NCBI GenBank assembly: GCA_030418115.1
Contig: JAUHQD010000007.1
Coordinates: forward strand, 62,001 to 126,000
Direction: 5' to 3'
Origin: Alteromonadaceae bacterium BrNp21-10
GTDB lineage: Bacteria; Pseudomonadota; Gammaproteobacteria; Enterobacterales; Alteromonadaceae
DNA: 64,000 nucleotides
The position numbers and the translations under genes are program-made. The notes beneath the pieces are model-generated. The model ran no database searches. It was not told the DNA's origin and worked only from the letters and a program-made list of their open reading frames with translations. Below are positions 1 through 64,000 of the stretch, one piece after another; position 1 is the stretch's first letter; each line of letters begins with the position of its first letter.

Positions 1-1164
1 TAAAAAATCCCCTTTAATTTGAATTTCATTGTCGTCGCCAATACGAATAGTGGCACCGTCTAAGGCTTTGCCTATGGTATTGCGTTTATCACTACGATAG
101 GGCAATTGGGTGGTGCCAGCAGCATTGGTTTCGGACATGCCCCAGCCTTGAGCAATATTGATATCCAACGTTTCATACCAACTTAATAAACTAGGGGCGA
201 TAGGGGCCGAACCACTGGCAAAAATCCGAGTATGTTGAAAGCCTAGACCCTTTTTGATTTTGTTTTTTATCAAATCCTTAATAAAGGGGATGTGCAGCAA
301 CAATGATAATTTTGTTTGTGGCACTTTGGCCAATACACCAGATTGAAACTTTTGCCATAAACGCGGTACAGATACAAAAATGGTGGGTGCTACGTCGCGT
401 AAATTGTCGGCAAAGGTCGCTAGGGATTCCACAAAGGATATTTGCAGCCGCGCGTTAACTTTGTCGATGTATAAACTCAGACCTTGACCTAAAACTCGTT
501 CGGTAATATGTGCCAGCGGTAGGTAAGAAAGGTATCGTTCAGATGAAAGTGGGACGGCATGGTGAATGTTGTCGGCATAATTATAACAGCCACTAATATA
601 ACTTTTATAGGTTAACACCACCCCTTTGGGTTGACCGGTACTGCCTGATGTATAGATGATGGTCATTACATCATCAAGATTACGTGTGGGCATGCTGGTT
701 TCGTCGGGTTGCATGGTTAACATGTCCGCCCAAGTTTTATCAACCCTAATGGTGTCGTAAGGCAAGCCAATTTTTGTAATCCCATCAGCAAAGCAATCTT
801 GATACTGTTCGGCGTTATCCAGTTTACCCACAAATACTATTTTGGCGCCACTATGCTGCATGACGTACTCAATGCTATCGTTATCCGCTGCGGGGTAGAG
901 TGGCACACTAATACCGCCAGCAAGGCCGATAGCCCAATCGGCAATTAACCACTGGCTACAATTTTTACTAAAAATAGCTACTTTGTCATCGACAGCTAAC
1001 CCCATTGCTAGTAACGAGTTGGCTATTTTCCTCACTTGATTCAGCACATCTTGATAACTGAGTTCTTGCCAAACGTCATTAACAGGCTGACGCAAAAAAA
1101 TAATGTCAGGATGTTGTTGAGTTAATTTCTCAAGTTGTTGAAAGGGCAGCAATTCCGTTGTCAT
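1..1164 (-). CDS. AMP-binding long-chain acyl-CoA synthetase, 3' part outside window
   Basis: The gene is read from 1164 leftward and stays open to the window edge, giving the first 388 residues; the C-terminal part is missing. It belongs to the adenylate-forming superfamily. The phosphate-binding signature YTSGSTGQPKG lies near residue 171, and the downstream GWGMSETNAAGT stretch matches the A5-type motif of fatty acyl-CoA ligases. Known members activate fatty acids to acyl-CoA through an acyl-AMP intermediate at the inner membrane. The ATG is preceded at normal spacing by AGGA. It is transcribed divergently from the chemosensory operon. FadD-like or long-chain FACL is the best guess; the exact chain-length preference cannot be read from the sequence. 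Confidence 0.9.
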   Translation of the reverse strand, partial: MTTELLPFQQLEKLTQQHPDIIFLRQPVNDVWQELSYQDVLNQVRKIANSLLAMGLAVDDKVAIFSKNCSQWLIADWAIGLAGGISVPLYPAADNDSIEYVMQHSGAKIVFVGKLDNAEQYQDCFADGITKIGLPYDTIRVDKTWADMLTMQPDETSMPTRNLDDVMTIIYTSGSTGQPKGVVLTYKSYISGCYNYADNIHHAVPLSSERYLSYLPLAHITERVLGQGLSLYIDKVNARLQISFVESLATFADNLRDVAPTIFVSVPRLWQKFQSGVLAKVPQTKLSLLLHIPFIKDLIKNKIKKGLGFQHTRIFASGSAPIAPSLLSWYETLDINIAQGWGMSETNAAGTTQLPYRSDKRNTIGKALDGATIRIGDDNEIQIKGDFL

Positions 1165-1446
1165 GAAGTGTTCCTAATTTAAAAAGTAACAAGCAATTAT
1201 AGGTAAGATAACTTGCATCTAGCATTATTTAAAATCCATATAACAGCATTATTGCAAATTAAATCGACAAATCCTTAAAAAACATTGATATTAAAGAATT
1301 AGTACTACTACACTGTACTTTCAATATGTGTCTTAATTATTGTTAATTAAAATCAGTGACTTAATCGGTGAATCGAACTTTTACAAGAATAAATTGAAAT
1401 GGATGGTATGACATGGCATTGCAAATTAATGGGGTAAATTTTTATT

Positions 1447-2628
1447 GTGGGAATGACGCCGATGGAATTACGTAACTTCGATTTCAATTTTACAGTCACT
1501 CAGTGGTTAATTATTATCGCTGGTGTCATTATTAGTTTTGTCATTAATTCGCTACTTTGGTCTTATCTCGCTATTTTAGTCGGTTGCGTGTCAGTGTTTA
1601 TTAGTTGTAGTTACCGCCTCAACCGTTCCCCCACGACAGAATCCGTTATTTTAGAACAAGACCCGCAAGAGAATCGCTCTAATTTACATGCTGTGATGGA
1701 TGAAATTACACCTACCATTGCCGAATGTGCTACTAATTTACAACATGTGCTATCCACCCAGACTGATGCCATTGAAACCTTGAGCGAATCATTCATAGAG
1801 TTGCAAGATTTGGTTGTACGTCAAAGTCAATGTATTGAAAACTTGGTTAAAGAAGATGAAGGGACAGATAAAGAAAGTTTACATAGCGTAAAAATGCGTG
1901 AGTTCGCTATGAGTACGGATGGAACTTTAGATCGATTTATCAAAACAACGGTAGATATGTCAGCGCAACTGATGGAGTTGCTGGAAAAAGTAAATAATAT
2001 TTCAGAATTAATGCCCAATGTAATGAAAGCGATGAGTGATATCGATTCAATTTCATCACAAACTAATTTGCTAGCATTAAATGCTGCGATTGAGGCGGCC
2101 CGAGCAGGCGAATCTGGCCGTGGATTTGCCGTGGTGGCCGATGAAGTCCGTAACTTATCGACGCGCTCGGCCAAGTTCAGCGAGTCTATTCAAAATCAGT
2201 TAAAGCATATTGGCAATGAGATAGCAGAATTGACCGAGAAAGTCGGCGAGGCCGCTTCTCAGGATGTGACTTATGTTATTGAAGCAAAAAAAGAAATTCA
2301 TATAGCTTTGGAAAATATTATTACTAAAGCCGAAACGGATGCAGTGGTAACTCATGAACTTGAGGGAGTCGCCAAAGCGTTGGAAACGGCACTGAATAAT
2401 TCTATTCGAGGATTACAGTTCGGTGATATTAATGGCCAAAACATCGCCTATACCGAAGAGTTATTAACGTTTATCTATGAAAATTTAACCGCTATTGAAA
2501 CGGAAAGCTCGCAGTTGCTGGTAGCAGAGTTACGTACGCACTTACATCAGATTCGCGACGGCAAAAAACAACAACATAATCCGGTTTCATCATCATCGAT
2601 GCAAGCGGGCGAGATTGAATTGTTTTAA
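1447..2628 (+). CDS. Short membrane-anchored methyl-accepting chemotaxis protein
   Basis: This is a receptor-type signalling protein of up to 393 residues that likely feeds the CheA/CheW array encoded downstream. Two hydrophobic segments at about residues 17-55 follow each other almost directly, so there is no sizeable periplasmic sensor, and no HAMP domain is obvious. The conserved hairpin tip of the MCP signalling domain is clear ([20 protein letters not shown], then [14 protein letters not shown], about residues 200-240). It lacks a C-terminal CheR-docking pentapeptide and ends in EIELF. The GTG at 1447 gives the longest frame; ATG at 1453 or 1462 is also possible, the latter with a GTGGGA upstream. 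It is the first gene of the operon. The ligand is unknown and sensing may be cytoplasmic or at the membrane. Confidence 0.85.
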
Positions 2629-2652
2629 GGGACTACATAAGGGAATAGAGCA

Positions 2653-2949
2653 ATGTCAGTAACCAAAGAAGTGAAGACCATTTCGTTGCCGGAGCGTTTC
2701 GATTTTAGTTATAACCGAACCTTCTCACAACAGTACCAGAGTATTTTTGAAGAGGCCGAAGCAGTGGGAAAAATCGTGTTGGATTTCAGCCGAGTACGCT
2801 ATTTGGATAGTTCTGCATTGGGGATGATGGTGTTATTACAAAAACGCGCTAAGGAGTTACACATTGTTGTGGCCGTTAAATCCGCGCAAAGTACTGCAGC
2901 CGAGATCCTTAAAATGGCAAATTTTCAGAAGTTATATGAGTTTGAGTAA
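2653..2949 (+). CDS. STAS-domain anti-sigma factor antagonist (HsbA-like)
   Basis: A 98-residue single STAS domain. The signature VRYLDSSALGMMVLL (about residues 50-65) carries the serine that is phosphorylated in anti-anti-sigma proteins. In known partner switches such a protein is phosphorylated by an HATPase kinase, dephosphorylated by a PP2C phosphatase, and binds an anti-sigma factor or another partner when unphosphorylated. The next gene, nine bases downstream, encodes both a PP2C and an HATPase domain, which makes the two a probable cognate pair like HsbA/HsbR in Pseudomonas aeruginosa. The ATG has AAGGGA eight bases upstream. Its downstream partner is not encoded in the window. Confidence 0.88.
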   Translation: MSVTKEVKTISLPERFDFSYNRTFSQQYQSIFEEAEAVGKIVLDFSRVRYLDSSALGMMVLLQKRAKELHIVVAVKSAQSTAAEILKMANFQKLYEFE

Positions 2950-2958
2950 CGTCTGATC

Positions 2959-4626
2959 ATGGCGGGATTGAAGGATTTTCAATTATTAATTGTTGATGAT
3001 GATGATATTTTCAATCAACAGATGCACTCATTCTTAACTAGCAAAGGAGTGAAGGCAGATTCGGTGCTGACATTAGCTGAGGCGAAAGACTATTTACTGC
3101 ATCAGCGTCCAAACTTAATCCTATTGGACTATATGTTGAAGGATGAGATGGGTATCGAGTTAATGTCATATCTTGAGCATTTAGGGCTGACCATGCCGGT
3201 AATGATGGTGACTGCCGATGATGATCAAGACACCATGCGCCAATGTTTTGAACGTGGTATTGATGATTACCTGTTAAAACCGTTAAATTTAGAGTTGTTG
3301 TGGTTAAAAATAAAACGTTTATATACTACCGATCAACTGCAAAAGGAAGTGGCGCAACAAGCCAATATGCTGCAAGCATTGTTGGATGAAAAACATCATG
3401 AAGAGGCTTTAGCCAGACATCTGTATGAGCACATGGCTAATAATGGTAAGCAGTATAACGGCCTCGTTCAATCGTTAATGAAATCATCAACGGCTTTTAA
3501 TGGTGATACCTTACTTGTCAGTCAACCACCCACGGGAAATACCTACATTATTCTGATGGATGCCACAGGTCACGGTTTGGCGGCAGCCATTAGTATTTTA
3601 CCGTTAGTATCCGCTTTTTATGCCATGGTGGAAAAAGGCCTAGAGCTGCCCAGCATTATTTATGAACTTAATCAGAAATTGAACGAAAGTCTTCCTGATG
3701 ATCGCTTTGTCGCGGCCATTTTTATTGAGATTAACAAGCATAATCGGCAGTTGAGAATCTGGAATGGTGGGATGCCGGATGTGTTGATGTTGGATAACCG
3801 TGGGACACTTTACGCAGCCAATCCATCTACAAATTTGCCATTAGGCATTGTTGGTGGCACCGACATAGACGTTAGTTTGCAGTCAATTGATGTGAGTCAA
3901 GGGGGACATTTGTTGCTATGCAGTGACGGTTTGTTGGAACAAATGACGAATAACGGTAGCACTTTTGGCAAGCAACGGTTGTATGACATTTTGGAGCAAA
4001 GTCAGCCCCAGCATTTCATCAGTAGCATTGAAAATGCATTCACTCAATTTCTCGGGGATGGGGTACAAAGCGACGACGTTTCAGTCTGTCACGTCGACAT
4101 GAACACGCTTCTCAGTAATGAGGAGCACAATGACGTGAAATTAAAAACCATGCCGGGACAGATGCAATTACACTTACAAATGCAGGGATCGCAGCTACAA
4201 CATTTCGATGTGATGCCGTGCTTGGATAAAGTAATGGCTCAATTTCATATGCCAATGGAATTACGACGAAAGTCTTATACGGTGTGTGCCGAGTTAATCA
4301 CCAACGCGATTGATCATGGTGTGCTAAGAATACCCTCTACGCTTAAATCAGAAGAAAATGGTTTTATTAAATTTTTAGATGCCCGTAACCAGCGTTTACA
4401 ACAATTAAATGCTAAGGATAGCATTCGATTAGAAATGGACTATGACAATCAAAGTGCGCAAGTTGAATTTAAAATTAGCGATAGTGGTACTGGATATGAT
4501 CCAGAAATGATCCCGCAGCAGCACATTACAAATTTGTCGGGTCGAGGGTTGAATTTGATCAATAGCCTGTCACAGCATATACACTATAGCGCCAAATATA
4601 ATCAAACATCAGTCATTATTAAATGA
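2959..4626 (+). CDS. Response regulator with PP2C phosphatase and HATPase kinase domains (HsbR-like)
   Basis: A 555-residue three-domain protein. Residues 1-120 form a receiver with acidic pocket DDDD at 13-16 and phospho-acceptor Asp57 (LLDYML). Residues about 190-385 form a SpoIIE/PP2C phosphatase, with the metal-binding DATGHG motif near 200 and SDGLLEQ near 325. The C-terminal part is an HATPase_c domain of the anti-sigma kinase type, with N-box ELITNAIDHG and SGRGLNLI lid residues. The same protein could therefore phosphorylate and dephosphorylate the STAS protein encoded just upstream, with the balance set by receiver phosphorylation, as described for HsbR. CheA from this operon is the likely phosphodonor, which is inference. 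Spacing to both neighbours is under ten bases. Confidence 0.9.
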   Translation: MAGLKDFQLLIVDDDDIFNQQMHSFLTSKGVKADSVLTLAEAKDYLLHQRPNLILLDYMLKDEMGIELMSYLEHLGLTMPVMMVTADDDQDTMRQCFERGIDDYLLKPLNLELLWLKIKRLYTTDQLQKEVAQQANMLQALLDEKHHEEALARHLYEHMANNGKQYNGLVQSLMKSSTAFNGDTLLVSQPPTGNTYIILMDATGHGLAAAISILPLVSAFYAMVEKGLELPSIIYELNQKLNESLPDDRFVAAIFIEINKHNRQLRIWNGGMPDVLMLDNRGTLYAANPSTNLPLGIVGGTDIDVSLQSIDVSQGGHLLLCSDGLLEQMTNNGSTFGKQRLYDILEQSQPQHFISSIENAFTQFLGDGVQSDDVSVCHVDMNTLLSNEEHNDVKLKTMPGQMQLHLQMQGSQLQHFDVMPCLDKVMAQFHMPMELRRKSYTVCAELITNAIDHGVLRIPSTLKSEENGFIKFLDARNQRLQQLNAKDSIRLEMDYDNQSAQVEFKISDSGTGYDPEMIPQQHITNLSGRGLNLINSLSQHIHYSAKYNQTSVIIK

Positions 4627-4633
4627 GTAAATT

Positions 4634-4999
4634 ATGAGTAAAAATATTTTAATTGTCGATGATTCACCTTCTATTAGACAGATGGTCGAAGTCACGCTAA
4701 AAGCGACCTCCCATAATGTCACTACAGCAAAGGACGGCCAGGAAGCCTTTGATATGTGTAAAATTCATCGTTATGACTTTGTGTTGACCGACCAGAATAT
4801 GCCAAGGATGGATGGCTTAACCTTGATCAAATCCTTACGTTCATTGGCCACTTACAAAACGGTACCGATTATTGTACTGACCACAGAATCGGGCGATGCC
4901 ATGAAAGCTCAAGGACGTGCCGCCGGTGCGACTGGTTGGATGGTTAAGCCATTTGATCCTAATAAACTGATCGAAATTGTAAAAAAAGTCTTGGGTTAG
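4634..4999 (+). CDS. cheY: CheY-type single-domain response regulator
   Basis: A 121-residue stand-alone receiver domain. The acidic pair Asp9-Asp10, phospho-acceptor Asp53 (LTDQNMPRMDG), the conserved Thr in VLTTESG and the Lys in MVKPFDP are all present, so it should be phosphorylatable by CheA. It has no output domain and acts by binding a partner. Because the cluster also encodes a partner switch and a diguanylate cyclase, it may not act on the flagellar motor; it could serve as a phosphate sink or bind another target. It lies 7 bases after the HsbR-like gene and 18 bases before cheA. Confidence 0.9.
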   Translation: MSKNILIVDDSPSIRQMVEVTLKATSHNVTTAKDGQEAFDMCKIHRYDFVLTDQNMPRMDGLTLIKSLRSLATYKTVPIIVLTTESGDAMKAQGRAAGATGWMVKPFDPNKLIEIVKKVLG

Positions 5000-5017
5000 T
5001 AAAAATAGGATACCGAT

Positions 5018-6916
5018 ATGTCAATTGATATGGAACAGTTTCACGGAGTGTTCTTCGACGAAAGTCAGGAGCATTTGGATGAAATGGAGCATCAATTGAT
5101 GGAATTGAATCTTGATGAGCCAGATCCTGAACAACTGAACAGTATTTTTAGAGCTGCACATTCAATTAAAGGCGGTAGCGGTATATTCGGTTTTGATGCC
5201 CTTACCGGCGTCACTCATGTGATGGAAAATCTGCTAGATAGGGCTCGTCAGGACACATTAGAATTAACCACGCCTATTGTAGATTTGTTCCTGCAAACCG
5301 TCGACACTTTAAAAACTACACTTGATTGCTATCGTAATAAGCAAGATGTGGATCAAGCGGTGCTGGATCAAAGTATTCAGAAATTAGAAGCGGTATTAAC
5401 CCAAGAAGACAGTAAATCAGCGGTAGTTCCTTCATCAGAAGATGAACAAGGCTTTGGTTTTTTTGATGATGAGGATGATACTCAACAGTCAGAAGAAGAC
5501 GATGGTTTTGGTTTTTTCGAGCCTCTAGCGGAAGCCGAGGCATCGTCACCCGTAACGGTTGAAGAAGAAGGCTTCGGCTTTTTTGAACCTATTGAGTCAA
5601 TCAACAGTAATGCCAACGCTGATGCATTGCCAACAACACCGCCAGCATCTTCGCAGGGCCAATCAAAACCACCCGCTACCGCAGATAATATTAAGCCCAT
5701 TAGTAAAGTAAAAGCGGCAGCCAAAACGAGTTCGAACGAATCGACTTCTATTAGAGTGGATACGGGAAAAATAGATTCCTTGGTTAATCTTGTTGGCGAG
5801 TTAGTGATTACCCAATCGATGTTAGCCATGATTGGTTCTGAAATTCACGGGGAGGTTGAAGAAAAATTACAAACAGCGTTAACCGAATTGCAACGTAATA
5901 CCCGTGAAATTCAAGAGTCGGTAATGTCGATGCGCATGCTACCTATCAGTGTCACTTTTAATCGATTCCCGCGGGTAGTAAGAGATCTTTCAACCAAATT
6001 AGGCAAAAAAGTCGACTTACAAATTGAAGGTGGCAATACCGAGATTGATAAAGGTCTTATTGAAAAAATGGTCGACCCACTGACTCACTTAGTGCGTAAC
6101 AGCGTAGATCACGGTATTGAAACTATTGAGAAGCGTCTCGAGGTAGGTAAGCCAGAAGAAGGTACGGTTATTTTACGGGCGCAGCAAAAAGGCAGCAGCA
6201 TTGTGATCAGTATTATGGATGATGGGGCTGGGCTTAATCGTCAAAAAATTCTTGACAAAGCTATTGAAAACGGTCTGATGCCAGATATCAATATGCCTGA
6301 CGAGCAGGTGTGGAAGTTGATCTTCGAGCCAGGATTTTCCACCGCAGATGAAGTCACCGATGTGTCGGGGCGAGGTGTCGGTATGGATGTGGTCAGACGT
6401 AATATCGAGGCAATAGGTGGGCGTATTGATATTGAGTCTAACCAAGGTTTTGGTTCTGAGTTTCATATTCATCTACCACTGACGTTAGCGATTGTTGATG
6501 GTATGTGCGTTGAGGTCAGTGATCAGGTGTTTGTTGTGCCATTGGTGAATATCATTGAATCGATACAGCCCGCCGCCGATCAAATAAAAATGATCTCTAA
6601 CGATAAATTACTATGGATTAGAGAGCAGTATTGGCCAGTGATTGATCTGTATAAAACCATGGAGCTGGATAACGCTATTACCGACCCCACCAAGGGCATT
6701 ATTGTCTTGATAGAAAGCAGCAAAAAACGTTTTGGTTTATTGGTAGATGGTTTAGTAGGTCAACAACAGGTCGTGATCAAAAGCTTAGAACAGCATTACA
6801 AACGAGTTGCCGGTGTCGCAGGGGCAACCATTATGGGCGATGGTGGCGTCGCATTGATTCTGGATGTGGAATCTTTAGCCGCTAATGTAAAAACCTTAAC
6901 GCCAGAGGCAAAATAG
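5018..6916 (+). CDS. cheA: Chemotaxis histidine kinase CheA without a P2 domain
   Basis: A 632-residue CheA. P1 (Hpt) spans about residues 1-105 with phospho-acceptor His48 in RAAHSIKGG. An acidic, low-complexity linker at about 130-240 replaces the usual P2 domain and carries three GFGFF motifs at residues 145-149, 163-167 and 185-189. The dimerisation domain P3 (about 245-305), ATPase P4 with N-box [13 protein letters not shown]1 DDGAGL and G2 GRGVGMDVV, and CheW-like P5 (about 490-625) follow. It should autophosphorylate in response to the MCPs and pass phosphate to the CheY, CheB and HsbR-like receivers of the operon. The missing P2 and repeated motif are unusual compared with enterobacterial CheA. 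Confidence 0.93.
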
Positions 6917-6917
6917 A

Positions 6918-7436
6918 ATGACAAGTTTAACCGCCAGTCAGGCTCAAGATATCCATGCTCATGCCGATTCACGAGAGTTTTTGAGTTTCGTGTTAGGTAG
7001 CGAGCATTACGCATTGGATATTATGTCTGTTAAAGAAATTCGAGGTTATGAAGAAGTTACTAGAATAGCCAATGCGCCGCCTTTTATTAAGGGGGTCATC
7101 AACCTTCGTGGTGATATTGTACCTATAGTGGATCTAAGAATTAAATTTGCGGTAGGAGAAGCAACCTATACTGAATTTACTATTGTGATCATGTTGAATG
7201 TCTCTGACCGTATTGTTGGTATTGTTGTGGATGGTGTCTCCGATGTAATCCGCTTAACGGATGATGACATTCGCCCCGCTCCTGAATTTGGCGTGGCTTT
7301 TGATCATCAATACCTTATCGGCTTAGCTCCTATAGAAGAACATATGGTTATTTTAGTGAACATTGAGCGACTCATCACCAGTGACGAATTAGGTGTTTTT
7401 GATAGCGAGAATGCCGAAAAAGACAATCAGGATTAG
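6918..7436 (+). CDS. cheW: Chemotaxis coupling protein CheW
   Basis: A 172-residue CheW-like domain protein that bridges receptors and CheA. Family features include [24 protein letters not shown] near the N-terminus, [21 protein letters not shown] in the middle and the [11 protein letters not shown] strand. The gene starts one base after the cheA stop, so translation is probably coupled. It is the only cheW in the cluster and should serve both MCPs. Nothing in the sequence suggests loss of function. Confidence 0.93.
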
Positions 7437-7570
7437 AAAGTGAAGCTGTATTAGTTGCGCGAATGGAACCATAACTCCTGCAGCATCATGACATTAATAC
7501 AGCATAAAGTTAGTTGAACAGGGACTCATACTCCCTTATCTCAGGCAATAAATTGGAAAGGGCTTTATTC

Positions 7571-10501
7571 ATGAAAATGACTCTGAAAAAACAGCTTGGC
7601 GTGATGACTGCGATTGCTACCATAGCAGTGTTGCTGTTGTCCTTCATTGGTTATCTCAATAGTAGTAATACCGGTGTTGGCAGCGATAGTTACAAGAAAA
7701 TTATTCACGCCAACGAATTAACTGCCGACATTCTACCGCCACCCATGTATTTGGTGGAAATGATGATGAAAATTGAAATGTTAGGGCAAACGGTGACTAC
7801 TGACGATAGGTTGGTGGCCGATATAAAAACACTGATCAGCGATTATTTAGAGCGTGAAAAACGCTGGTTAAGTACACAGGATTTAACCCCCCAGCTAAAT
7901 AATGTTATCCAAAATGACTTGAGTAAAGTAACCCATAAACTCATTGCTGTGGTCGAAGATGAGGTCTTACCCGCCGTTCGTCGCGGTAATGCCGATGTAT
8001 TACAGAGTTATAAAGTCAAAGCCCGTGAATATTTTGAAGATCATAAACAGGTTATCGAAAAATTGGTTACCACAACCTCCGTTTATGCCGCTGACAGCGC
8101 TAACTCTGGAGAATCGACAGTAGCGGGTTATCAGCTGTGGTTCAATATATTGGCTTTTATGGCGATTTTTGCTGTGCTGGCCTCTTCGTGGATTTTTTCT
8201 CGTAAAATTTTGAATAGCTTAGGAGCTGACCCCGCCGATCTAGCCGACATAGCCTCCTCTATTGCTGCTGGCAATGCCAATGTGAATGTGCCACAAGACA
8301 CAGATGAAAAAAGCGTCTTAGCCGCATTGGGACGAGCGAGCGTTTATGTCAAAGAAAGCATTGCTGCCTCAGATAAAATAAGTGGTCAAGTCGATGCCAT
8401 TAGTCGCTCGCAAGCAGTGATTGAATTTGATTTGGAGGGTATTATTTTAACCGCCAACGATAATTTTCTAAATGCGATGGGTTATAGCCTAGAAGAGGTG
8501 CAGGGCAAACATCACAGTATTTTCGTTGAAGCCAGTGTTAAAGACAGTGAAGCTTATCGTCAATTCTGGCGCAGCCTGAAAGATGGGGAATATCAGGCAG
8601 ATGAATATAAACGTTTGGGTAAAGGTGGCAAAGAGGTATGGATCCAAGCCTCTTATAACCCCATTTTTGATAAATCAGGTCAACCTTATAAAGTGGTTAA
8701 ATATGCCACTGATATTACCAGTCAGAAATTACAGAATGCCGATTTCTCGGGACAAATTGATGCTATTGGTAAGTCACAGGCAGTAATTGAGTTTGATATG
8801 GATGGCTCAATTGTATCGGCCAATGACAATTTCTTAGGGGTTATGGGGTATTCCTTAGACGAAGTAAAGGGACAACATCACAGTATTTTTGTAGAGTCGG
8901 AGTATAAAAATAGTAACGACTATCGTTTGTTTTGGGAACGTCTGAATGCGGGGGAGTATGCTTCTGGTGAATATAAGCGTATCGGTAAAGGTGGCAAAGA
9001 AATCTGGATCCAAGCTTCCTATAACCCCATATTGGATATGAATGGTAAACCATTCAAAGTGGTTAAATATGCCACCGAGGTGACTGAGCAAAAATTACAG
9101 AATGCTAATTTCTCTGGGCAAATTGCCGCTATTAGTAAGTCTCAAGCGGTTATCGAATTTACTATGGATGGTGTTATTACTGACGCTAATGAAAATTTCT
9201 TATCGACCATGGGATATACGTTAGCGGAGATTAAAGGTAAACATCACAGTCTGTTTGTTGAGGCGGCATACCGCAGTAGTCAAGAATATCGCGCCTTCTG
9301 GGAACAGCTTAATCATGGCCAGTTCTCTAGCGGTGAATTTTTGCGCATTGGCAATGGTGGCAGTGAGGTGTGGATCCAAGCATCATACAACCCCATTATG
9401 GACCTCAATGGCAAGGCATATAAAGTGGTTAAATATGCTACTGATATTACCTCACGCAAACGTGCGGTGAATGAAATTAAACGGGTACTATTACGTTTAG
9501 CTGAAGGCGACTTAACCACTAAGATTGAACAAGAATTTGATGGAGAATTCAAAGAGCTTGGTGAAGCAATCACAGATTTTATTGAGAATTTAAGTCGAAT
9601 TATTCTACAAATTAATCAAGCGGTAAGTACCATTACCAGTGCTTCCAGTGAAATTGCCCAAGGCAATGCTGATCTATCCAGTCGAACCGAACAACAAGCC
9701 TCAAGCTTGGAAGAAACAGCATCGAGCATGGAGGAAATTACAGGAACCGTTCGCTTGAATGCAGAAAATGCTAATCAAGCCAACGGACTCGCCTCCGAAG
9801 CATCTACCGTCGCTATTGAAGGCGGAGAATTAATTCAGAAAGTAGTCGAAACCATGACGTCTATTAATGAGTCATCACAAAAAATTGCCGATATTATTGG
9901 CGTGATAGATGGTATTGCTTTTCAAACGAATATCTTGGCATTAAATGCTGCCGTCGAAGCAGCCAGAGCGGGAGAGCAAGGGCGTGGATTTGCGGTGGTA
10001 GCCTCTGAAGTGAGAACCTTGGCACAACGCTCTGCCAATGCCGCAAAAGATATTAAAGAGTTGATTTCAGACTCAGTATCTAAAATTGAAAATGGTAATA
10101 GCTTAGTTAATCGTTCCGGCGAAACCATGCAAAATGTGGTGACGTCGATTAAACGTGTTAACGACATTATGTCGGAAATTGCCGCCGCTTCAGCCGAGCA
10201 GGCAACGGGTATTGATGAAGTTGGTAAAGCGGTGATACAAATGGATGAAGTCACTCAACAAAACGCGGCATTAGTGGAAGAGGCTGCTGCTGCTGCCGAA
10301 AGCCTGCAATCGCAAGCGCAGCAGTTATCGAGTCGCGTAGCGATGTTTATTCTCGATGATGCCGCTCTAGTTGATGCTAATGTTAAACCCGCTCCAGCAG
10401 CCAAAATGTTAACTCAAGCGCCTGTTGAAAAAATGCTTAAGAAACCCACCAAGCGCGTGAAAACGGCATCACCAGAAGAAGATGAGTGGGAGAGTTTTTA
10501 G
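7571..10501 (+). CDS. Methyl-accepting chemotaxis protein with three tandem PAS domains
   Basis: A 976-residue receptor counted from ATG 7571, preceded by a GGAAAGGG-like site; an in-frame TTG at 7514 is less likely because the N-terminus from 7571 looks like a normal first membrane segment. TM1 is at about 10-30, a periplasmic part spans about 31-190 and TM2 is at about 193-213. Three PAS domains occupy about 271-392, 393-514 and 515-631, each beginning with SGQ and a DAI or AAI core and each exactly 122 codons apart. The signalling domain follows (GIAFQTNILALNAAVEAARA). The last five residues are EWESF, matching the xWxxF pentapeptide that tethers CheR and CheB. The PAS set suggests flavin, haem or redox sensing, but no cofactor is proven. 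Confidence 0.93.
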   Translation: MKMTLKKQLGVMTAIATIAVLLLSFIGYLNSSNTGVGSDSYKKIIHANELTADILPPPMYLVEMMMKIEMLGQTVTTDDRLVADIKTLISDYLEREKRWLSTQDLTPQLNNVIQNDLSKVTHKLIAVVEDEVLPAVRRGNADVLQSYKVKAREYFEDHKQVIEKLVTTTSVYAADSANSGESTVAGYQLWFNILAFMAIFAVLASSWIFSRKILNSLGADPADLADIASSIAAGNANVNVPQDTDEKSVLAALGRASVYVKESIAASDKISGQVDAISRSQAVIEFDLEGIILTANDNFLNAMGYSLEEVQGKHHSIFVEASVKDSEAYRQFWRSLKDGEYQADEYKRLGKGGKEVWIQASYNPIFDKSGQPYKVVKYATDITSQKLQNADFSGQIDAIGKSQAVIEFDMDGSIVSANDNFLGVMGYSLDEVKGQHHSIFVESEYKNSNDYRLFWERLNAGEYASGEYKRIGKGGKEIWIQASYNPILDMNGKPFKVVKYATEVTEQKLQNANFSGQIAAISKSQAVIEFTMDGVITDANENFLSTMGYTLAEIKGKHHSLFVEAAYRSSQEYRAFWEQLNHGQFSSGEFLRIGNGGSEVWIQASYNPIMDLNGKAYKVVKYATDITSRKRAVNEIKRVLLRLAEGDLTTKIEQEFDGEFKELGEAITDFIENLSRIILQINQAVSTITSASSEIAQGNADLSSRTEQQASSLEETASSMEEITGTVRLNAENANQANGLASEASTVAIEGGELIQKVVETMTSINESSQKIADIIGVIDGIAFQTNILALNAAVEAARAGEQGRGFAVVASEVRTLAQRSANAAKDIKELISDSVSKIENGNSLVNRSGETMQNVVTSIKRVNDIMSEIAAASAEQATGIDEVGKAVIQMDEVTQQNAALVEEAAAAAESLQSQAQQLSSRVAMFILDDAALVDANVKPAPAAKMLTQAPVEKMLKKPTKRVKTASPEEDEWESF

Positions 10502-10515
10502 CTAGAGGTTGCTAA

Positions 10516-11346
10516 GTGGCTACTATTGGAGAAGGTAAAGAATTTACTTTTGGCCGAGCTGAGTTCGATAAGATACGTAAAATTTTGTATCAGAAAACGG
10601 GTATTCAGCTGGCTGAAAGTAAAGACTCGATGGTGTATAGCCGCCTAGCACGGAGGCTAAGAGCATTAAAAATAGCGACCTTCGCCGAATACTTGCTGTT
10701 TTTAAAACGCACGCCAGAGGAGGAACAGTCGTTTATTAATGCACTCACCACCAATTTAACCTCGTTTTTTCGTGAGCATCATCACTTTCCTATTTTGTCT
10801 GACTTCTTATTGCGGGCGTCGGCGCCGGTAAAAATTTGGTGCGCTGCGAGTAGCTCTGGTGAGGAACCCTATTCCATCGCCATGACTGTGGCAGAAACGT
10901 TTGGACGTTTTGACCCGCCGGTAGAAATTATTGCCTCGGATGTCGATAGTACGGTTTTGCAAAAAGCCCAAGCTGGGATTTATACGCTGGAAAACATTCA
11001 GGGATTATCCCATGAGCAACGAAAACGTTTTTTCCATCGCGGGGTTGGCAGTAATGCAGGCAAGGTGCGGGTGGTGCCTGAACTCAAGAAAATGGTGGAA
11101 TTTCGGCAGATTAATCTAACCCATCAGCAATGGGGCTTAAGGGCGCCCATTGATATCATATTTTGTCGTAATGTGATGATCTATTTTGATAAACCAACGC
11201 AAATTAGGATTTTAGCAAGGATGGTTGAACTCATGCCGCAATCAGGTTTATACATAGCAGGCCACTCGGAAACCTTTGGTACAGCTGGACATATAGTGAA
11301 GCCTATTGGTAAAACTGTGTATAAGCCAGTAAAGGAGGGGAAATGA
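10516..11346 (+). CDS. cheR: Chemotaxis receptor methyltransferase CheR
   Basis: A 276-residue S-adenosylmethionine-dependent protein-glutamate methyltransferase that methylates MCPs during adaptation. The helical N-terminal domain (residues 1-90) is followed by the Rossmann-type catalytic domain with IWCAASSSGEEPYSIAM, the ASDVDSTVL acidic strand and IIFCRNVMIYF, all hallmarks of CheR. It starts at GTG 10516, after AGAGGT. Its substrate is likely the triple-PAS MCP just upstream, whose C-terminus fits a CheR-docking peptide. The stop overlaps the start of cheD (ATGA), so the two are translationally coupled. Confidence 0.95.
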   Translation: MATIGEGKEFTFGRAEFDKIRKILYQKTGIQLAESKDSMVYSRLARRLRALKIATFAEYLLFLKRTPEEEQSFINALTTNLTSFFREHHHFPILSDFLLRASAPVKIWCAASSSGEEPYSIAMTVAETFGRFDPPVEIIASDVDSTVLQKAQAGIYTLENIQGLSHEQRKRFFHRGVGSNAGKVRVVPELKKMVEFRQINLTHQQWGLRAPIDIIFCRNVMIYFDKPTQIRILARMVELMPQSGLYIAGHSETFGTAGHIVKPIGKTVYKPVKEGK

Positions 11347-11963
11347 GTCTAATTTCTTCTGGGTCTAATTCCGCTGGTTTTTCACCTAATCGCTATTTTG
11401 ATCGTCACTTTGCTTGTGATGCAGTGAAAATATTGCCCGGTGAATATTATGCCACCACGGACGATACCCTGATTGTGACGGTGTTAGGCTCTTGCGTCTC
11501 AGTGTGCTTACGAGATCCTAAGTTGAAAATTGGCGGTATGAATCATTTTTTGCTACCCAATGATGATTCTGCGGCTATCTCGTCGGTATCAGAATCAGCC
11601 CGCTATGGTGTGTTTGCCATGGAGTTATTGATTAATCAAATGTTTAAATTGGGCGCGAGTAAAAACAGCTTGGAAGCCAAAATATTTGGTGGTGGTAATG
11701 TGTTAAGAGGACTCACTCTTAATAGCGTGGGGGAACGTAATGCGGAGTTTGTGGTTGATTATTTAAACGCTGAGCACATTCCCATATTGGCCAGTGACTT
11801 GTTAGATCAGTATCCGCGTAAGGTATATTTTTTCCCTAATACAGGCAAAGTATTAGTCAGAAAAATTAAATCGCTGCATAACAGCACTATCATGGATCGT
11901 GAAAGCGAATATCGCATGCGCATCCGCCAGACTAAGGCTAGCGGCGATGTTGACTTGTTTTGA
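11343..11963 (+). CDS. cheD: Chemoreceptor glutamine deamidase CheD
   Basis: A 206-residue CheD. Known CheD proteins deamidate specific glutamines on MCPs to glutamate, making them methylatable. The catalytic cysteine is in VLGSCVSVCLRD and the histidine in GGMNHFLLP; a glycine-rich FGGGNVLRG strand follows, as in the family. It overlaps the cheR stop by four bases and precedes cheB by 16 bases. Presence of CheD with CheR and CheB gives the cluster a complete adaptation set. The N-terminal 30 residues extend slightly beyond the conserved core. Confidence 0.94.
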   Translation: MSLISSGSNSAGFSPNRYFDRHFACDAVKILPGEYYATTDDTLIVTVLGSCVSVCLRDPKLKIGGMNHFLLPNDDSAAISSVSESARYGVFAMELLINQMFKLGASKNSLEAKIFGGGNVLRGLTLNSVGERNAEFVVDYLNAEHIPILASDLLDQYPRKVYFFPNTGKVLVRKIKSLHNSTIMDRESEYRMRIRQTKASGDVDLF

Positions 11964-11979
11964 GGGATTAATTGAATAA

Positions 11980-13029
11980 ATGAACATAAAAGTACTTATT
12001 GTCGATGATTCGGCATTGATCCGCAGTTTATTAACCGAAATCATTAATTCTGAACCAAGCCTTGAGGTAGTGGGTGCCGCCCCCGATGCCTATGTCGCTA
12101 GGGATATGGTTAATCTATATACACCGGATGTCATCACCCTTGATATTGAAATGCCTAAAGTAGACGGCTTAACCTTTTTAGAAAAATTAATGAAGGCTAG
12201 ACCAACACCGGTGGTGATGATCTCCACATTAACCGAAAAAGGCGCAGAGGCTACCTTAAAAGCACTGGAGTTAGGGGCCGTTGACTATATTGCTAAACCT
12301 AAATTAGGTGTGGCACAAGGTATAGAAGACTACCGTACGCTGATTATTGATAAAATTCGACTGGCAGCGCAGGCCAAAGTACGAGCACTTAAGAAACGCG
12401 TGATTGCTCCTCATATTAAACCGTTAAATTTACAAGGAACCGAACGTATTATTGCCATTGGTGCCTCTACTGGCGGCACCGAAGCCATTAAAACCGTATT
12501 AATGAACTTGCCTGCCAATTCACCCGCCGTGGTTATTACTCAACATATGCCACCGGGCTTCACTACTACCTTTGCAAATAGGTTAAATACGTTGTGCAAA
12601 ATTAATGTTCAAGAGGCACATGGGGGTGAACGGCTGCTGCCAGGAACCGCTTATTTGGCCCCAGGCACCCATCATTTAGAAGTGATTAAAAGTGGCGCGG
12701 ATTATCGATTACAGCTCTCGGATGCTGGGCGTATGAGTGGTCATAAACCTTCTGTTGATATGATGTTTTTGTCCTTGGCAAAATGGTCTGGTAAGAATTC
12801 TGTGGCGGTTATTTTAACCGGCATGGGCAAGGATGGCGCGCAAGGGATGTTTGAATTACACAAACAAGGTGCTTACACCATTGCTCAAAGTGAAGAAAGT
12901 TGCGTGGTATTTGGCATGCCCAAAGAAGCGATTAAATGCGGTGGTGTTGATAAAATAGTCGACCTCGATAATGTGGCATCAGCGGTGTTATCTCATCTAC
13001 AACAAACTCAAGCCGGCTCGCGACTGTAG
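11980..13029 (+). CDS. cheB: Chemotaxis methylesterase CheB
   Basis: A 349-residue response regulator with methylesterase output. The receiver (about 1-120) has Asp9-Asp10 and phospho-acceptor Asp55 (LDIEMPKVDG). The catalytic domain (about 155-340) holds the Ser of IGASTGGTEAI, the His of TQHMPPGFT and the Asp of TGMGKDGAQGM, forming the known Ser-His-Asp triad. It removes methyl groups from MCP glutamates after phosphorylation by CheA. It is the last gene of the operon and meets the diguanylate cyclase gene tail to tail with only 15 bases between. Confidence 0.95.
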   Translation: MNIKVLIVDDSALIRSLLTEIINSEPSLEVVGAAPDAYVARDMVNLYTPDVITLDIEMPKVDGLTFLEKLMKARPTPVVMISTLTEKGAEATLKALELGAVDYIAKPKLGVAQGIEDYRTLIIDKIRLAAQAKVRALKKRVIAPHIKPLNLQGTERIIAIGASTGGTEAIKTVLMNLPANSPAVVITQHMPPGFTTTFANRLNTLCKINVQEAHGGERLLPGTAYLAPGTHHLEVIKSGADYRLQLSDAGRMSGHKPSVDMMFLSLAKWSGKNSVAVILTGMGKDGAQGMFELHKQGAYTIAQSEESCVVFGMPKEAIKCGGVDKIVDLDNVASAVLSHLQQTQAGSRL

Positions 13030-13044
13030 GAGGGAGATTGTATT

Positions 13045-14712
13045 CTAGTTAGCCGATTTCTGCGCCAATTGGGTATTATTTCGTCCCAGTCTTTTTGCTT
13101 CATATAAGGCTTTATCTGCCCCTATGACGATGTCTTTTAGGTCTTTGTAGTCATTTGAGCTGGCGATACCTGCACTAAAGGTGACATTGAAGCTTTTATT
13201 TTCGTGCTTGAAGTTTATTGACTGCAAGGCTTCGCGAATGTGGTCAATTTTTAGTTTTACCACATCTAAGTTTGCATCAGGAAACACTAACATAAACTCT
13301 TCACCACCATAACGGCCAACATAATCGGTCTGGCGCACGTGTTGTAATAATAATTGCCCTAGGCCCATCAACACTTTATCTCCCGCAGAGTGACCATAGG
13401 TATCGTTGACTTTTTTGAAGTAGTCTAAATCCACCATCGCTACAATCGCAGGTACGCCGCGACGATTACCTTGTAGCACGGAATTTTGTGCGGCTTCCAT
13501 AATTTGCCCATGATTTAATAAACCGGTCAAACTATCGCGGCTGGTTAAGTAGCGCAAAGATTTCCCGCGCATTAACCGACTAGTGATTTGTTTGACTAGC
13601 ATATCGGGGGGCATGTTTTTTGGTAAAACATCGTCACAGCCAATTTCAAGTATATCGATCTTGGTTTCAATGGTGTTCTCAGAGGTTAAAAATACGATGG
13701 GGATCGAGTTATATTTCTCTAAATGACGAATGATTTTCGCCAGCTCAAAACCATTCACTTCTGGCATAAATAAGTCTAAAAGGAATATGTCAGGCTCGAA
13801 CTCTTCCAGTGCCTTTAATAATTCTTTGGGATCCACCACTACCATCACATCCATGCCATAAGCTTCTAAAGTGGATTTGAAATAACTAGCCACAGACTGC
13901 TGATCATCCACTAAGCATATTTTTGAGGGACGCACTAAATCCATTTGTAAAGCATGGCGAATTTTAGCCACTAGTCCGGTGATTTGGTATGGTTTGACTA
14001 CATAATCAGTGACATTGGCTCGCACCGCACTTAAGCGGGTTTCAAAGTTATTGTGAGCGGTAACTATAAACGTTTTAATATCTTTAGCTTCAAGCTCTTT
14101 AGCGTAGTCAAACACATGTTCCACGGAACATTCAGGCATCATCAGGTCAAGCATTACAATATGCGGTGGTGATTCTTCAATGTTAGGTTTTGCTTGGGAT
14201 AAGGATTGAAAATAACGGACATTAAAGCTGAACTCGGCCAGTAGTTTCTGCATTAATTGGCCTGCTGAAGTTTCGTCGTCGATCACAACAATATTGACTT
14301 CATTGGCACGCAAAGTTGGTTGTAGGTTTTTAGCAATTCGTTGGTCGGATATGCTGACCTCTTGTGGTTGCTGATTGTTATTTAACAAGGCTTCTTGGCT
14401 TTGGGTTAATTGAATAAAGGCTTGTTCGAGCAGGGCCATATTGTCCTGATTTGGCCCTTTTTCGTTTACAGACAAGTCTTTCAACACTTTTTCACAATCA
14501 CTAAAAGCATTACTGATGTCAGTGTAACCTAAAGTGCCACTAGAGCCTTTTAGGCTGTGTAATTCAAAAGCACATTTTTTACAGTCGTCCAAGTTCCATG
14601 TATGGGATAAACTATTCCACAACGCAAAAATTTCATCTAGCTTTTCAGGTAACGTTAATATAAATAGCTGCCGAAGTTCTTTTAATTTTGCTTCAAATTG
14701 TTGATTAGCCAT
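13045..14712 (-). CDS. Hpt-REC-REC-GGDEF diguanylate cyclase
   Basis: A 555-residue multidomain signalling protein. An N-terminal Hpt domain has the phospho-acceptor His in ELHSLKGSSGT (about residue 50). Two receivers follow, with Asp in VMLDLMMPE (about 190) and in IFLLDLFMPEVNG (about 310). The C-terminal GGDEF domain (about 390-550) has the active-site sequence GGEEF and, five residues ahead, RQTD, an RxxD-type inhibitory I-site. It should therefore make cyclic di-GMP with product feedback. The Hpt and receivers could accept phosphate from CheA, which is inferred from the convergent neighbour position. It is transcribed opposite to the chemosensory operon and may have its own promoter in the 14713-15001 gap. 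Confidence 0.92.
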   Translation of the reverse strand: MANQQFEAKLKELRQLFILTLPEKLDEIFALWNSLSHTWNLDDCKKCAFELHSLKGSSGTLGYTDISNAFSDCEKVLKDLSVNEKGPNQDNMALLEQAFIQLTQSQEALLNNNQQPQEVSISDQRIAKNLQPTLRANEVNIVVIDDETSAGQLMQKLLAEFSFNVRYFQSLSQAKPNIEESPPHIVMLDLMMPECSVEHVFDYAKELEAKDIKTFIVTAHNNFETRLSAVRANVTDYVVKPYQITGLVAKIRHALQMDLVRPSKICLVDDQQSVASYFKSTLEAYGMDVMVVVDPKELLKALEEFEPDIFLLDLFMPEVNGFELAKIIRHLEKYNSIPIVFLTSENTIETKIDILEIGCDDVLPKNMPPDMLVKQITSRLMRGKSLRYLTSRDSLTGLLNHGQIMEAAQNSVLQGNRRGVPAIVAMVDLDYFKKVNDTYGHSAGDKVLMGLGQLLLQHVRQTDYVGRYGGEEFMLVFPDANLDVVKLKIDHIREALQSINFKHENKSFNVTFSAGIASSNDYKDLKDIVIGADKALYEAKRLGRNNTQLAQKSAN

Positions 14713-15001
14713 TGCTCACCATGATTTTATCTATTCCCTGCATTCATTAAAGTGTCGTTACTTCACTGCTCATAAAAACGGTGAGCCAATTTTGAAGTGT
14801 AAAAATAAACTACAAAAATCATATGCATAAGTGTAGTGCAACAAAAAATAACTGCACAACAGAACCATTAAATTATAAAAAGACTGACCAATGAGCTAGT
14901 GAAATATCGCGCTAGAGTGCGCAGACATTGATGGGGATTATGTCACAGCCCGAATTACTGAATGCAGGGAGCCGGATCTGAAATAGCATGTGGGTAGCCA
15001 G

Positions 15002-15187
15002 TTACTTCAAATTTTCAATTTCCGTTACTACTTTTTGTGTCAGTTTCACCCGCCCTTGTTTTACTAAAGCATCCCGTAACACGTATTCAATTTGCGCATT
15101 AAGGCTACGAATATCATCGTCCGCCCAGCGCTGCATGGCCGCCAGTACATCGGCATTTATTCGTAATGGATACGCTTTTTTTGACAA
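15002..15187 (-). CDS. Arc-like ribbon-helix-helix DNA-binding protein
   Basis: A 61-residue basic protein with an N-terminal strand PLRINADVLAAMQRWA followed by two helices, including SLNAQIEYVLRDAL, the pattern of Arc/MetJ-type ribbon-helix-helix repressors. It starts at TTG 15187, just after a good GAGGAG site. It is the last gene of a small leftward operon with the frameshifted DUF4177 gene and the SPFH gene. It may regulate that operon, but no operator was identified. Confidence 0.75.
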   Translation of the reverse strand: MSKKAYPLRINADVLAAMQRWADDDIRSLNAQIEYVLRDALVKQGRVKLTQKVVTEIENLK

Positions 15188-15209
15188 AATAACTCCTCAG
15201 TGTGACTGG

Positions 15210-15406
15210 TTATTTAGCTCGCTTGAAAATGGCGCCACCAGTGACTTTAAATATGCCGCTGGCGGCAGGTAGCTTACATTCTACTAATTCCCAGCCATTA
15301 CGACCCAGATCATTTAGCATGGCTTCATTGGCAGTAAGTTTGGCTGATTGTTGATAAAGCTCTTAGGTTGGGTATTAAGCTCAACGACTTTATATTCCCA
15401 TTGCAT
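15210..15406 (-). pseudogene. DUF4177-like small protein gene with a one-base frameshift
   Basis: Read leftward, ATG at 15406 opens MQWEYKVVELNTQPK, the typical start of DUF4177 proteins. The family-like continuation (LYQQSAKL, then NDLGRNGWELVECKLP and GGAIFKRAK, stop at 15210) is in another frame. The whole span is 197 bases, one short of 66 codons, so a single missing base near 15358-15363 explains the break; CCTAAGAGCTTTAT would read through if it were CCTAAGGAGCTTTAT. As written the upstream frame ends after about 31 codons. It may be a recent mutation, a programmed shift or an assembly error. It sits between the SPFH gene and the ribbon-helix-helix gene in one orientation. Its function is unknown. 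Confidence 0.72.
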
Positions 15407-15427
15407 GCTGATATCCCTTATTTGCGA

Positions 15428-16279
15428 TTAGTACAAACTACCAGTATTGACTATAGGTTGCGTTGCTTTGTCGCCACACAGTACCACCAACAAATTACTG
15501 ACCATGGCGGCTTTGCGTTCTTCGTCTAAATCTACTACTCCTTTTTCTTTGAGTTTATCTAACGCTAGTTCTACCATGCCCACCGCACCTTCAACAATTT
15601 TGGTTCGCGCGGCAATAATCGCCGTAGCTTGCTGACGTTGCAACATTGCATGGGCAATTTCTGGCGCATAGGCTAAATGGCTAATACGCGCTTCGTGTAC
15701 GGTAACACCGGCTTTGCCTAAGCGATCTTGAATTTCACGCTGTAACGCATCAGAAATTTGTTGTGGGTGACTACGTAGTGCTACGCCATCTTCATCTTGG
15801 GGATCATAAGCATAGCTGCTGGCCATATTGCGTAGTGCCGATTCGCTTTGAATATTCACAAAACTTTCGAAATCATCTACTTCAAACATCGCTTCTGCGG
15901 TATCAGTTACCGCCCAGACGACAATAGTTGCAATTTCTATGGGGTTACCTAAGTTGTCGTTGACCTTAATTTTACCACTTTCGAAGTTGCGCATTCTCAG
16001 TGACACCGCTTTACGCATAAAAAGTGGAATAGTCCAACGTAAGCCATTGCGCTTTTCGGTACCCACGTAACTGCCAAACAAGGTCATGACCTTGCCTTGA
16101 TTTGGCTGCACCATAAAAAATCCAGCCCAACAAACTAGCACTAACAACGAGGTAATACCGGTAATGACTTGCATGGTTCCCGTCAAAAACAAATAAGCTA
16201 ACAGAATTTGTAAACCCGGTAGCACCAGAAAAAAAGCCAAATAACCGTTTAATGAAAACCCTTGTTTTTCGCTAACCAT
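15428..16279 (-). CDS. SPFH/band-7 domain membrane protein
   Basis: A 283-residue protein with two N-terminal hydrophobic segments (about residues 9-52) followed by an SPFH domain: [21 protein letters not shown], then [18 protein letters not shown] and [14 protein letters not shown]. The helical tail carries [20 protein letters not shown] and repeated Ala/Glu-rich heptads typical of SPFH oligomers. Family members form ring-like membrane scaffolds and influence membrane microdomains or proteases; the specific role here is unknown. It is the first gene of a leftward set with a DUF4177-like gene and a ribbon-helix-helix regulator. Confidence 0.85.
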
Positions 16280-16499
16280 AATAAAATCCTTAATGCATAT
16301 GTGATATCAAAGTGATGTCAATATAGTGTCATATTGTTCTGTGATCAAGCAATTGCTAATTTTTTATCCTTAGATATCAACTCTACTATTGCATAACGCT
16401 TTGTGCGGCTTTACATTGCGGGTTCATTGAAAAATTATCTCACTCTCCGGTGTGGCTGAACTGAAACTGCTGAGTCACCCTCAATATTAAGGAAACATT

Positions 16500-17726
16500 G
16501 TGCGTATTCAGGTACCAAAAAAGATTGTGCCACTAGACAGTATTCTTCCCGATGAACCGTTGCTGATGATGGGGGCCGGTCCAGTACCGATTCCGGCACG
16601 GGTCGCGGCGGCGAATGGCATAGTGATCAATCATTTGGGTGACACTATGGCGCAAATTATTGAACAAGTGAAAATCATGTCGGGCTATGTGTTTCAAACC
16701 AATAGCGGGCATATTTTAGGTGTGGCAGGTCCCGGTTCGGCGGCGATGGAAATGGCAATTGCCAACCTAGTGGTTCCCGGCAGTAAAGTGGTGAGTGTCA
16801 TCAATGGCTTTTTTAGTTCCCGTTTGGCAGAGATGTCCGAGCGTATGCAAGCCAATGTTGAACGTTTGCATATAGTCGATGGCCAATCGGCCACGGTGCA
16901 ACAAGTGGAAGAAAGTATTAAACAACATCGTCCGCAGGTGTTAACTATTGTTCAAGGGGAAACCTCTAATACCACATGCAATACTGATCTAGCGGAAATT
17001 GCCGCAGTAGCAAAACGTTATGACTGCTTAATAGTGGTCGATGCCGTGTGTACTTTGAGCACCATGCCGTTAGATATGGATGAGTGGGGAATTGATGCGG
17101 TAATTACCGGCGGTCAAAAAGGCTTGTCCTGTATTCCCGGCGTGTCCTTGGTAGGCTTTTCAGAGCGGGCTTGGGATTTAATTCTGGCGCGTAAGGATCA
17201 ATTACGCCATTGGTGTTTAGATGCCAAGCTAGCCGATCAATTTTGGTACAAAAAATCTTATCACTACACGGCACCAGTGTCGGGTATTTTGGCTATTCAT
17301 GAAGCACTACGTTTGATTTGTAATGAGACCTTATCGGTGCGTTTTGAGCGTCACCTGCGTTGTTCTCAAGCATTGCAAGCCGGTATTGAAGCCATGGGCT
17401 TAAAGTTGTACGTTGAGCCAGCATCACGTTTAAATTCTGTGGTAGGTATTACCATGCCGACATCGGTAGACTCTAAAGCGTTGTTAAAACATATGTCTAA
17501 CCGCCATCGAGTGGAAATATCCGGCTCTTTCGGACCTAACATTGTGCGTATTGGACAAATGGGTGAGCAATGTCGTGCCCATAACTTGTTTCGTACCTTG
17601 CACGCATTGGGTTCTAGCTTTAATTCTTTGGGGCAAAAATTGAATTTACCGGGTGGGGTTGCCGCCTTAGAAACTACTTTAGATAAATATGAGTTTGAGC
17701 CAGCCGAAGGCTTAAAGCTTGCTTAA
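16500..17726 (+). CDS. Class V PLP-dependent aminotransferase (alanine/serine-glyoxylate type)
   Basis: A 408-residue fold-type I pyridoxal-phosphate enzyme. The start resembles alanine-glyoxylate and serine-glyoxylate aminotransferases (LMMGAGPVPIPARVAAANG), the PLP-contacting GPGSAAMEMA loop follows, the cofactor aspartate is in LIVVDAVCTLS, and the Schiff-base lysine is in ITGGQKGLSCIPG. It probably transfers an amino group to glyoxylate or a similar keto acid in the cytoplasm. GTG 16500 has AAGGAAAC just upstream. A strong terminator at 17737-17765 ends this single-gene unit. The exact amino donor cannot be assigned. Confidence 0.85.
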   Translation: MRIQVPKKIVPLDSILPDEPLLMMGAGPVPIPARVAAANGIVINHLGDTMAQIIEQVKIMSGYVFQTNSGHILGVAGPGSAAMEMAIANLVVPGSKVVSVINGFFSSRLAEMSERMQANVERLHIVDGQSATVQQVEESIKQHRPQVLTIVQGETSNTTCNTDLAEIAAVAKRYDCLIVVDAVCTLSTMPLDMDEWGIDAVITGGQKGLSCIPGVSLVGFSERAWDLILARKDQLRHWCLDAKLADQFWYKKSYHYTAPVSGILAIHEALRLICNETLSVRFERHLRCSQALQAGIEAMGLKLYVEPASRLNSVVGITMPTSVDSKALLKHMSNRHRVEISGSFGPNIVRIGQMGEQCRAHNLFRTLHALGSSFNSLGQKLNLPGGVAALETTLDKYEFEPAEGLKLA

Positions 17727-17736
17727 GTAATTTAAT

Positions 17737-17765
17737 AAAAAAGCCCACTTAAAGTGGGCTTTTTG
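17737..17765 (+). terminator. Rho-independent terminator after the aminotransferase gene
   Basis: The run AAAAAAGCCCACTT is followed by AAAGTGGGCTTTTT, giving a stem of about nine to ten pairs with a T tract on the plus strand. It lies about ten bases after the stop at 17726. Confidence 0.92.
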
Positions 17766-17828
17766 CTATTTGAATGGCAAACTATGAATCAACTGCGCTG
17801 CGCCACTGTTGTTCTTTAGAATTATCTT

Positions 17829-17860
17829 AGCTTGCCGGTTTTTACAAAAACCGGCAAGCT
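17829..17860. repeat. Perfect 15-bp inverted repeat between convergent genes
   Basis: AGCTTGCCGGTTTTT at 17829-17843 is the exact reverse complement of 17846-17860, with only AC between. It lies between the 3' ends of the aminotransferase and the CE15 esterase genes. There is no T tract beyond it on the minus strand, so it is either a terminator variant for the esterase or another hairpin element. Confidence 0.8.
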
Positions 17861-17891
17861 CTCATCTCCGCCTTACGATAGAGCTAATAGT

Positions 17892-19178
17892 TTATTTAAG
17901 GTAGGTCGATTCCCATGGCATCCAGCGATCTAAATCAATCTTAAAGTCCCCATCGCTATGCATTACTTGGGTGTTAATGCTGTCATTACCTAATAAGAAT
18001 TTTTGCAAATAGGCATTAAGCTCAGGAAGTTGTGCATCGGGGTATTGGCAATGGTTATGACCGCCTACTTGGGATGCGCCCATATTATCGCCAGCCCCTA
18101 ACGCCTGATAGATATGCTGGGCGACAACGGCGGTAGTTTGCGCGCTAACATTACCTAGCCATTCCATTGAGGTGTTTTCGATAACTAATAAGCCACGGGG
18201 GGCGACCATTGCCATGAGTTCATGGTGATCAACTGGCACTTTGTCGACTGTATAGCTAAATTGTTTAAAAGACTCAGTTAACCATACGTTCTCAGTCACA
18301 ATTTGCTTGAGAGTTTGTACATTTTGGCCATCAACTTGTTGGGCTTCGGATACACGCCAACTGGCGGCTCCGCCGGAACCGGATTCCTGCGGAATAGTCA
18401 GGGCGATACGTTCATCAAAGGCCCCCGCAACTATTGCGCCTTTACCATTGCGAGAGCAGCCGGTTACGCCAATATGGGCATTATCTATTTTTGCTTCAGG
18501 TACTTGTGCCAGCCCATCAATTAACCGGCTAATACCCCATGCCCATGCTGTTAAAGCACTAGCGCTATGATCGCTGCCATATAATTCAAAAAATTTACCT
18601 TTACCGCGAGAACTGCCATTTTGCTGTTCGCCAACATCGTTATTAGGGAAATTAACCAGCGCAATACCTAGTTTATCTAATGCCTCTTGATTGAGGGAAG
18701 AGCGGCCAACGCCAATCATTAATGGGTAAGGCGCACTGCCGGTGCTGGGGTAAATTATCGGTGCATCAAAGGCAATGTGTTTGCCTTCATGCTCTACCTC
18801 TATAGTCAGCACATTGTCTTTAATTGAGGCATTAACGGATTCAGGTTTTGGCGGCTTTACGCCGAGCTCATAATGTTGGAACTGCGCGGCGATTTCAGCA
18901 CGACGACAGCGCCATTGTTGTTGATGAGTAATGCGTTCGCCGTTCAATCCTAAAAACGGATCGGGTAATTCGCTAATATCCGCTAACGCCTCATAGGGCG
19001 CCAATTCATTCACGGAACAACTCGCACCGCTGTTTTCAACGGTGCCTATAGCACTTTGTGCTGGCGTATTTTCTGTAGTCTCTGCTTGGTTACAACCGCA
19101 AAGGAGCGCCAAAAATAACGCAAGGGTGGTTTTTCTAAAATGCGGCTGAAAAGGGGCAAGCTTGTTACTTGATGGCAT
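17892..19178 (-). CDS. CE15 glucuronoyl esterase-like lipoprotein
   Basis: A 428-residue exported protein. The N-terminus has a hydrophobic segment ending in the lipobox-like LLCGC, so it is probably a lipoprotein. The alpha/beta-hydrolase nucleophile motif GCSRNGKG (Ser at about 241) is the signature of carbohydrate esterase family 15, and the likely catalytic His is in GGHNHCQYPD (about residue 374). Known CE15 enzymes split ester bonds between 4-O-methylglucuronic acid of glucuronoxylan and lignin alcohols. It is transcribed divergently from the exported protein gene at 19441 and marks one border of the polysaccharide locus. No lectin or binding module is attached. Confidence 0.85.
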   Translation of the reverse strand: MPSSNKLAPFQPHFRKTTLALFLALLCGCNQAETTENTPAQSAIGTVENSGASCSVNELAPYEALADISELPDPFLGLNGERITHQQQWRCRRAEIAAQFQHYELGVKPPKPESVNASIKDNVLTIEVEHEGKHIAFDAPIIYPSTGSAPYPLMIGVGRSSLNQEALDKLGIALVNFPNNDVGEQQNGSSRGKGKFFELYGSDHSASALTAWAWGISRLIDGLAQVPEAKIDNAHIGVTGCSRNGKGAIVAGAFDERIALTIPQESGSGGAASWRVSEAQQVDGQNVQTLKQIVTENVWLTESFKQFSYTVDKVPVDHHELMAMVAPRGLLVIENTSMEWLGNVSAQTTAVVAQHIYQALGAGDNMGASQVGGHNHCQYPDAQLPELNAYLQKFLLGNDSINTQVMHSDGDFKIDLDRWMPWESTYLK

Positions 19179-19440
19179 GGGGCGATCTCGTCGTTGAGTT
19201 TTATCGTTGCCCCAATCTAGCGTTTATGCTGGAAAACCCCTATAGCCAATTTTGTTTTTACGGTTGTTAAATTTTTGTAGATGTAACGCTAAGATTCTCA
19301 TGCGAGTTAGATGATGAAAGATTTCACGATTATTTACTCAATCGACTAGTGCAAATTGTGAGCTGAATCGTTAATTATAAATGGTGAGATAAATCACGGT
19401 GTGGTTTTTCTAGTATTTGATAAATAATTTGGGTTGATAA

Positions 19441-21444
19441 ATGAAGTGTTTTTTTAGTTGTTTTGCATTGTTATTGGTAAGTTGTGGGGTATCTGCGCAG
19501 GCTATCGATAGTTTTTTACATCTTAAATCGGCCGGTAACCCTGCCAAAAAATATCAATTGAATTGGCAATTGGTTAAAAAGAATAAGTGGCAATTAGTTA
19601 ATCGGAACCTTAGCAATGTGGATATCACCGTTGAGAACAAAGCTAATCATTATACCTTTCAGATTGTGGCCAAAGAACAGCTGAATTTTAATATACAGAA
19701 CTTTTATCAAACCTCTTATGAATACGTTAACAGTGAATTTTTGTTACCGGGACTTTGGTATAAAAAAAATCAACGCTCTTCGGCCGGCGCGCCATCCATC
19801 AAAGAAGCCGATAGTTGGAGCTTTAGGGAAGATCGCTTAAGCACGCCGATCACTGCGGTTTATGATGTCGCTTCGCAACAAGGGTTAAGCATCCTGCGTC
19901 AGGATGATATTCGCAAAGAGTCCCTTGCCGTTCCAGGCCATGGTGAGATGCTACTAAACAGTGAAACTGACCTCGGCAGTCTTGGCTTTGGTCAGAATGA
20001 CAAAGGGGTATATTTACAATTTGGTTATCCCTATACCGAAACACCCAAGACTTATGTGCGTAAGTTAACCTTGGCGCCAAAATCCATGGCATTTGTTACT
20101 TTGGCCAAAGGCCAGACCATTATCTTGAACTATCAATTACAGCAAACTAAGGCGGCCGATTTTGCGCAGTTTGTTAAACAAAGTTGGCAATACAGTTTTG
20201 ATAAGTTAAAGCCGCAAATTGTTGCTAATGTATTACCTACAGCAGAAGTAAAAAGCACGCTATCAAAATTCTATAAACAAAGTTATATCAACGACAATGA
20301 ATTAATCGGTTTTTCAGGGGTTCATTTGAAAACCGCCGAACCAGAAAAACTAAATATTATGGAAGTTGGCTTTATAGGACGGGTGTTGCTGAATGCATTT
20401 AACGCCCTGCAGTACGGCGAACAAGTTAATGATGCCACGCTAGTTAAAATGGGTTATTCCGTTTTTGATTCTTATTTTAACCATGGGTTTAATGCACAAG
20501 GATTTTTACGGGAAAGTACCAACTTTGTGCATCACAATCCTGATCTAGAGAACACCTTATCCATTCGCCGACAATCGGAAGGTATTTATGCCGCCTTACT
20601 GTTTTTGGACTATCAACGCCGTAAAGGAGTTAGCGAAGTAGATTGGGAGTTAAAAATCCAAACATTGCTGACTAAATTGATGTCGTTACAAAGAGATGAT
20701 GGAAGTTTTCCACGTAAATTTTCACCGTTATCGAAGATCCAAGACCCTTCAGGTGGCAGCAGTGCCTCGGCCGTATTAGCCTATGTGATGGCCCATAAAT
20801 ATTTCAAAAATGAAGATTATTTGGATGTCGCTCGTCGTATCGCCACGTATTTGGAAACAGAGATCGTCAGTCAATCCGATTACTTTTCGTCAACCTTAGA
20901 TGCCAATAGCGTCGATAAAGAAGCGAGTTTTTACACCGCCACTGCATTTTACTATTTAGCATTGGTCACTCAAGGTAAAGAGCAACAGTCTTATATTGCG
21001 CTGGCAGACACCGCTAATTATTTTGTGATGTCATGGTATTACACTTGGGATGTGCCTTTTGCTAAAGGACAAATGTTAGGTGATGTCGGTTTTAAAACTC
21101 GAGGATGGGGTAATGTTTCTGTCGAAAACAATCATGTGGATGTTTTCATTTTTGGCTATCTGGACGTATTGCGCTGGTTAAGTAAGCTCAACAATGACAA
21201 GCGCTTAGTCGATTTTGCGAACGTTATTGAATCTTCAATGAAAAGCCAACTGTTACCACGTCAGGGGCATATGTTTAACATCGGTAAGGAAGGTTATTAC
21301 CCAGAGGTAGTACAGCATACTAATTGGGATTATGGGCATTTTGGTAAAGGTTTTTATAATGATATTTTTGCTCCTGGGTGGGTAGTTGCTTCGCTCTGGG
21401 AAATGCTTACGCCAAACCGTGCTGAGGAATTTTTAAAAGACTAA
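19441..21444 (+). CDS. Exported protein of unknown family with a probable helical-barrel C-terminal domain
   Basis: A 667-residue protein with a signal peptide (LLLVSCGVSAQA). Residues about 25-230 look beta-rich. The C-terminal part (about 260-650) is helical, with recurring motifs such as IRRQSEGIYAALLFLDY, LQRDDGSFPRKFSPL and SGGSSASAVLAYVM, resembling six-hairpin glycosidases or lyases of the (alpha/alpha)6 toroid type. I do not recognise the family. The position between a CE15 esterase and TonB receptors suggests a periplasmic or surface hydrolase or lyase acting on hemicellulose. A Cys in the signal region (VSCG) could alternatively be a weak lipobox. No catalytic residues are assigned. 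Confidence 0.7.
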   Translation: MKCFFSCFALLLVSCGVSAQAIDSFLHLKSAGNPAKKYQLNWQLVKKNKWQLVNRNLSNVDITVENKANHYTFQIVAKEQLNFNIQNFYQTSYEYVNSEFLLPGLWYKKNQRSSAGAPSIKEADSWSFREDRLSTPITAVYDVASQQGLSILRQDDIRKESLAVPGHGEMLLNSETDLGSLGFGQNDKGVYLQFGYPYTETPKTYVRKLTLAPKSMAFVTLAKGQTIILNYQLQQTKAADFAQFVKQSWQYSFDKLKPQIVANVLPTAEVKSTLSKFYKQSYINDNELIGFSGVHLKTAEPEKLNIMEVGFIGRVLLNAFNALQYGEQVNDATLVKMGYSVFDSYFNHGFNAQGFLRESTNFVHHNPDLENTLSIRRQSEGIYAALLFLDYQRRKGVSEVDWELKIQTLLTKLMSLQRDDGSFPRKFSPLSKIQDPSGGSSASAVLAYVMAHKYFKNEDYLDVARRIATYLETEIVSQSDYFSSTLDANSVDKEASFYTATAFYYLALVTQGKEQQSYIALADTANYFVMSWYYTWDVPFAKGQMLGDVGFKTRGWGNVSVENNHVDVFIFGYLDVLRWLSKLNNDKRLVDFANVIESSMKSQLLPRQGHMFNIGKEGYYPEVVQHTNWDYGHFGKGFYNDIFAPGWVVASLWEMLTPNRAEEFLKD

Positions 21445-21774
21445 TTTGGTGTAAGTAAAACTAGGCTATATAGTACGCCGCTGAATAGGGGAGTGGTTAT
21501 CAACAAGTTCATATTTATTGAAGGAATTTTCTTGATGGTGCGGACATTGATTAGTAACCCCTGTCGGCTTTGGTGACCAAAGAGTATGTTGAATGTCACG
21601 AAGAGTATTTTTATTAATTAAGCTTGGAAAAAGGCTCGCTAATAATATGTGGCTTAAACAAAAAGCGCATTGGGCGTTGCAATGGTTGAGGGAATTTAAA
21701 ACCATCTTAATTTTATTAGTACATAAGGATTTGCAATTAAAGAGCTTTGCAATCATTAAGCCTCAAGTTAGACA
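21445..21774. other. Intergenic region before the STN receptor gene
   Basis: This 330-base gap holds no convincing gene. It contains a perfect operator-like palindrome, CTTTGGTGACCAAAG, at 21568-21582, and two direct TTTGCAAT copies near 21730-21755. It is the likely promoter region of the receptor and sigma-factor genes downstream. Confidence 0.55.
21568..21582. promoter_or_regulatory. Operator-like palindrome upstream of the STN receptor gene
   Basis: CTTTGGTGACCAAAG is symmetric over seven bases on each side of a central G. It lies about 190 bases before the receptor start and could be a regulator site; no cognate regulator is encoded nearby. Confidence 0.35.
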
Positions 21775-24700
21775 ATGACCTTAATTCGAACTTTTTCTGT
21801 AGTGGCTTTACTTTGCTGTTGCCAATATTCTTATGCTACTAGCTGGCAGCATCAGGTCGTTGAATTCAACATAAAAGATAGACGAGCTGAGATTTCTTTG
21901 TTGCAGTTTGCAGAGCAGTCAAACTTGTCATTTTTTATGTCTTATGACGTTGTTGTCGGCGTTAAAACCAATCCTGTTGTCGGGCAATATTCTATTCAGC
22001 AAGCCCTTGAAATCTTGCTTATGGGCTCAGCGCTTAATGTTGAGTTAGATAAATCCGGCCGTTTGTCGATGGTCAAAGCCGAGCATGTGATAGTAGAAAA
22101 GCCTATAGTCGAACCTGAAGTGGTTGCCGATAAAATGGAAGTGGTAGAGGTTACTGCGTTAGAGGGGGAGCTACCCAATCACTTGCAAATTAAACGCATG
22201 TCTAAAGATTTACAAGAGCGGATCAGTACTAAACAGTTAGCCAATCAACCCAAGAAAAATTTAGCCGAGAGTTTGCAGCGCTCCAGCGGCGTGTCAATTA
22301 ATCGTAATGTTGGCGAAGGCGGCGAGGTGTCAGTAAGAGGCTTTGGCCCCCACTATAATGTTACTACCGTGAACGGCAGAACCATTGCATCCAGCAAACC
22401 CAATCGTAATTTCGACTTTAGGTTATTACCTAGCGATTTTGTGAACAACATCAATATTGTTAAATCAGCCCCTGCGGATCTCACTGCTGGCAGCATCGGT
22501 GCCAATATCGACATCCGTACGGCTAAACCATTCGACTTTAGTGGGTTTCATGCAGACTCAACTTTTTCCCTTAACACCAGTAAGCTTAAACCTGACTTGG
22601 GTTACCATTATTCTGCGTTGTTTAGTTATGTTCCCGAGGATAGAAACATTGGCTTTATGCTGGGTTTTCTTAATGAACAATCCGAGTATCGAATTGATAG
22701 ATATACAACACAACGCTTAGCGCAATCGAATATATTGCCAGAGAATCTTCAATTACCGGTATTGGACACCGCCGGTGAAATCGTAACGCCGACTGTTATT
22801 CGTCGGCCGTTAAGAATGATAAATGATGTGCAAACGGGCGAAAAGCAACGCTCTTCGATTAATTCAGTTTTACAATGGAAAACCCAGCAAACAGGGCTAC
22901 ATACGCTCGACGTCATCTATGCAAAGTTGGACCGTGATTCTTTTTCATCTGGTGTACAGTACCCAGGGCAATCGCCTAATTTCAAAGATGTGGTAGTGGA
23001 CCAAAATAATAGTCTCATTAGTGCGACTATTTTTAATTCTAATATCGATGCCGTTTTTGAAGAACAAATAGAAGATATCGATACCTTAGCCGTTGGTTAT
23101 AACTTCAAGTTTATGTTGGCAGATTGGTGGATTAATTTTGACCTTTCTCATTCAAGGGCCAAAGCCTATGAAATGCTCAATGCACTAATTCCTCATTACG
23201 TAGGTAATGAAGACGGTAGTTTTATCAACTTAGATTTTACAAATGACGGTGTTCTTTCATCGACAACCAATATTCCCTTCAGTGATCCCAGTTTAATTAG
23301 AGCCCATTGGAATGGTAAGCGCGAAGATGAATTAGAAGACAACGTCAATGAGTTAAAAGTTGATAGTCGTTATCTTTTTGATGATGGTGTAATGAGTGAA
23401 CTTAATGTTGGCATATCTATTTTCCAGCGGGAAAAAAGTAATCAACAATACAAGTGGAATGACGATTATCAGTGTGCCCCTTGCGGTGGCCTAGTTGATT
23501 TACCTGATGAATTGTTTCAAGTGGTGTTGTACCCCAACTTCTTAGATGACCAGCTTGGAGATCGCCCTAAGAGATGGTTAAAGCTGACCAATATTAATTA
23601 TTATAACAGCACCATTCAGGCCATTATGGAGAAAAATGGCATTATTACCTCGGACAAAAAGTGGCACGAAACGGTGTTCGACCCATCTGCGTCTTACAGT
23701 AATACTGAACGCAGCATATCCCTCTATTCCAAGTTGAATTTTAGTGGTGAACAGCAGTTTTTTGATTGGAATGGTAATCTTGGGCTGCGATATTTATCGC
23801 TGACGAATATTGCCGATGGTTATTTACAACATATCCAGCGTATCGCTTTAGATCCCAACAGTAGCCAGAATGAACTGCGTTTAAAGCTTGAATATAGTCA
23901 GGCAGAAGCTACACAATCTGAAAATCATGATGAGCACTTTTTATTAAGTGGTAATGTTAACTTTGATTTTTTGAATGGCTTTATCATCAAATTAGCCGCT
24001 GCACAGGTGATTAGCTTTCCGCAAATTGAATATATTGGGGTCAATCAAAAGTTCACGTCGGATGACAGCGGTAGCGTATTGTTATTCGAAGGTAATCCCG
24101 ATTTAAAACCTTACTCAGCAACACAATATGATTTTTCAGTGGAATATTATGCCGACTCTGGCAATGCCTTCTCCGTTGCATTCTTCTATAAAAATATTGA
24201 TACCTATATTTCAACGAGTACTTTTGAACGGGCTTTCCAAGGTGAAGTGAGTGATGCGGTGCTAGCACGACGTGAGCACATTGTTGAAATTGTTAATCGT
24301 AATGAAAATATTGATGGCGGAACTATATTGGGCGCTGAGCTATCGGGCCGATTAAGCTTCGATACATTTTGTGATTTTTGCCAAGGTTTAACCTTTGAAG
24401 CTAACTACACGCGCATACTGAACAATCAGATGAATGCAGATCCCATACGTTTAGATTCTGTCAAAGAGCCACAAAGTGTGATTGAAGGCTTGTCTGAACA
24501 ATCTTTTAATTGGAACTTAGCCTATGCCAATGAAGCATTTAGGGCACTGCTAGCCTACAGTTGGCGCAGTTCGTTTTTGCATTCTCGTCAAGGGATACGT
24601 ACCGGAGGGATCCCTGAACACACGGATGCCTATGGGCAGTTGGATGCGCGTCTTAGTTTCAATTTTACCCCTACTTTTGAACTTTTTGCTGAAGCTTATA

Positions 24701-24807
24701 ATATATCGAACACTCCTCACCTTGAGTATGCGGATGTCCGTAGTCGCATAACCCACTTAGAACATGGTGGTATTAGTTACCAGTTGGGGCTGCGTAAAGT
24801 GTGGTGA
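21775..24807 (+). CDS. TonB-dependent receptor with N-terminal STN signalling domain
   Basis: A 1010-residue outer-membrane receptor. After a signal peptide (CCCQYSYA), an STN domain at about residues 25-95 (FNIKDRRAEISLLQFAEQS, ending in GRLSMVKAEHV) is the type that contacts a FecR-like anti-sigma factor in transducer receptors. The plug follows (LAESLQRSSGVSINRN, then GEVSVRGFGPHYNVTTVNGR) and the remaining part is a long beta-barrel with a C-terminal aromatic residue (LRKVW). The ECF sigma and FecR genes lie immediately downstream, so it probably reports an oligosaccharide at the cell surface. The ligand is inferred from the surrounding carbohydrate-active genes, and iron complexes cannot be excluded. 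Confidence 0.93.
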   Translation: MTLIRTFSVVALLCCCQYSYATSWQHQVVEFNIKDRRAEISLLQFAEQSNLSFFMSYDVVVGVKTNPVVGQYSIQQALEILLMGSALNVELDKSGRLSMVKAEHVIVEKPIVEPEVVADKMEVVEVTALEGELPNHLQIKRMSKDLQERISTKQLANQPKKNLAESLQRSSGVSINRNVGEGGEVSVRGFGPHYNVTTVNGRTIASSKPNRNFDFRLLPSDFVNNINIVKSAPADLTAGSIGANIDIRTAKPFDFSGFHADSTFSLNTSKLKPDLGYHYSALFSYVPEDRNIGFMLGFLNEQSEYRIDRYTTQRLAQSNILPENLQLPVLDTAGEIVTPTVIRRPLRMINDVQTGEKQRSSINSVLQWKTQQTGLHTLDVIYAKLDRDSFSSGVQYPGQSPNFKDVVVDQNNSLISATIFNSNIDAVFEEQIEDIDTLAVGYNFKFMLADWWINFDLSHSRAKAYEMLNALIPHYVGNEDGSFINLDFTNDGVLSSTTNIPFSDPSLIRAHWNGKREDELEDNVNELKVDSRYLFDDGVMSELNVGISIFQREKSNQQYKWNDDYQCAPCGGLVDLPDELFQVVLYPNFLDDQLGDRPKRWLKLTNINYYNSTIQAIMEKNGIITSDKKWHETVFDPSASYSNTERSISLYSKLNFSGEQQFFDWNGNLGLRYLSLTNIADGYLQHIQRIALDPNSSQNELRLKLEYSQAEATQSENHDEHFLLSGNVNFDFLNGFIIKLAAAQVISFPQIEYIGVNQKFTSDDSGSVLLFEGNPDLKPYSATQYDFSVEYYADSGNAFSVAFFYKNIDTYISTSTFERAFQGEVSDAVLARREHIVEIVNRNENIDGGTILGAELSGRLSFDTFCDFCQGLTFEANYTRILNNQMNADPIRLDSVKEPQSVIEGLSEQSFNWNLAYANEAFRALLAYSWRSSFLHSRQGIRTGGIPEHTDAYGQLDARLSFNFTPTFELFAEAYNISNTPHLEYADVRSRITHLEHGGISYQLGLRKVW

Positions 24808-24893
24808 GTAAAGCAATTAATTCATCAATGCAGTAGTGTAAATTGTGTTGTTAATCGTTATTAATAATGAGAGTCGTTTTTGAGAGTGCATAA

Positions 24894-25430
24894 ATGCCAA
24901 AAAACACCAGTTTTGTAGAATCAATTTACGCGTTACATAACAGCATTAAAGGTTATGTATCTCGTATTGTTCCGCCATCTGAGGTTGAAGATATTGTGCA
25001 GGATATCTATGTGCGTTTATGTTCATTAGAAGACCAAAAGGCTGAAAATTATAATCGTTCTTTTGTGTATACCATTGCTCGAAATTTGTCGTTAGATCAT
25101 TTAAAGCGAGCAGACGTCAAACTCACAGATAAAGTGGGCGAAGAGATTGAAACCTTTATCGATGACGCGGACAGTACTTATGACCTAAGTGTGACCCATG
25201 AACGATTTGGCCATTTTTGTGAAATTGTCAGGGCAATGCCGAAGCAATGTCGAAAAGTTTTCGTCTTGAGAAAGGTTTATGGTTTCAGTCAAAAAGAAAT
25301 TGCACAGAAGTTAAATATTAGTGTCAGCACGGTATCCAATCACCTAGTGGTAGGCATGAAGCAGTTTAAGTCACTTAGCCAACAGGTTGAAGTTCAGCCG
25401 AGTTCGTTAAGTCAACAGATAACAAAGTAG
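24894..25430 (+). CDS. ECF-type RNA polymerase sigma factor (FecI-like)
   Basis: A 178-residue sigma-70 family ECF protein. Region 2 contains EVEDIVQDIYVRL and the helix RSFVYTIARNLSLDHLKR; region 4 has MPKQCRKVFVLRKVYG and the helix-turn-helix FSQKEIAQKLNISVSTVSNHL. The gene sits between the STN receptor and a FecR-like anti-sigma gene, the classical arrangement of cell-surface signalling. It probably directs transcription of the receptor and enzyme genes of this locus. ATG 24894 follows GAGAGTG. Its stop is ten bases before the ATG of the anti-sigma gene. Confidence 0.92.
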   Translation: MPKNTSFVESIYALHNSIKGYVSRIVPPSEVEDIVQDIYVRLCSLEDQKAENYNRSFVYTIARNLSLDHLKRADVKLTDKVGEEIETFIDDADSTYDLSVTHERFGHFCEIVRAMPKQCRKVFVLRKVYGFSQKEIAQKLNISVSTVSNHLVVGMKQFKSLSQQVEVQPSSLSQQITK

Positions 25431-25440
25431 GGTGGTAAAG

Positions 25441-26523
25441 ATGAATTCAAATATTATTCAAATGCCACGACGTGAAGACGCGCAATTCAATCGTATTTAC
25501 GATGAAGCTGTGGAGTGGCTGGTAGAGTTAGATGCAGGGATGGAGCAAACACGTTTGCTCGAACTAAAACAGTGGTTGGCGAAGTCGGCCGATAATGAAA
25601 GTATTTTCTTAGAGCAAGCTAAGTTGTGGGATGAGTTGGAAGTATTGTCTCAACTAGCCGATATATTGCCCTATGACAGTATAAAACCCCAAGCAGGCAA
25701 TAGATCGTTTTATGCTATTGCAGCATCGTTGTTTATCTGCGTTTTATTTGCGGGTTACGTAAGCATTAATTACTGGCAGCCCACACCTGTGACTGCTGAC
25801 GTTGCAAGTCCGCTGTTAACGAAAAGTAGCTATGCAACGCAAGTTGGAGAATTTAAACAATATATATTGCCAGACGGATCGGTGCTGACGCTGAACACCG
25901 ATACTCAAGCAAGTATTGAGTTTGATGATGAATATCGAAATATCATCTTGTCGCAAGGTGAATTACACATAGAAGTTGCCCACGAACCCAATCGTCCGTT
26001 AAACATTATTGTTGGCGATAATATCATTCAGGCGGTGGGAACGGCTTTCAATGTGCAATATGTTAATCAACATGATGTTGAATTGATTGTTTCGGAAGGT
26101 AAAGTCCTACTAGCTCATGATGAATTGTTAAAACAAAAGATTAATTTTAGTCAGCAATCCCTCAATCGATCTGATGCATTATTGTTGTCAGCAGGCCAGA
26201 AAGTGTCCTTCATTAAAGGTAATCCAATTCGAAAAGCAGATTTGCTAGTAGAAGATGTGTCGGCACAAATTAATATCAATTTATCATGGTTAAAAGGGGC
26301 ATTGATATTTTCTGGTGAGCCTATGTACAAGGCCATTGAAAAAGTGAATCGTTATTTAGAGCAGCCAATTCATTTGCAGGGAGATTCTATTAAGAACTTG
26401 CGGGTAATTGGTCGTTATGAACAAGGTAAACTAGATCAGTTTTTACTTGCGTTGGAAGCTAATTTTAATATTAATAAAGTACAAAATTCCCAAGGACAGA
26501 TTGTCCTGTCAATGAATCAATAA
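25441..26523 (+). CDS. FecR-family anti-sigma factor
   Basis: A 360-residue inner-membrane regulator counted from ATG 25441; GTG 25432 in the same frame is an alternative. The N-terminal cytoplasmic part (EAVEWLVELDAG, then LLELKQWLAKSADNE) is the DUF4880-type domain that binds the sigma factor. One membrane helix lies at about 80-102 (SFYAIAASLFICVLFAGYV). The periplasmic FecR domain includes LPDGSVLTLNTDTQASIEF and GTAFNVQYVN, and the C-terminal end has an STN-like strand-helix unit (VNRYLEQPIHLQGD). It should hold the sigma factor until the STN receptor signals. It ends 9 bases before a terminator. Confidence 0.92.
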   Translation: MNSNIIQMPRREDAQFNRIYDEAVEWLVELDAGMEQTRLLELKQWLAKSADNESIFLEQAKLWDELEVLSQLADILPYDSIKPQAGNRSFYAIAASLFICVLFAGYVSINYWQPTPVTADVASPLLTKSSYATQVGEFKQYILPDGSVLTLNTDTQASIEFDDEYRNIILSQGELHIEVAHEPNRPLNIIVGDNIIQAVGTAFNVQYVNQHDVELIVSEGKVLLAHDELLKQKINFSQQSLNRSDALLLSAGQKVSFIKGNPIRKADLLVEDVSAQININLSWLKGALIFSGEPMYKAIEKVNRYLEQPIHLQGDSIKNLRVIGRYEQGKLDQFLLALEANFNINKVQNSQGQIVLSMNQ

Positions 26524-26531
26524 ATTCTTTT

Positions 26532-26553
26532 AAAAGCACTAGTGCTTTTTTTC
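26532..26553 (+). terminator. Terminator after the anti-sigma gene
   Basis: AAAAGCACTAGTGCTTTT is a perfect palindrome followed by more T residues. It begins nine bases after the anti-sigma stop and separates the regulatory genes from the second receptor gene. Confidence 0.8.
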
Positions 26554-26564
26554 TCACCATTCGT

Positions 26565-26599
26565 TTATGTAATAGAGATGTGAAATCTCTATTACATAA
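26565..26599. repeat. Perfect 15-bp inverted repeat upstream of the second TonB receptor
   Basis: TTATGTAATAGAGAT (26565-26579) and ATCTCTATTACATAA (26585-26599) are exact reverse complements with a five-base loop GTGAA. It has no T tract and lies about 165 bases before the receptor start, so it may be a regulator site or an RNA hairpin in the leader. Confidence 0.8.
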
Positions 26600-26764
26600 C
26601 TATCACAAAAACATAATATTAATTAACAACCCAAGCTTGTAATTATGCACGCCTTGCAATGATAAGAAGGTCGTTCACATAGTTAAAAAGCAGTTGTTAT
26701 CGCCTTCATCGGTATGAGGCGTTTAACAAGATGCCCGGGAAGTTATCTATAACAGAGATAAATT

Positions 26765-29509
26765 ATGAACCTGATTAATACACAATTTAAATACAAAGCA
26801 CTTACCTTAGCCATGCTCACCGCATTGAGTTCAAGTGTCACTATGGCACAAGAGACAGCACAACAAGACGAAGATTCTGAAGTCATCGTCGTAACCGGTC
26901 TGCGCAATAGTATGGGGCTGGCTGCCGACATAAAGAAAAATTCCGATTTGGTTGTTGAATCTATTGTTTCAGACGACATCGGCAAATTCCCCGATAATAC
27001 TACTGCAGCAGCATTACAACGTGTTCCTGGCGTGCAGGTATTTATGGGCGACAACAATGAAGTGGTGAGTCCGTTAATACGTGGTATTGGCGATATTATT
27101 ACCACCTTAGACGGTCGTGAAATATTCACTGGAGTAGGCCGTGGTTTCTCGTTTCAAGATCTTCCCGCTGAAGCTTTATCTGGGGCAGATGTCTATAAAT
27201 CCAGTTCCGCTAATCTTATAGAAGGTGGTGTTGCCGGCGTTATCAATCTAAAGCTGCATAAACCGCTTAATTTTAAAGAAGGTCTAACAACCTCTATTAA
27301 TACGCGAGTGTTTAACGGTAGTAATGAAGACGCGTTTAGTTATACCACTGGCGCTCTTGTATCAAATAATTGGCTAACTGCTGATGGCGATAAAATGGGA
27401 GCATTGCTGAATGTGTCCTATTCGGATATCAATTTTGATAGACCGATTTCGTTTAACTGTGATCCTCGTTCAGGCAGCAATGGCCCGGCAGGCGGTGCCG
27501 GTGTTATTTTGCCAACTTGTGTTGGTGGATTAAATCAATTTGGTGATTATCAGCGTCCGCAAGTGAATATGGCGTTTCAGTGGAGAATGCCTTCTGGTTT
27601 AGAGTTATATGCAGATGGTTTGTATACCGAGTATAAATCCCGTTGGGAAACAGCCTATATTTTCTCTGATGTTTTTGCCGCTTCAAGTATCACTAACGTT
27701 GAAAAAACAGATAACTGTGATAACTACCGTGTTCAAGGTGCTGGATTTGGCGGTGGGCTAGATGACTCACTACAATCATTATGTATCGGTAAGTCGGCCA
27801 CGTTTAATAATGTACCGGGGTTAACCAGTACTCAGGCAAAAGATAGTGGTACGGATCAATATTTACTCGCTGCCGGTGCACGCTACAATAAAGAAAATTT
27901 TGCTGTAGATTTTGATCTATCTTATCAGCGTTCGCACACTCAAAATCGTACTATTATCGTTGATATCGGTAAGCAGATTGACAAGGTTGATGTGGCTGTT
28001 GATGCTGGTGGATACGGCACCACAATGATGCCAGGTGATCCATTAAGCGATAGCAGCGACTTTAGGCTAGCTAATAGTTTGTTTCAAGATATTAACGATG
28101 CCGTTGGTTCGCAATTAGCTCTAGAAAGTAATGTTACTTATTTCCTTGATGATGGGCTTTTTGATGAGCTGCAATTTGGCGTGCGTTATGCGGATAGAGA
28201 GTCAGTTTTCAGAGCCAATGCGGCAGGTGGTCCAGGCGCGCCGGGTGGAAATCGGGTAACGTTGGTGGATTCAGTTGGCTTGCCCGCTGATTTCTTGGTG
28301 CAATCACCGAGTAACATTGATTACATTAATGGCGGTATGAATTGGATGGCGCCTAATCGTGACTTTTTACTTGATAACACCGATGAGCTAAGAGCTATTT
28401 ATGGCGCACCAAGTGGTGATCCTGATTTTGCACCAGAAAGAAATTACGATGCAACCGAGCAGACACTCTCCGCTTATGTGCAAGGTAAATACGATACACA
28501 AGTTGCGGGTTATTACCTTGATGGTTTAGTGGGTGTACGTGTTTCGCGAAATAATCGAGACTTAACCGGTACTGGCTTAGTTCGCCCTGCTCCAACGGAT
28601 GCAAATCCTAATCCAACGTCGGTACCGACTACTGTTACTAACGAGACGAGTGACACCCATTTATTACCTAATTTCAGCGCAAGATTGGAGTTAAGTGATG
28701 AGTTGCAGTGGCGCTTTACCGCGGCTAAAACCATTTCCCAACCTTCGTTTGGTGATTTGAATCCGGGGCTAACCTATGAAGTACCGCTTAATGCGAATAT
28801 CCGTCCAAATGGCGGTGGTGGTAATCCAGACCTAAAACCGCAAAAATCTACCGCTTTTGATACGACCATAGAATATTACTTTGCACCCACCAGCTATGTG
28901 GCCGCGGCAGTATATTATCGTACGTTGAAAGACCGAACTCTTGTGCAAGTATCACCAGAAGTGATTGATGGGGTTGAATATAATATTTCAAGACCACGCA
29001 ATGCTGCTGATGCGTCGTTGCAAGGGATTGAAATATCGGGGCAAGTTTTCCTCGATACCTTGTCTGATGATATGCCAGAATTTGTCAACGGCCTTGGCTT
29101 TATGGCTAACTTCACCCTAGCGGATAGTGAAATCAAAACCGAAGGGGATGCACTACAAGGTCAACCACTGTTAGGTGTATCTAAGTACAGCTATAACCTT
29201 GGTTTACTATACGAGAATGAGGGTGTTACCGGACGTTTGGTGTATACCCACCGCTCTGGTTATAGCGAGTTTCTCATCGGTGGCGCATTACGTCCCGAGG
29301 GCAGTGAACCGGTATTTAATAAAGTTAAAGGGAATGGTCGTTTAGATTTTTCCATTGGCTATGACATTAACGAAAACCTCAGTGTTAGTGTTGATGGTAC
29401 TAACCTGACCGGTTCAAAATACTACAGCTACTTTGGCACCACAGCATTACCTCATGATGTTCGTGATGATGAAAGAACCTTTGGTGTGAGTCTTCGCGCC
29501 AAGTTCTAA
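26765..29509 (+). CDS. TonB-dependent receptor, probable oligosaccharide transporter
   Basis: A 914-residue outer-membrane receptor without an STN domain. A signal peptide ends near TMAQ, a Ton-box-like EVIVVTGLRNS follows at about 38-48, then the plug with LQRVPGVQVFMGDNNEV and SPLIRGIGDIITTLDGRE, and a large barrel ending in FGVSLRAKF, a typical C-terminal Phe signature. In the gammaproteobacterial carbohydrate receptor family such proteins import oligosaccharides. It sits between the signalling genes and a run of exported glycosidases, so it is the probable uptake protein of this locus, regulated by the sigma/anti-sigma pair upstream. The exact sugar is unknown. Confidence 0.92.
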   Translation: MNLINTQFKYKALTLAMLTALSSSVTMAQETAQQDEDSEVIVVTGLRNSMGLAADIKKNSDLVVESIVSDDIGKFPDNTTAAALQRVPGVQVFMGDNNEVVSPLIRGIGDIITTLDGREIFTGVGRGFSFQDLPAEALSGADVYKSSSANLIEGGVAGVINLKLHKPLNFKEGLTTSINTRVFNGSNEDAFSYTTGALVSNNWLTADGDKMGALLNVSYSDINFDRPISFNCDPRSGSNGPAGGAGVILPTCVGGLNQFGDYQRPQVNMAFQWRMPSGLELYADGLYTEYKSRWETAYIFSDVFAASSITNVEKTDNCDNYRVQGAGFGGGLDDSLQSLCIGKSATFNNVPGLTSTQAKDSGTDQYLLAAGARYNKENFAVDFDLSYQRSHTQNRTIIVDIGKQIDKVDVAVDAGGYGTTMMPGDPLSDSSDFRLANSLFQDINDAVGSQLALESNVTYFLDDGLFDELQFGVRYADRESVFRANAAGGPGAPGGNRVTLVDSVGLPADFLVQSPSNIDYINGGMNWMAPNRDFLLDNTDELRAIYGAPSGDPDFAPERNYDATEQTLSAYVQGKYDTQVAGYYLDGLVGVRVSRNNRDLTGTGLVRPAPTDANPNPTSVPTTVTNETSDTHLLPNFSARLELSDELQWRFTAAKTISQPSFGDLNPGLTYEVPLNANIRPNGGGGNPDLKPQKSTAFDTTIEYYFAPTSYVAAAVYYRTLKDRTLVQVSPEVIDGVEYNISRPRNAADASLQGIEISGQVFLDTLSDDMPEFVNGLGFMANFTLADSEIKTEGDALQGQPLLGVSKYSYNLGLLYENEGVTGRLVYTHRSGYSEFLIGGALRPEGSEPVFNKVKGNGRLDFSIGYDINENLSVSVDGTNLTGSKYYSYFGTTALPHDVRDDERTFGVSLRAKF

Positions 29510-29518
29510 ACCCTAAAT

Positions 29519-29545
29519 GCACTCAGTAGAAATCCTGCTGAGTGC
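29519..29545 (+). terminator. Hairpin after the second TonB receptor gene
   Basis: GCACTCAGTAG and CTGCTGAGTGC form an 11-pair stem with one G-T pair and a five-base loop, starting ten bases after the receptor stop. The T tract is weak (TTGTT), so it may attenuate rather than end transcription into the next gene. Confidence 0.55.
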
Positions 29546-29609
29546 TTGTTGGTGATCGCCAATAGTGGTGGTCACTTTTCATCATTAATGAATAATAGTT
29601 GATTGTACT

Positions 29610-30644
29610 ATGAAGATTAAAATTAGAATTTTACTGAGCTTGTTACTGCTCAGTTTGGGTGTTGAAGCCAGCCAGCCTAATCCTCCTGGGCAGGTCCAGA
29701 AAGGTGAAGAGCCGGTTAATCAGGCTTATCTATTTGCCCATATGACTCACGAAGATTATGGTCGATTATATTACTCGGTGAGCTTAGATGGTCTGCATTG
29801 GCAGCGTTTAAACAACAGCCAGCGTGTATTTGATGAATATCAAGGACATCCTGATATTGTTAAAGGACCAAACGGTCGGTACTTTATTGCCGGTAATACA
29901 AGCGATGCTGCCGCGGACATTAATATTTGGGTGTCGGATGATCTCATCAGTTGGCAAAAGCATGCTGTATATCGTCCTCAACTCAATGCAACGCCAAATT
30001 ATTCTCAGGCGCTAGCTAGAATCGGCGCTCCTAAGTTATTTTACGACAAGCCTTCCGCGCAATTTGTGATGACCTGGCATACGCCCCATCTCGAAGAAAC
30101 CCCAGAGGATACAGAACGCTATTGGGCGAGCCAAAGGACGCTTTATGTCACTTCGAAAGACCTAAAAACGTTTTCTACAACACCGAATATGCTGTTTGAT
30201 TGGGATATTGGCACCATCGATGTGTTCTTGCGTCAGGCCGAAGGAAAGTATTGGGCAGTCATTAAGGATGAAACCTACCCAACACTGGATTGGCCCACAG
30301 GGAAAACCATACGCATTGCTAGTTCGGACTCACTACTTGGCCCTTATTCCAACCTGAGTCGTCCTATTAGCCCTAATTTCCGTGAAGCCCCTATGCTCAT
30401 TCCATCACCAGATGGCAAGGTTTGGTATATGTATTATGAGCAATATCCTGGAATTTCCTACGGCTTATCTGTTGCCGATAGCTTAACTGGACCTTGGTAT
30501 CAAATTTCCGGTTATACCTTCTTTGCTGATTGGGACAAATATTCAATTCCAGCGCAGTTGCGTCATGGCAGCATGATAGTGATTGCGAAAGATGAATATA
30601 AGCAATTGGTCAAAAAGTTTGGTATTGACAAGAACCAGCATTGA
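29610..30644 (+). CDS. Exported GH43-like five-bladed beta-propeller glycosidase
   Basis: A 344-residue protein with a signal peptide (LLLLSLGVEA). The repeated blade pattern includes RLYYSVSLDGLHWQRL, WVSDDLISWQKHA and SLTGPWYQIS, typical of GH43 and related propellers. Candidate catalytic residues, by position in the fold, are Asp in GHPDIVKGPNG, Asp in GTIDVFL and Glu in FREAPMLIP. GH43 enzymes are mostly arabinofuranosidases, xylosidases and arabinanases. It is the first enzyme gene after the receptor and is followed in the same direction by four more, with gaps of about 40-100 bases. Other five-bladed propeller families are possible. Confidence 0.75.
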   Translation: MKIKIRILLSLLLLSLGVEASQPNPPGQVQKGEEPVNQAYLFAHMTHEDYGRLYYSVSLDGLHWQRLNNSQRVFDEYQGHPDIVKGPNGRYFIAGNTSDAAADINIWVSDDLISWQKHAVYRPQLNATPNYSQALARIGAPKLFYDKPSAQFVMTWHTPHLEETPEDTERYWASQRTLYVTSKDLKTFSTTPNMLFDWDIGTIDVFLRQAEGKYWAVIKDETYPTLDWPTGKTIRIASSDSLLGPYSNLSRPISPNFREAPMLIPSPDGKVWYMYYEQYPGISYGLSVADSLTGPWYQISGYTFFADWDKYSIPAQLRHGSMIVIAKDEYKQLVKKFGIDKNQH

Positions 30645-30698
30645 AATATTTGCTGCTCCCGCGACAAGGTTAATTAGGGCAGAGTTTAAGGTGGAAAA

Positions 30699-32603
30699 AT
30701 GAAATTAATTAAGTGGTCGGCTGTTGTTTTTTTTGGTCTGGGGTTAACCGCTCAAGCCTATAGCGCAGCCAATGCTGATCTTAATAAAAAATATGATTGG
30801 TCACCGAGTGCTAATACCATGTTGACTCGATGGGGTGAAAAAATCACACCGGAAAATGCTTGGCAATCCTATCCACGTCCGCAGTTGCAGCGTCAACAAT
30901 GGTTGAACCTAAACGGTTTATGGCAATACGCGGTTGTGGATAGAAAAGCGGCAGAGCCACAACAATGGCAAGGGAACATTTTGGTGCCGTTTGCCATTGA
31001 GAGTCCATTGTCGGGTGTGGGTAAGCGCTTAAAACAACAGGCGTTGTGGTATCAAAAAGAATTTGAGCTATCCAAACAGCCCAAGCAAAAACAACTGTTA
31101 CATTTTGAGGCCGTTGATTACGCTTGCAAAATTTGGCTGAACGACGTTTTTATTGGGACTAACCAAGGCGGTAATTTACCCTTTAAATTTGATGTAACTA
31201 AGGCGGCTAAAACCGGAAAAAATATATTAACCGTACGTGTCATTGACGATACCGATGCCGCTGATAGGTATCAACTACGTGGTAAACAAACCCAGAATAA
31301 TCAGGGGATTTGGTACACACCAGTATCGGGTATTTGGCAAACCGTATGGTTAGAAAATGTCGCCGAAACCTACATTGATGAATTAAGGATGACGGCGAAT
31401 GCTCAAGGAGAGTTACAAATTAACGCCAAGCTATTGGGCGATAATGCAGCTTTAGTTACCTTGAAAACCGACATTAGTTATCAAGGACAGTTGGTCGGTA
31501 GTTATAAAAACTTAGCAACTAAACATAAATTAACGGTGGCCAATGCGCAGTTATGGTCACCTGATAATCCTGCGCTGTATGACTTAAGTATTAGCCTCTT
31601 AAACTCAGATGGTGACGTGCTTGATAAGATCAGTTCCTATATTGGTTTTAGAACCTTAGCAAAACGCCAAGATGCCGAAGGACATTGGAAGTTTACTTTA
31701 AATGGTGAAGAAGTCTTTCATTGGGGGCCGTTAGATCAAGGCTGGTGGCCAGATGGTCTATTAACCCCGCCAAGTGATGCTGCCATTGAGTACGAAATGG
31801 ACTTTCTAAAAAGTGCTGGCTTTAACATGATCCGTAAGCACAAAAAGGTTGAACCAAGACGTTATTATTACCATGCCGATCGAAAAGGTTTTTTAATTTG
31901 GCAAGACCAAGTATCCGGTGGCGCAGATACCGATGGTGGTAAACAAGAATGGCCCAAATGGCAGCAAGCATCGCAACCTATTGACACTAATATTGCCGAT
32001 GAATTAGAGGCGCATTGGCCACTGTGGGCTCATCAACAATATATGTCTGAATTACGCCATATGATTGATACTTTGTACAATCATCCGAGCATTGCGGTGT
32101 GGACAACCTTTAATGAGCGTTGGGGTCAGCACAACACCCTGCAAGTTGGTGAGTTCGTCCAGCAATACGATAATACCCGCTATTTGAATATCGCCAGTGG
32201 TGGAAATTTTTTCCCAATCGGTGATATTGCCGATGCTCATCATTATCCCGAGCCTAAATTTTTGCTAAACGAGGAAAATTTTAACGACTATATCAAAGTG
32301 GTTGGCGAATTCGGCGGACATGGTTGGCCGGTTGAAGGGCATGTTTGGGCACCAGACCGAGAAAAAATGATATATGGCAATATGCCCGAATCCATAGACG
32401 AATTTCGTGGCCGCTATCGGCAATCCATAGAAAACCTATCCAAACTTAAATCTCAAGGTATCGCTGCTGGTGTTTACACACAAACCACCGATGTGGAAAC
32501 GGAAATCAATGGCTTGTTAACCTATGACCGTAAGGTCGAAAAAATTGCAGTTAAGGAACTAAAGCGTCTACATCAGCAGGCTGGTTTAAGCGCTTCTGAA
32601 TAG
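30699..32603 (+). CDS. Exported GH2-family glycosidase
   Basis: A 634-residue enzyme with a signal peptide (FFGLGLTAQAYSA). It has the GH2 order: jelly-roll sugar-binding domain (about 55-225, with LNLNGLWQYAV and LHFEAVDYACKIWLNDVFIG), Ig-like domain (about 225-320) and TIM barrel (about 330-620). The acid/base Glu is in TTFNERWGQ (residue 473) and the nucleophile in VVGEFGGHG (residue 537). Family activities include beta-galactosidase, beta-glucuronidase, beta-mannosidase and arabinopyranosidase; sequence alone does not decide. AGGTGG sits before the start codon. In this locus it probably removes side-chain or terminal sugars. Confidence 0.87.
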   Translation: MKLIKWSAVVFFGLGLTAQAYSAANADLNKKYDWSPSANTMLTRWGEKITPENAWQSYPRPQLQRQQWLNLNGLWQYAVVDRKAAEPQQWQGNILVPFAIESPLSGVGKRLKQQALWYQKEFELSKQPKQKQLLHFEAVDYACKIWLNDVFIGTNQGGNLPFKFDVTKAAKTGKNILTVRVIDDTDAADRYQLRGKQTQNNQGIWYTPVSGIWQTVWLENVAETYIDELRMTANAQGELQINAKLLGDNAALVTLKTDISYQGQLVGSYKNLATKHKLTVANAQLWSPDNPALYDLSISLLNSDGDVLDKISSYIGFRTLAKRQDAEGHWKFTLNGEEVFHWGPLDQGWWPDGLLTPPSDAAIEYEMDFLKSAGFNMIRKHKKVEPRRYYYHADRKGFLIWQDQVSGGADTDGGKQEWPKWQQASQPIDTNIADELEAHWPLWAHQQYMSELRHMIDTLYNHPSIAVWTTFNERWGQHNTLQVGEFVQQYDNTRYLNIASGGNFFPIGDIADAHHYPEPKFLLNEENFNDYIKVVGEFGGHGWPVEGHVWAPDREKMIYGNMPESIDEFRGRYRQSIENLSKLKSQGIAAGVYTQTTDVETEINGLLTYDRKVEKIAVKELKRLHQQAGLSASE

Positions 32604-32682
32604 AACTAACAGAATAATGAGCAATTATGTTGTTAAAAATAACTGCTCAAATACCCCTATAAAAAATACAAAGGTAAATACA

Positions 32683-34173
32683 ATGCATCACCGACAAATA
32701 ATAAAAAATTGGTTAACGACTTGCCTATTATGTGCAGGCGCCAGTGCGCTGCCAGCAATATCTGCAGAACTAAAAATAGAATCCCTAGAGGTTGATGGCC
32801 AACAACTGCAATCCAGTAAGGTTATCAGTGGCCAGGATGAAGCGGTGTATAATCTCGATTTTGAACAAGCATCGTTTCAGTTAGAAGCGCAAGTGAAGTT
32901 GTCAGATTTAGACAGTAACTTGGGTATTCGATTTCGACATAATATCAATGATGCCAGCAGTGGTTACAGCACTGGCATCGATGGCCAACAGCACGTTTAC
33001 TTACAAACCACGAACAAAGTGATTACCCAAAAAGGGGCCGCTGTGTCGGCTAAACATTGGTATAACTTAAAGCTACAGGTGCAGAATAATCATTTCGTGC
33101 TGTACGTAGATGACCAGCTAATCCATGCGGACTCTTTTCCCCAATACGATGCAATCGATAATCAATTTAGTGCCGGTGGATTAGGTTTTTATGCCCAAGG
33201 AACGGGGGGACATATAAAAAATATCCATATCTCCCAATACAATCAGCCTATTCAACAACTGACTTATACCAACCCCGTACAACTCAATTGTGCCGATCCG
33301 GGATTGCTGCAATTTGAGAGTACTTACTATGCTTATTGTACTTACACGCCTGATTTCCCGATGATGAAAAGAGGGATCCGTCTCTACACCTCTAAGGATC
33401 TGGTGAATTGGCAAGATCGTGGTTTTGCATTGAAGAATGCTGACTCTTGGGGAACGTCCCGTCACTGGGCTCCGGATGTTGTTGAAAAAAATGGCACCTT
33501 TTATATGTATTACGCAGTGGATGAGCGTATCGCCGTTGCTACTGCAACTTCGCCACTTGGGCCTTTTGTACAGCAAAAACAGGTGCCGATGCAGCCAGAC
33601 TCGATCAAAATTGATGCCCATGTTTTTAAAGATGATAACGGCAAGCAGTATTTCTATTATGTCGGTTTTGATAATGGCAATCACATATGGGGCGCGGAGC
33701 TGAATGATGATATGCACACGGTTAAAACGGACACTATGACCCATCTCATAGCGCCAGTAGAATCATGGGAAACCGATATGGCCAATGTTGCAGAAGGGCC
33801 AGTGGTGATTAAGCACAAGGGTCTATATTACATGACCTATTCCGGCAGCCATTTTGAAAGCCCCCATTACTCTATTGGTTATGCCGTGGCCGAGCATCCG
33901 TTAGGGCCATGGAAAAAGTATCAACATAACCCGATCATGAAATCGACTACCTTTTCGCATGGTACAGCCCACCACAGCTTAGCCAAATCACCAGACGGTC
34001 AAGAAATGTTTGTGGTCTATCACCAACATTACAGTTTGAATCAAACCGAACCTCGTAAAATTGCTATTGATCGAATTCGTTTTGTTCCTCAAGAAAATGG
34101 CCCAGATATTTTGCAAACGTGGGGACCAACAGTAACTCCACAACCGCTTCCAAGTGGTGTTGTTAGCCATTAA
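32683..34173 (+). CDS. Exported GH43 enzyme with N-terminal lectin-like domain
   Basis: A 496-residue protein from ATG 32683, preceded by AAAGGT; an in-frame ATG at 32617 would add 22 polar residues ahead of the signal peptide and is less likely. After the signal peptide (ALPAISA) comes a concanavalin-like jelly roll of about 165 residues (YNLDFEQASFQLEAQVKLSD). The GH43 propeller follows, with catalytic Asp in LNCADPGLL, the pKa-modulating Asp in KIDAHVFKD and the acid Glu in NVAEGPVVI. RHWAPDVVEKNGTFYMYY is a strong family motif. Probable substrates are arabino- or xylo-oligosaccharides. It lies 79 bases after the GH2 gene. Confidence 0.88.
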   Translation: MHHRQIIKNWLTTCLLCAGASALPAISAELKIESLEVDGQQLQSSKVISGQDEAVYNLDFEQASFQLEAQVKLSDLDSNLGIRFRHNINDASSGYSTGIDGQQHVYLQTTNKVITQKGAAVSAKHWYNLKLQVQNNHFVLYVDDQLIHADSFPQYDAIDNQFSAGGLGFYAQGTGGHIKNIHISQYNQPIQQLTYTNPVQLNCADPGLLQFESTYYAYCTYTPDFPMMKRGIRLYTSKDLVNWQDRGFALKNADSWGTSRHWAPDVVEKNGTFYMYYAVDERIAVATATSPLGPFVQQKQVPMQPDSIKIDAHVFKDDNGKQYFYYVGFDNGNHIWGAELNDDMHTVKTDTMTHLIAPVESWETDMANVAEGPVVIKHKGLYYMTYSGSHFESPHYSIGYAVAEHPLGPWKKYQHNPIMKSTTFSHGTAHHSLAKSPDGQEMFVVYHQHYSLNQTEPRKIAIDRIRFVPQENGPDILQTWGPTVTPQPLPSGVVSH

Positions 34174-34274
34174 TAAGACATAGGGGCCAAGTCTAGTGGC
34201 AGTGCTTAAACGCTCTGCCATGGTGGCTTGCGTCTTACAATAAAATTTAATGTTGAATAGGGTGAGGCTGTTAG

Positions 34275-35453
34275 ATGAAAAAATTTATAAAAATACTTGG
34301 TTTACTGGTTGTGGTACATGGCATGTCCGGTTGTGAGAATGATGCCACTGATGTGCATGCCAGTGCTGCAGAAACTAAAGTGAGTGCAGTGCTGTGGGGA
34401 GAAGCGAATAACCAACCGGTTTACCTATACACTTTGACCAATAATGCAGGTATGCAAGTTAAGGTATCTAACTGGGGAGCCTACGTTCAATCAATACTGG
34501 TGGCCGACAAGTTAGGCAAGATTGAGGATGTGTTGGTTGGCTACAACAGTTGGCAAGAATATTACAACGATTGCTGTTATTCGGGGCCTGTTGTTGGGCG
34601 TTTCGGGAATCGTATTGCGGGTGCTCAATTTGAAATTGATGGCCAAGTATATCAAGTAACCAAAAATGACGGTGGGCCTAATAAAGATATTAACCAGTTA
34701 CACGGTGGTAAGTTGGGGCTGCATAAACGGCTGTGGCAATCAAAGATCATCAGTAATGGTGTTGAGCTAAGCTACTTATCGGTTGATGGTGAGGAAGGTT
34801 ATCCTGGAAACCTGAATATCAAGGTACGTTATACCTTAAACCAGCAAAATGAATTTGCTGTGGCCTATGCAGCGACAACCGATAAAACAACGCCGGTTAA
34901 CCTAACACTGCACACTTACTTCAATCTGTCTGGGGATCGTAAACGTTCAATTGAAGGCCATGAACTTATGATCGCGGCCAATAAAATAACTCCAGTGGAT
35001 GATTTACTTATTCCAACGGGAGCCTTGCAGGATGTGGCTAATACTCCTTTTGATTTTACTCAAGCGAAATTGGTGGCTAAGGATATTCGAGTCAGTGATC
35101 CTCAGCTACTTAAAGGTGGTGGTATGGATACTGAATTTGGTGGGTTTGATCATAACTGGGTCTTCAGTGATTACGATGGCAGTTTGAAAAATCAAGTCAG
35201 TTTGTATGACCCTCAAAGTGGTCGCTTGTTAGAAATATTAACCCAAGAGCCAGCCATTCAGTTTTACTCTGGTAATTTTATGGATGGTAGCGTGTCGGGT
35301 AAAAATGCTAAGCCCATATTACATCGTGAGGGTTTGGCCTTAGAGCCACAGCATTTTCCAGACTCACCTAATCAGCCACAGTTTCCGAGTACGTTACTCA
35401 AGCCTGGCGATACCTATCAAACTCAATCGGTTTATCGTTTTAGTGTGAAGTAA
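34275..35453 (+). CDS. Aldose 1-epimerase (mutarotase), probable lipoprotein
   Basis: A 392-residue GalM-family protein. A hydrophobic N-terminus ends in GMSGC, a plausible lipobox, placing it at the periplasmic membrane face. Family motifs include VVGRFGNRIAGAQFEIDG, the His of QLHGGKLG and of NLTLHTYFNLSGD, and the catalytic Glu region GLALEPQHFPDSPNQ. It interconverts alpha and beta anomers of sugars released by the neighbouring glycosidases, speeding uptake. Spacing to the next gene is 40 bases, consistent with co-transcription. Confidence 0.9.
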   Translation: MKKFIKILGLLVVVHGMSGCENDATDVHASAAETKVSAVLWGEANNQPVYLYTLTNNAGMQVKVSNWGAYVQSILVADKLGKIEDVLVGYNSWQEYYNDCCYSGPVVGRFGNRIAGAQFEIDGQVYQVTKNDGGPNKDINQLHGGKLGLHKRLWQSKIISNGVELSYLSVDGEEGYPGNLNIKVRYTLNQQNEFAVAYAATTDKTTPVNLTLHTYFNLSGDRKRSIEGHELMIAANKITPVDDLLIPTGALQDVANTPFDFTQAKLVAKDIRVSDPQLLKGGGMDTEFGGFDHNWVFSDYDGSLKNQVSLYDPQSGRLLEILTQEPAIQFYSGNFMDGSVSGKNAKPILHREGLALEPQHFPDSPNQPQFPSTLLKPGDTYQTQSVYRFSVK

Positions 35454-35492
35454 TGCTATTCACAATGACTTTAATTAATCTAAGGCAATACA

Positions 35493-36740
35493 ATGAAAAC
35501 TAACATTTTTAAGCGAACACTGGTGGCAGGCGCTACCCTTAGCGCGATTTCACTTTTGAGTGCTTGTGGCAGCAGCGGAGGCGCAACGCCCGTTGTTGAG
35601 CAACCAACTCCCCCAAATACCCTGACCGTACAACAACAATGCGAAATTGACACTTTTGATAACGCACCTACTCATCCTAGTAAGTCTATTAGTTGGGATC
35701 AGGACAGCATTCAGTTTATTTCCAGTGGTGTTTATTCACGAGTGAAGAAGTTAGCTGATGGCCAACTTATCATAGTGTATAGCGATGGCCCTGCTGTGGT
35801 GTATCAATTAAGTGATGATGACGGCACAACATGGGGTGAGCAGTTTACTGTTGCCAGTGGCGGTGATAAGTACGGTTATACCAATGCTGAATTTATTGAA
35901 TTAAACGACGGAACTTGGATTTATGCTTGGAATGCGCGGCCTACACAAGAACATGGTGCAGAAACCTTTCAGATAAAAACCAGTATTTCTTATGATAAAG
36001 GTCAGACTTGGCAGCCCGAAGAATTAATATTTTCAGCAGCCAATACCTTTGATCAAGGCGTATGGGAGCCTGTTTTCTTACAACTTCCCTCTGGTGAGTT
36101 ACAACTGTATTTTGCCAATGAATTTCCTTATGGCGGTAGCAGCCATGATCAAGAAATAAGTATGCAGCGTTCATTTGATAATGGCATCAGCTGGGGAGAT
36201 GTAGAGACTATTTCCTATCGCCCCAATAGCCGAGATGGCATGCCGGTACCCATAGTACTTAATGATCAAAGTGAAATAGTGTTCAGTATTGAAGATAACG
36301 GTATCGCTGGTGAATTTAAACCGGTCACCATCCGTACATCGCTAGATGACAATTGGCTAACGGGCGTTATTAATGCTGAAAGTGAGCATCGTCAACATGC
36401 ATTACATGTTGATGCGCAGTTGGATAATGGGATTTATGCCGGAGCTCCGTATATCGCACAATTTCCTTCTGGCGAAACCATTTTGTCGGTGCAAAGTGCT
36501 CAATGCCGCAAAGGCACACTGGCCTATTTAAGAGTGTATTTAGGTGATGAGCAGGCTAGAAACTTTGCTTATCCGACGACGCCATTCTCCACTGACTTTG
36601 TTAAAGAAGACGGCGAAGTGTTATGGAGTGGCCTGACGGTATTGGATGATGAAACGATTATCGCAACTAGCTCCATTAACACCGGAGATAACACTAATCC
36701 TAATGGTGTGTATATTGTTAAAGGCAAAATCCAGCGTTAG
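35493..36740 (+). CDS. Sialidase-fold (GH93-like) lipoprotein
   Basis: A 415-residue protein with lipobox LLSACG. It shows BNR/Asp-box-type repeats (SDDDGTTWGEQ, SYDKGQTWQPEE, SFDNGISWGDVE) typical of six-bladed sialidase-fold propellers. The segments GVWEPVFLQLPSGELQLYFA and RDGMPVPIVL resemble exo-arabinanases of family GH93 rather than true sialidases. Together with the GH43 genes this points to arabinan or arabino-oligosaccharides, but the assignment is inference. It is the last gene of the rightward enzyme run and faces a related lectin-bearing gene. Confidence 0.72.
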   Translation: MKTNIFKRTLVAGATLSAISLLSACGSSGGATPVVEQPTPPNTLTVQQQCEIDTFDNAPTHPSKSISWDQDSIQFISSGVYSRVKKLADGQLIIVYSDGPAVVYQLSDDDGTTWGEQFTVASGGDKYGYTNAEFIELNDGTWIYAWNARPTQEHGAETFQIKTSISYDKGQTWQPEELIFSAANTFDQGVWEPVFLQLPSGELQLYFANEFPYGGSSHDQEISMQRSFDNGISWGDVETISYRPNSRDGMPVPIVLNDQSEIVFSIEDNGIAGEFKPVTIRTSLDDNWLTGVINAESEHRQHALHVDAQLDNGIYAGAPYIAQFPSGETILSVQSAQCRKGTLAYLRVYLGDEQARNFAYPTTPFSTDFVKEDGEVLWSGLTVLDDETIIATSSINTGDNTNPNGVYIVKGKIQR

Positions 36741-36756
36741 TAGATAATAATTCATG

Positions 36757-36792
36757 TTGCCATAGCGAAGGGGTCACCCTCTGTTATGGCAA
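36757..36792 (+). terminator. Hairpin after the GH93-like lipoprotein gene
   Basis: TTGCCATAG and the matching TTATGGCAA arms frame an inner GAAGGGG/ACCCTC pairing. It starts 16 bases after the stop codon but has no T tract. Confidence 0.5.
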
Positions 36793-37068
36793 TGTGTATA
36801 TAGCATCGCTGTTTCTGATGCATTAAGGCCCCCAATACCAACATCATTTAACCCTGCAGCATTATCCTCTTTTCTATATTTACCCCATCGAATAGCGTTA
36901 ATCCCATAATATCTACTGTCCTTCAGGAAAAGCTTTTTCAAGTTAACGTGGGGCAAATCGTTATCATGGAAACGTTATGGTTTTGCTTATTGAAAAAATG
37001 CTTTAACTGGCTAGCTGTGTGATGGATTAAAGGTGATAGGTAAACAAGTGAAGATAAGGTGGGGTAAT

Positions 37069-37103
37069 TGCACATTGATGGTGTAGGTATCCATCAATGT
37101 GCA
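37069..37103 (-). terminator. Hairpin after the lectin-bearing propeller gene
   Basis: TGCACATTGATGG and CCATCAATGTGCA are perfect 13-base complements separated by nine bases. It lies just past the minus-strand stop at 37119 and is the probable end of that transcript; the T tract is weak. Confidence 0.6.
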
Positions 37104-37118
37104 TAACAGATGTTTAAG

Positions 37119-39077
37119 TTACAACGGCGAGATTGACCAGCGCTGGCAATCGCCACCAACCCATTGCCATGTTTGCACATTAGCACCATCATCAGTGGAA
37201 CAGGCCGAAACATCTAATACCTTGCCACCATTTTTGGAGAATATTTTGTAAAACCCAGTTTCGATTTCTTCAAAACCCCATCGTTGGCAATCCGCTCCTG
37301 ATGTACTCCATTGTTGGACATTTTGACCATCTATGGCCAAGCAACCATCAACATCTAAAGCTAAACCACTTTGATTTGAGATGATCTCGTAAAAACCGTC
37401 GGACGTAGGTGCAATCGACCATCTTTGGCAGTCTGCACCATTCCAAGGCCACTGTTGTACATTAGCGCCAGCACTACCAGAACAACCTGACACATCAAGC
37501 ACTTTATTACTATTTTTAGAGGTTACGCTGTAGTTACCGGTAGCTATTGAATTTGGGCTCACAGGTTCAATTGACCAACGTTGACAATCACCACCCAACC
37601 ACTGCCATTGTTGAGCATTTTGTCCATCAGCGGTCGAACAGCCGTCGATATCAAGGGACTTACCACTGTGTTTTGAAATTAATTTATAGAAACCTTCACC
37701 TACGGGTTCAATTTGCCATTTTTGACAATCATTACCGGAGTAGGTCCATTGCTGTACATTACCGCCATCGCTAGTTGAGCAGCCGCTGATATCCAGTGCT
37801 TTACCACTTAATTGTGAGATGATTTTGTAGTCGCCCGCACCTAAATATTCTAGATCCCAGCGTTGGCAATCACCACCGACCCAAGGCCATTGTTGTACAT
37901 TCGCCCCTTCGATGGTTGAGCAACCGTTAACGTCTAAAACTTTACCGCTATGTTTAGCGACTAAGCGATATGTACCATCGGCAATAGGCTGATTAAAGGT
38001 ACCTTTGCCAACATACATACGACATTCTTTATTGGTCATTTGAATAATGTCTGACCCAGTGAGACTTTGCATGAATTGTGGACTGTAGCTATTACAAGGG
38101 TTAGTGCCATCGCTGGGTACAAACAGTGGCGATGCGCGTTCTACCCAGAGCCCTGACGCATTATTGCCGTTAACCATGTAAGTCTTACCATTGTTGGCTA
38201 CGTTAACGTTAGCCCCATTACGTAGGACTTGCGCGCCCACCACCAATTCACCATTGGCTGTGCCATTATCAAACCAGGTAATAGTCGGCGCATGAGAGAA
38301 GTGATTGCCTGAAACCGATTGAATCTTTACGCCTGTGTCTGAAGTCGGTCCCCAATATAAACCGTCGCTAGAGGTTTTATAGAAAGCATCACAATTGTGG
38401 GTAGCGCCACAAATTTCAAAGGCCATGACATAATCGCTATTGGGTAATTGAGTAATGGTTGGCATGCCAGGGCGTTGTACGGTATCACTCATGCCAATAT
38501 CGATTATTTCGCTGCCCCAAGATGCGCCGCCGTCAGTGGATATTTTGTGGGCGATAACTTGATTATAGCCAGCGCCTTTATGTTCTTCGCTGGCGTAATA
38601 CATGACTAAACGACCATAGTCATCAATGATAAATTCCGCTTCCCAAAGCCCCGTACTGCCGCTAACGGGGGAGGAGAAGTAGCTCCATGTTTGTCCTTGG
38701 TCGGTACTTTTGTATATTTTTATTTCTCTGCTGGCAGGTGGTGCACCATTGTGTGCTGACACCGCCCAAAATAATGTACCCGCGCTAGTACTGCCTAAAT
38801 TTTGCGGTACTTCGTACAATTCACTGCAGCAAGTGTTGGGAAAGGAGCCTTCGGTCATGCTGGAAATTTGTGTCCAGCTATTACCGTCATCAGTGCTTTT
38901 ATAGAAATGACCTGCACCTATTACATCGAAGCTGGCAATAAGGGTGTCGTTTGCCGCTCCATTGTGAGCTAATCTTATCATTCGGGGGTAAAAAGAGGTG
39001 CTATCTTCCAGCTGTACCTCTTGCGCCTGTGTAGTGAAACCAAGTAAAAGGCACAATGTTGCTATTACTTTTTTCAT
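37119..39077 (-). CDS. Sialidase-fold (GH93-like) enzyme with six ricin-type lectin repeats
   Basis: A 652-residue exported protein (signal peptide ends near TTQA). Residues about 20-365 form a sialidase-like propeller with Asp-boxes (STDDGNSWTQ, STDQGQTWSY, STDGGASWGSE) and the segment GLWEAEFIIDDYGRLVMYYA, shared in pattern with the lipoprotein at 35493 and with GH93 exo-arabinanases. Residues about 367-652 consist of six repeats of about 47 residues, each with a GKxLDV(S/D/N)GCS core and a DCQ(R/K)W end, making two ricin-B beta-trefoils separated by a short linker. Each repeat carries two Cys that could form a disulphide. The lectin part should hold the enzyme on polysaccharide. It is transcribed alone, towards the enzyme run. 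Confidence 0.82.
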   Translation of the reverse strand: MKKVIATLCLLLGFTTQAQEVQLEDSTSFYPRMIRLAHNGAANDTLIASFDVIGAGHFYKSTDDGNSWTQISSMTEGSFPNTCCSELYEVPQNLGSTSAGTLFWAVSAHNGAPPASREIKIYKSTDQGQTWSYFSSPVSGSTGLWEAEFIIDDYGRLVMYYASEEHKGAGYNQVIAHKISTDGGASWGSEIIDIGMSDTVQRPGMPTITQLPNSDYVMAFEICGATHNCDAFYKTSSDGLYWGPTSDTGVKIQSVSGNHFSHAPTITWFDNGTANGELVVGAQVLRNGANVNVANNGKTYMVNGNNASGLWVERASPLFVPSDGTNPCNSYSPQFMQSLTGSDIIQMTNKECRMYVGKGTFNQPIADGTYRLVAKHSGKVLDVNGCSTIEGANVQQWPWVGGDCQRWDLEYLGAGDYKIISQLSGKALDISGCSTSDGGNVQQWTYSGNDCQKWQIEPVGEGFYKLISKHSGKSLDIDGCSTADGQNAQQWQWLGGDCQRWSIEPVSPNSIATGNYSVTSKNSNKVLDVSGCSGSAGANVQQWPWNGADCQRWSIAPTSDGFYEIISNQSGLALDVDGCLAIDGQNVQQWSTSGADCQRWGFEEIETGFYKIFSKNGGKVLDVSACSTDDGANVQTWQWVGGDCQRWSISPL

Positions 39078-39414
39078 TATATTTTCCTTAGGAATGTGAC
39101 AGAAGGCGTATTTATTGGTGTGGATTTGTTGCCTTCAAACTAATGTAGTGGGTGTGTTGTTGAATGTTATTAGATGTTAAAAAATAACAATTCATTTACA
39201 TAAACGAGTGTGGTGAAAAAATACACTAGTGGCAGGCATGGATAAAAATTCGATAATGTGGATCATTAATCAAAGGACTGGAATTTGCGGGAGGATATCT
39301 TGGTTAGTTCTCAAGCCAGCCTAGGCTGGCGACTAATCGATGTTATTTTTGAAAGTTAAAGTGGGCTAGAGGTACTAGGTTTTATTTTGGAAGCTCAGCA
39401 TTATTATCCAAAAG
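39078..39414. other. Intergenic region upstream of the lectin-bearing gene
   Basis: No gene is seen in these 337 bases. They should hold the leftward promoter of the lectin-bearing gene, and near 39315-39330 a perfect palindrome GCCAGCCTAGGCTGGC that may close the transcript of the small genes on the right. Confidence 0.5.
39315..39330. repeat. 16-bp perfect palindrome
   Basis: GCCAGCCTAGGCTGGC reads the same on both strands. It could fold as a six-pair hairpin with a CTAG loop after the small gene at 39415-39642, or be a protein-binding site. It has no T tract. Confidence 0.5.
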
Positions 39415-39642
39415 TTAACGATCCGGTATTTCTTTACCATCAAAGCGGTCGGCTAAGTCATCCAACTCCGAGGCAGTGGTGTCGAAGCCTTTGCCGTCAA
39501 AATAATAACTGACCATAACATTGCTTGAACCGCGGTACAGCTTGGCGCTAACCTCGGCCTTGGGCCAGTTTTTCAGGGTATTGATAAAGCGGTTGGCTAC
39601 CGGTGGGGAGTCAAACCCATAAACTAAATGACTTTGTAGCAT
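39415..39642 (-). CDS. Small conserved-looking protein of unknown function
   Basis: A 75-residue soluble protein with no signal peptide or membrane segment. It has a mixed pattern (HLVYGFDSPPVANRFINTLK, then VMVSYYFDGKGFDTTASELD) suggesting a small alpha/beta domain. I do not recognise a named family. It lies 17 bases downstream of the YacL-like gene in the same direction and is probably in one operon with it and the YgjP-like gene. Confidence 0.65.
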   Translation of the reverse strand: MLQSHLVYGFDSPPVANRFINTLKNWPKAEVSAKLYRGSSNVMVSYYFDGKGFDTTASELDDLADRFDGKEIPDR

Positions 39643-39659
39643 GTGTATTGGCCTCTATT

Positions 39660-40025
39660 TTAAGGTTGTACGAATTGCTGCCACGACAACAATACCTGCA
39701 AGAAATCTTCTAAGCCACAGCCGCAGGATGATTCTTGTTCATAGAGATAAATATCCTCGGCGAGGATCTCTGTCTCCAGCGCTTGGGTACTATTGGCGAA
39801 TATCTCGATTTCATCTTGATTTAAACGTAACGAGAATTCATTGCCAATAAGTTCATAGTCTTTTATCTGCTGTTGTTCTAGTTGTTCGATCGCCGTTAAT
39901 AGTTGAGTGATTTTCTGCTGATCGGTAGCTAACTCTTCGGTAAACCATCGGCCTAGGGCTTCGGTGCCCATACTAAATTCAGCCTTTGGTAAGCCATCGG
40001 CTTGATGAAAAAATTGATAATCCAT
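39660..40025 (-). CDS. yacL: YacL / UPF0231 family protein
   Basis: A 121-residue acidic protein that matches the YacL (UPF0231) family over its length: MDYQFFHQADG at the start, the SMGTEALGRWF segment, NEFSLRLNQDEIEI in the middle and CGLEDFLQVLLSWQQFVQ at the end. The biochemical role of the family is unknown. It lies between the YgjP-like metallohydrolase and a small protein, with about 20-base spacings. The cysteine pair in SSCGCG is not universal in the family, as far as I recall. Confidence 0.85.
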   Translation of the reverse strand: MDYQFFHQADGLPKAEFSMGTEALGRWFTEELATDQQKITQLLTAIEQLEQQQIKDYELIGNEFSLRLNQDEIEIFANSTQALETEILAEDIYLYEQESSCGCGLEDFLQVLLSWQQFVQP

Positions 40026-40048
40026 TGCGGTCTCAGTGTGGTATTAGC

Positions 40049-40624
40049 TTAAACATAGACTTCACCACTATGTTCCAGCTGAGTAAGGTAAACTCGGACG
40101 TCAAATTCCAATTGATGGTAGTCCGGTAACATATGGCGACATAATTGATAAAACGCCTTGTTGTGCTGTTTTTCTTTAAAGTGTGCGAGCTCATGTACCA
40201 CGATCATGCTTAAAAATGCTTCAGGTGCGCGTTTGAATAAATGACTAATGCGCATTTCATTTTTGCTTTTAAGTTTACTGCCTTGTACGCGTGCGACGTA
40301 GGTATGTAACCCTAACGCATTATTGACCACATGAATTTTTTTGTCATAAACGACTTTACTCAGTGGTGCTGCATTTTTCATGTAGCGATTTTTAAGGGCT
40401 AATACGTACTCACGTAAATCACCATCATTGGCGACATCATGGGTCTGTGGATACTTTTCACGTAAGTAATCCCCTAAACGATTTTGCTCCAATAGCTCGG
40501 CAATCTGTTGTTGCAGATGAGGGGCGTAGGCAGATAAATAAGTTAAAGAAGACACCAGATTGATTTCAAAGGTCATAGCATTAAAAACTGCCGCGATTGT
40601 ACTGCTAGATGCTAAGGTTGTCAT
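40049..40624 (-). CDS. YgjP-like zinc-dependent metallohydrolase
   Basis: A 191-residue protein with the zinc motif HELAH in MIVVHELAHFKEKQHNKAF and a further conserved tail (RHMLPDYHQLE), as in YgjP/DUF45 (WLM-type) proteins. Most of the N-terminal half is helical and uncharacterised. The start is uncertain: ATG 40624 gives the full frame, while ATG 40576 removes 16 residues, and neither has a good ribosome site. It heads a leftward set with the YacL-like and small genes. It is divergent from the cupin gene, with only 38 bases between the starts if 40624 is used. Confidence 0.8.
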   Translation of the reverse strand: MTTLASSSTIAAVFNAMTFEINLVSSLTYLSAYAPHLQQQIAELLEQNRLGDYLREKYPQTHDVANDGDLREYVLALKNRYMKNAAPLSKVVYDKKIHVVNNALGLHTYVARVQGSKLKSKNEMRISHLFKRAPEAFLSMIVVHELAHFKEKQHNKAFYQLCRHMLPDYHQLEFDVRVYLTQLEHSGEVYV

Positions 40625-40662
40625 AAAATTAGTGGGTTATTTTGCAGATAAAGAGGATCTCC

Positions 40663-41055
40663 ATGTCTAAACCCGTGCTTAATATTCAACAAGACTTTGT
40701 GGTGCTTGATGCCGATAAACAAGCAACCCCTGTCGAGTTCAATCCACAACTGTTTGCTGATTTGGATACAAACTTTAACGGCTTTAAAGGTTGCGAACTT
40801 ATCGCGAGTTTTAACTTTGAAGCAGACTGGCCTACATGGGAAATGCACCCTAATGGCGATGAAGTGGTGATGTTACTCAGCGGTGAAGCCGAACTGGTTT
40901 TACAGTTAAATGGCGCAGAACAAAGCCATACTTTGCGCGCCACTGGCGATTATATGCTGGTGCCCAAAGGGGTATGGCACACAGCTAGAATTAGCCAGCC
41001 CACTATCATGCTATTTATTACCCCGGGAGAGGGGACTCAACAAAAGCCCGTTTAA
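40663..41055 (+). CDS. Cupin-domain protein
   Basis: A 130-residue single cupin from ATG 40663, which has AAGAGGA at good spacing; an in-frame ATG at 40642 is less likely. Cupin motif 1 is seen in WEMHPNGDEVVMLLSGEAEL and motif 2 in DYMLVPKGVWHTARI; the motif residues His, Glu and His could bind a metal. The function is not fixed by the sequence; many such small cupins are isomerases, dioxygenases or sugar-binding sensors. Confidence 0.85.
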   Translation: MSKPVLNIQQDFVVLDADKQATPVEFNPQLFADLDTNFNGFKGCELIASFNFEADWPTWEMHPNGDEVVMLLSGEAELVLQLNGAEQSHTLRATGDYMLVPKGVWHTARISQPTIMLFITPGEGTQQKPV

Positions 41056-41175
41056 GCCACACGGTTAATTCTGTTTTTATGCTAGTAAATGACCAAGGTG
41101 TTACAGCTTACAATTAGTGAATTAGCGAAAATCCATGACCTAACATTGATGTAAAAAAACTATAAAAAGGAATGA

Positions 41176-41727
41176 ATGGTGGTTAAACGTTTTAGTTTTT
41201 GGGCTTGTGCGAGTTGGATGGTTTTTGGATTGGGTTTATTGAGCGTGTCAAACCTAGCTAAAGCTGAGGTCATTGAACTCGACAGCCGATTTAAAATAGA
41301 AGAAGTGCAATGGATACGTGGTGAAGGTAATGCATCATTAACCGGCAAAGCTTTTATCAAATTAGAAAACGGCGAATACAAAAGTTGTGCGGGTTTTCAA
41401 ATAGAATTACTGCCGGTGGCGCCATATTCCAGTGAGCGTATTTTTAAAACCTACGGTAGTACCCTGCAAGGGCAAATATTGTTATCACAAAGTCCACCTT
41501 CGTTTACTCCAGATACTAAGGCCTACCATGAGATGGAAATTATCGGTAAATGCGATGACAATGGCGTATTCACTTTTAACAATATCAAAGCCGGTGAGTT
41601 TTTCATTATGGCGTTTATTATTTGGGACGAGCAGCAAGGTGACAAAAACACCAAGCAGGGCGGCGGCGTGATGCAGTATATTCATCTTAAAGATAATCAG
41701 CCCCAGCAAGTAGTGATGAAAAACTAG
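41176..41727 (+). CDS. Exported protein with carboxypeptidase-regulatory-like fold
   Basis: A 183-residue protein. The N-terminus (positive charges, then WACASWMVFGLGLLSV and cleavage near AKA) is a signal peptide. The later part has CDDNGVFTFNNIKAGEFFIMA, a pattern common in CarboxypepD_reg or prealbumin-like beta-sandwich domains. ATG 41176 is preceded by AAAAGG. The next gene begins two bases after its stop, so the two are probably co-translated. No specific function is assigned. Confidence 0.7.
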   Translation: MVVKRFSFWACASWMVFGLGLLSVSNLAKAEVIELDSRFKIEEVQWIRGEGNASLTGKAFIKLENGEYKSCAGFQIELLPVAPYSSERIFKTYGSTLQGQILLSQSPPSFTPDTKAYHEMEIIGKCDDNGVFTFNNIKAGEFFIMAFIIWDEQQGDKNTKQGGGVMQYIHLKDNQPQQVVMKN

Positions 41728-41729
41728 CC

Positions 41730-41978
41730 ATGCAAGCGAGCGATTTTGTCACTTATCATAAAGACGGCTCCCTTTGGGCTAAAGGTCAGGTGCTTAATGA
41801 TATCGCCACTGGCTTTTGGCAATGGTATCGAAAAGATGGCACATTATTGCGTTCGGGGCATTTTAAGGATGGTCGTCAGGTTGGGGAATGGACAACCTAT
41901 GATAAGGCAGGGCAAGTGTATAAGGTGACTAATATGCAAGAGGGTGACCCTGATAGTGAGCCGTTAATTTTGCGGTAA
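41730..41978 (+). CDS. YwqK/MORN-repeat-like small protein
   Basis: An 82-residue protein built of three related repeats: DGSLWAKGQVLNDIATGFWQ, DGTLLRSGHFKDGRQVGEW and AGQVYKVTNMQEG. The pattern matches the MORN-variant repeats of YwqK-type proteins, which in some genomes act as antitoxins but are often of unknown role. No toxin-like gene is adjacent, so an antitoxin role is not supported. It starts two bases after the stop of the exported protein upstream. Confidence 0.72.
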   Translation: MQASDFVTYHKDGSLWAKGQVLNDIATGFWQWYRKDGTLLRSGHFKDGRQVGEWTTYDKAGQVYKVTNMQEGDPDSEPLILR

Positions 41979-42089
41979 GATTGCTAAAGCACCGCTGTAT
42001 TTTCAAGTGAAATTCAATACAATAGCGTTTTTTAGAATAACCAATCGGTGTCTAAAAGATTGTGTATGCTTGGTCTCTAGTGAGTATTA

Positions 42090-42422
42090 ATGGAAGTAGT
42101 TCAATCCTGTTTAAGGCAACTAAGTGTTTGGTTGCAGCCCTATATGGGCGAAATAGCATTAACCATTTTAGCCACGGTGCTAGTGGTCTATGGCGATGTA
42201 CTGAACAAACACATTAAGCGCTTAATCAGCCCTTATCATTTTGTTATTCGTACCACTATTTTTGTGTTGGTATGTGCTTTTGGGTACGGTCTGTTAATCG
42301 TCTTTGTTACGCCTTTTGTAAAACAACTCATCTTAATGATCCCCGGGCTATATCGCGGGATAACAGTGGTTGCGGTGTTCCTATTACTGGGGTATTTAGC
42401 CGAACACCGGCGTTATATTTAA
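42090..42422 (+). CDS. DUF3392 family membrane protein
   Basis: A 110-residue protein with three predicted membrane segments (about residues 18-38, 52-74 and 83-103). It resembles the DUF3392 family of proteobacterial membrane proteins, including the region DVLNKHIKRLISPYHFVIR between the first two helices. The role is unknown. It is convergent with the DUF3750 gene, leaving only 21 bases between stops. Confidence 0.8.
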   Translation: MEVVQSCLRQLSVWLQPYMGEIALTILATVLVVYGDVLNKHIKRLISPYHFVIRTTIFVLVCAFGYGLLIVFVTPFVKQLILMIPGLYRGITVVAVFLLLGYLAEHRRYI

Positions 42423-42443
42423 TTGGTGTATCCTGAATTAAAC

Positions 42444-42974
42444 TCAGTCGGCGTAACCACTGCCAATGGCGCTAAAGGGTAATTCTAAACCTAACTCAGG
42501 TACCTGTAATCCAACCCAAGCCGGAAAGGTATTGCTGTTGGGGCCTGGGAATAAGGTGTATTCGTTGGCCCAAGGGTAGCGATTAACTGCAGCGACAATT
42601 TGTGGAATTAAGTCAGCTGCTTTACTACCTGTTATCGACAATAATTTTTCGGGTTTGGATCCGTACCAATAGCGATCTGGGATTGGGGTTTTATATTCAT
42701 TTAATGCGGGTAAGCCGCGACGAACACGCCAGCCGACCACTTCATAGACGGTATATTCTTCAGCATTCTCTGCTTTAACCGCAATCCAAGAATGTACCGC
42801 AAACCAACCGCGCCAACTGTAGGCATCGGCAGCATAGACCTCAATAACCGCGCTTTTTTCTTGTGCGGGTAATGGCGCTATGCCAGCCGATTCACGACTC
42901 GCTGTGCGCCAGTTGTTGCTGGAGCAGGCGCTGATTAAAGTAACAAGGACTAACATTACAGCTGTTCTGGTCAT
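42444..42974 (-). CDS. DUF3750 family lipoprotein
   Basis: A 176-residue protein with lipobox LISACS. The rest matches DUF3750: VIEVYAADAYSWRGWFAVHS, WIAVKAENAEEYTVYEV and YTLFPGPNSNTFPAWVG, which include conserved His, Asn and aromatic residues suggestive of a papain-like or similar hydrolase fold. The family function is unknown. It lies 87 bases downstream of the GH10 gene in the same direction, but nothing else links it to xylan. Confidence 0.8.
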   Translation of the reverse strand: MTRTAVMLVLVTLISACSSNNWRTASRESAGIAPLPAQEKSAVIEVYAADAYSWRGWFAVHSWIAVKAENAEEYTVYEVVGWRVRRGLPALNEYKTPIPDRYWYGSKPEKLLSITGSKAADLIPQIVAAVNRYPWANEYTLFPGPNSNTFPAWVGLQVPELGLELPFSAIGSGYAD

Positions 42975-43061
42975 ATAAATTTACCTTTGTTAACTGGGCA
43001 GCGAAGCGTCAACGTTAACAAAACTCGGTAGCTGCTGTCATGCCTCTTTATTAGTTTAAGT

Positions 43062-44228
43062 TTAAAAATCCATCACCGCATCGAAGGCCGATTTGGGTTG
43101 ATGATTAACATCGAACAGCATGGGGAAGTCGGCGCGGCCGGAATCAAATTCCGATAACCACGTATTGTCATCGGCAATACCCCAAAAAGTTACGCTACTA
43201 ATGGCGTCGCTATTGCGGCGCAGCATGGTGAAGAGTTCTTTAAAGCGTTGGGCTTGTTGTTGGTCTAATTCAGCAGGAATAGTATCGGCGGTATAAAAGT
43301 CGCTTTTTTCATACTTATTGCCACCAATATACAAAGACACATCCAGCTCGGTGATTTGCACCTCTAGCCCCAGAGACGCATATAGTTGGATGGATTTTTC
43401 CAGATTATCGATACTTTGATAAGAAGACTGATGCTCTGGGTTCGAGGAGGGGGTGGTATTAATATGCGCCTGTAAGCCAACGCCATGTATCGGTACGCCA
43501 GCCTCAAGCAGTCCTTTTACTAATTGATAAATAGCATCGCGACGGGCGGGGATATAGTTGTAGTAATCGTTATAGAAAAGTTTAGCTTGTGGGTCTGCGG
43601 CATGGGCATATTCAAAAGCGGCAGCAATATAATCCTCACCAACAGCGCCGTACCAATGACTTTTTTGATCATCTCTTTCTTGTGCTTCTGTGCGTAAGCT
43701 ACCGTCGTCCATGATGGCTTCATTAACCACATCCCACGCATCGACCTTGCCTTTAAAATGGCCAACAACGCTATCGATATGGGTTTTCATCGTTGCTAAG
43801 ACATCTTCTTTACTGCGATAACTGCCATCTTCATTAAAAAATACCCAATCCGGTGTTTGTCGGTGCCATACCAGAGCATGCCCACGCATGGCCATATTAT
43901 TACTTTTCGCAGAGGCTACCATTTTGTCAGCGGTATCGAAGGTAAATTTGCCCTGTTCAAGCTGTAACGATTCAAACTTCATTTCATTCTCTGTAGTCAT
44001 GCTACTGAAATGATTTTTAAGTAACGCTGCATGAGTAATATAAGAGCCTTCATCGGCCGCTGCACCAATTAAAAAGTGTTCAGAGTATTTCTCAGCTAAT
44101 CCTTTTACTTTTGTTTGAGCCGCCTGCGGTGTATTGACCGTTTGTTGGTTATCGACGGCTGGGGTACAACCTAATGCTGATAAGCCTAAGGTGACATAAA
44201 GCAAGGGAGTGAATAATGAGTTACGCAT
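43062..44228 (-). CDS. GH10 endo-1,4-beta-xylanase lipoprotein
   Basis: A 388-residue enzyme with lipobox LSALGC. The GH10 barrel shows TTENEMKFESLQ, the substrate-binding HALVWHRQTPDWVF, the acid/base Glu in WDVVNEAIMDD (about 170) and the nucleophile Glu in EVQITELDVSL (about 292), plus FWGIADDNTWL near the end. It should cleave the xylan backbone at the cell surface or in the periplasm. It stands about 4 kb away from the main polysaccharide locus, separated by unrelated small genes, and supports xylan as one of the substrates of the organism. No carbohydrate-binding module is fused. Confidence 0.95.
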   Translation of the reverse strand: MRNSLFTPLLYVTLGLSALGCTPAVDNQQTVNTPQAAQTKVKGLAEKYSEHFLIGAAADEGSYITHAALLKNHFSSMTTENEMKFESLQLEQGKFTFDTADKMVASAKSNNMAMRGHALVWHRQTPDWVFFNEDGSYRSKEDVLATMKTHIDSVVGHFKGKVDAWDVVNEAIMDDGSLRTEAQERDDQKSHWYGAVGEDYIAAAFEYAHAADPQAKLFYNDYYNYIPARRDAIYQLVKGLLEAGVPIHGVGLQAHINTTPSSNPEHQSSYQSIDNLEKSIQLYASLGLEVQITELDVSLYIGGNKYEKSDFYTADTIPAELDQQQAQRFKELFTMLRRNSDAISSVTFWGIADDNTWLSEFDSGRADFPMLFDVNHQPKSAFDAVMDF

Positions 44229-44597
44229 GTTGCATCCTTTGAATAATTAATTTGAGTTTTAGTATGGATAATTTAGTAGGGGTAAAAACCTTTGTTATTG
44301 ACCCGTCATTGTTCCTCGTTTGGTAAATACAAGGTTGGGCTATGCATAATGAGTAGTAGCCAAAATCGAGTTTCATATCGTTATTTACCCATACTAAAGT
44401 AATTCGACTAGGCACGGCAGGGATGAGGATTTATGAAAATACATAATGTTGGTAAAAAAGTTGTTAATTAACAGTACTAGAGTTTGTTGATCTTTACGGT
44501 TTGCAAATATTAATAGCAGTATTATTGGCTTTTTATTTGGGGGCGATGCTCATGCCGCGTATTATTTAGGCATCAGCTTTCTTATAGTGGAGTGGTA
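44229..44597. other. Divergent promoter region of the GH10 and HD-hydrolase genes
   Basis: This 369-base AT-rich gap has no supported gene; open frames here are short and look like chance. It should hold the leftward promoter of the xylanase and the rightward promoter of the HD gene. No clear operator was found. Confidence 0.5.
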
Positions 44598-45191
44598 ATG
44601 CAACAACTCACCCAGCAATTAGATTTTATTCTTGAACTCGATCGTCTTAAGGCGGTGTATCGACAAGCCTTAGTCAAAGTCGATAACAATCGTTTTGAGA
44701 ATAGCGCCGAGCACAGTTGGCATATCGCTTTGACGGCGCAAGTACTGCATCAATATGCCGAGGAAGAAGTGGATATCTCCCGTGTTGTTAGCATGTTGTT
44801 GATCCATGACATTGTTGAAATTGATGCCGGTGATACCTTCGCGTTCGCCGAGCAAAGCTTGCTGGATCAGCAAGAAGATAAAGAAATAGCCGCCGCAAAT
44901 CGTATTTTTGGCTTATTGCCAGCCAAGCAGTTTCAGTCGATGAAGCAATTGTGGTCTGAGTTTGAAGAAGCACAAACCGCCGATGCGCGTTTCGCCAAAG
45001 CCATCGATCGTGTTTTACCCTTACTGCAAAACGTCAAGAACGAAGGCGGAAGTTGGGCTCGGCATCAGGTTAAAAAGTCACAAGTCGTTCAGCGCAATCA
45101 GTATCTACAAGGTTTAGCGCCGCAATTATGGACCTATGCTACTGAGCAAATTGATTTTTCTGTAAGCCAAGGTTGGCTAATAGACGACTAA
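44598..45191 (+). CDS. HD-domain phosphohydrolase (HDDC2/YfbR-like)
   Basis: A 197-residue protein from ATG 44598, preceded by GGAG; GTG 44592 in frame is less likely. The metal-binding pattern is His in ENSAEHSWHIAL, the HD pair in LLIHDIVEIDAGD and a later conserved Asp in AKAIDRVLPLL, as in the HDDC2/YfbR 5'-nucleotidase group. It probably removes phosphate from deoxynucleoside monophosphates, though the exact substrate is uncertain. It is convergent with the GlpD-like gene, with six bases between stops. Confidence 0.87.
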   Translation: MQQLTQQLDFILELDRLKAVYRQALVKVDNNRFENSAEHSWHIALTAQVLHQYAEEEVDISRVVSMLLIHDIVEIDAGDTFAFAEQSLLDQQEDKEIAAANRIFGLLPAKQFQSMKQLWSEFEEAQTADARFAKAIDRVLPLLQNVKNEGGSWARHQVKKSQVVQRNQYLQGLAPQLWTYATEQIDFSVSQGWLIDD

Positions 45192-45197
45192 AAGCGG

Positions 45198-46814
45198 TTA
45201 GTTTTTGGCGGCGTGGTCATCGATATATTCTTGTAGCTTAGTTTGCCATTGGTCACCAAAGAATATTTTACAGGCCGCAATTAGACCTGGGGCACTGATC
45301 ACATCTTGATGAGGAATGACTAAGGCTATCTTTGAGCGGCGGCGCAGAAAATCTTCCAACTTGGTGATCATTTCTCGGTTAGTCGCGTGTTCTACTTCAA
45401 CCCGTAAATATTCTGATTTTTCAATGATTGGCTCCGCCATGGCTGGATTCTCACGGATTTGTTCCAGCATATTTAATGCATTGCGACCATAACGCCGCCA
45501 GAAGCGTTGACTTAATAATTCGGTTGAATTGCTAGGAGTTAAGTCATCAAAGCCCATTAATTTGGCGCGGTGATAAAACTCGTTTTTAACTGAATCATCA
45601 GGCTCGCCATACCACTTGTGATTGGGGTAGGGCATTTTAATGCCACACTGGGTAATTAAATCGGCGACTTCATCGCCGACGTTAAGGCAATCCGTGAGTT
45701 TACCGCCAAAAATAGATAAGTAACCTTGGGCCGTATCGATATCAATGGCATGTTTGCGCGATAACTGCACCCAATCGGCTTTATCACTTGTACCCTCAAC
45801 GGCTAAAGGTCTAACACCGCAACGTTCGGCAATAATATCGTGTTCAGTTAATGGCTGTGGTAGGTCGAGTAGCTTATTGACGTTATCGAGGATGAAAGCG
45901 CGATCCTCGGCTGATACTTGTGAGTCAGGAGAGCTAACTTGGGTATCAGTGGTGCCAATACAGGTTTTTGGGCCCATGGGGATTACAAAAAAAAGTCGCC
46001 CGTCATCAGCAAAAAAAGTCAGTACTTTATTGTGTTCGGTAAGCCGCTTAACGATAAGATGCACACCCTTGGAAAATACATGATGATGCTGCGTCGGCTG
46101 TTGGTTAATTTTATTGATTTCATCGACATAAGGGCCGGCGGCATTGATAAAGGTTTTACTGCGCACCGTGATCGGTTTACCGCTAATGCGATCTTTTAGC
46201 TGGCTTACCCAAACGCCATCTTGTTGCTCAGCTTTAATTAGTTCTACATAGTTGGCGGCAACACAGCCATTGCTCATACTGGAACGAATGAAGTTAAAAA
46301 CAAAGCGGGCATCATTGTCATAAAAATAACAGTCGGAGTATTCAAAACCACCACGCACGTTATCGGTATCGACTATGGATTGCATTTTTTTGATGGTTTT
46401 TTTAGATAAGTAACGCGGCATACGAGTAAAAAAGTGACCCATACACCAGTACAACAATGTACCCAGAAACACCAACCAAGCAGGCAAGCGAAAACCATTT
46501 TGAATGCTGGTCAAAAAACGAATTTCTTTGACGGTAGAAGGGTAACTGCGCATCAAGTGATTGCGACTTTTACACAGTTTGTAAACTAAGCGAAATTCAA
46601 AGTTCTCAAGATATTTAATCCCGCCCCATGCCAAGTTGGAGGAATTAGAGCTAGTCGAACCGGCAAAGTCAGCCTGATCAATCAAGGCCACTTTGGCACC
46701 TTTCGCCGCTAAAGATGCCGCCGATACCCCACCATTGATACCCCCACCGACGATCAGTACATCGTAAAGGGTATTAGGGAGTTTATCGATATTGCTTTGC
46801 CGCAAGGTGCTCAT
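45198..46814 (-). CDS. glpD: GlpD-like FAD-dependent glycerol-3-phosphate dehydrogenase
   Basis: A 538-residue flavoprotein. The dinucleotide-binding VLIVGGGINGGVSAASLAAKG lies at about residues 18-40, followed by SSNLAWGGIKYL, GPKTCIGTTDT and LSIFGGKLTDCL, which fit aerobic GlpD. The C-terminal domain is shorter and less conserved than in E. coli GlpD. It should oxidise glycerol-3-phosphate to dihydroxyacetone phosphate and feed electrons to quinone at the inner membrane. No glycerol kinase or permease gene is adjacent. A terminator at 46886-46920 separates it from valS. Confidence 0.85.
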   Translation of the reverse strand: MSTLRQSNIDKLPNTLYDVLIVGGGINGGVSAASLAAKGAKVALIDQADFAGSTSSNSSNLAWGGIKYLENFEFRLVYKLCKSRNHLMRSYPSTVKEIRFLTSIQNGFRLPAWLVFLGTLLYWCMGHFFTRMPRYLSKKTIKKMQSIVDTDNVRGGFEYSDCYFYDNDARFVFNFIRSSMSNGCVAANYVELIKAEQQDGVWVSQLKDRISGKPITVRSKTFINAAGPYVDEINKINQQPTQHHHVFSKGVHLIVKRLTEHNKVLTFFADDGRLFFVIPMGPKTCIGTTDTQVSSPDSQVSAEDRAFILDNVNKLLDLPQPLTEHDIIAERCGVRPLAVEGTSDKADWVQLSRKHAIDIDTAQGYLSIFGGKLTDCLNVGDEVADLITQCGIKMPYPNHKWYGEPDDSVKNEFYHRAKLMGFDDLTPSNSTELLSQRFWRRYGRNALNMLEQIRENPAMAEPIIEKSEYLRVEVEHATNREMITKLEDFLRRRSKIALVIPHQDVISAPGLIAACKIFFGDQWQTKLQEYIDDHAAKN

Positions 46815-46885
46815 TGCTAACCTGTTTTTCCAATAGTTGTGATGACTATCATTACCCTTTATTTACTATAAGCCAAGGGATAAAG

Positions 46886-46920
46886 AAAAAGCCGCTACTG
46901 AATATTCAGTGCGGCTTTTT
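46886..46920 (-). terminator. Terminator of valS
   Basis: AAAAAGCCGC and GCGGCTTTTTT flank an inner ACTGAATATTCAGT palindrome, giving a long stem with one bulged base. T runs exist on both sides, so it may act in both directions. It follows the valS stop at 46939 on the minus strand. Confidence 0.88.
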
Positions 46921-46938
46921 TGAAGCAGCTAATTTCGC

Positions 46939-49722
46939 TTACAAATCTTCAATCGTCTGTTTTTGCTCTAACAATTTATCCATTTGCGTTTGGAACTCTT
47001 CTAGCTTGGCGCGTTCTTTGGCGATGACTTGCTCTGGCGCTTTGCTGACAAAAGTTTCATTGCTGAGTTTGCCTTGAGTACGGGCGAAATCGCCTTGGAT
47101 TTTCTCTAGGGCTTTGGCAATTCGGGCTAGCTCGGCGTCTTTGTCGATTAAGCCAGCCATGGGGATCATCACTTCCATATCACCGACAATGGCAGTAGCG
47201 GAAGCTGGGCCTTTATCACCAGCTTCCAGAATAGTTACGCTTTCTAAGCGTGCCATTCTGGATAAAAACACGTCGGTAGTTTTTAAACGACGTAAGTCTT
47301 CGCTACCCGCATTTTTCAATAATACCGGTAACGGCTTGCTTGGCGGAATGTCCATTTCACCACGGATATTACGCACACCAACAATCACTTGTTTTAACCA
47401 TTCGGTATCTGCAATCACTTTCTCATCTAGCAGCTCGGCATTACGCCCCGGGAAGGCCTGAGTCATAATGCTGACGTCGCGGTTTTCATTAACGCCTGCA
47501 ATACCCGCTAATGGCGCCACGCGCTGCCAAATCTCTTCGGTGATAAAGGGCATAATGGGGTGAATCAAACGTAAGGTCTGCTCCAAAACATTAATAAGCG
47601 TATGACGAGTGCCGCGCTTTTGCGCTGCAGTGCTGTCTTCGCTATTCAATACTGGCTTAGTTAACTCTAAGTACCAATCGCAGAGTTGGTTCCAAGTAAA
47701 CTCGTACACGGCTTGGGCAGCGATATCGAAACGATAGTCTTTTAAGGCATTTTCAAAAGCGATTAAGGTTTGTTGAAAACGCGCCAAGATCCATTTGTCG
47801 GCTAGGCTAAGCTCTAACTCGCCGCCATCGGCACCAACGTCTTGTTCTTCGGTATTCATCAATACAAAGCGTGAGGCGTTCCACAATTTGTTACAGAAGT
47901 TACGGTAACCTTCAACGCGGCCCATATCAAAATTGATATCACGGCTGGTCGACGCCATGGCTGCAAAGGTAAAACGCAATGCATCGGTGCCGTAAGCATT
48001 AATGCCATTTTCAAATTCTTTACGGGTACGCTTTTCAATCTTCTTGGCATCTTGAGGGTTCATCATGCCTGACGTGCGCTTGGCTACTAGGCTCTCAAGG
48101 TCGATACCATCGATTAAGTCGATTGGGTCAAGTACGTTGCCCTTAGACTTCGACATTTTATTGCCCTGTTCGTCGCGAATAAGGCCGGTGATGTAGATTT
48201 CTTTAAAGGGGATTTTGCCGGTGAATTTTTTGGTCATCATGATCATTCTGGCGACCCAGAAGAAAATGATGTCAAAGCCGGTAACCAATACTGATGAAGG
48301 TACAAAGGTTTCTAGTTCTGGGGTTTTATTCGGCCAGCCCATAGTGGCAAATGGCCAAAGGGCAGAAGAGAACCAGGTATCTAATACATCTTCATCCTGA
48401 CGTAAATTAACGCTGGCATCCAGATTATGTTTTGCGCGCACTTCGGCTTCATTGCGGCCAACGTAGATGTTTTCGTTGTCATCAAACCATGCTGGAATAC
48501 GATGTCCCCACCACAACTGACGGGAGATACACCAGTCTTGAATGTTGTACATCCACTGGTAGTAGGTTTTGTTCCAGTTTTCTGGAATAAACTTAATCTT
48601 ACCACTTTCTACCGCTTCAATGGCGGGTTTGGCTAAGGACTCAACTGCCACATACCATTGGTTAGTTAGGTAAGGTTCGATAACCGCGCCGGTACGATCG
48701 CCACGGGGGACTTTTAATTTATGATCATCAATTTTGACCAATAAGCCTTGAGCGGTTAAATCGGCGACGATTTTTTCACGAGCCACAAAACGGTCCAATC
48801 CACGATAAGCTGCTGGCGCTTCGTCGTTGACTTTGGCGTCGTCGGTGAAGATGTTGATCATCTCTAAATTATGACGTTTACCCATTTCGTAATCGTTGAA
48901 ATCGTGGGCAGGGGTGATTTTTACACAACCGGTACCAAAATCTTGTTCAACGTAATCGTCGGCAATAATAGTAATTAGGCGGTCGGTTAAGGGTAATTTA
49001 ATTTGCTTACCGATAAAGGCTTGATAACGTTCGTCGTCTGGATGCACTGCCACGGCGGTATCGCCGAGCATGGTTTCCGGGCGGGTGGTGGCAACAATCA
49101 GCTCACCACTGCCATCGGCCAGTGGATAACGCATATGCCACATGTGGCCGTTTTCTTCTTCGTTAAGTACTTCTAAATCGGATACCGCAGTGTGCAGAAC
49201 CGGATCCCAATTCACCAAACGCTTACCGCGATAAATCAAACCTTCTTCGTGCAGTTTTACGAAAGTTTCGGTAACCGCTGCGGATAGATTGTCATCCATG
49301 GTGAAAACTTCACGGCTCCAATCGGGCGAAGTACCTAAACGGCGCATTTGCGAAGTAATAGTGCCGCCAGACTGTTCTTTCCATTCCCAAATTTTTTCAA
49401 TAAAGGCTTCACGGCCTAAATCATGGCGGTTTTTGCCTTGGGCGTTGAGTTGACGTTCTACCACCATTTGCGTGGCGATACCCGCATGGTCGGTACCCAC
49501 TTGCCACAGGGTGTTGTCACCTTTCATACGGTGATAACGGGTAAGAGTATCCATAATGGTTTGTTGAAAGCCGTGGCCCATATGCAGGCTACCGGTCACA
49601 TTCGGTGGTGGTAATAAAATACAGTAAGGCTCACCTTCGCCACTGGCTTTAAACAGGCCACTTTGTTCCCAGTTCTGGTAACAATTTTTTTCGATATTTT
49701 GCGGATTAAACGTCTTATCCAT
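46939..49722 (-). CDS. valS: Valyl-tRNA synthetase
   Basis: A 927-residue class Ia aminoacyl-tRNA synthetase that charges tRNA-Val and edits misactivated threonine. The HIGH-type motif HMGH is at residues 47-50 within [15 protein letters not shown], the KMSKS motif is in [10 protein letters not shown] (about residue 525), the editing-domain motif [17 protein letters not shown] is present, and a C-terminal coiled coil ([14 protein letters not shown] to the end) is typical of ValS. Length is normal. The start overlaps the holC stop by eight bases, as in related genomes. Confidence 0.97.
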
Positions 49723-50176
49723 TATTGGTCTCTTGGTATTCGTTGGCTGGGGCGGTGCTTAACTGGTGCCCGGCAGCGCGATAAAGTTTGTATCTTTCTC
49801 TGGCTTGCTGTTTAAGTTGTTCCTCAGCAGGCACGAAATCGTAAATTTGCCGAAAACGTTGATTGTTTTCCGGCAGGGTATTGCTTAGGTTGATCAGTAC
49901 TGGTCGGTTAGAAACCGATGCCGACTGCCAGTTAATTTCTACTGGCGCGCCATTAGCTGGGCCTTCATTGGCCAAATTGTGGGGCACAAAGCTATCGGTC
50001 GGTTGTTGCCATAACAGCTCATCAAAGATCTCTGCTTGGGCTTTATCGGCAGTTAAAATCAAACAGCGTTGACGTTGGCGATAGCAATCGGTCGCTAGCC
50101 GACAGGCCAGCGAATAGTCGATTTGTTGTTGATTATCCATTTCCTGATCAAGCAGGTAAAACGTCACATTCGCCAT
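49715..50176 (-). CDS. holC: DNA polymerase III chi subunit HolC
   Basis: A 153-residue protein with MANVTFYLL at the start, [37 protein letters not shown] and the later [20 protein letters not shown], the HolC family pattern. HolC links the clamp loader to single-stranded DNA-binding protein. The end overlaps the start of valS, matching the holC-valS order of gammaproteobacteria. The pepA gene is 22 bases upstream, so the three are probably one operon. The last about 20 residues are not conserved in my recollection of the family. Confidence 0.93.
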
Positions 50177-50198
50177 GAACTAATAAATCCCGTTGCTA

Positions 50199-51707
50199 TT
50201 ATTCTTCGGTAGCTATACCAGCGCGATTAATTAAAAATTGCGTTAACAAAGGTACCGGTCGACCGGTTGAACCTTTATTTTTACCGCCACTGATCCAAGC
50301 GGTTCCGGCCACATCTAAATGCGCCCAATTGTACTTTTTAGTGAAACGCGACAAGAAACAAGCGGCGGTAATAGTACCGGCACCGCGACCACCTAAATTG
50401 CTAAAATCAGCAAAGGGGCTTTCTAATTGTTCTTGATATTCATCCCACAAAGGTAAGCGCCACGCTTTATCGCTACTTTGTTCAGATGCATTCAGAATTT
50501 CGTGCGCTAACGGGTTATGGGTACTCAATAATCCGCTGGCATGTTTACCTAAGGCTACAATACAAGCACCAGTTAGGGTCGCCACATCAATGACCACATC
50601 GGGATTAAAACGCTCAACATAGGTTAGCGCATCACATAATACCAAACGGCCTTCGGCATCGGTGTTAAGCACTTCGACGGTTTGCCCTGACATAGTAGTG
50701 AGGATATCACCGGGGCGATAAGCATTGGCATCAGGCATGTTTTCACAACCAGCTAAAATACCAATGACGTTGATGGGTAATTTCAGTGCAGCAATAGCAT
50801 TCATAGCACCTAATACGCCAGCGGCACCGCCCATATCGTATTTCATTTCGTCCATGGCTTCGCCTGGTTTAATGGAAATACCGCCAGAATCGAAGGTCAG
50901 GCCTTTACCCACTAGCACCACTGGCGCTTGGCTTTGTGGCCCGCCGCGATGATGGATAATCGACATAATGGATTCGTTAACCGAGCCACGACCAACGGCT
51001 AAATAGGAGTTCATACCTAACTCGGCCATTTGTGCTTCATTAACGGCTTCTACTTCTACGTGCTCGTATTGCTCTGCGAGTAATTTGGCTTGCTCATGTA
51101 AATATACTGGGTTACAGATATTCGGTGGCATGTTGGCCACGTCTTTACACACTTTAACCCCAGCTGCAACGGCTAGGCCTTGCTCGATAGCGCGCTCACC
51201 GGTGGGCAATTCACGACGAGTCGGTACGTTAAATACAATTTTACGTAGAGGACGACGTTGATCGGATTTTTTGCTCTTGAGTTGATCAAATACGTACAGT
51301 GAATCTAAGGTAGTTTCTACCGCTTGGCGTACTTTCCAATAAGTATCACGACCTTTTACATGCAATTCTGTTAAAAAGCATACCGCTTCCATGGAGCCGG
51401 TTTCGTTCAAGGTGCTGATAGATTTGGCGACAATTTGTTTAAACTGACGTTCATCTAATTCCCGCTCTTTACCACAACCAACCAATAACACGCGCTCGCT
51501 AAGGATATTCGGCAAATGATGCAATAACAGCATTTGTCCGGCTTTACCTTCAAGGTCACCACGACGAATTAAGTTGCTGATATAGCCGCCGCTGATTTCA
51601 TCTAATTGCTCGGCGACTGGGGTTAAGCGTCTAGGTTCAAAAACACCTACTACAATACAGGCACTGCGTTGTTTTTCGGGGCTGCCGCTCTTAACACTGA
51701 ATTCCAT
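50199..51707 (-). CDS. pepA: Leucyl aminopeptidase PepA
   Basis: A 502-residue M17 metallopeptidase. The metal and active-site signatures are clear: [34 protein letters not shown], the [10 protein letters not shown] signature with metal-binding Asp and Glu, and the C-terminal [12 protein letters not shown]. It releases N-terminal amino acids from peptides in the cytoplasm and, in some bacteria, also binds DNA. It is divergent from lptF across 170 bases, a conserved arrangement in gammaproteobacteria. Confidence 0.97.
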
Positions 51708-51877
51708 GGCTTAACTGTACCTCTTAAAAACTAAAAACAGGGTTATAATTGCAAAAATAACGAAGCTTCATTTGACGATTCTGCTGCACTTCTGCAAAAT
51801 AAACTTGTGAAAACACTAAGTTTACTTAATATTTCACATCATGCCACTAAAAAACACACTTTACCTTAGAGCAATCC

Positions 51878-52984
51878 GTGCTGATATTTAGATATTTACT
51901 GTCCGAAACCATGAAGTCGCAAGTCGCAGTTTTTATGGTGTTAATGGCAATTTTCATCACCCAAAAGTTTGTTAGGGTGCTAGCCGAGGCCACTAACGGC
52001 GATATTCCTGCTGGATTGGTTTTGGGCTTCCTATCTTTAAAGGTGCCAGTATTGGCGGCTCTCATTCTGCCATTAAGTTTATTTTTGGGCATTATGCTCG
52101 CCCATGGCCGTATTTATGCAGATAGTGAAATGGCAGTACTGCGCGCGTGTGGTGTAAGTGAATGGTATGTCACCCGTGTCATGCTGGTGCTTGGTATGTT
52201 CATGGCTATCTTAACGGCGGTACTCACCTTGTGGATAGCTCCCGCTGCCGTTGAACGTGAATATCAATTAGAAGAACAGGCCGGTGCAGAAACTGGACTA
52301 ACCACTTTGATCCCCGGCCGTTTTCAAGAAACCGCTAACGAACAAGCTGTGATGTTTGTGCACGATATTGGCACCGACAATAATCAATTAGAGCGGGTGT
52401 TTGTGGCTCAGCATAAAGCCGAAGAAGACCAAACCGGCGTTCAGTTAATTTATGCAAAAACCGGTAATGTGCGACAAGATGCAGATGGCTCACAACATTT
52501 GATCTTGGGTGATGGTATTCAGTACCAAGGTAATCGTGGCAAACGGGATTACCAAATTGTTAACTTTGAAGAATATCAGGTCCAAATCTCCGAACGGCAA
52601 ACAGAGCAACAACGACGTAAATTAAGCGCTTATCCCACTCATCAATTGTGGGGTGATGACTCCATTGATGCCATCGCCGAATTACAGTGGCGCTTGGCTA
52701 TCCCTTTGTCCATTCCCTTCTTGGTACTGATTGCGGTGCCGTTGAGTGCGGTAGAGCCGCGCCAGGGGCGCTTTGGTAAAGTGTTTCCGGGCTTGTTGTT
52801 GTATTTAGGTTATTTCATGTTGTTGATGGCAGGGCGCAAAGTGTTGGAAGATGGCAAAATTCCACCGCAATTAGGCCTTTGGTGGGTGCATTGCGTGGTG
52901 CTGTGTATTGGTATTGTATTGCTGGTAAGGGGTCGTACTTTAGGTGCGCAAATTCGCTTCTTAGTAAAAGGGAGCAAAGCATGA
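51878..52984 (+). CDS. lptF: LPS export permease LptF
   Basis: A 368-residue inner-membrane subunit of the LptB2FG transporter, which moves lipopolysaccharide from the inner membrane toward the cell surface. It begins at GTG 51878 with LIFRYLLSETMKSQVAV, aligned with the known LptF start. Membrane helices lie near residues 15-35, 60-80, 100-120 and in the last third, with a large periplasmic beta-jellyroll at about 130-265 (including LIPGRFQETANEQAVMFV). The stop overlaps the lptG start by four bases. Confidence 0.95.
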   Translation: MLIFRYLLSETMKSQVAVFMVLMAIFITQKFVRVLAEATNGDIPAGLVLGFLSLKVPVLAALILPLSLFLGIMLAHGRIYADSEMAVLRACGVSEWYVTRVMLVLGMFMAILTAVLTLWIAPAAVEREYQLEEQAGAETGLTTLIPGRFQETANEQAVMFVHDIGTDNNQLERVFVAQHKAEEDQTGVQLIYAKTGNVRQDADGSQHLILGDGIQYQGNRGKRDYQIVNFEEYQVQISERQTEQQRRKLSAYPTHQLWGDDSIDAIAELQWRLAIPLSIPFLVLIAVPLSAVEPRQGRFGKVFPGLLLYLGYFMLLMAGRKVLEDGKIPPQLGLWWVHCVVLCIGIVLLVRGRTLGAQIRFLVKGSKA

Positions 52985-54042
52985 TTAAAATTCTGGATAT
53001 TTATCTCGCCCGCACATTAATCGGCACTACCTTTTTCAGTTTAAGTATTTTGGTGGGTTTAAGCAGCTTGCTGAAGTTTGTCGATCAACTTAAACAAATC
53101 GGTGTAGGTAGTTACGACATGACCGTGGCCGGTATTTATGTGTTGTTGAGTATGCCCCGTGAAATCGAGCAGTTTTTCCCTATGGCCACCTTAATCGGCG
53201 GTTTAATTGGTTTAGGTATTTTGGCTAGCAGTAGTGAACTGGTGGTGATGCAAAGTGCCGGTTTGAGTAAGTGGAATATTATTGTCTCTTGTATGAAAAC
53301 CGCCTTGTTGATGGTGATTTTTGTGATGGCGTTGGGAGAATGGGTCGCGCCAGTCACTGAAACACAGGCTAAAGAGATCCGTATTCAGGCGATATCCGGA
53401 GGTAGTCTGTTTTCCGGTGACAGGTTAGTGTGGGCTAAAGATGGTGATAACTTTGTCAGTATTGGTGAAGTGACCAACATCAACCAGCTGAATAAAGTCA
53501 ATATTTACCAGTTTGATAGCAGCCTTAATTTGCAACAAATTACCACTGCGGATAAAGCCTTTTTTATGGGGCAAAGCTGGCGCTTAACCGGCGTGAGTTA
53601 TACCTATTTTAATGAGGATAATATTCGCTTGGATCATGCCGACCAAGCTCGCTGGCAATCAACACTGACACCAGACAAATTGGGCGTGGTCACCATCAAG
53701 CCCGAAGCCCTATCTATCCGTGGGTTAATGGATTACGTTACTTACTTACAAAACAATAGCCAAGATGCTAACCGCTATGAACTGGCCTTGTGGCGTAAAA
53801 TTTTGCAACCGGTATCGGTGGCAGTGATGTTGTTAATGGCGTTGTCATTTATCTTCGGGCCATTACGTAGTGTGACCATGGGCGCGAGGGTGATTATGGG
53901 TGTACTGACCGGCTTTGGTTTTTTCATCACTAATGAAATCTTCGGCCCGCTGAGTATGGTCTATCAAATGCCGCCGGTAGTGGGGGCGTTACTCCCTAGT
54001 TTGACCTTTGCGGGCTTGGCGGTATATCTCATTCGCCGTTAA
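52981..54042 (+). CDS. lptG: LPS export permease LptG
   Basis: A 353-residue partner of LptF, starting at ATG 52981 that overlaps the lptF stop (ATGA). The longer frame from 52879 lies within lptF and is not used. The start MIKILDIYLARTLIGTTFFS, the MPREIEQFFPMATLIGGLIGLG helix and VMQSAGLSKWNI are LptG family features; the C-terminal helices include LLMALSFIFGPLRSVTMG. It works with LptF and LptB in LPS transport. Its 3' end overlaps the convergent M20 gene by 14 bases. Confidence 0.95.
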   Translation: MIKILDIYLARTLIGTTFFSLSILVGLSSLLKFVDQLKQIGVGSYDMTVAGIYVLLSMPREIEQFFPMATLIGGLIGLGILASSSELVVMQSAGLSKWNIIVSCMKTALLMVIFVMALGEWVAPVTETQAKEIRIQAISGGSLFSGDRLVWAKDGDNFVSIGEVTNINQLNKVNIYQFDSSLNLQQITTADKAFFMGQSWRLTGVSYTYFNEDNIRLDHADQARWQSTLTPDKLGVVTIKPEALSIRGLMDYVTYLQNNSQDANRYELALWRKILQPVSVAVMLLMALSFIFGPLRSVTMGARVIMGVLTGFGFFITNEIFGPLSMVYQMPPVVGALLPSLTFAGLAVYLIRR

Positions 54043-55435
54043 TATGTTGCTCACCAGCGAGTGATTTAATAATAATGCTCCAGTGATCTAAACCATCATA
54101 AAACGCTTTAATAGGCAGGCGTTCATTTAAACCGTGGGCAAACATTTCATCTGGATCCATAAACACACTGGCCATCGCCCAAGTCGGAATACCCGCGGCG
54201 CGAAAATGCATACCATCAGTGCCCCCCGATTCCATATAACCTAAGATACCGACATCGGGATAGCGCGGGTGCACTGCCTTACCAATAGCGGTCATCACGT
54301 CTTCGCGTAATTCCGAAATGGGACTTTCTATAGGCTCGTCTAAGGTTACAAATTCCACATTTAAATTATTCACCACAATCTGCAATTGTTGTTTTACTTC
54401 TGCTACTGGCGTACCGGGAAATACTCGACAATTAACCGTGGCAGTGGCCGATTGTGGCAGGGCATTTTCTGCATGGCCTGCACGTAGTTTTGTGGGGACG
54501 CAGGTTGTTCTTGTGGTGCCAACATAAGAGGATTCAGTGAACAAACGGTCAGCGGCGGCTTTGTTAGTGGGGTCTTTGGCAAAATCGATCATGGCTTGGC
54601 CTAATTCACCGCCTAGTTGCTTTCCAGAAACCGCAAAAAAGTTGCGGGTCATTTCACTCCACTGCACCGGGAAACGGTATTGCTGAATATTAGATAATGC
54701 GTCAGCAAGATCATAAATGGCGTTGTCCAATCTTGGGCGAGAACTATGCCCACCTTTATTGCGTACTGTTAACTCAAAGGTGACGTAGGTTTTTTCAGCG
54801 GCCTGCACTAAATAGGCAATAGCTTTGCCGTCAGCATTAAGGTCACCACCGCCGGCATCGGAATTAAGTGCATATTCGGCTTTTAATAGTTCGGGTAACG
54901 AGGCGAGCAAACGAGTTGTTTGCATTTGTGTTTCTTCGTCGCCGGAAAAGGCAATGATCAAATCTCGATCCGGTACGTAACCGGCTTTTTTAAGTCGAAT
55001 AAAGGTGGACGACAACATAGCAACACCCAGTTTGTTGTCGATGGTGCCACGACCATAAAAGTAATTTTCATCTTGGGTCAGGATAAATGGCGGGCGTTGC
55101 CAATCTTTGTCTAGCGCATCGACCACGTCCATATGCCCTAAAAACAAAATCGGTTTTTGCTCTGGGTTACTGCCCCGATATCTTAGGGTTAGGGCCACTG
55201 TTTCACCAACGGGGATGATATTGACATCGTCTTTTGTAAAGCCGGCAGCGTAATATTGGTCTGCTAAATAAGCGGCCATCTTAGGCACATTGCCGCGCCC
55301 CTCAACGGTAGGGATGCCAATAATAGTGCGATAAATTTCTAATGTTTTAAGGGCATGTTCTGAGTCTTTATTTTCTATAGCAAATACTTGTGATGTCGCA
55401 AAGGTGAATAAAAACAACAGTAATGACTTAGACAT
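54029..55435 (-). CDS. Exported M20-family metallopeptidase
   Basis: A 468-residue zinc peptidase with a signal peptide (SLLLFLFTFATSQVFA). The M20 metal ligands are evident in ILFLGHMDVVDAL, YGRGTIDNKLGVAM, the catalytic SGDEETQM and NSDAGGGDLNADG; the dimerisation domain is in the middle, around the segment GGHSSRPRLDNAIYDLADA. Such enzymes cleave small peptides or acylated amino acids in the periplasm. It is on the minus strand, overlaps the lptG end and has its own upstream region of about 227 bases. Confidence 0.9.
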   Translation of the reverse strand: MSKSLLLFLFTFATSQVFAIENKDSEHALKTLEIYRTIIGIPTVEGRGNVPKMAAYLADQYYAAGFTKDDVNIIPVGETVALTLRYRGSNPEQKPILFLGHMDVVDALDKDWQRPPFILTQDENYFYGRGTIDNKLGVAMLSSTFIRLKKAGYVPDRDLIIAFSGDEETQMQTTRLLASLPELLKAEYALNSDAGGGDLNADGKAIAYLVQAAEKTYVTFELTVRNKGGHSSRPRLDNAIYDLADALSNIQQYRFPVQWSEMTRNFFAVSGKQLGGELGQAMIDFAKDPTNKAAADRLFTESSYVGTTRTTCVPTKLRAGHAENALPQSATATVNCRVFPGTPVAEVKQQLQIVVNNLNVEFVTLDEPIESPISELREDVMTAIGKAVHPRYPDVGILGYMESGGTDGMHFRAAGIPTWAMASVFMDPDEMFAHGLNERLPIKAFYDGLDHWSIIIKSLAGEQHINGE

Positions 55436-55662
55436 TTTAGGGATCCCGACGGGTTGAGGGTAATGAGTTCACATTAATATAAAGCAGTTGAGGTTAATTA
55501 ATAGACATTTTGTCTGTGGCCATCAACTGGACAATTTAATGAACGCCATCAAAAAGTAAAAAGTGTGTATAAAACGCAATAGGGTAGTGCTTTTTAGCTT
55601 AAAAAATGTACTGTTGTATAAGTTTAGACCACAGACACATTAACTAAAAGTGGATACTGCTC

Positions 55663-57243
55663 ATGAAACAGGGATTAAGCAGACGAGAATGTTTGTTCAT
55701 GTTGGCCAAAATAGCCGGGTCTTCCGCAGCCATAATGCATGCTGCCGAGGCACTGGGTATTCCTCAGCCGGTTTCCTCCTTCAACAATAACAAATTAAAA
55801 AAAGTATCGGGTAAGCGCCCCCATGTGCTGATTTTAGGCGCGGGCATTAGTGCGCTGGTGAGTGCCTATGAATTATCTCGCGCCGGTTATTCCTGCGAAG
55901 TGCTAGAGGCCTCATCAAGAATTGGTGGGCGAAATATGACGCTTCGTCATGGCGATGTGATTGATGAAATTGGCAACCGACAAATCTGTGATTTTGATGA
56001 TGAGCCTAATTTGTATTTCAATGCAGGCCCTGCACGACTGCCCGCACATCATCATGGCATATTGCATTATTGCCGCGAGCTAGGAGTGCAACTACAAGTT
56101 TTTAATAATTATAACCGCAACTGTTACACCCAAGACGACAACGTCTTTGATGGTAAGCCCATTCGTATTGGTGAATACGAAGCGGATATTCAAGGTTTTA
56201 CCAATGAGTTATTAGCTAAATCATTAAGGCACACAAAACATTTAGATGCGCCATTTGATGAATCTGATTTTGAAAGAATGTTGCAGTACGTGAAAACCCA
56301 AGGCGCATTGGATAACGAATTTAAATACCAAGGCAGTACATTGTCGGGTTGGCAATCTGGTGGGGTATTTGCCCCAGGTAAGATGAAAACTCCACGGGGA
56401 TTTGCAGATTTACTCAAAAGTAATTTTTGGGCCGGTGGCATGATTTTTACCCAATGGGCGGATCAGGAGCCCGCAATGATGACGCCCGTTGGCGGTATGG
56501 ACAGCATCGTTAAACACTTTTTGCCCCATGTTCAAGATAAAATAAAACTCAATGCTCAGGTGCAACGTATACAAAATCAAGACCATGGAGTGGACGTGCA
56601 ATACATGCAGCATGGTCAACTAAAAACTACCCGTGGTGATTACTGCCTAAACTGCATTCCCAGTGAGATATTGTCGGGTATCGATCATAACTTCCCCGAT
56701 GACTACAGCCATATGATGGCCAAAATGCATAGAGGTAAGTTGATTAAATTCGGCCTGCAAGCCAAAGAGCGCTTTTGGGAAAAAGACGACATTTACAATG
56801 GCATCAGTTGGACTAATCAAGACATCACGCAAATCTGGTATCCGGAGCATGGCATCTTCGCTAAAAAAGGTGTGCTGCTAGGCGGGTATTCTTGGGTGCC
56901 TGAGATAGTTGACCGCTTTGCAGCAATGAGTAGCAGCCAGCGTATTGAATCGGTGTTAGCCCAGGGCGAAAAAATTCATCCTCAATATCGTCAGTACATC
57001 GAAAAAGGCGTAAGTATTTGCTGGCACCGCATGAATCACCAGTTGGGTTGCGGCACACTATGGGATGACGAACATTACGCCGCCGGCTTTGAACTACTGC
57101 AAAAACCTACAGGACGGCATTATTTAATGGGTGACCAAATGGCGCTCTTAGAAGGTTGGCAAGAAGGGGCAGTGCAATCGGCGTGGTATGCCATGCAAGA
57201 TATTGAAAAACGTCAATCCCATAAAAGTGGGGTAAGCGCATGA
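55663..57243 (+). CDS. Tat-exported flavin monoamine or L-amino-acid oxidase family protein
   Basis: A 526-residue flavoprotein. The N-terminus contains SRREC at residues 6-10, a twin-arginine export signal ahead of a moderately hydrophobic stretch. The FAD-binding core is VLILGAGISALVSAYELSRAG (GxGxxG at about 59-64) followed by EVLEASSRIGGRN, and the C-terminal flavin loop YLMGDQMALLEGWQEGAV. Family members oxidise amines or amino acids to imines. The neighbouring exported cytochrome c suggests electrons leave through that protein rather than to oxygen, which is inference. It overlaps the next gene by four bases, so the three following genes form one operon. Confidence 0.88.
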   Translation: MKQGLSRRECLFMLAKIAGSSAAIMHAAEALGIPQPVSSFNNNKLKKVSGKRPHVLILGAGISALVSAYELSRAGYSCEVLEASSRIGGRNMTLRHGDVIDEIGNRQICDFDDEPNLYFNAGPARLPAHHHGILHYCRELGVQLQVFNNYNRNCYTQDDNVFDGKPIRIGEYEADIQGFTNELLAKSLRHTKHLDAPFDESDFERMLQYVKTQGALDNEFKYQGSTLSGWQSGGVFAPGKMKTPRGFADLLKSNFWAGGMIFTQWADQEPAMMTPVGGMDSIVKHFLPHVQDKIKLNAQVQRIQNQDHGVDVQYMQHGQLKTTRGDYCLNCIPSEILSGIDHNFPDDYSHMMAKMHRGKLIKFGLQAKERFWEKDDIYNGISWTNQDITQIWYPEHGIFAKKGVLLGGYSWVPEIVDRFAAMSSSQRIESVLAQGEKIHPQYRQYIEKGVSICWHRMNHQLGCGTLWDDEHYAAGFELLQKPTGRHYLMGDQMALLEGWQEGAVQSAWYAMQDIEKRQSHKSGVSA

Positions 57244-57848
57244 AGATTCTAGGTACTATCCTCGCTCTTTTAGCCTTCACGTTTTCTACAAGTACATTCG
57301 CCACCGACGCCAAGGCATTACCCAATTGCGTGCAGTGCCATGGTACTAATTTAAAAGGTAATCCCGCATTAATGGCACCTAACTTAGCCATCTTGCCCCA
57401 GTGGTACATACGTGCGCAAATAGCCAGTTATCAACAAGGATGGCGCAGTAATAATGTAGAGCAAACGTTCGCTAAGGATATGGAAGCCGTGGCAAAGAGC
57501 CTTTCTGCTGAAGACATTAACGTTGCTCTAGCATTTATCAACACAGTAGCAAAAACAATCCCGCGACAAACTATTCAAGGTGATGTAGCCAAGGGCAAAG
57601 TGCTGTATCTACAATGTGCCGCCTGCCATGGTGATAACGCCCAAGGCAATCAGAATTTAGCTGCGCCGCCATTAGCGGGGCAAACCGATTGGTATTTAGC
57701 TAAGCAATTGCACGCGTACAAAAATGCTAATAGAGGGTTTAGTGCCGAGGATAAATCCGGCCAGTTAATGCTTAATAGCATTGCGATGTTGCCAACCGCC
57801 GCCGACGTGGACAACGTTGTCGCCTATATTCAATCAATACATCCCTAA
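57240..57848 (+). CDS. Exported dihaem cytochrome c (c4-like)
   Basis: A 202-residue protein with signal peptide (ILALLAFTFSTSTFA). Two haem c motifs are present: CVQCH at residues 30-34 and CAACH at 126-130, each in a domain of about 90 residues with a later Met that could be the sixth ligand (NSIAMLPTAADV in the second). It is a small periplasmic electron carrier. Its ATG overlaps the flavin oxidase stop, and the RidA gene starts 33 bases later, so all three are probably made together. It is the likely electron acceptor of the flavoprotein. Confidence 0.9.
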   Translation: MKILGTILALLAFTFSTSTFATDAKALPNCVQCHGTNLKGNPALMAPNLAILPQWYIRAQIASYQQGWRSNNVEQTFAKDMEAVAKSLSAEDINVALAFINTVAKTIPRQTIQGDVAKGKVLYLQCAACHGDNAQGNQNLAAPPLAGQTDWYLAKQLHAYKNANRGFSAEDKSGQLMLNSIAMLPTAADVDNVVAYIQSIHP

Positions 57849-57881
57849 TTTCAGCCTAATTAAATAATTTTGGAGAACAGC

Positions 57882-58376
57882 ATGAAAAAACAACTTTGTA
57901 TGGCCGCCTTGGCCCTTTTTGTTACTACACAAGTTAGTGCCGACGCGGTAAAACGTTATCCATTACCCGGTGGTAGCAGTTTTCCCATTGCCTCGGCGGT
58001 AGAAGTAAAAGCGGGTAGTACCATTTTTGAAAGTGGTAATATTCCCTCACCTAAAGATGCAAAAGCAGAAGCTGGCACCTTAGCCTTTTGGGGCAACACC
58101 GAAGAACAAACCGACAGCGTGTTAGCCAAAATTGAAGCATCCCTAAAAGGCAAGGGCCTTGATATGGGCAGCGTTGTTAAAATGACGGTGTTCTTAGTCG
58201 GCGACCCTGCTATGGACGGCAAAATGGACTTCAGTGGTTTTATGAAAAGCTACGTTAGATATTTTGGCACTGAAGCTCAACCTAATTTACCGGCCCGCTC
58301 TGCGGTACAAGTAGCCGGTTTAGTTGCCCCAGGAATGATGGTGGAAATAGAGGTTATTGCCGTTCGGCCAGAATAA
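57882..58376 (+). CDS. Exported RidA-family imine deaminase
   Basis: A 164-residue RidA/YjgF protein counted from ATG 57882, which follows TGGAGA; TTG at 57870 is less likely. A signal peptide (LALFVTTQVSADA) makes it periplasmic, unlike most RidA proteins, which are cytoplasmic. The family core is intact: NTEEQTDSVLAKIEASLKG, VVKMTVFLV and the key Arg in PARSAVQVAGL, the residue that in RidA holds the substrate carboxylate. It probably hydrolyses the imine made by the flavin oxidase encoded two genes upstream, releasing ammonia and a keto product. Confidence 0.9.
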   Translation: MKKQLCMAALALFVTTQVSADAVKRYPLPGGSSFPIASAVEVKAGSTIFESGNIPSPKDAKAEAGTLAFWGNTEEQTDSVLAKIEASLKGKGLDMGSVVKMTVFLVGDPAMDGKMDFSGFMKSYVRYFGTEAQPNLPARSAVQVAGLVAPGMMVEIEVIAVRPE

Positions 58377-58390
58377 ATCCGAACCTGAAC

Positions 58391-58903
58391 TCAGTCTAAG
58401 CCTCGCCAATTGCGATGGTGATTAGCGTCTTTGGTTAAAGCAATCATCTCCGTTTGCGTGAGGCGGTCTTGTAGTGCTAGCTTGTTTTTGAAATCAACTA
58501 GCACTAATAAAGTGCCCAAGCCCAACAGCGAAGTAAATAAACGCAATATTGCCCGGCCATAATTCATTGGTTGTTCATTGGTACTCACAATGCGTAGTCG
58601 CCATGCGCGCATACCAATAGTTTGACCGCCATTGCGCCAAAACCAAACAAAGAATCCTGCTACCCACAAACTCACCCATATTTGCATGCTAGTTTGATAC
58701 AACAACGATTGCTGCATTACATCACCCACATGTTCAATACCGCCTTTATCCAGCACGCCGTTTTCGTAAAGCAGGGTAAAGACTACGGTCATCACAATGG
58801 CAGCACACATACCCACCGCCACCGCGACTAAAAGGTCATAAACCATAGCAGCAATACGGCGCATAAATCCGGCTCGGGGAAAGGAGTTAATAGAATCGTT
58901 CAT
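58391..58903 (-). CDS. RDD-family membrane protein
   Basis: A 170-residue protein with three to four membrane segments (about residues 21-45, 75-95 and 120-145) and the RDD-type start RRIAAMVYDLLVAVAVG with a conserved Arg and Asp; the C-terminal loop DFKNKLALQDRLTQTEM is also family-like. Functions proposed for RDD proteins include transport or stress tolerance, but none is proved here. It is convergent with the RidA gene, with 14 bases between stops, and lies just upstream of the tRNA region. Confidence 0.85.
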   Translation of the reverse strand: MNDSINSFPRAGFMRRIAAMVYDLLVAVAVGMCAAIVMTVVFTLLYENGVLDKGGIEHVGDVMQQSLLYQTSMQIWVSLWVAGFFVWFWRNGGQTIGMRAWRLRIVSTNEQPMNYGRAILRLFTSLLGLGTLLVLVDFKNKLALQDRLTQTEMIALTKDANHHRNWRGLD

Positions 58904-59007
58904 GGGATCGTCACAGCAAAAATAGTGGCAGCAGTGTACCAGTAATTATGCAGATTTATAAACACGAGTATAAATTGAGCAATTGAAATATCCCTGTTAC
59001 AAAACAC

Positions 59008-59035
59008 TTGCAAGCAAGTCTTTGATCGCTATAAT
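59008..59035 (+). promoter_or_regulatory. Strong stable-RNA promoter before tRNA-Leu
   Basis: TTGCAA (59008-59013) and a consensus TATAAT (59030-59035) are 16 bases apart. The discriminator GCACACCC is GC-rich, as in stringently controlled tRNA promoters. The predicted start (about 59042) is 225 bases ahead of the tRNA. Confidence 0.7.
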
Positions 59036-59067
59036 GCACACCCTGTTCAGCACTGCTGGATGGGACA

Positions 59068-59095
59068 CTCAATGTCAGAGTGGCGATAAATTGGT
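59068..59095 (+). pseudogene. 5' fragment of tRNA-Leu
   Basis: CTCAATGTCAGAGTGGCGAT and the following AAATTGGT closely match CTCAATGCCAGAGTGGCGAA and ATTGGT of the intact tRNA gene at 59260 onward, including seven bases of 5' flank. The match stops after about 22 tRNA positions. It looks like the remnant of a second tRNA copy or of an insertion event. Confidence 0.7.
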
Positions 59096-59181
59096 GGGTG
59101 AACCACGGTTGCCGCAGGCAATGAAGGGTGATTTAACATCACGCTTCAAGGGGTGAACGCGAGGTCGTGGATGACCGAGCT

Positions 59182-59216
59182 GGGTGACGATCATCAGGGA
59201 CGTGTATATGACTCAC
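59182..59216 (-). repeat. Inverted copy of the structured repeat core
   Basis: Read on the minus strand this stretch gives GAGTCATATACACGTCCCTG followed by ATGATCGTCACCC, nearly identical to 59448-59480 and 59738-59769. The minus-strand sequence beyond it contains a short GGTC/GACC hairpin with an ATCCAC loop. Confidence 0.8.
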
Positions 59217-59266
59217 GCAACAGTCGGTAGCAGATAATTTTTTGTTAACGACACTAGCAACTCAAT

Positions 59267-59353
59267 GCCAGAGTGGCGAAATTGGTAGACGCAGCGGATT
59301 CAAAATCCGCCGGTAGTAATACTGTGCCGGTTCAAGTCCGGCCTCTGGTACCA
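59267..59353 (+). tRNA. tRNA-Leu (anticodon CAA)
   Basis: The acceptor GCCAGAG pairs with CTCTGGT (one G-T pair), and the encoded CCA follows. The anticodon stem GCGGA/TCCGC frames the loop TTCAAAA, giving anticodon CAA. A long variable arm of the class II type (CGGTAGTAATACTG) and GGTTCAAGTCC T-arm agree with tRNA-Leu. It is similar to leuX of E. coli, a common integration target. Confidence 0.96.
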
Positions 59354-59385
59354 TTTCTTTTTAATAATTTAAAAAGAAATAATTA

Positions 59386-59411
59386 AACCGACTTATTAGT
59401 CGGTTTTTTTG
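59386..59411 (+). terminator. Terminator after tRNA-Leu, copy 1
   Basis: AACCGACT and AGTCGGTT form an eight-pair stem with a TATT loop, followed by seven T. It ends the tRNA transcript. Confidence 0.92.
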
Positions 59412-59445
59412 TGTCTCGGGATTGGTTGGTTTGCGATATATTCGG

Positions 59446-59564
59446 CTGAGTCATATACACGTCCCTGATGATTTGCACCCAATCTCAGCGTCCTTGCTGA
59501 GATGAAAAGCTAGGCGATGCTGTGCATCTAAACAATCTAGCTTTCCCCATGATGATCGGCACCC
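59446..59564 (+). repeat. Structured repeat, copy A
   Basis: A 119-base element nearly identical to 59735-59853. It starts CTGAGTCATATACACGTCCC, has a core GATGATTTGCACCC (59467-59480), a hairpin TCTCAGC-GTCCTT-GCTGAGA (59483-59502), a second larger hairpin with arms GAAAAGCTAG and CTAGCTTTCC, and ends in another core, GATGATCGGCACCC (59551-59564). Confidence 0.9.
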
Positions 59565-59630
59565 GGCCTCGCCATCCTTGGCGAGCCATTCAGGCAGGCG
59601 GCGCAGTGCGCCTAAAAATATTGCCTTCAT
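59565..59630 (+). repeat. Variant hairpin unit following copy A
   Basis: After the second core, a hairpin CTCGCC-ATCCTT-GGCGAG (59568-59585) has the same loop type but a different stem sequence from copy A, followed by CATTCAGG and a GC-rich hairpin ending in TTGCCTTCAT. It does not share stem sequence with the corresponding part of copy B (59854 onward). Confidence 0.7.
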
Positions 59631-59645
59631 CCTCTGGTATCATCT
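59631..59645 (+). pseudogene. 3' fragment of tRNA-Leu
   Basis: CCTCTGGTATCATCT repeats the tRNA 3' end and flank CCTCTGGTACCATTT (59342-59356) 289 bases downstream. It is the start of the second unit of the tandem duplication. Confidence 0.7.
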
Positions 59646-59675
59646 TTTTTCATGTATTTGGAATGAGATAAAAAC

Positions 59676-59700
59676 AACCGACTTTTTAGTCGGTTTTTTT
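59676..59700 (+). terminator. Terminator, copy 2
   Basis: AACCGACT and AGTCGGTT with a TTTT loop and a T tract duplicate the terminator at 59386-59411, 290 bases away. Confidence 0.9.
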
Positions 59701-59734
59701 GTGTCTGGGGATTGGGGAATCGTGATCAGTTTGA

Positions 59735-59853
59735 CTGAGTCATGTACACGTCCCTGATGATCGCCACCCAATCTTAGCGTCCTTGCTGAGATGAAAAGCT
59801 AGGCGATGCTGTGCATCTAAACAATCTAGCTTTCCCCATGATGATCGTCACCC
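59735..59853 (+). repeat. Structured repeat, copy B
   Basis: A 119-base copy of 59446-59564. Core GATGATCGCCACCC is at 59756-59769, the hairpin is TCTTAGC-GTCCTT-GCTGAGA (59772-59791), in which one C-G pair of copy A is T-G, and it ends in GATGATCGTCACCC (59840-59853), after which comes a different hairpin with CCAGA/TCTGG arms. Confidence 0.9.
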
Positions 59854-59910
59854 AAACCAGATGTCATTGTCTGGTTGTTCAGCCGAGCGAAATGTAACCC
59901 TCCCTTAAAA

Positions 59911-60153
59911 TCAAGCAGGCCACTTTTCTATAACAATAGTTGCTCTATAGCCGGCAATGTGATCTCGATAGGGACAACCTGTAGTGAAAAATAGACCACT
60001 ATTAAAGCTTGCTAGAGTAACCGGACTGCCAGTACATCGCGCTACATGCCCATTATACTTGGCGAAGTTTTTGATTAAGTGGCTATTTAAAAAATGCCTA
60101 AAACAGTGTTTATTTTCATAAACATAATCTTGAACCAATTTACTAAGGTTCAT
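59911..60153 (-). CDS. Possible small protein, weak support
   Basis: An 80-codon open frame from ATG 60153 to a TGA at 59911. The product would be basic and contain several His and Cys residues (YENKHCFRHFLNSHLIK, ARCTGSP, TTGCPYRDHIAGY). There is no good ribosome site and I recognise no family. It lies in the repeat-rich region next to the HipB-like gene. It may be a remnant or chance frame. Confidence 0.25.
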   Translation of the reverse strand: MNLSKLVQDYVYENKHCFRHFLNSHLIKNFAKYNGHVARCTGSPVTLASFNSGLFFTTGCPYRDHIAGYRATIVIEKWPA

Positions 60154-60179
60154 TCATGAACTTACTTGTATGAATATAC

Positions 60180-60250
60180 CGGCTTAAGCCGATGTAATAT
60201 GTAAATTAGTGACAATAGAGCTGCTAACGCAGAACTAATATAAATTACAT
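60180..60250. promoter_or_regulatory. Inverted repeats upstream of the hipB-like gene
   Basis: A perfect 12-base palindrome CGGCTTAAGCCG (60180-60191) is followed by ATGTAATATGTAAATTAGT (60192-60210), which is an imperfect inverted match of ACTAATATAAATTACAT (60234-60250). HipB-type antitoxins repress their own operon by binding such palindromes, so this is a candidate operator. A TACAAT at 60263-60268 may be the -10 element. Confidence 0.5.
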
Positions 60251-60331
60251 TTCATATGATGCTACAATACTTCTGTGATAACGTTTATTTCTACTATGAT
60301 TGGCCATTACTTCGGCTAAAGCAGGTGTATT

Positions 60332-60670
60332 ATGAATTTTGAATTACTTACAGATGAACAAATTCTTCATGCCATGGGAGAGCAATTTGAATCCTTGCGC
60401 CTGCAGAAACAGATCCCGGATAAAGACATTCAGGATAAGGGCGGCATTGGCAAAGACGCTATAGACAAACTTCGTAATCAGCGCGGCAATATCACCCTTA
60501 TAAGCCTAATTCGCATTCTCCGTGGATTGGGAGAGCTTGAGCGTTTAGAAAAGCTATTAAGTTCCAATACCGAATACTCACCTAGCAAACAACAGAAGCC
60601 GCTTAAAAAACGGATCTTCAAAAAATCCGCTAAAGCATCCACCGAATTTAAGTGGGGCGATGAGTCATGA
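60332..60670 (+). CDS. HipB-like helix-turn-helix antitoxin
   Basis: A 112-residue small basic protein. A helical segment of about 60 residues (EQFESLRLQKQIPDKDIQ, GIGKDAIDKLRNQRGN, ISLIRILRGLGELERLEKLL) has the spacing of an Xre/HipB helix-turn-helix, and a Lys-rich tail (PLKKRIFKKSAKAS) follows. The stop overlaps the start of the HipA-like gene (ATGA), the usual layout of hipBA pairs. It should bind and inhibit the kinase and repress the operon. The HTH assignment is from pattern and position. Confidence 0.82.
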   Translation: MNFELLTDEQILHAMGEQFESLRLQKQIPDKDIQDKGGIGKDAIDKLRNQRGNITLISLIRILRGLGELERLEKLLSSNTEYSPSKQQKPLKKRIFKKSAKASTEFKWGDES

Positions 60671-61986
60671 AGGATATTGTTGAAGTAAAACTATGGGGTA
60701 CCACTATTGGCCATATAGGTTATAAACCTAATCAAACAGCCGTGGCCACTTTTGAATATACCGGTGCGTTGTTAAATTCATCTATCGAAGTGTCACCCAT
60801 TAAATTACCCAACTCGATTACAACACATTCATTCCCTGATATTAGCCAACGAACATTTAAAGGCTTGCCAGGTATCTTCGCTGATAGTTTGCCGGATAAA
60901 TTTGGCAATCAACTCATTGATATTTACCTTGCTGAGAAAGGTATTGTGGAATCAGCTATCACTACGCTCGACCGGTTGTTATATGTTGGCAATAGAGCAA
61001 TGGGAGCGATTGAATATCACCCTTCGGAGTCGTTTACCAACAATGATATTGGTTCGCTTTCACTGGACATTAACCGATTGTCTGAATTGGCCAATCTAGC
61101 CCAGAAGAATAAAACAGAATTAAGCGGCCAATTATCCGATGCCAACACACGAACTCAAGCACTTAATTTTATTCGCGTTAGCTCAAGTGCTGGTGGCGCT
61201 AGATCAAAAGCATTAGTCGCCATTGATAAAGATAAAAACCTTAAAGACGGCACTGTCGATCATGGGATTGATCACACTTACTGGTTACTTAAGTTCGATA
61301 GCGAAGAGAACAAAGATAGGGACAGCGCTGATCCAAAAGGCATGACTAAGGTTGAGTATATCTATTCACTGATAGCTAGGCAGTGTGACATTGATATGCC
61401 CGACACTGATTACATTGCCAATGGTGATGATTTTCATTTTATGATCAAACGCTTTGACCGGATTATCCGCAACAACAAAATTGACAAGGTGCATTACGCC
61501 TCTTGGTCTGGTCTTGCACACGCACACAGGGACGAAACAGGCGCATATTCTTATGAACAACTTGTATTGTTAGCCAGACAGTTAAATCTAGGCCAAGACG
61601 CAATTACAGAGTTATTTAGACGCGCTGTATTTAACGTTATTGGGCGCAACCAAGATGATCACACTAAGAACTTCGGATTTTTAATGAATAGGGCGGGGGA
61701 GTGGTCGTTAGCACCGGCATTTGATATGACCTATTCGTATGATCCCACCGGCCAGTGGACTAAAACCCATCAAATTAAATTAGCGGGTAAGCAAAGTTCA
61801 TTTTCAATTGATGATTTAGTGCGTTTTGGAAAGCATTGTAATTTGAAGCCCAAGCAGGCCAACGGAATTATCGAACAAGTAACAACGGCATTCGCTCAAT
61901 TTGGGCAGCTTGCAATGGATTATGATGTTAGTACAAACCTGATAAGCACCATCGAAACAAATATCATTAAGCTCAATGGTTTCTAG
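60667..61986 (+). CDS. HipA-like serine/threonine kinase toxin
   Basis: A 439-residue protein of the HipA family. The N-terminal region (VKLWGTTIGHIGY, GLPGIFADSLPDKFGNQLI) matches the HipA N-terminal subdomain. The kinase core includes the ATP-contacting SSAGGARSKALVAI, HWxxK-like TYWLLKF, MIKRFDR, and the catalytic loop NVIGRNQDDHTKNFGF followed by the metal-binding region LAPAFDMTYSYDP. E. coli HipA phosphorylates glutamyl-tRNA synthetase; whether the target is the same here is unknown. It is coupled to the HipB-like gene by a four-base overlap. Confidence 0.92.
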   Translation: MKDIVEVKLWGTTIGHIGYKPNQTAVATFEYTGALLNSSIEVSPIKLPNSITTHSFPDISQRTFKGLPGIFADSLPDKFGNQLIDIYLAEKGIVESAITTLDRLLYVGNRAMGAIEYHPSESFTNNDIGSLSLDINRLSELANLAQKNKTELSGQLSDANTRTQALNFIRVSSSAGGARSKALVAIDKDKNLKDGTVDHGIDHTYWLLKFDSEENKDRDSADPKGMTKVEYIYSLIARQCDIDMPDTDYIANGDDFHFMIKRFDRIIRNNKIDKVHYASWSGLAHAHRDETGAYSYEQLVLLARQLNLGQDAITELFRRAVFNVIGRNQDDHTKNFGFLMNRAGEWSLAPAFDMTYSYDPTGQWTKTHQIKLAGKQSSFSIDDLVRFGKHCNLKPKQANGIIEQVTTAFAQFGQLAMDYDVSTNLISTIETNIIKLNGF

Positions 61987-62017
61987 TAGGCGTTCGCATA
62001 CTGCCACCCCACCTGCT

Positions 62018-63103
62018 TTAACTCAAACTAATCAGCAATCTATAGGGCAACGTTAAGCAATGGTCTACGGAGCTTTTTATGGTGCACATGCCAGTGGTGT
62101 CGACTTCCATTTCGACTGTGGAAAGGCTGTTTCCGCAGTACATTGTGGCTTCACACAGGAAAGTGTTCTCAGCCGATTCAATCAGCCTTGGTGGTTTGTA
62201 TAAGCCGGTGAGGTCGAGTGGTTTGTTATTGTGGATATAAGTCTCCTTCCACATAAAATCGGGCAGTGCTGGGTCCTTGCTGTGAGGGATAACGTAAAAA
62301 GAACCGTCTTCCGATTGTATAAAAAAGCAAAAGAAACACAGGTAATCCAATACATTGTTTTCATTGATTTGCACCGGCAGGATTTTGTTGCAGTCGTGGA
62401 TCGGGGCGCTTAAACCGTTCAGTGTATAGTACTGGGTATTGCCATTGACAGGCCTGGCTTCTAGAAAATACATCCATTTATGGGCGGGTTTAAAGTGCGT
62501 TGAATGAACCGCAATCAGCCTGCTATTGGCATAAAAACTTAGCGGCGTGCTTAAAAAACGTATCTCACCTTGTGGTTCAACATCCCTTAAATAAAAACGG
62601 AAGGCTTGTATAAGCCCGGCGGTTTCTGAAGTGGGGACGGGTTGCCAATCTAAACTGGGCAGTGAGAAAAATGGCACCGTGTTTTGCGAGTCTCTAAGTG
62701 CCGGTTGATTCAGTTTGGTGATATTGGCGATTTCATAATTAACAAAGGCATCAATACTTTGTTGTTTATCAGGACGGAACGAAAAACATTGTTTGTAATG
62801 CAGAAGCGGGATGTGAAATTCATACAAGCGCCAATCGGGTTGTAAAAACACATTGCCTTTATATACCTCTGCAGTGGTTTTACTGGTGTATTTGGCTACC
62901 GCGGGGTGTTGCTCTATGGCGTGGGTGAATTGGGCATCAACGGCGGCATCGAAGATATCTAATATGTTTAGCTGACCATGCTTAATTTTGCACATCACTT
63001 GATGGCGAGCAAGGCAGGAATAGCAAAGGTCGCGACCACAAACGCACTTCGATAAATTATCTGTCGAATAACTTTCATGACAACTTTCGCAGTTATCTCT
63101 CAT
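62018..63103 (-). CDS. Cysteine-rich zinc-finger-like protein of unknown function
   Basis: A 361-residue protein. The first 42 residues hold CxxC at 5-8, CxC at 20-22, CxxC at 27-30 and a Cys/His set at 34-42 (RHQVMCKIKH), a treble-clef or RING/B-box-like pattern unusual in bacteria. The remaining about 300 residues are mostly beta and show no family I recognise (for example WMYFLEARPVNGNTQYY). No signal peptide or membrane segment is seen. Its ATG overlaps the stop of the zinc-ribbon membrane protein gene (ATGA), so the two probably work together. Confidence 0.78.
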   Translation of the reverse strand: MRDNCESCHESYSTDNLSKCVCGRDLCYSCLARHQVMCKIKHGQLNILDIFDAAVDAQFTHAIEQHPAVAKYTSKTTAEVYKGNVFLQPDWRLYEFHIPLLHYKQCFSFRPDKQQSIDAFVNYEIANITKLNQPALRDSQNTVPFFSLPSLDWQPVPTSETAGLIQAFRFYLRDVEPQGEIRFLSTPLSFYANSRLIAVHSTHFKPAHKWMYFLEARPVNGNTQYYTLNGLSAPIHDCNKILPVQINENNVLDYLCFFCFFIQSEDGSFYVIPHSKDPALPDFMWKETYIHNNKPLDLTGLYKPPRLIESAENTFLCEATMYCGNSLSTVEMEVDTTGMCTIKSSVDHCLTLPYRLLISLS

Positions 63104-64000
63104 GAGGTCGCTTTAGTTTGTGGTTGATTTTCATCAGCAAGTAACTCATGTAGCTTTGTCAAATAGTTGCTGTGTGCATTATCCAAATTGACGTCGTTCT
63201 TGGTAATTTTAAGGGTGTTGTGCATACCTTCAATTTTAACTTTTAGCAGTTCAGATGCTTGTTCTAGAGTGAATTTATTTTGTTGTATTTGCTTGCTTAG
63301 CTGTGTAACCAAGTCGCTCAATAAGTCGTTACAATCCTGACTGAGTTTTTGTTTTGCGCCAAATAAGCTGGCCCCGCAAAGCTGACAAAAATTATAAATA
63401 CTTTTATTCGATTGCTGACACTGCCCGCACTGAACCTGTTTGGCATTTATTTGCTGCATAGATTGGCAAAGCAAGTCTATCGCAATAGGGATGAGGGTCA
63501 GCATAATGATGGCGGGTGTTAGCAATGCGCCATCCCCAATATCAAAGTTTGATAAGGTGATTTTGTGGTTATAGTAGGCAATGGTAAAGAATGACCCTAG
63601 CGTAACAACTTGTAGAGTCGCTCGTTTAAATTTTTTGGTTGCACAGGCTGCGATAAAATAAACCACTTGGATCAGTAAAATAAACGAATACAGCGTCCCT
63701 TCTAGCTGGGCAAGTAAAACATCTTTACTCACCATATTATTATAAGCCAACAAAAAATTGGGTAGTAGACCATTGCTGGCTAGGGAAGAGTCCCAGTACC
63801 ACTGGGTGATGATGCAATAGAGGTAAAAAGACAGATGCAGGAACATTGACCAAGTGACTAAAGCCCAGAATAAATACTGGAACGTGACCTTGAGCATTAA
63901 GAAGTATTTTTCGCTGGCCAGTTTTGCTACGTAGCGGCTGTATTGTATACACACCGGTAAAAACGCCGCCGATAACCAAAGTATGCTCAGTAATCTAATA
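63100..64000 (-). CDS. Zinc-ribbon membrane protein, 5' end outside window
   Basis: The frame is open to the window edge; upstream of the GTG at 63954 it encodes a further hydrophobic stretch (LLSILWLSAAFLPV), so the gene most likely starts beyond 64000. The visible 300 codons encode several membrane segments, a zinc-ribbon-like pair of CxxC motifs (CGQCQQSNKSIYNFCQLCG, about 110 residues before the end) and a charged helical C-terminal tail with repeated Leu heptads (DLVTQLSKQIQQ, LEQASELLKVKIEG). Function unknown. It overlaps the cysteine-rich gene downstream by four bases. Confidence 0.75.
   Translation of the reverse strand, partial: IRLLSILWLSAAFLPVCIQYSRYVAKLASEKYFLMLKVTFQYLFWALVTWSMFLHLSFYLYCIITQWYWDSSLASNGLLPNFLLAYNNMVSKDVLLAQLEGTLYSFILLIQVVYFIAACATKKFKRATLQVVTLGSFFTIAYYNHKITLSNFDIGDGALLTPAIIMLTLIPIAIDLLCQSMQQINAKQVQCGQCQQSNKSIYNFCQLCGASLFGAKQKLSQDCNDLLSDLVTQLSKQIQQNKFTLEQASELLKVKIEGMHNTLKITKNDVNLDNAHSNYLTKLHELLADENQPQTKATS

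Follow-up and report, generated by a model that had tools for sequence, protein, structure and literature searches.

A proposed periplasmic L-amino-acid dehydrogenase operon with a dihaem cytochrome c and an exported Rid3-like protein in an Alteromonadaceae bacterium

Introduction

What does an exported flavoenzyme oxidise, and where do its electrons go, when it is encoded together with a cytochrome c and a Rid protein that also carries an export signal? The question is raised by three adjacent genes in a 64,000-nucleotide stretch of DNA (the window) from Alteromonadaceae bacterium BrNp21-10 (GCA_030418115.1, contig JAUHQD010000007.1). A preliminary description of the window took them for a periplasmic module for amine or amino-acid oxidation: a flavin enzyme making an imine, a cytochrome passing the electrons to respiration and an unusual exported RidA hydrolysing the imine.

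The gene set and most of this hypothesis are already published (PMC5053998; PMC12224317). The first paper, from 2016, describes lao-cccA-ridA of Gluconacetobacter diazotrophicus PAL5 (GDI2456-2454), with the arrangement reported for Caulobacter and Xanthomonas too: insertions in lao lowered all three transcripts (lao, cccA and ridA) and abolished conversion of tryptophan to IAA, mutants in ccm (cytochrome maturation) kept only about 5% of the IAA, and cytochrome c and RidA were put forward as helpers of a periplasmic LAAO (PMC5053998). From another direction, NicA2/Pnao with CycN and clades 1-3 of the FAOs are cytochrome c-using flavoprotein amine dehydrogenases (PMC9396064; PMC12224317). Cytochrome c-using flavin amine dehydrogenases with a Tat signal and an adjacent cytochrome had been demonstrated by 2025, and among FAOs tested kinetically, sampled by similarity to NicA2, the combination of a Tat signal with a neighbouring cytochrome gene is predictive of cytochrome, and not O2, as acceptor (PMC12224317). 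As for Rid, a 2015 survey noted clustering of Rid3 genes with those of FAD amine oxidases and described the substrates of Rid1-Rid3 in vivo as entirely unknown (PMC4433059); PFL_1385 and PSPTO_3006, both of the Rid3 subfamily, hydrolyse imines from L-amino-acid oxidase (PMC5619798). A full-text literature search on RidA outside the cytoplasm (exported, periplasmic or secreted) and on sets of LAAO, RidA and cytochrome yielded just two papers, the one on G. diazotrophicus and one on Chlamydomonas that cites it.

Results

The three genes form a tight operon for a Tat flavoenzyme (here LAO), a dihaem cytochrome and a signal-bearing Rid protein (Table 1). The exported three-gene module is real: the open reading frames, Pfam domains and haem motifs are all present, and export signals were recognised by eye in all three products (the twin-arginine SRRECLFML in LAO, MKILGTILALLAFTFSTSTFA in the cytochrome and the Rid signal listed in Table 1). 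LAO starts at the ATG at 55663 and ends in a TGA, with a 4-base overlap with the ATG of the cytochrome gene (ATGA, 57240); the Rid gene follows the cytochrome stop after 33 bases on the same strand. Its start is most likely the ATG at 57882 rather than the upstream TTG at 57870, because a GGAG precedes the former. This trio of genes, in this order, recurs across Proteobacteria, so the set is far beyond chance. Scans for promoters and terminators gave fewer matches than shuffled sequence. Going by their translations, the genes next to the operon on one side encode an exported M20-type peptidase and an LptG-like protein, and those on the other an RDD-like protein and a HipB/HipA-like pair; no flanking gene obviously belongs to the set. 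The peptidase is unsupported as a functional partner, a homologue being found near 1 of 22 related loci (the LAO-Rid pair of L045).

Table 1. Features of the operon and its flanks, with two comparable loci (positions are those of the window unless a locus is named)
Feature	Position	Strand	Description	Basis
Flavoenzyme LAO	55663..57243	+	predicted Tat-type FAD L-amino-acid oxidase/dehydrogenase, 526 aa	PF01593, 4e-37
Cytochrome c	57240..57848	+	dihaem c4-like, Sec signal, 202 aa	PF00034 twice, 3e-21
GGAG	57872-57875	+	likely ribosome-binding site of Rid gene	sequence
Rid protein	57882..58376	+	predicted exported, Rid3-like, 164 aa	PF01042, 6e-20
N-terminal signal of Rid			MKKQLCMAALALFVTTQVSA	by eye
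M20-type peptidase	54029-55435		exported, divergent from the operon	
HipB/HipA-like pair	60332-61986		downstream of the operon	
LAO + cytochrome c behind ctaD	L052 2977-5029; L058 2977-5030			

The reading that we favour, at a probability of roughly 0.7, is a periplasmic L-amino-acid dehydrogenase operon, in which LAO feeds respiration through the cytochrome and the exported Rid clears imines; the acceptor, the substrate and the role of Rid are what we infer. In the periplasm, Tat-exported LAO would oxidise L-amino acids, yielding 2-imino acids, and its reduced FAD would pass single electrons to the dihaem c4-like cytochrome of the operon; the cytochrome would hand them on to a haem-copper terminal oxidase. 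The exported Rid3-like protein would speed the conversion of 2-imino acid to 2-oxo acid and ammonium, ahead of side reactions. The cell would gain nitrogen, a carbon skeleton and respiratory electrons, with no prior amino-acid uptake and little peroxide.

Gene order, export signals, residue conservation and genomic linkage are direct observations. Eighty loci with a close LAO relative were gathered from whole genomes, GTDB contigs and plasmids, and both partners lie downstream of LAO in 51 of these 80, a count whose rows are not independent, since many come from one genus and some flanks reach only 1.5 kb. The 51 comprise 34 loci with a dihaem cytochrome and Rid and 17 with a mono-haem cytochrome and Rid; of the remainder, 12 have the cytochrome only, 9 Rid only and 8 neither. 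In the tree, the window belongs to a clade with full support, in which 35 of the 36 rows have a dihaem cytochrome, and the mono-haem loci make up a separate clade. A third, sister group (10 rows) keeps LAO and Rid with no adjacent cytochrome, so the cytochrome is not obligatory. The reverse test, from Rid to LAO, is stronger: among 299 proteobacterial genomes, 23 have a close Rid relative, and in 22 of the 23 LAO is present too, never more than about 4 kb away. The Rid relative of the 23rd genome is a truncated fragment, and all 22 intact ones are linked to LAO.

Two further observations concern the relatives of the operon. A TonB-dependent receptor-like gene adjoins it in seven related loci (L029, L033-L038), which suggests uptake of an outside substrate; the window has no such gene, and in the host genome the closest homologue reaches only 36-39% identity. 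The LAO of a congener of the host (L037) is only 45% identical to that of the window, against 57-58% for other genera, which suggests that horizontal transfer or an old paralogue may lie behind the LAO of the host.

The cytochrome has two haem motifs (C30VQCH and C126AACH) and, as expected of a cytochrome c4, two haem c domains within about 190-200 aa; its best solved relatives are cytochromes c4. A peroxidase function was considered and is rejected, given the c4 matches and the absence of a CCP/MauG family match. We propose the dihaem c4-like protein as the putative electron acceptor of LAO. LAO has the Tat signal and the adjacent cytochrome c gene that mark cytochrome c-using FAO dehydrogenases, and its clade would presumably use cytochrome instead of O2. 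Besides the operon copy, the host genome encodes a separate c4-like dihaem cytochrome, and it also has TatC and three homologues of COX1 (haem-copper oxidase subunit I). On plasmids of Dinoroseobacter and Roseinatronobacter (Rhodobacterales), LAO and cytochrome c lie close behind ctaD cytochrome oxidase genes, and in the Gram-positive Metabacillus a LAO-Rid pair is followed by tatA-tatC. Like NicA2/Pnao-CycN and FAO clades 1-3, the window pairs a Tat-exported enzyme of the FAO superfamily with a co-encoded cytochrome c, and clade 1 pairs share its dihaem c4-type cytochrome. Those clades were found by similarity to NicA2, whereas the LAO of the window is nearest to L-amino-acid oxidase (NicA2 is absent among its 60 best PDB matches, and LAAO comes first), and RidA is unmentioned in the 2025 study, whereas the set in the window includes Rid (PMC12224317). 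Against the dehydrogenase reading, the dihaem c4-type partners of clade 1 gave slow transfer in vitro in that study (PMC12224317).

LAO could alternatively be a periplasmic O2-using oxidase that releases H2O2 in nitrogen scavenging or antagonism, in the manner of Chlamydomonas LAO1 and the peroxide-producing marine LAAOs, with the cytochrome incidental or a peroxide sink. The nearest biochemically known relatives of LAO are indeed true oxidases, and some relatives have LAO, with or without Rid, but no adjacent cytochrome. Chlamydomonas LAO1/LAO2 resembles the window in that an exported LAAO and its RidA-like partner both lie outside the cell membrane, and it makes H2O2; unlike the window, it is eukaryotic, uses O2 and has no cytochrome (PMC10805672). 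That cytochrome c lies downstream in 63 of the 80 loci and in nearly all of the window's clade (35/36), that it stands with LAO behind ctaD at two loci, and that it resembles c4 and not the dihaem peroxidases all argue against this, and we regard the O2-using oxidase as unlikely.

A different purpose for the operon is suggested by G. diazotrophicus, whose lao-cccA-ridA matches it gene for gene and in order, with an LAAO-like gene first and a Tat signal on its product (PMC5053998). The sequences were compared through peptides translated from the published qPCR primers. The GDI2456 peptides YPSHGYF and QVIHPNY keep a constant 11-residue offset against the LAO of the window, and those of GDI2454 (ASTIYL at residue 48, KLGKID at 113) indicate that it shares the N-terminal extension of the exported Rid. 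The cytochrome GDI2455 is a short mono-haem protein (AIYQHV at residue 41), whereas that of the window is dihaem; nor does the accessible text discuss export of RidA (PMC5053998), whereas the Rid of the window has an export signal. By analogy the operon might be mainly biosynthetic or signalling, turning external tryptophan into indole-3-pyruvate and then auxin, rather than serving general catabolism. The IAA loss of lao mutants, the in-register orthology of the primer-encoded peptides and the occurrence of relatives in rhizobia and Roseobacter-group bacteria speak for this, but no auxin pathway gene was recognised next to the operon in the window, and the TonB receptors at seven related loci suggest uptake of substrates from outside. 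We consider a mainly biosynthetic or signalling operon quite unlikely.

The favoured dehydrogenase reading names L-amino acids as the substrates, and the flavoenzyme itself points the same way. Its best solved relative is 2jae, the Rhodococcus L-amino-acid oxidase (1e-63); the L-amino-acid oxidases of snake venom (6e-31) and the monoamine oxidases follow far behind. Homology to this Rhodococcus opacus enzyme, an O2-using oxidase that is not known to have a cytochrome operon, is full-length, with its carboxylate arginine and flavin-site lysine both conserved. R125 of LAO aligns with the carboxylate-binding arginine of 2jae, and R125 and K362 are identical in 80/80 relatives; the aromatic W499 is kept in 79/80. 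Going by known LAAO structures, we take the R125 position to bind the substrate carboxylate and K362 to belong to the flavin site. The twin-arginine signal lies at residues 6-14, with S-R-R-E-C-L-F-M at 6-13. An AlphaFold2 model of LAO (8 rows) had a mean pLDDT of 43.5, too poor for use. Because R125 is invariant and 2jae is the closest structure, the substrates are likely to be L-amino acids and not amines, so that of the two substrate classes first suggested the amino acids are retained and the amines given up. That LAO acts on amines, as its place in the amine-oxidase superfamily (PF01593) and the database name of its relatives ('flavin monoamine oxidase family') might suggest, is very improbable in view of the lead of 2jae by >100 bits over the next PDB matches, themselves LAAOs, the arginine in 80/80 and a Tyr378 position that is Y or F in 77/80.

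The best solved relatives of the Rid protein are 9bkc (PFL_1385, 6.5e-33) and 9bka (PSPTO_3006, 9e-31); beyond these, structure matches fall to 4.7e-9 (the next) and 2.5e-8 (TdcF), which places the protein, by sequence, closest to Rid3 rather than to RidA. The aligned part of the PFL_1385 chain starts in an apparent signal peptide. Like the two Rid3 proteins, the Rid of the window keeps the critical arginine (PMC5619798; PMC4433059). This residue, R139, is the equivalent of RidA Arg105, lines up with the PAR motif of a RidA paralogue of the host and is present in 59/59 relatives having the column, which bears out the earlier remark that the key arginine is intact. F-P-I36 would fit the isoleucine that replaces RidA Tyr17, although the aligner leaves a gap at this place against the host paralogue. 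In known relatives, the arginines at the positions of LAO R125 and Rid R139 both bind a carboxylate, so imino acids would fit as the Rid substrate, and we propose that Rid is an exported 2-imino acid hydrolase. Spontaneous hydrolysis of imino acids also occurs, so that Rid may not be strictly needed. The host encodes three further PF01042 proteins, one a canonical cytoplasmic RidA, so the operon Rid would be a dedicated extra copy. About 26 kb from the operon, another Rid-family gene (L109, G000:C31:146752-147066) adjoins a deacylase-like ORF and the gene of a solute symporter; together they may form a cluster for D-amino-acid catabolism.

Export of Rid had been called unusual, but it proves to be the norm for the set, because 57 of 60 Rid proteins encoded beside LAO show, on inspection, a Sec signal, a lipobox or a membrane anchor at the N-terminus. 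The remaining three, with no signal, come from one pseudomonad group, which also lacks the cytochrome. In pseudomonads L076, L078 and L079, Rid is clearly without a signal while LAO keeps an RR motif and a short hydrophobic stretch; a joint loss of LAO and Rid export there is only suggestive. For the Rid of L064 the script rule for signals gave a false negative, and the simple Tat rule, which misses several obvious Tat signals, was excluded as evidence. In uncultured gammaproteobacteria (L026-L031), Rid seems to be tethered to the membrane, because its long N-terminal tail holds one hydrophobic helix.

Discussion

The core of the preliminary description, a respiratory oxidation module with its own exported imine hydrolase, fits all tests that were run, and its linkage is conserved; the parts that fell are the amine substrate and the rarity of an exported Rid. 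What is new here is that the dihaem version is one well-supported clade, and that there is strong evidence for a near-exclusive link between exported Rid3 and LAO. The Rid3 papers assign neither export nor an in vivo partner (PMC5619798; PMC4433059), whereas here both export and linkage to LAO are systematic. On a broader view, we give even odds to the proposition that the flavoprotein amine oxidoreductases of the LAAO branch form one more lineage of dehydrogenases that use cytochrome c, with exported Rid3 providing periplasmic imino-acid hydrolysis for this one enzyme and the cytochrome of the window's clade acting as a two-haem wire to the terminal oxidase.

Through its near-perfect linkage, exported Rid3 gains a specific partner, a substrate class and a compartment, so that its in vivo role becomes testable. 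If the dehydrogenase reading is true, the respiratory, peroxide-free kind of flavin dehydrogenase, known for amines, would also include the L-amino-acid oxidase branch, and bacteria with the operon would have a way to exploit amino acids outside the cell with no need for prior import.
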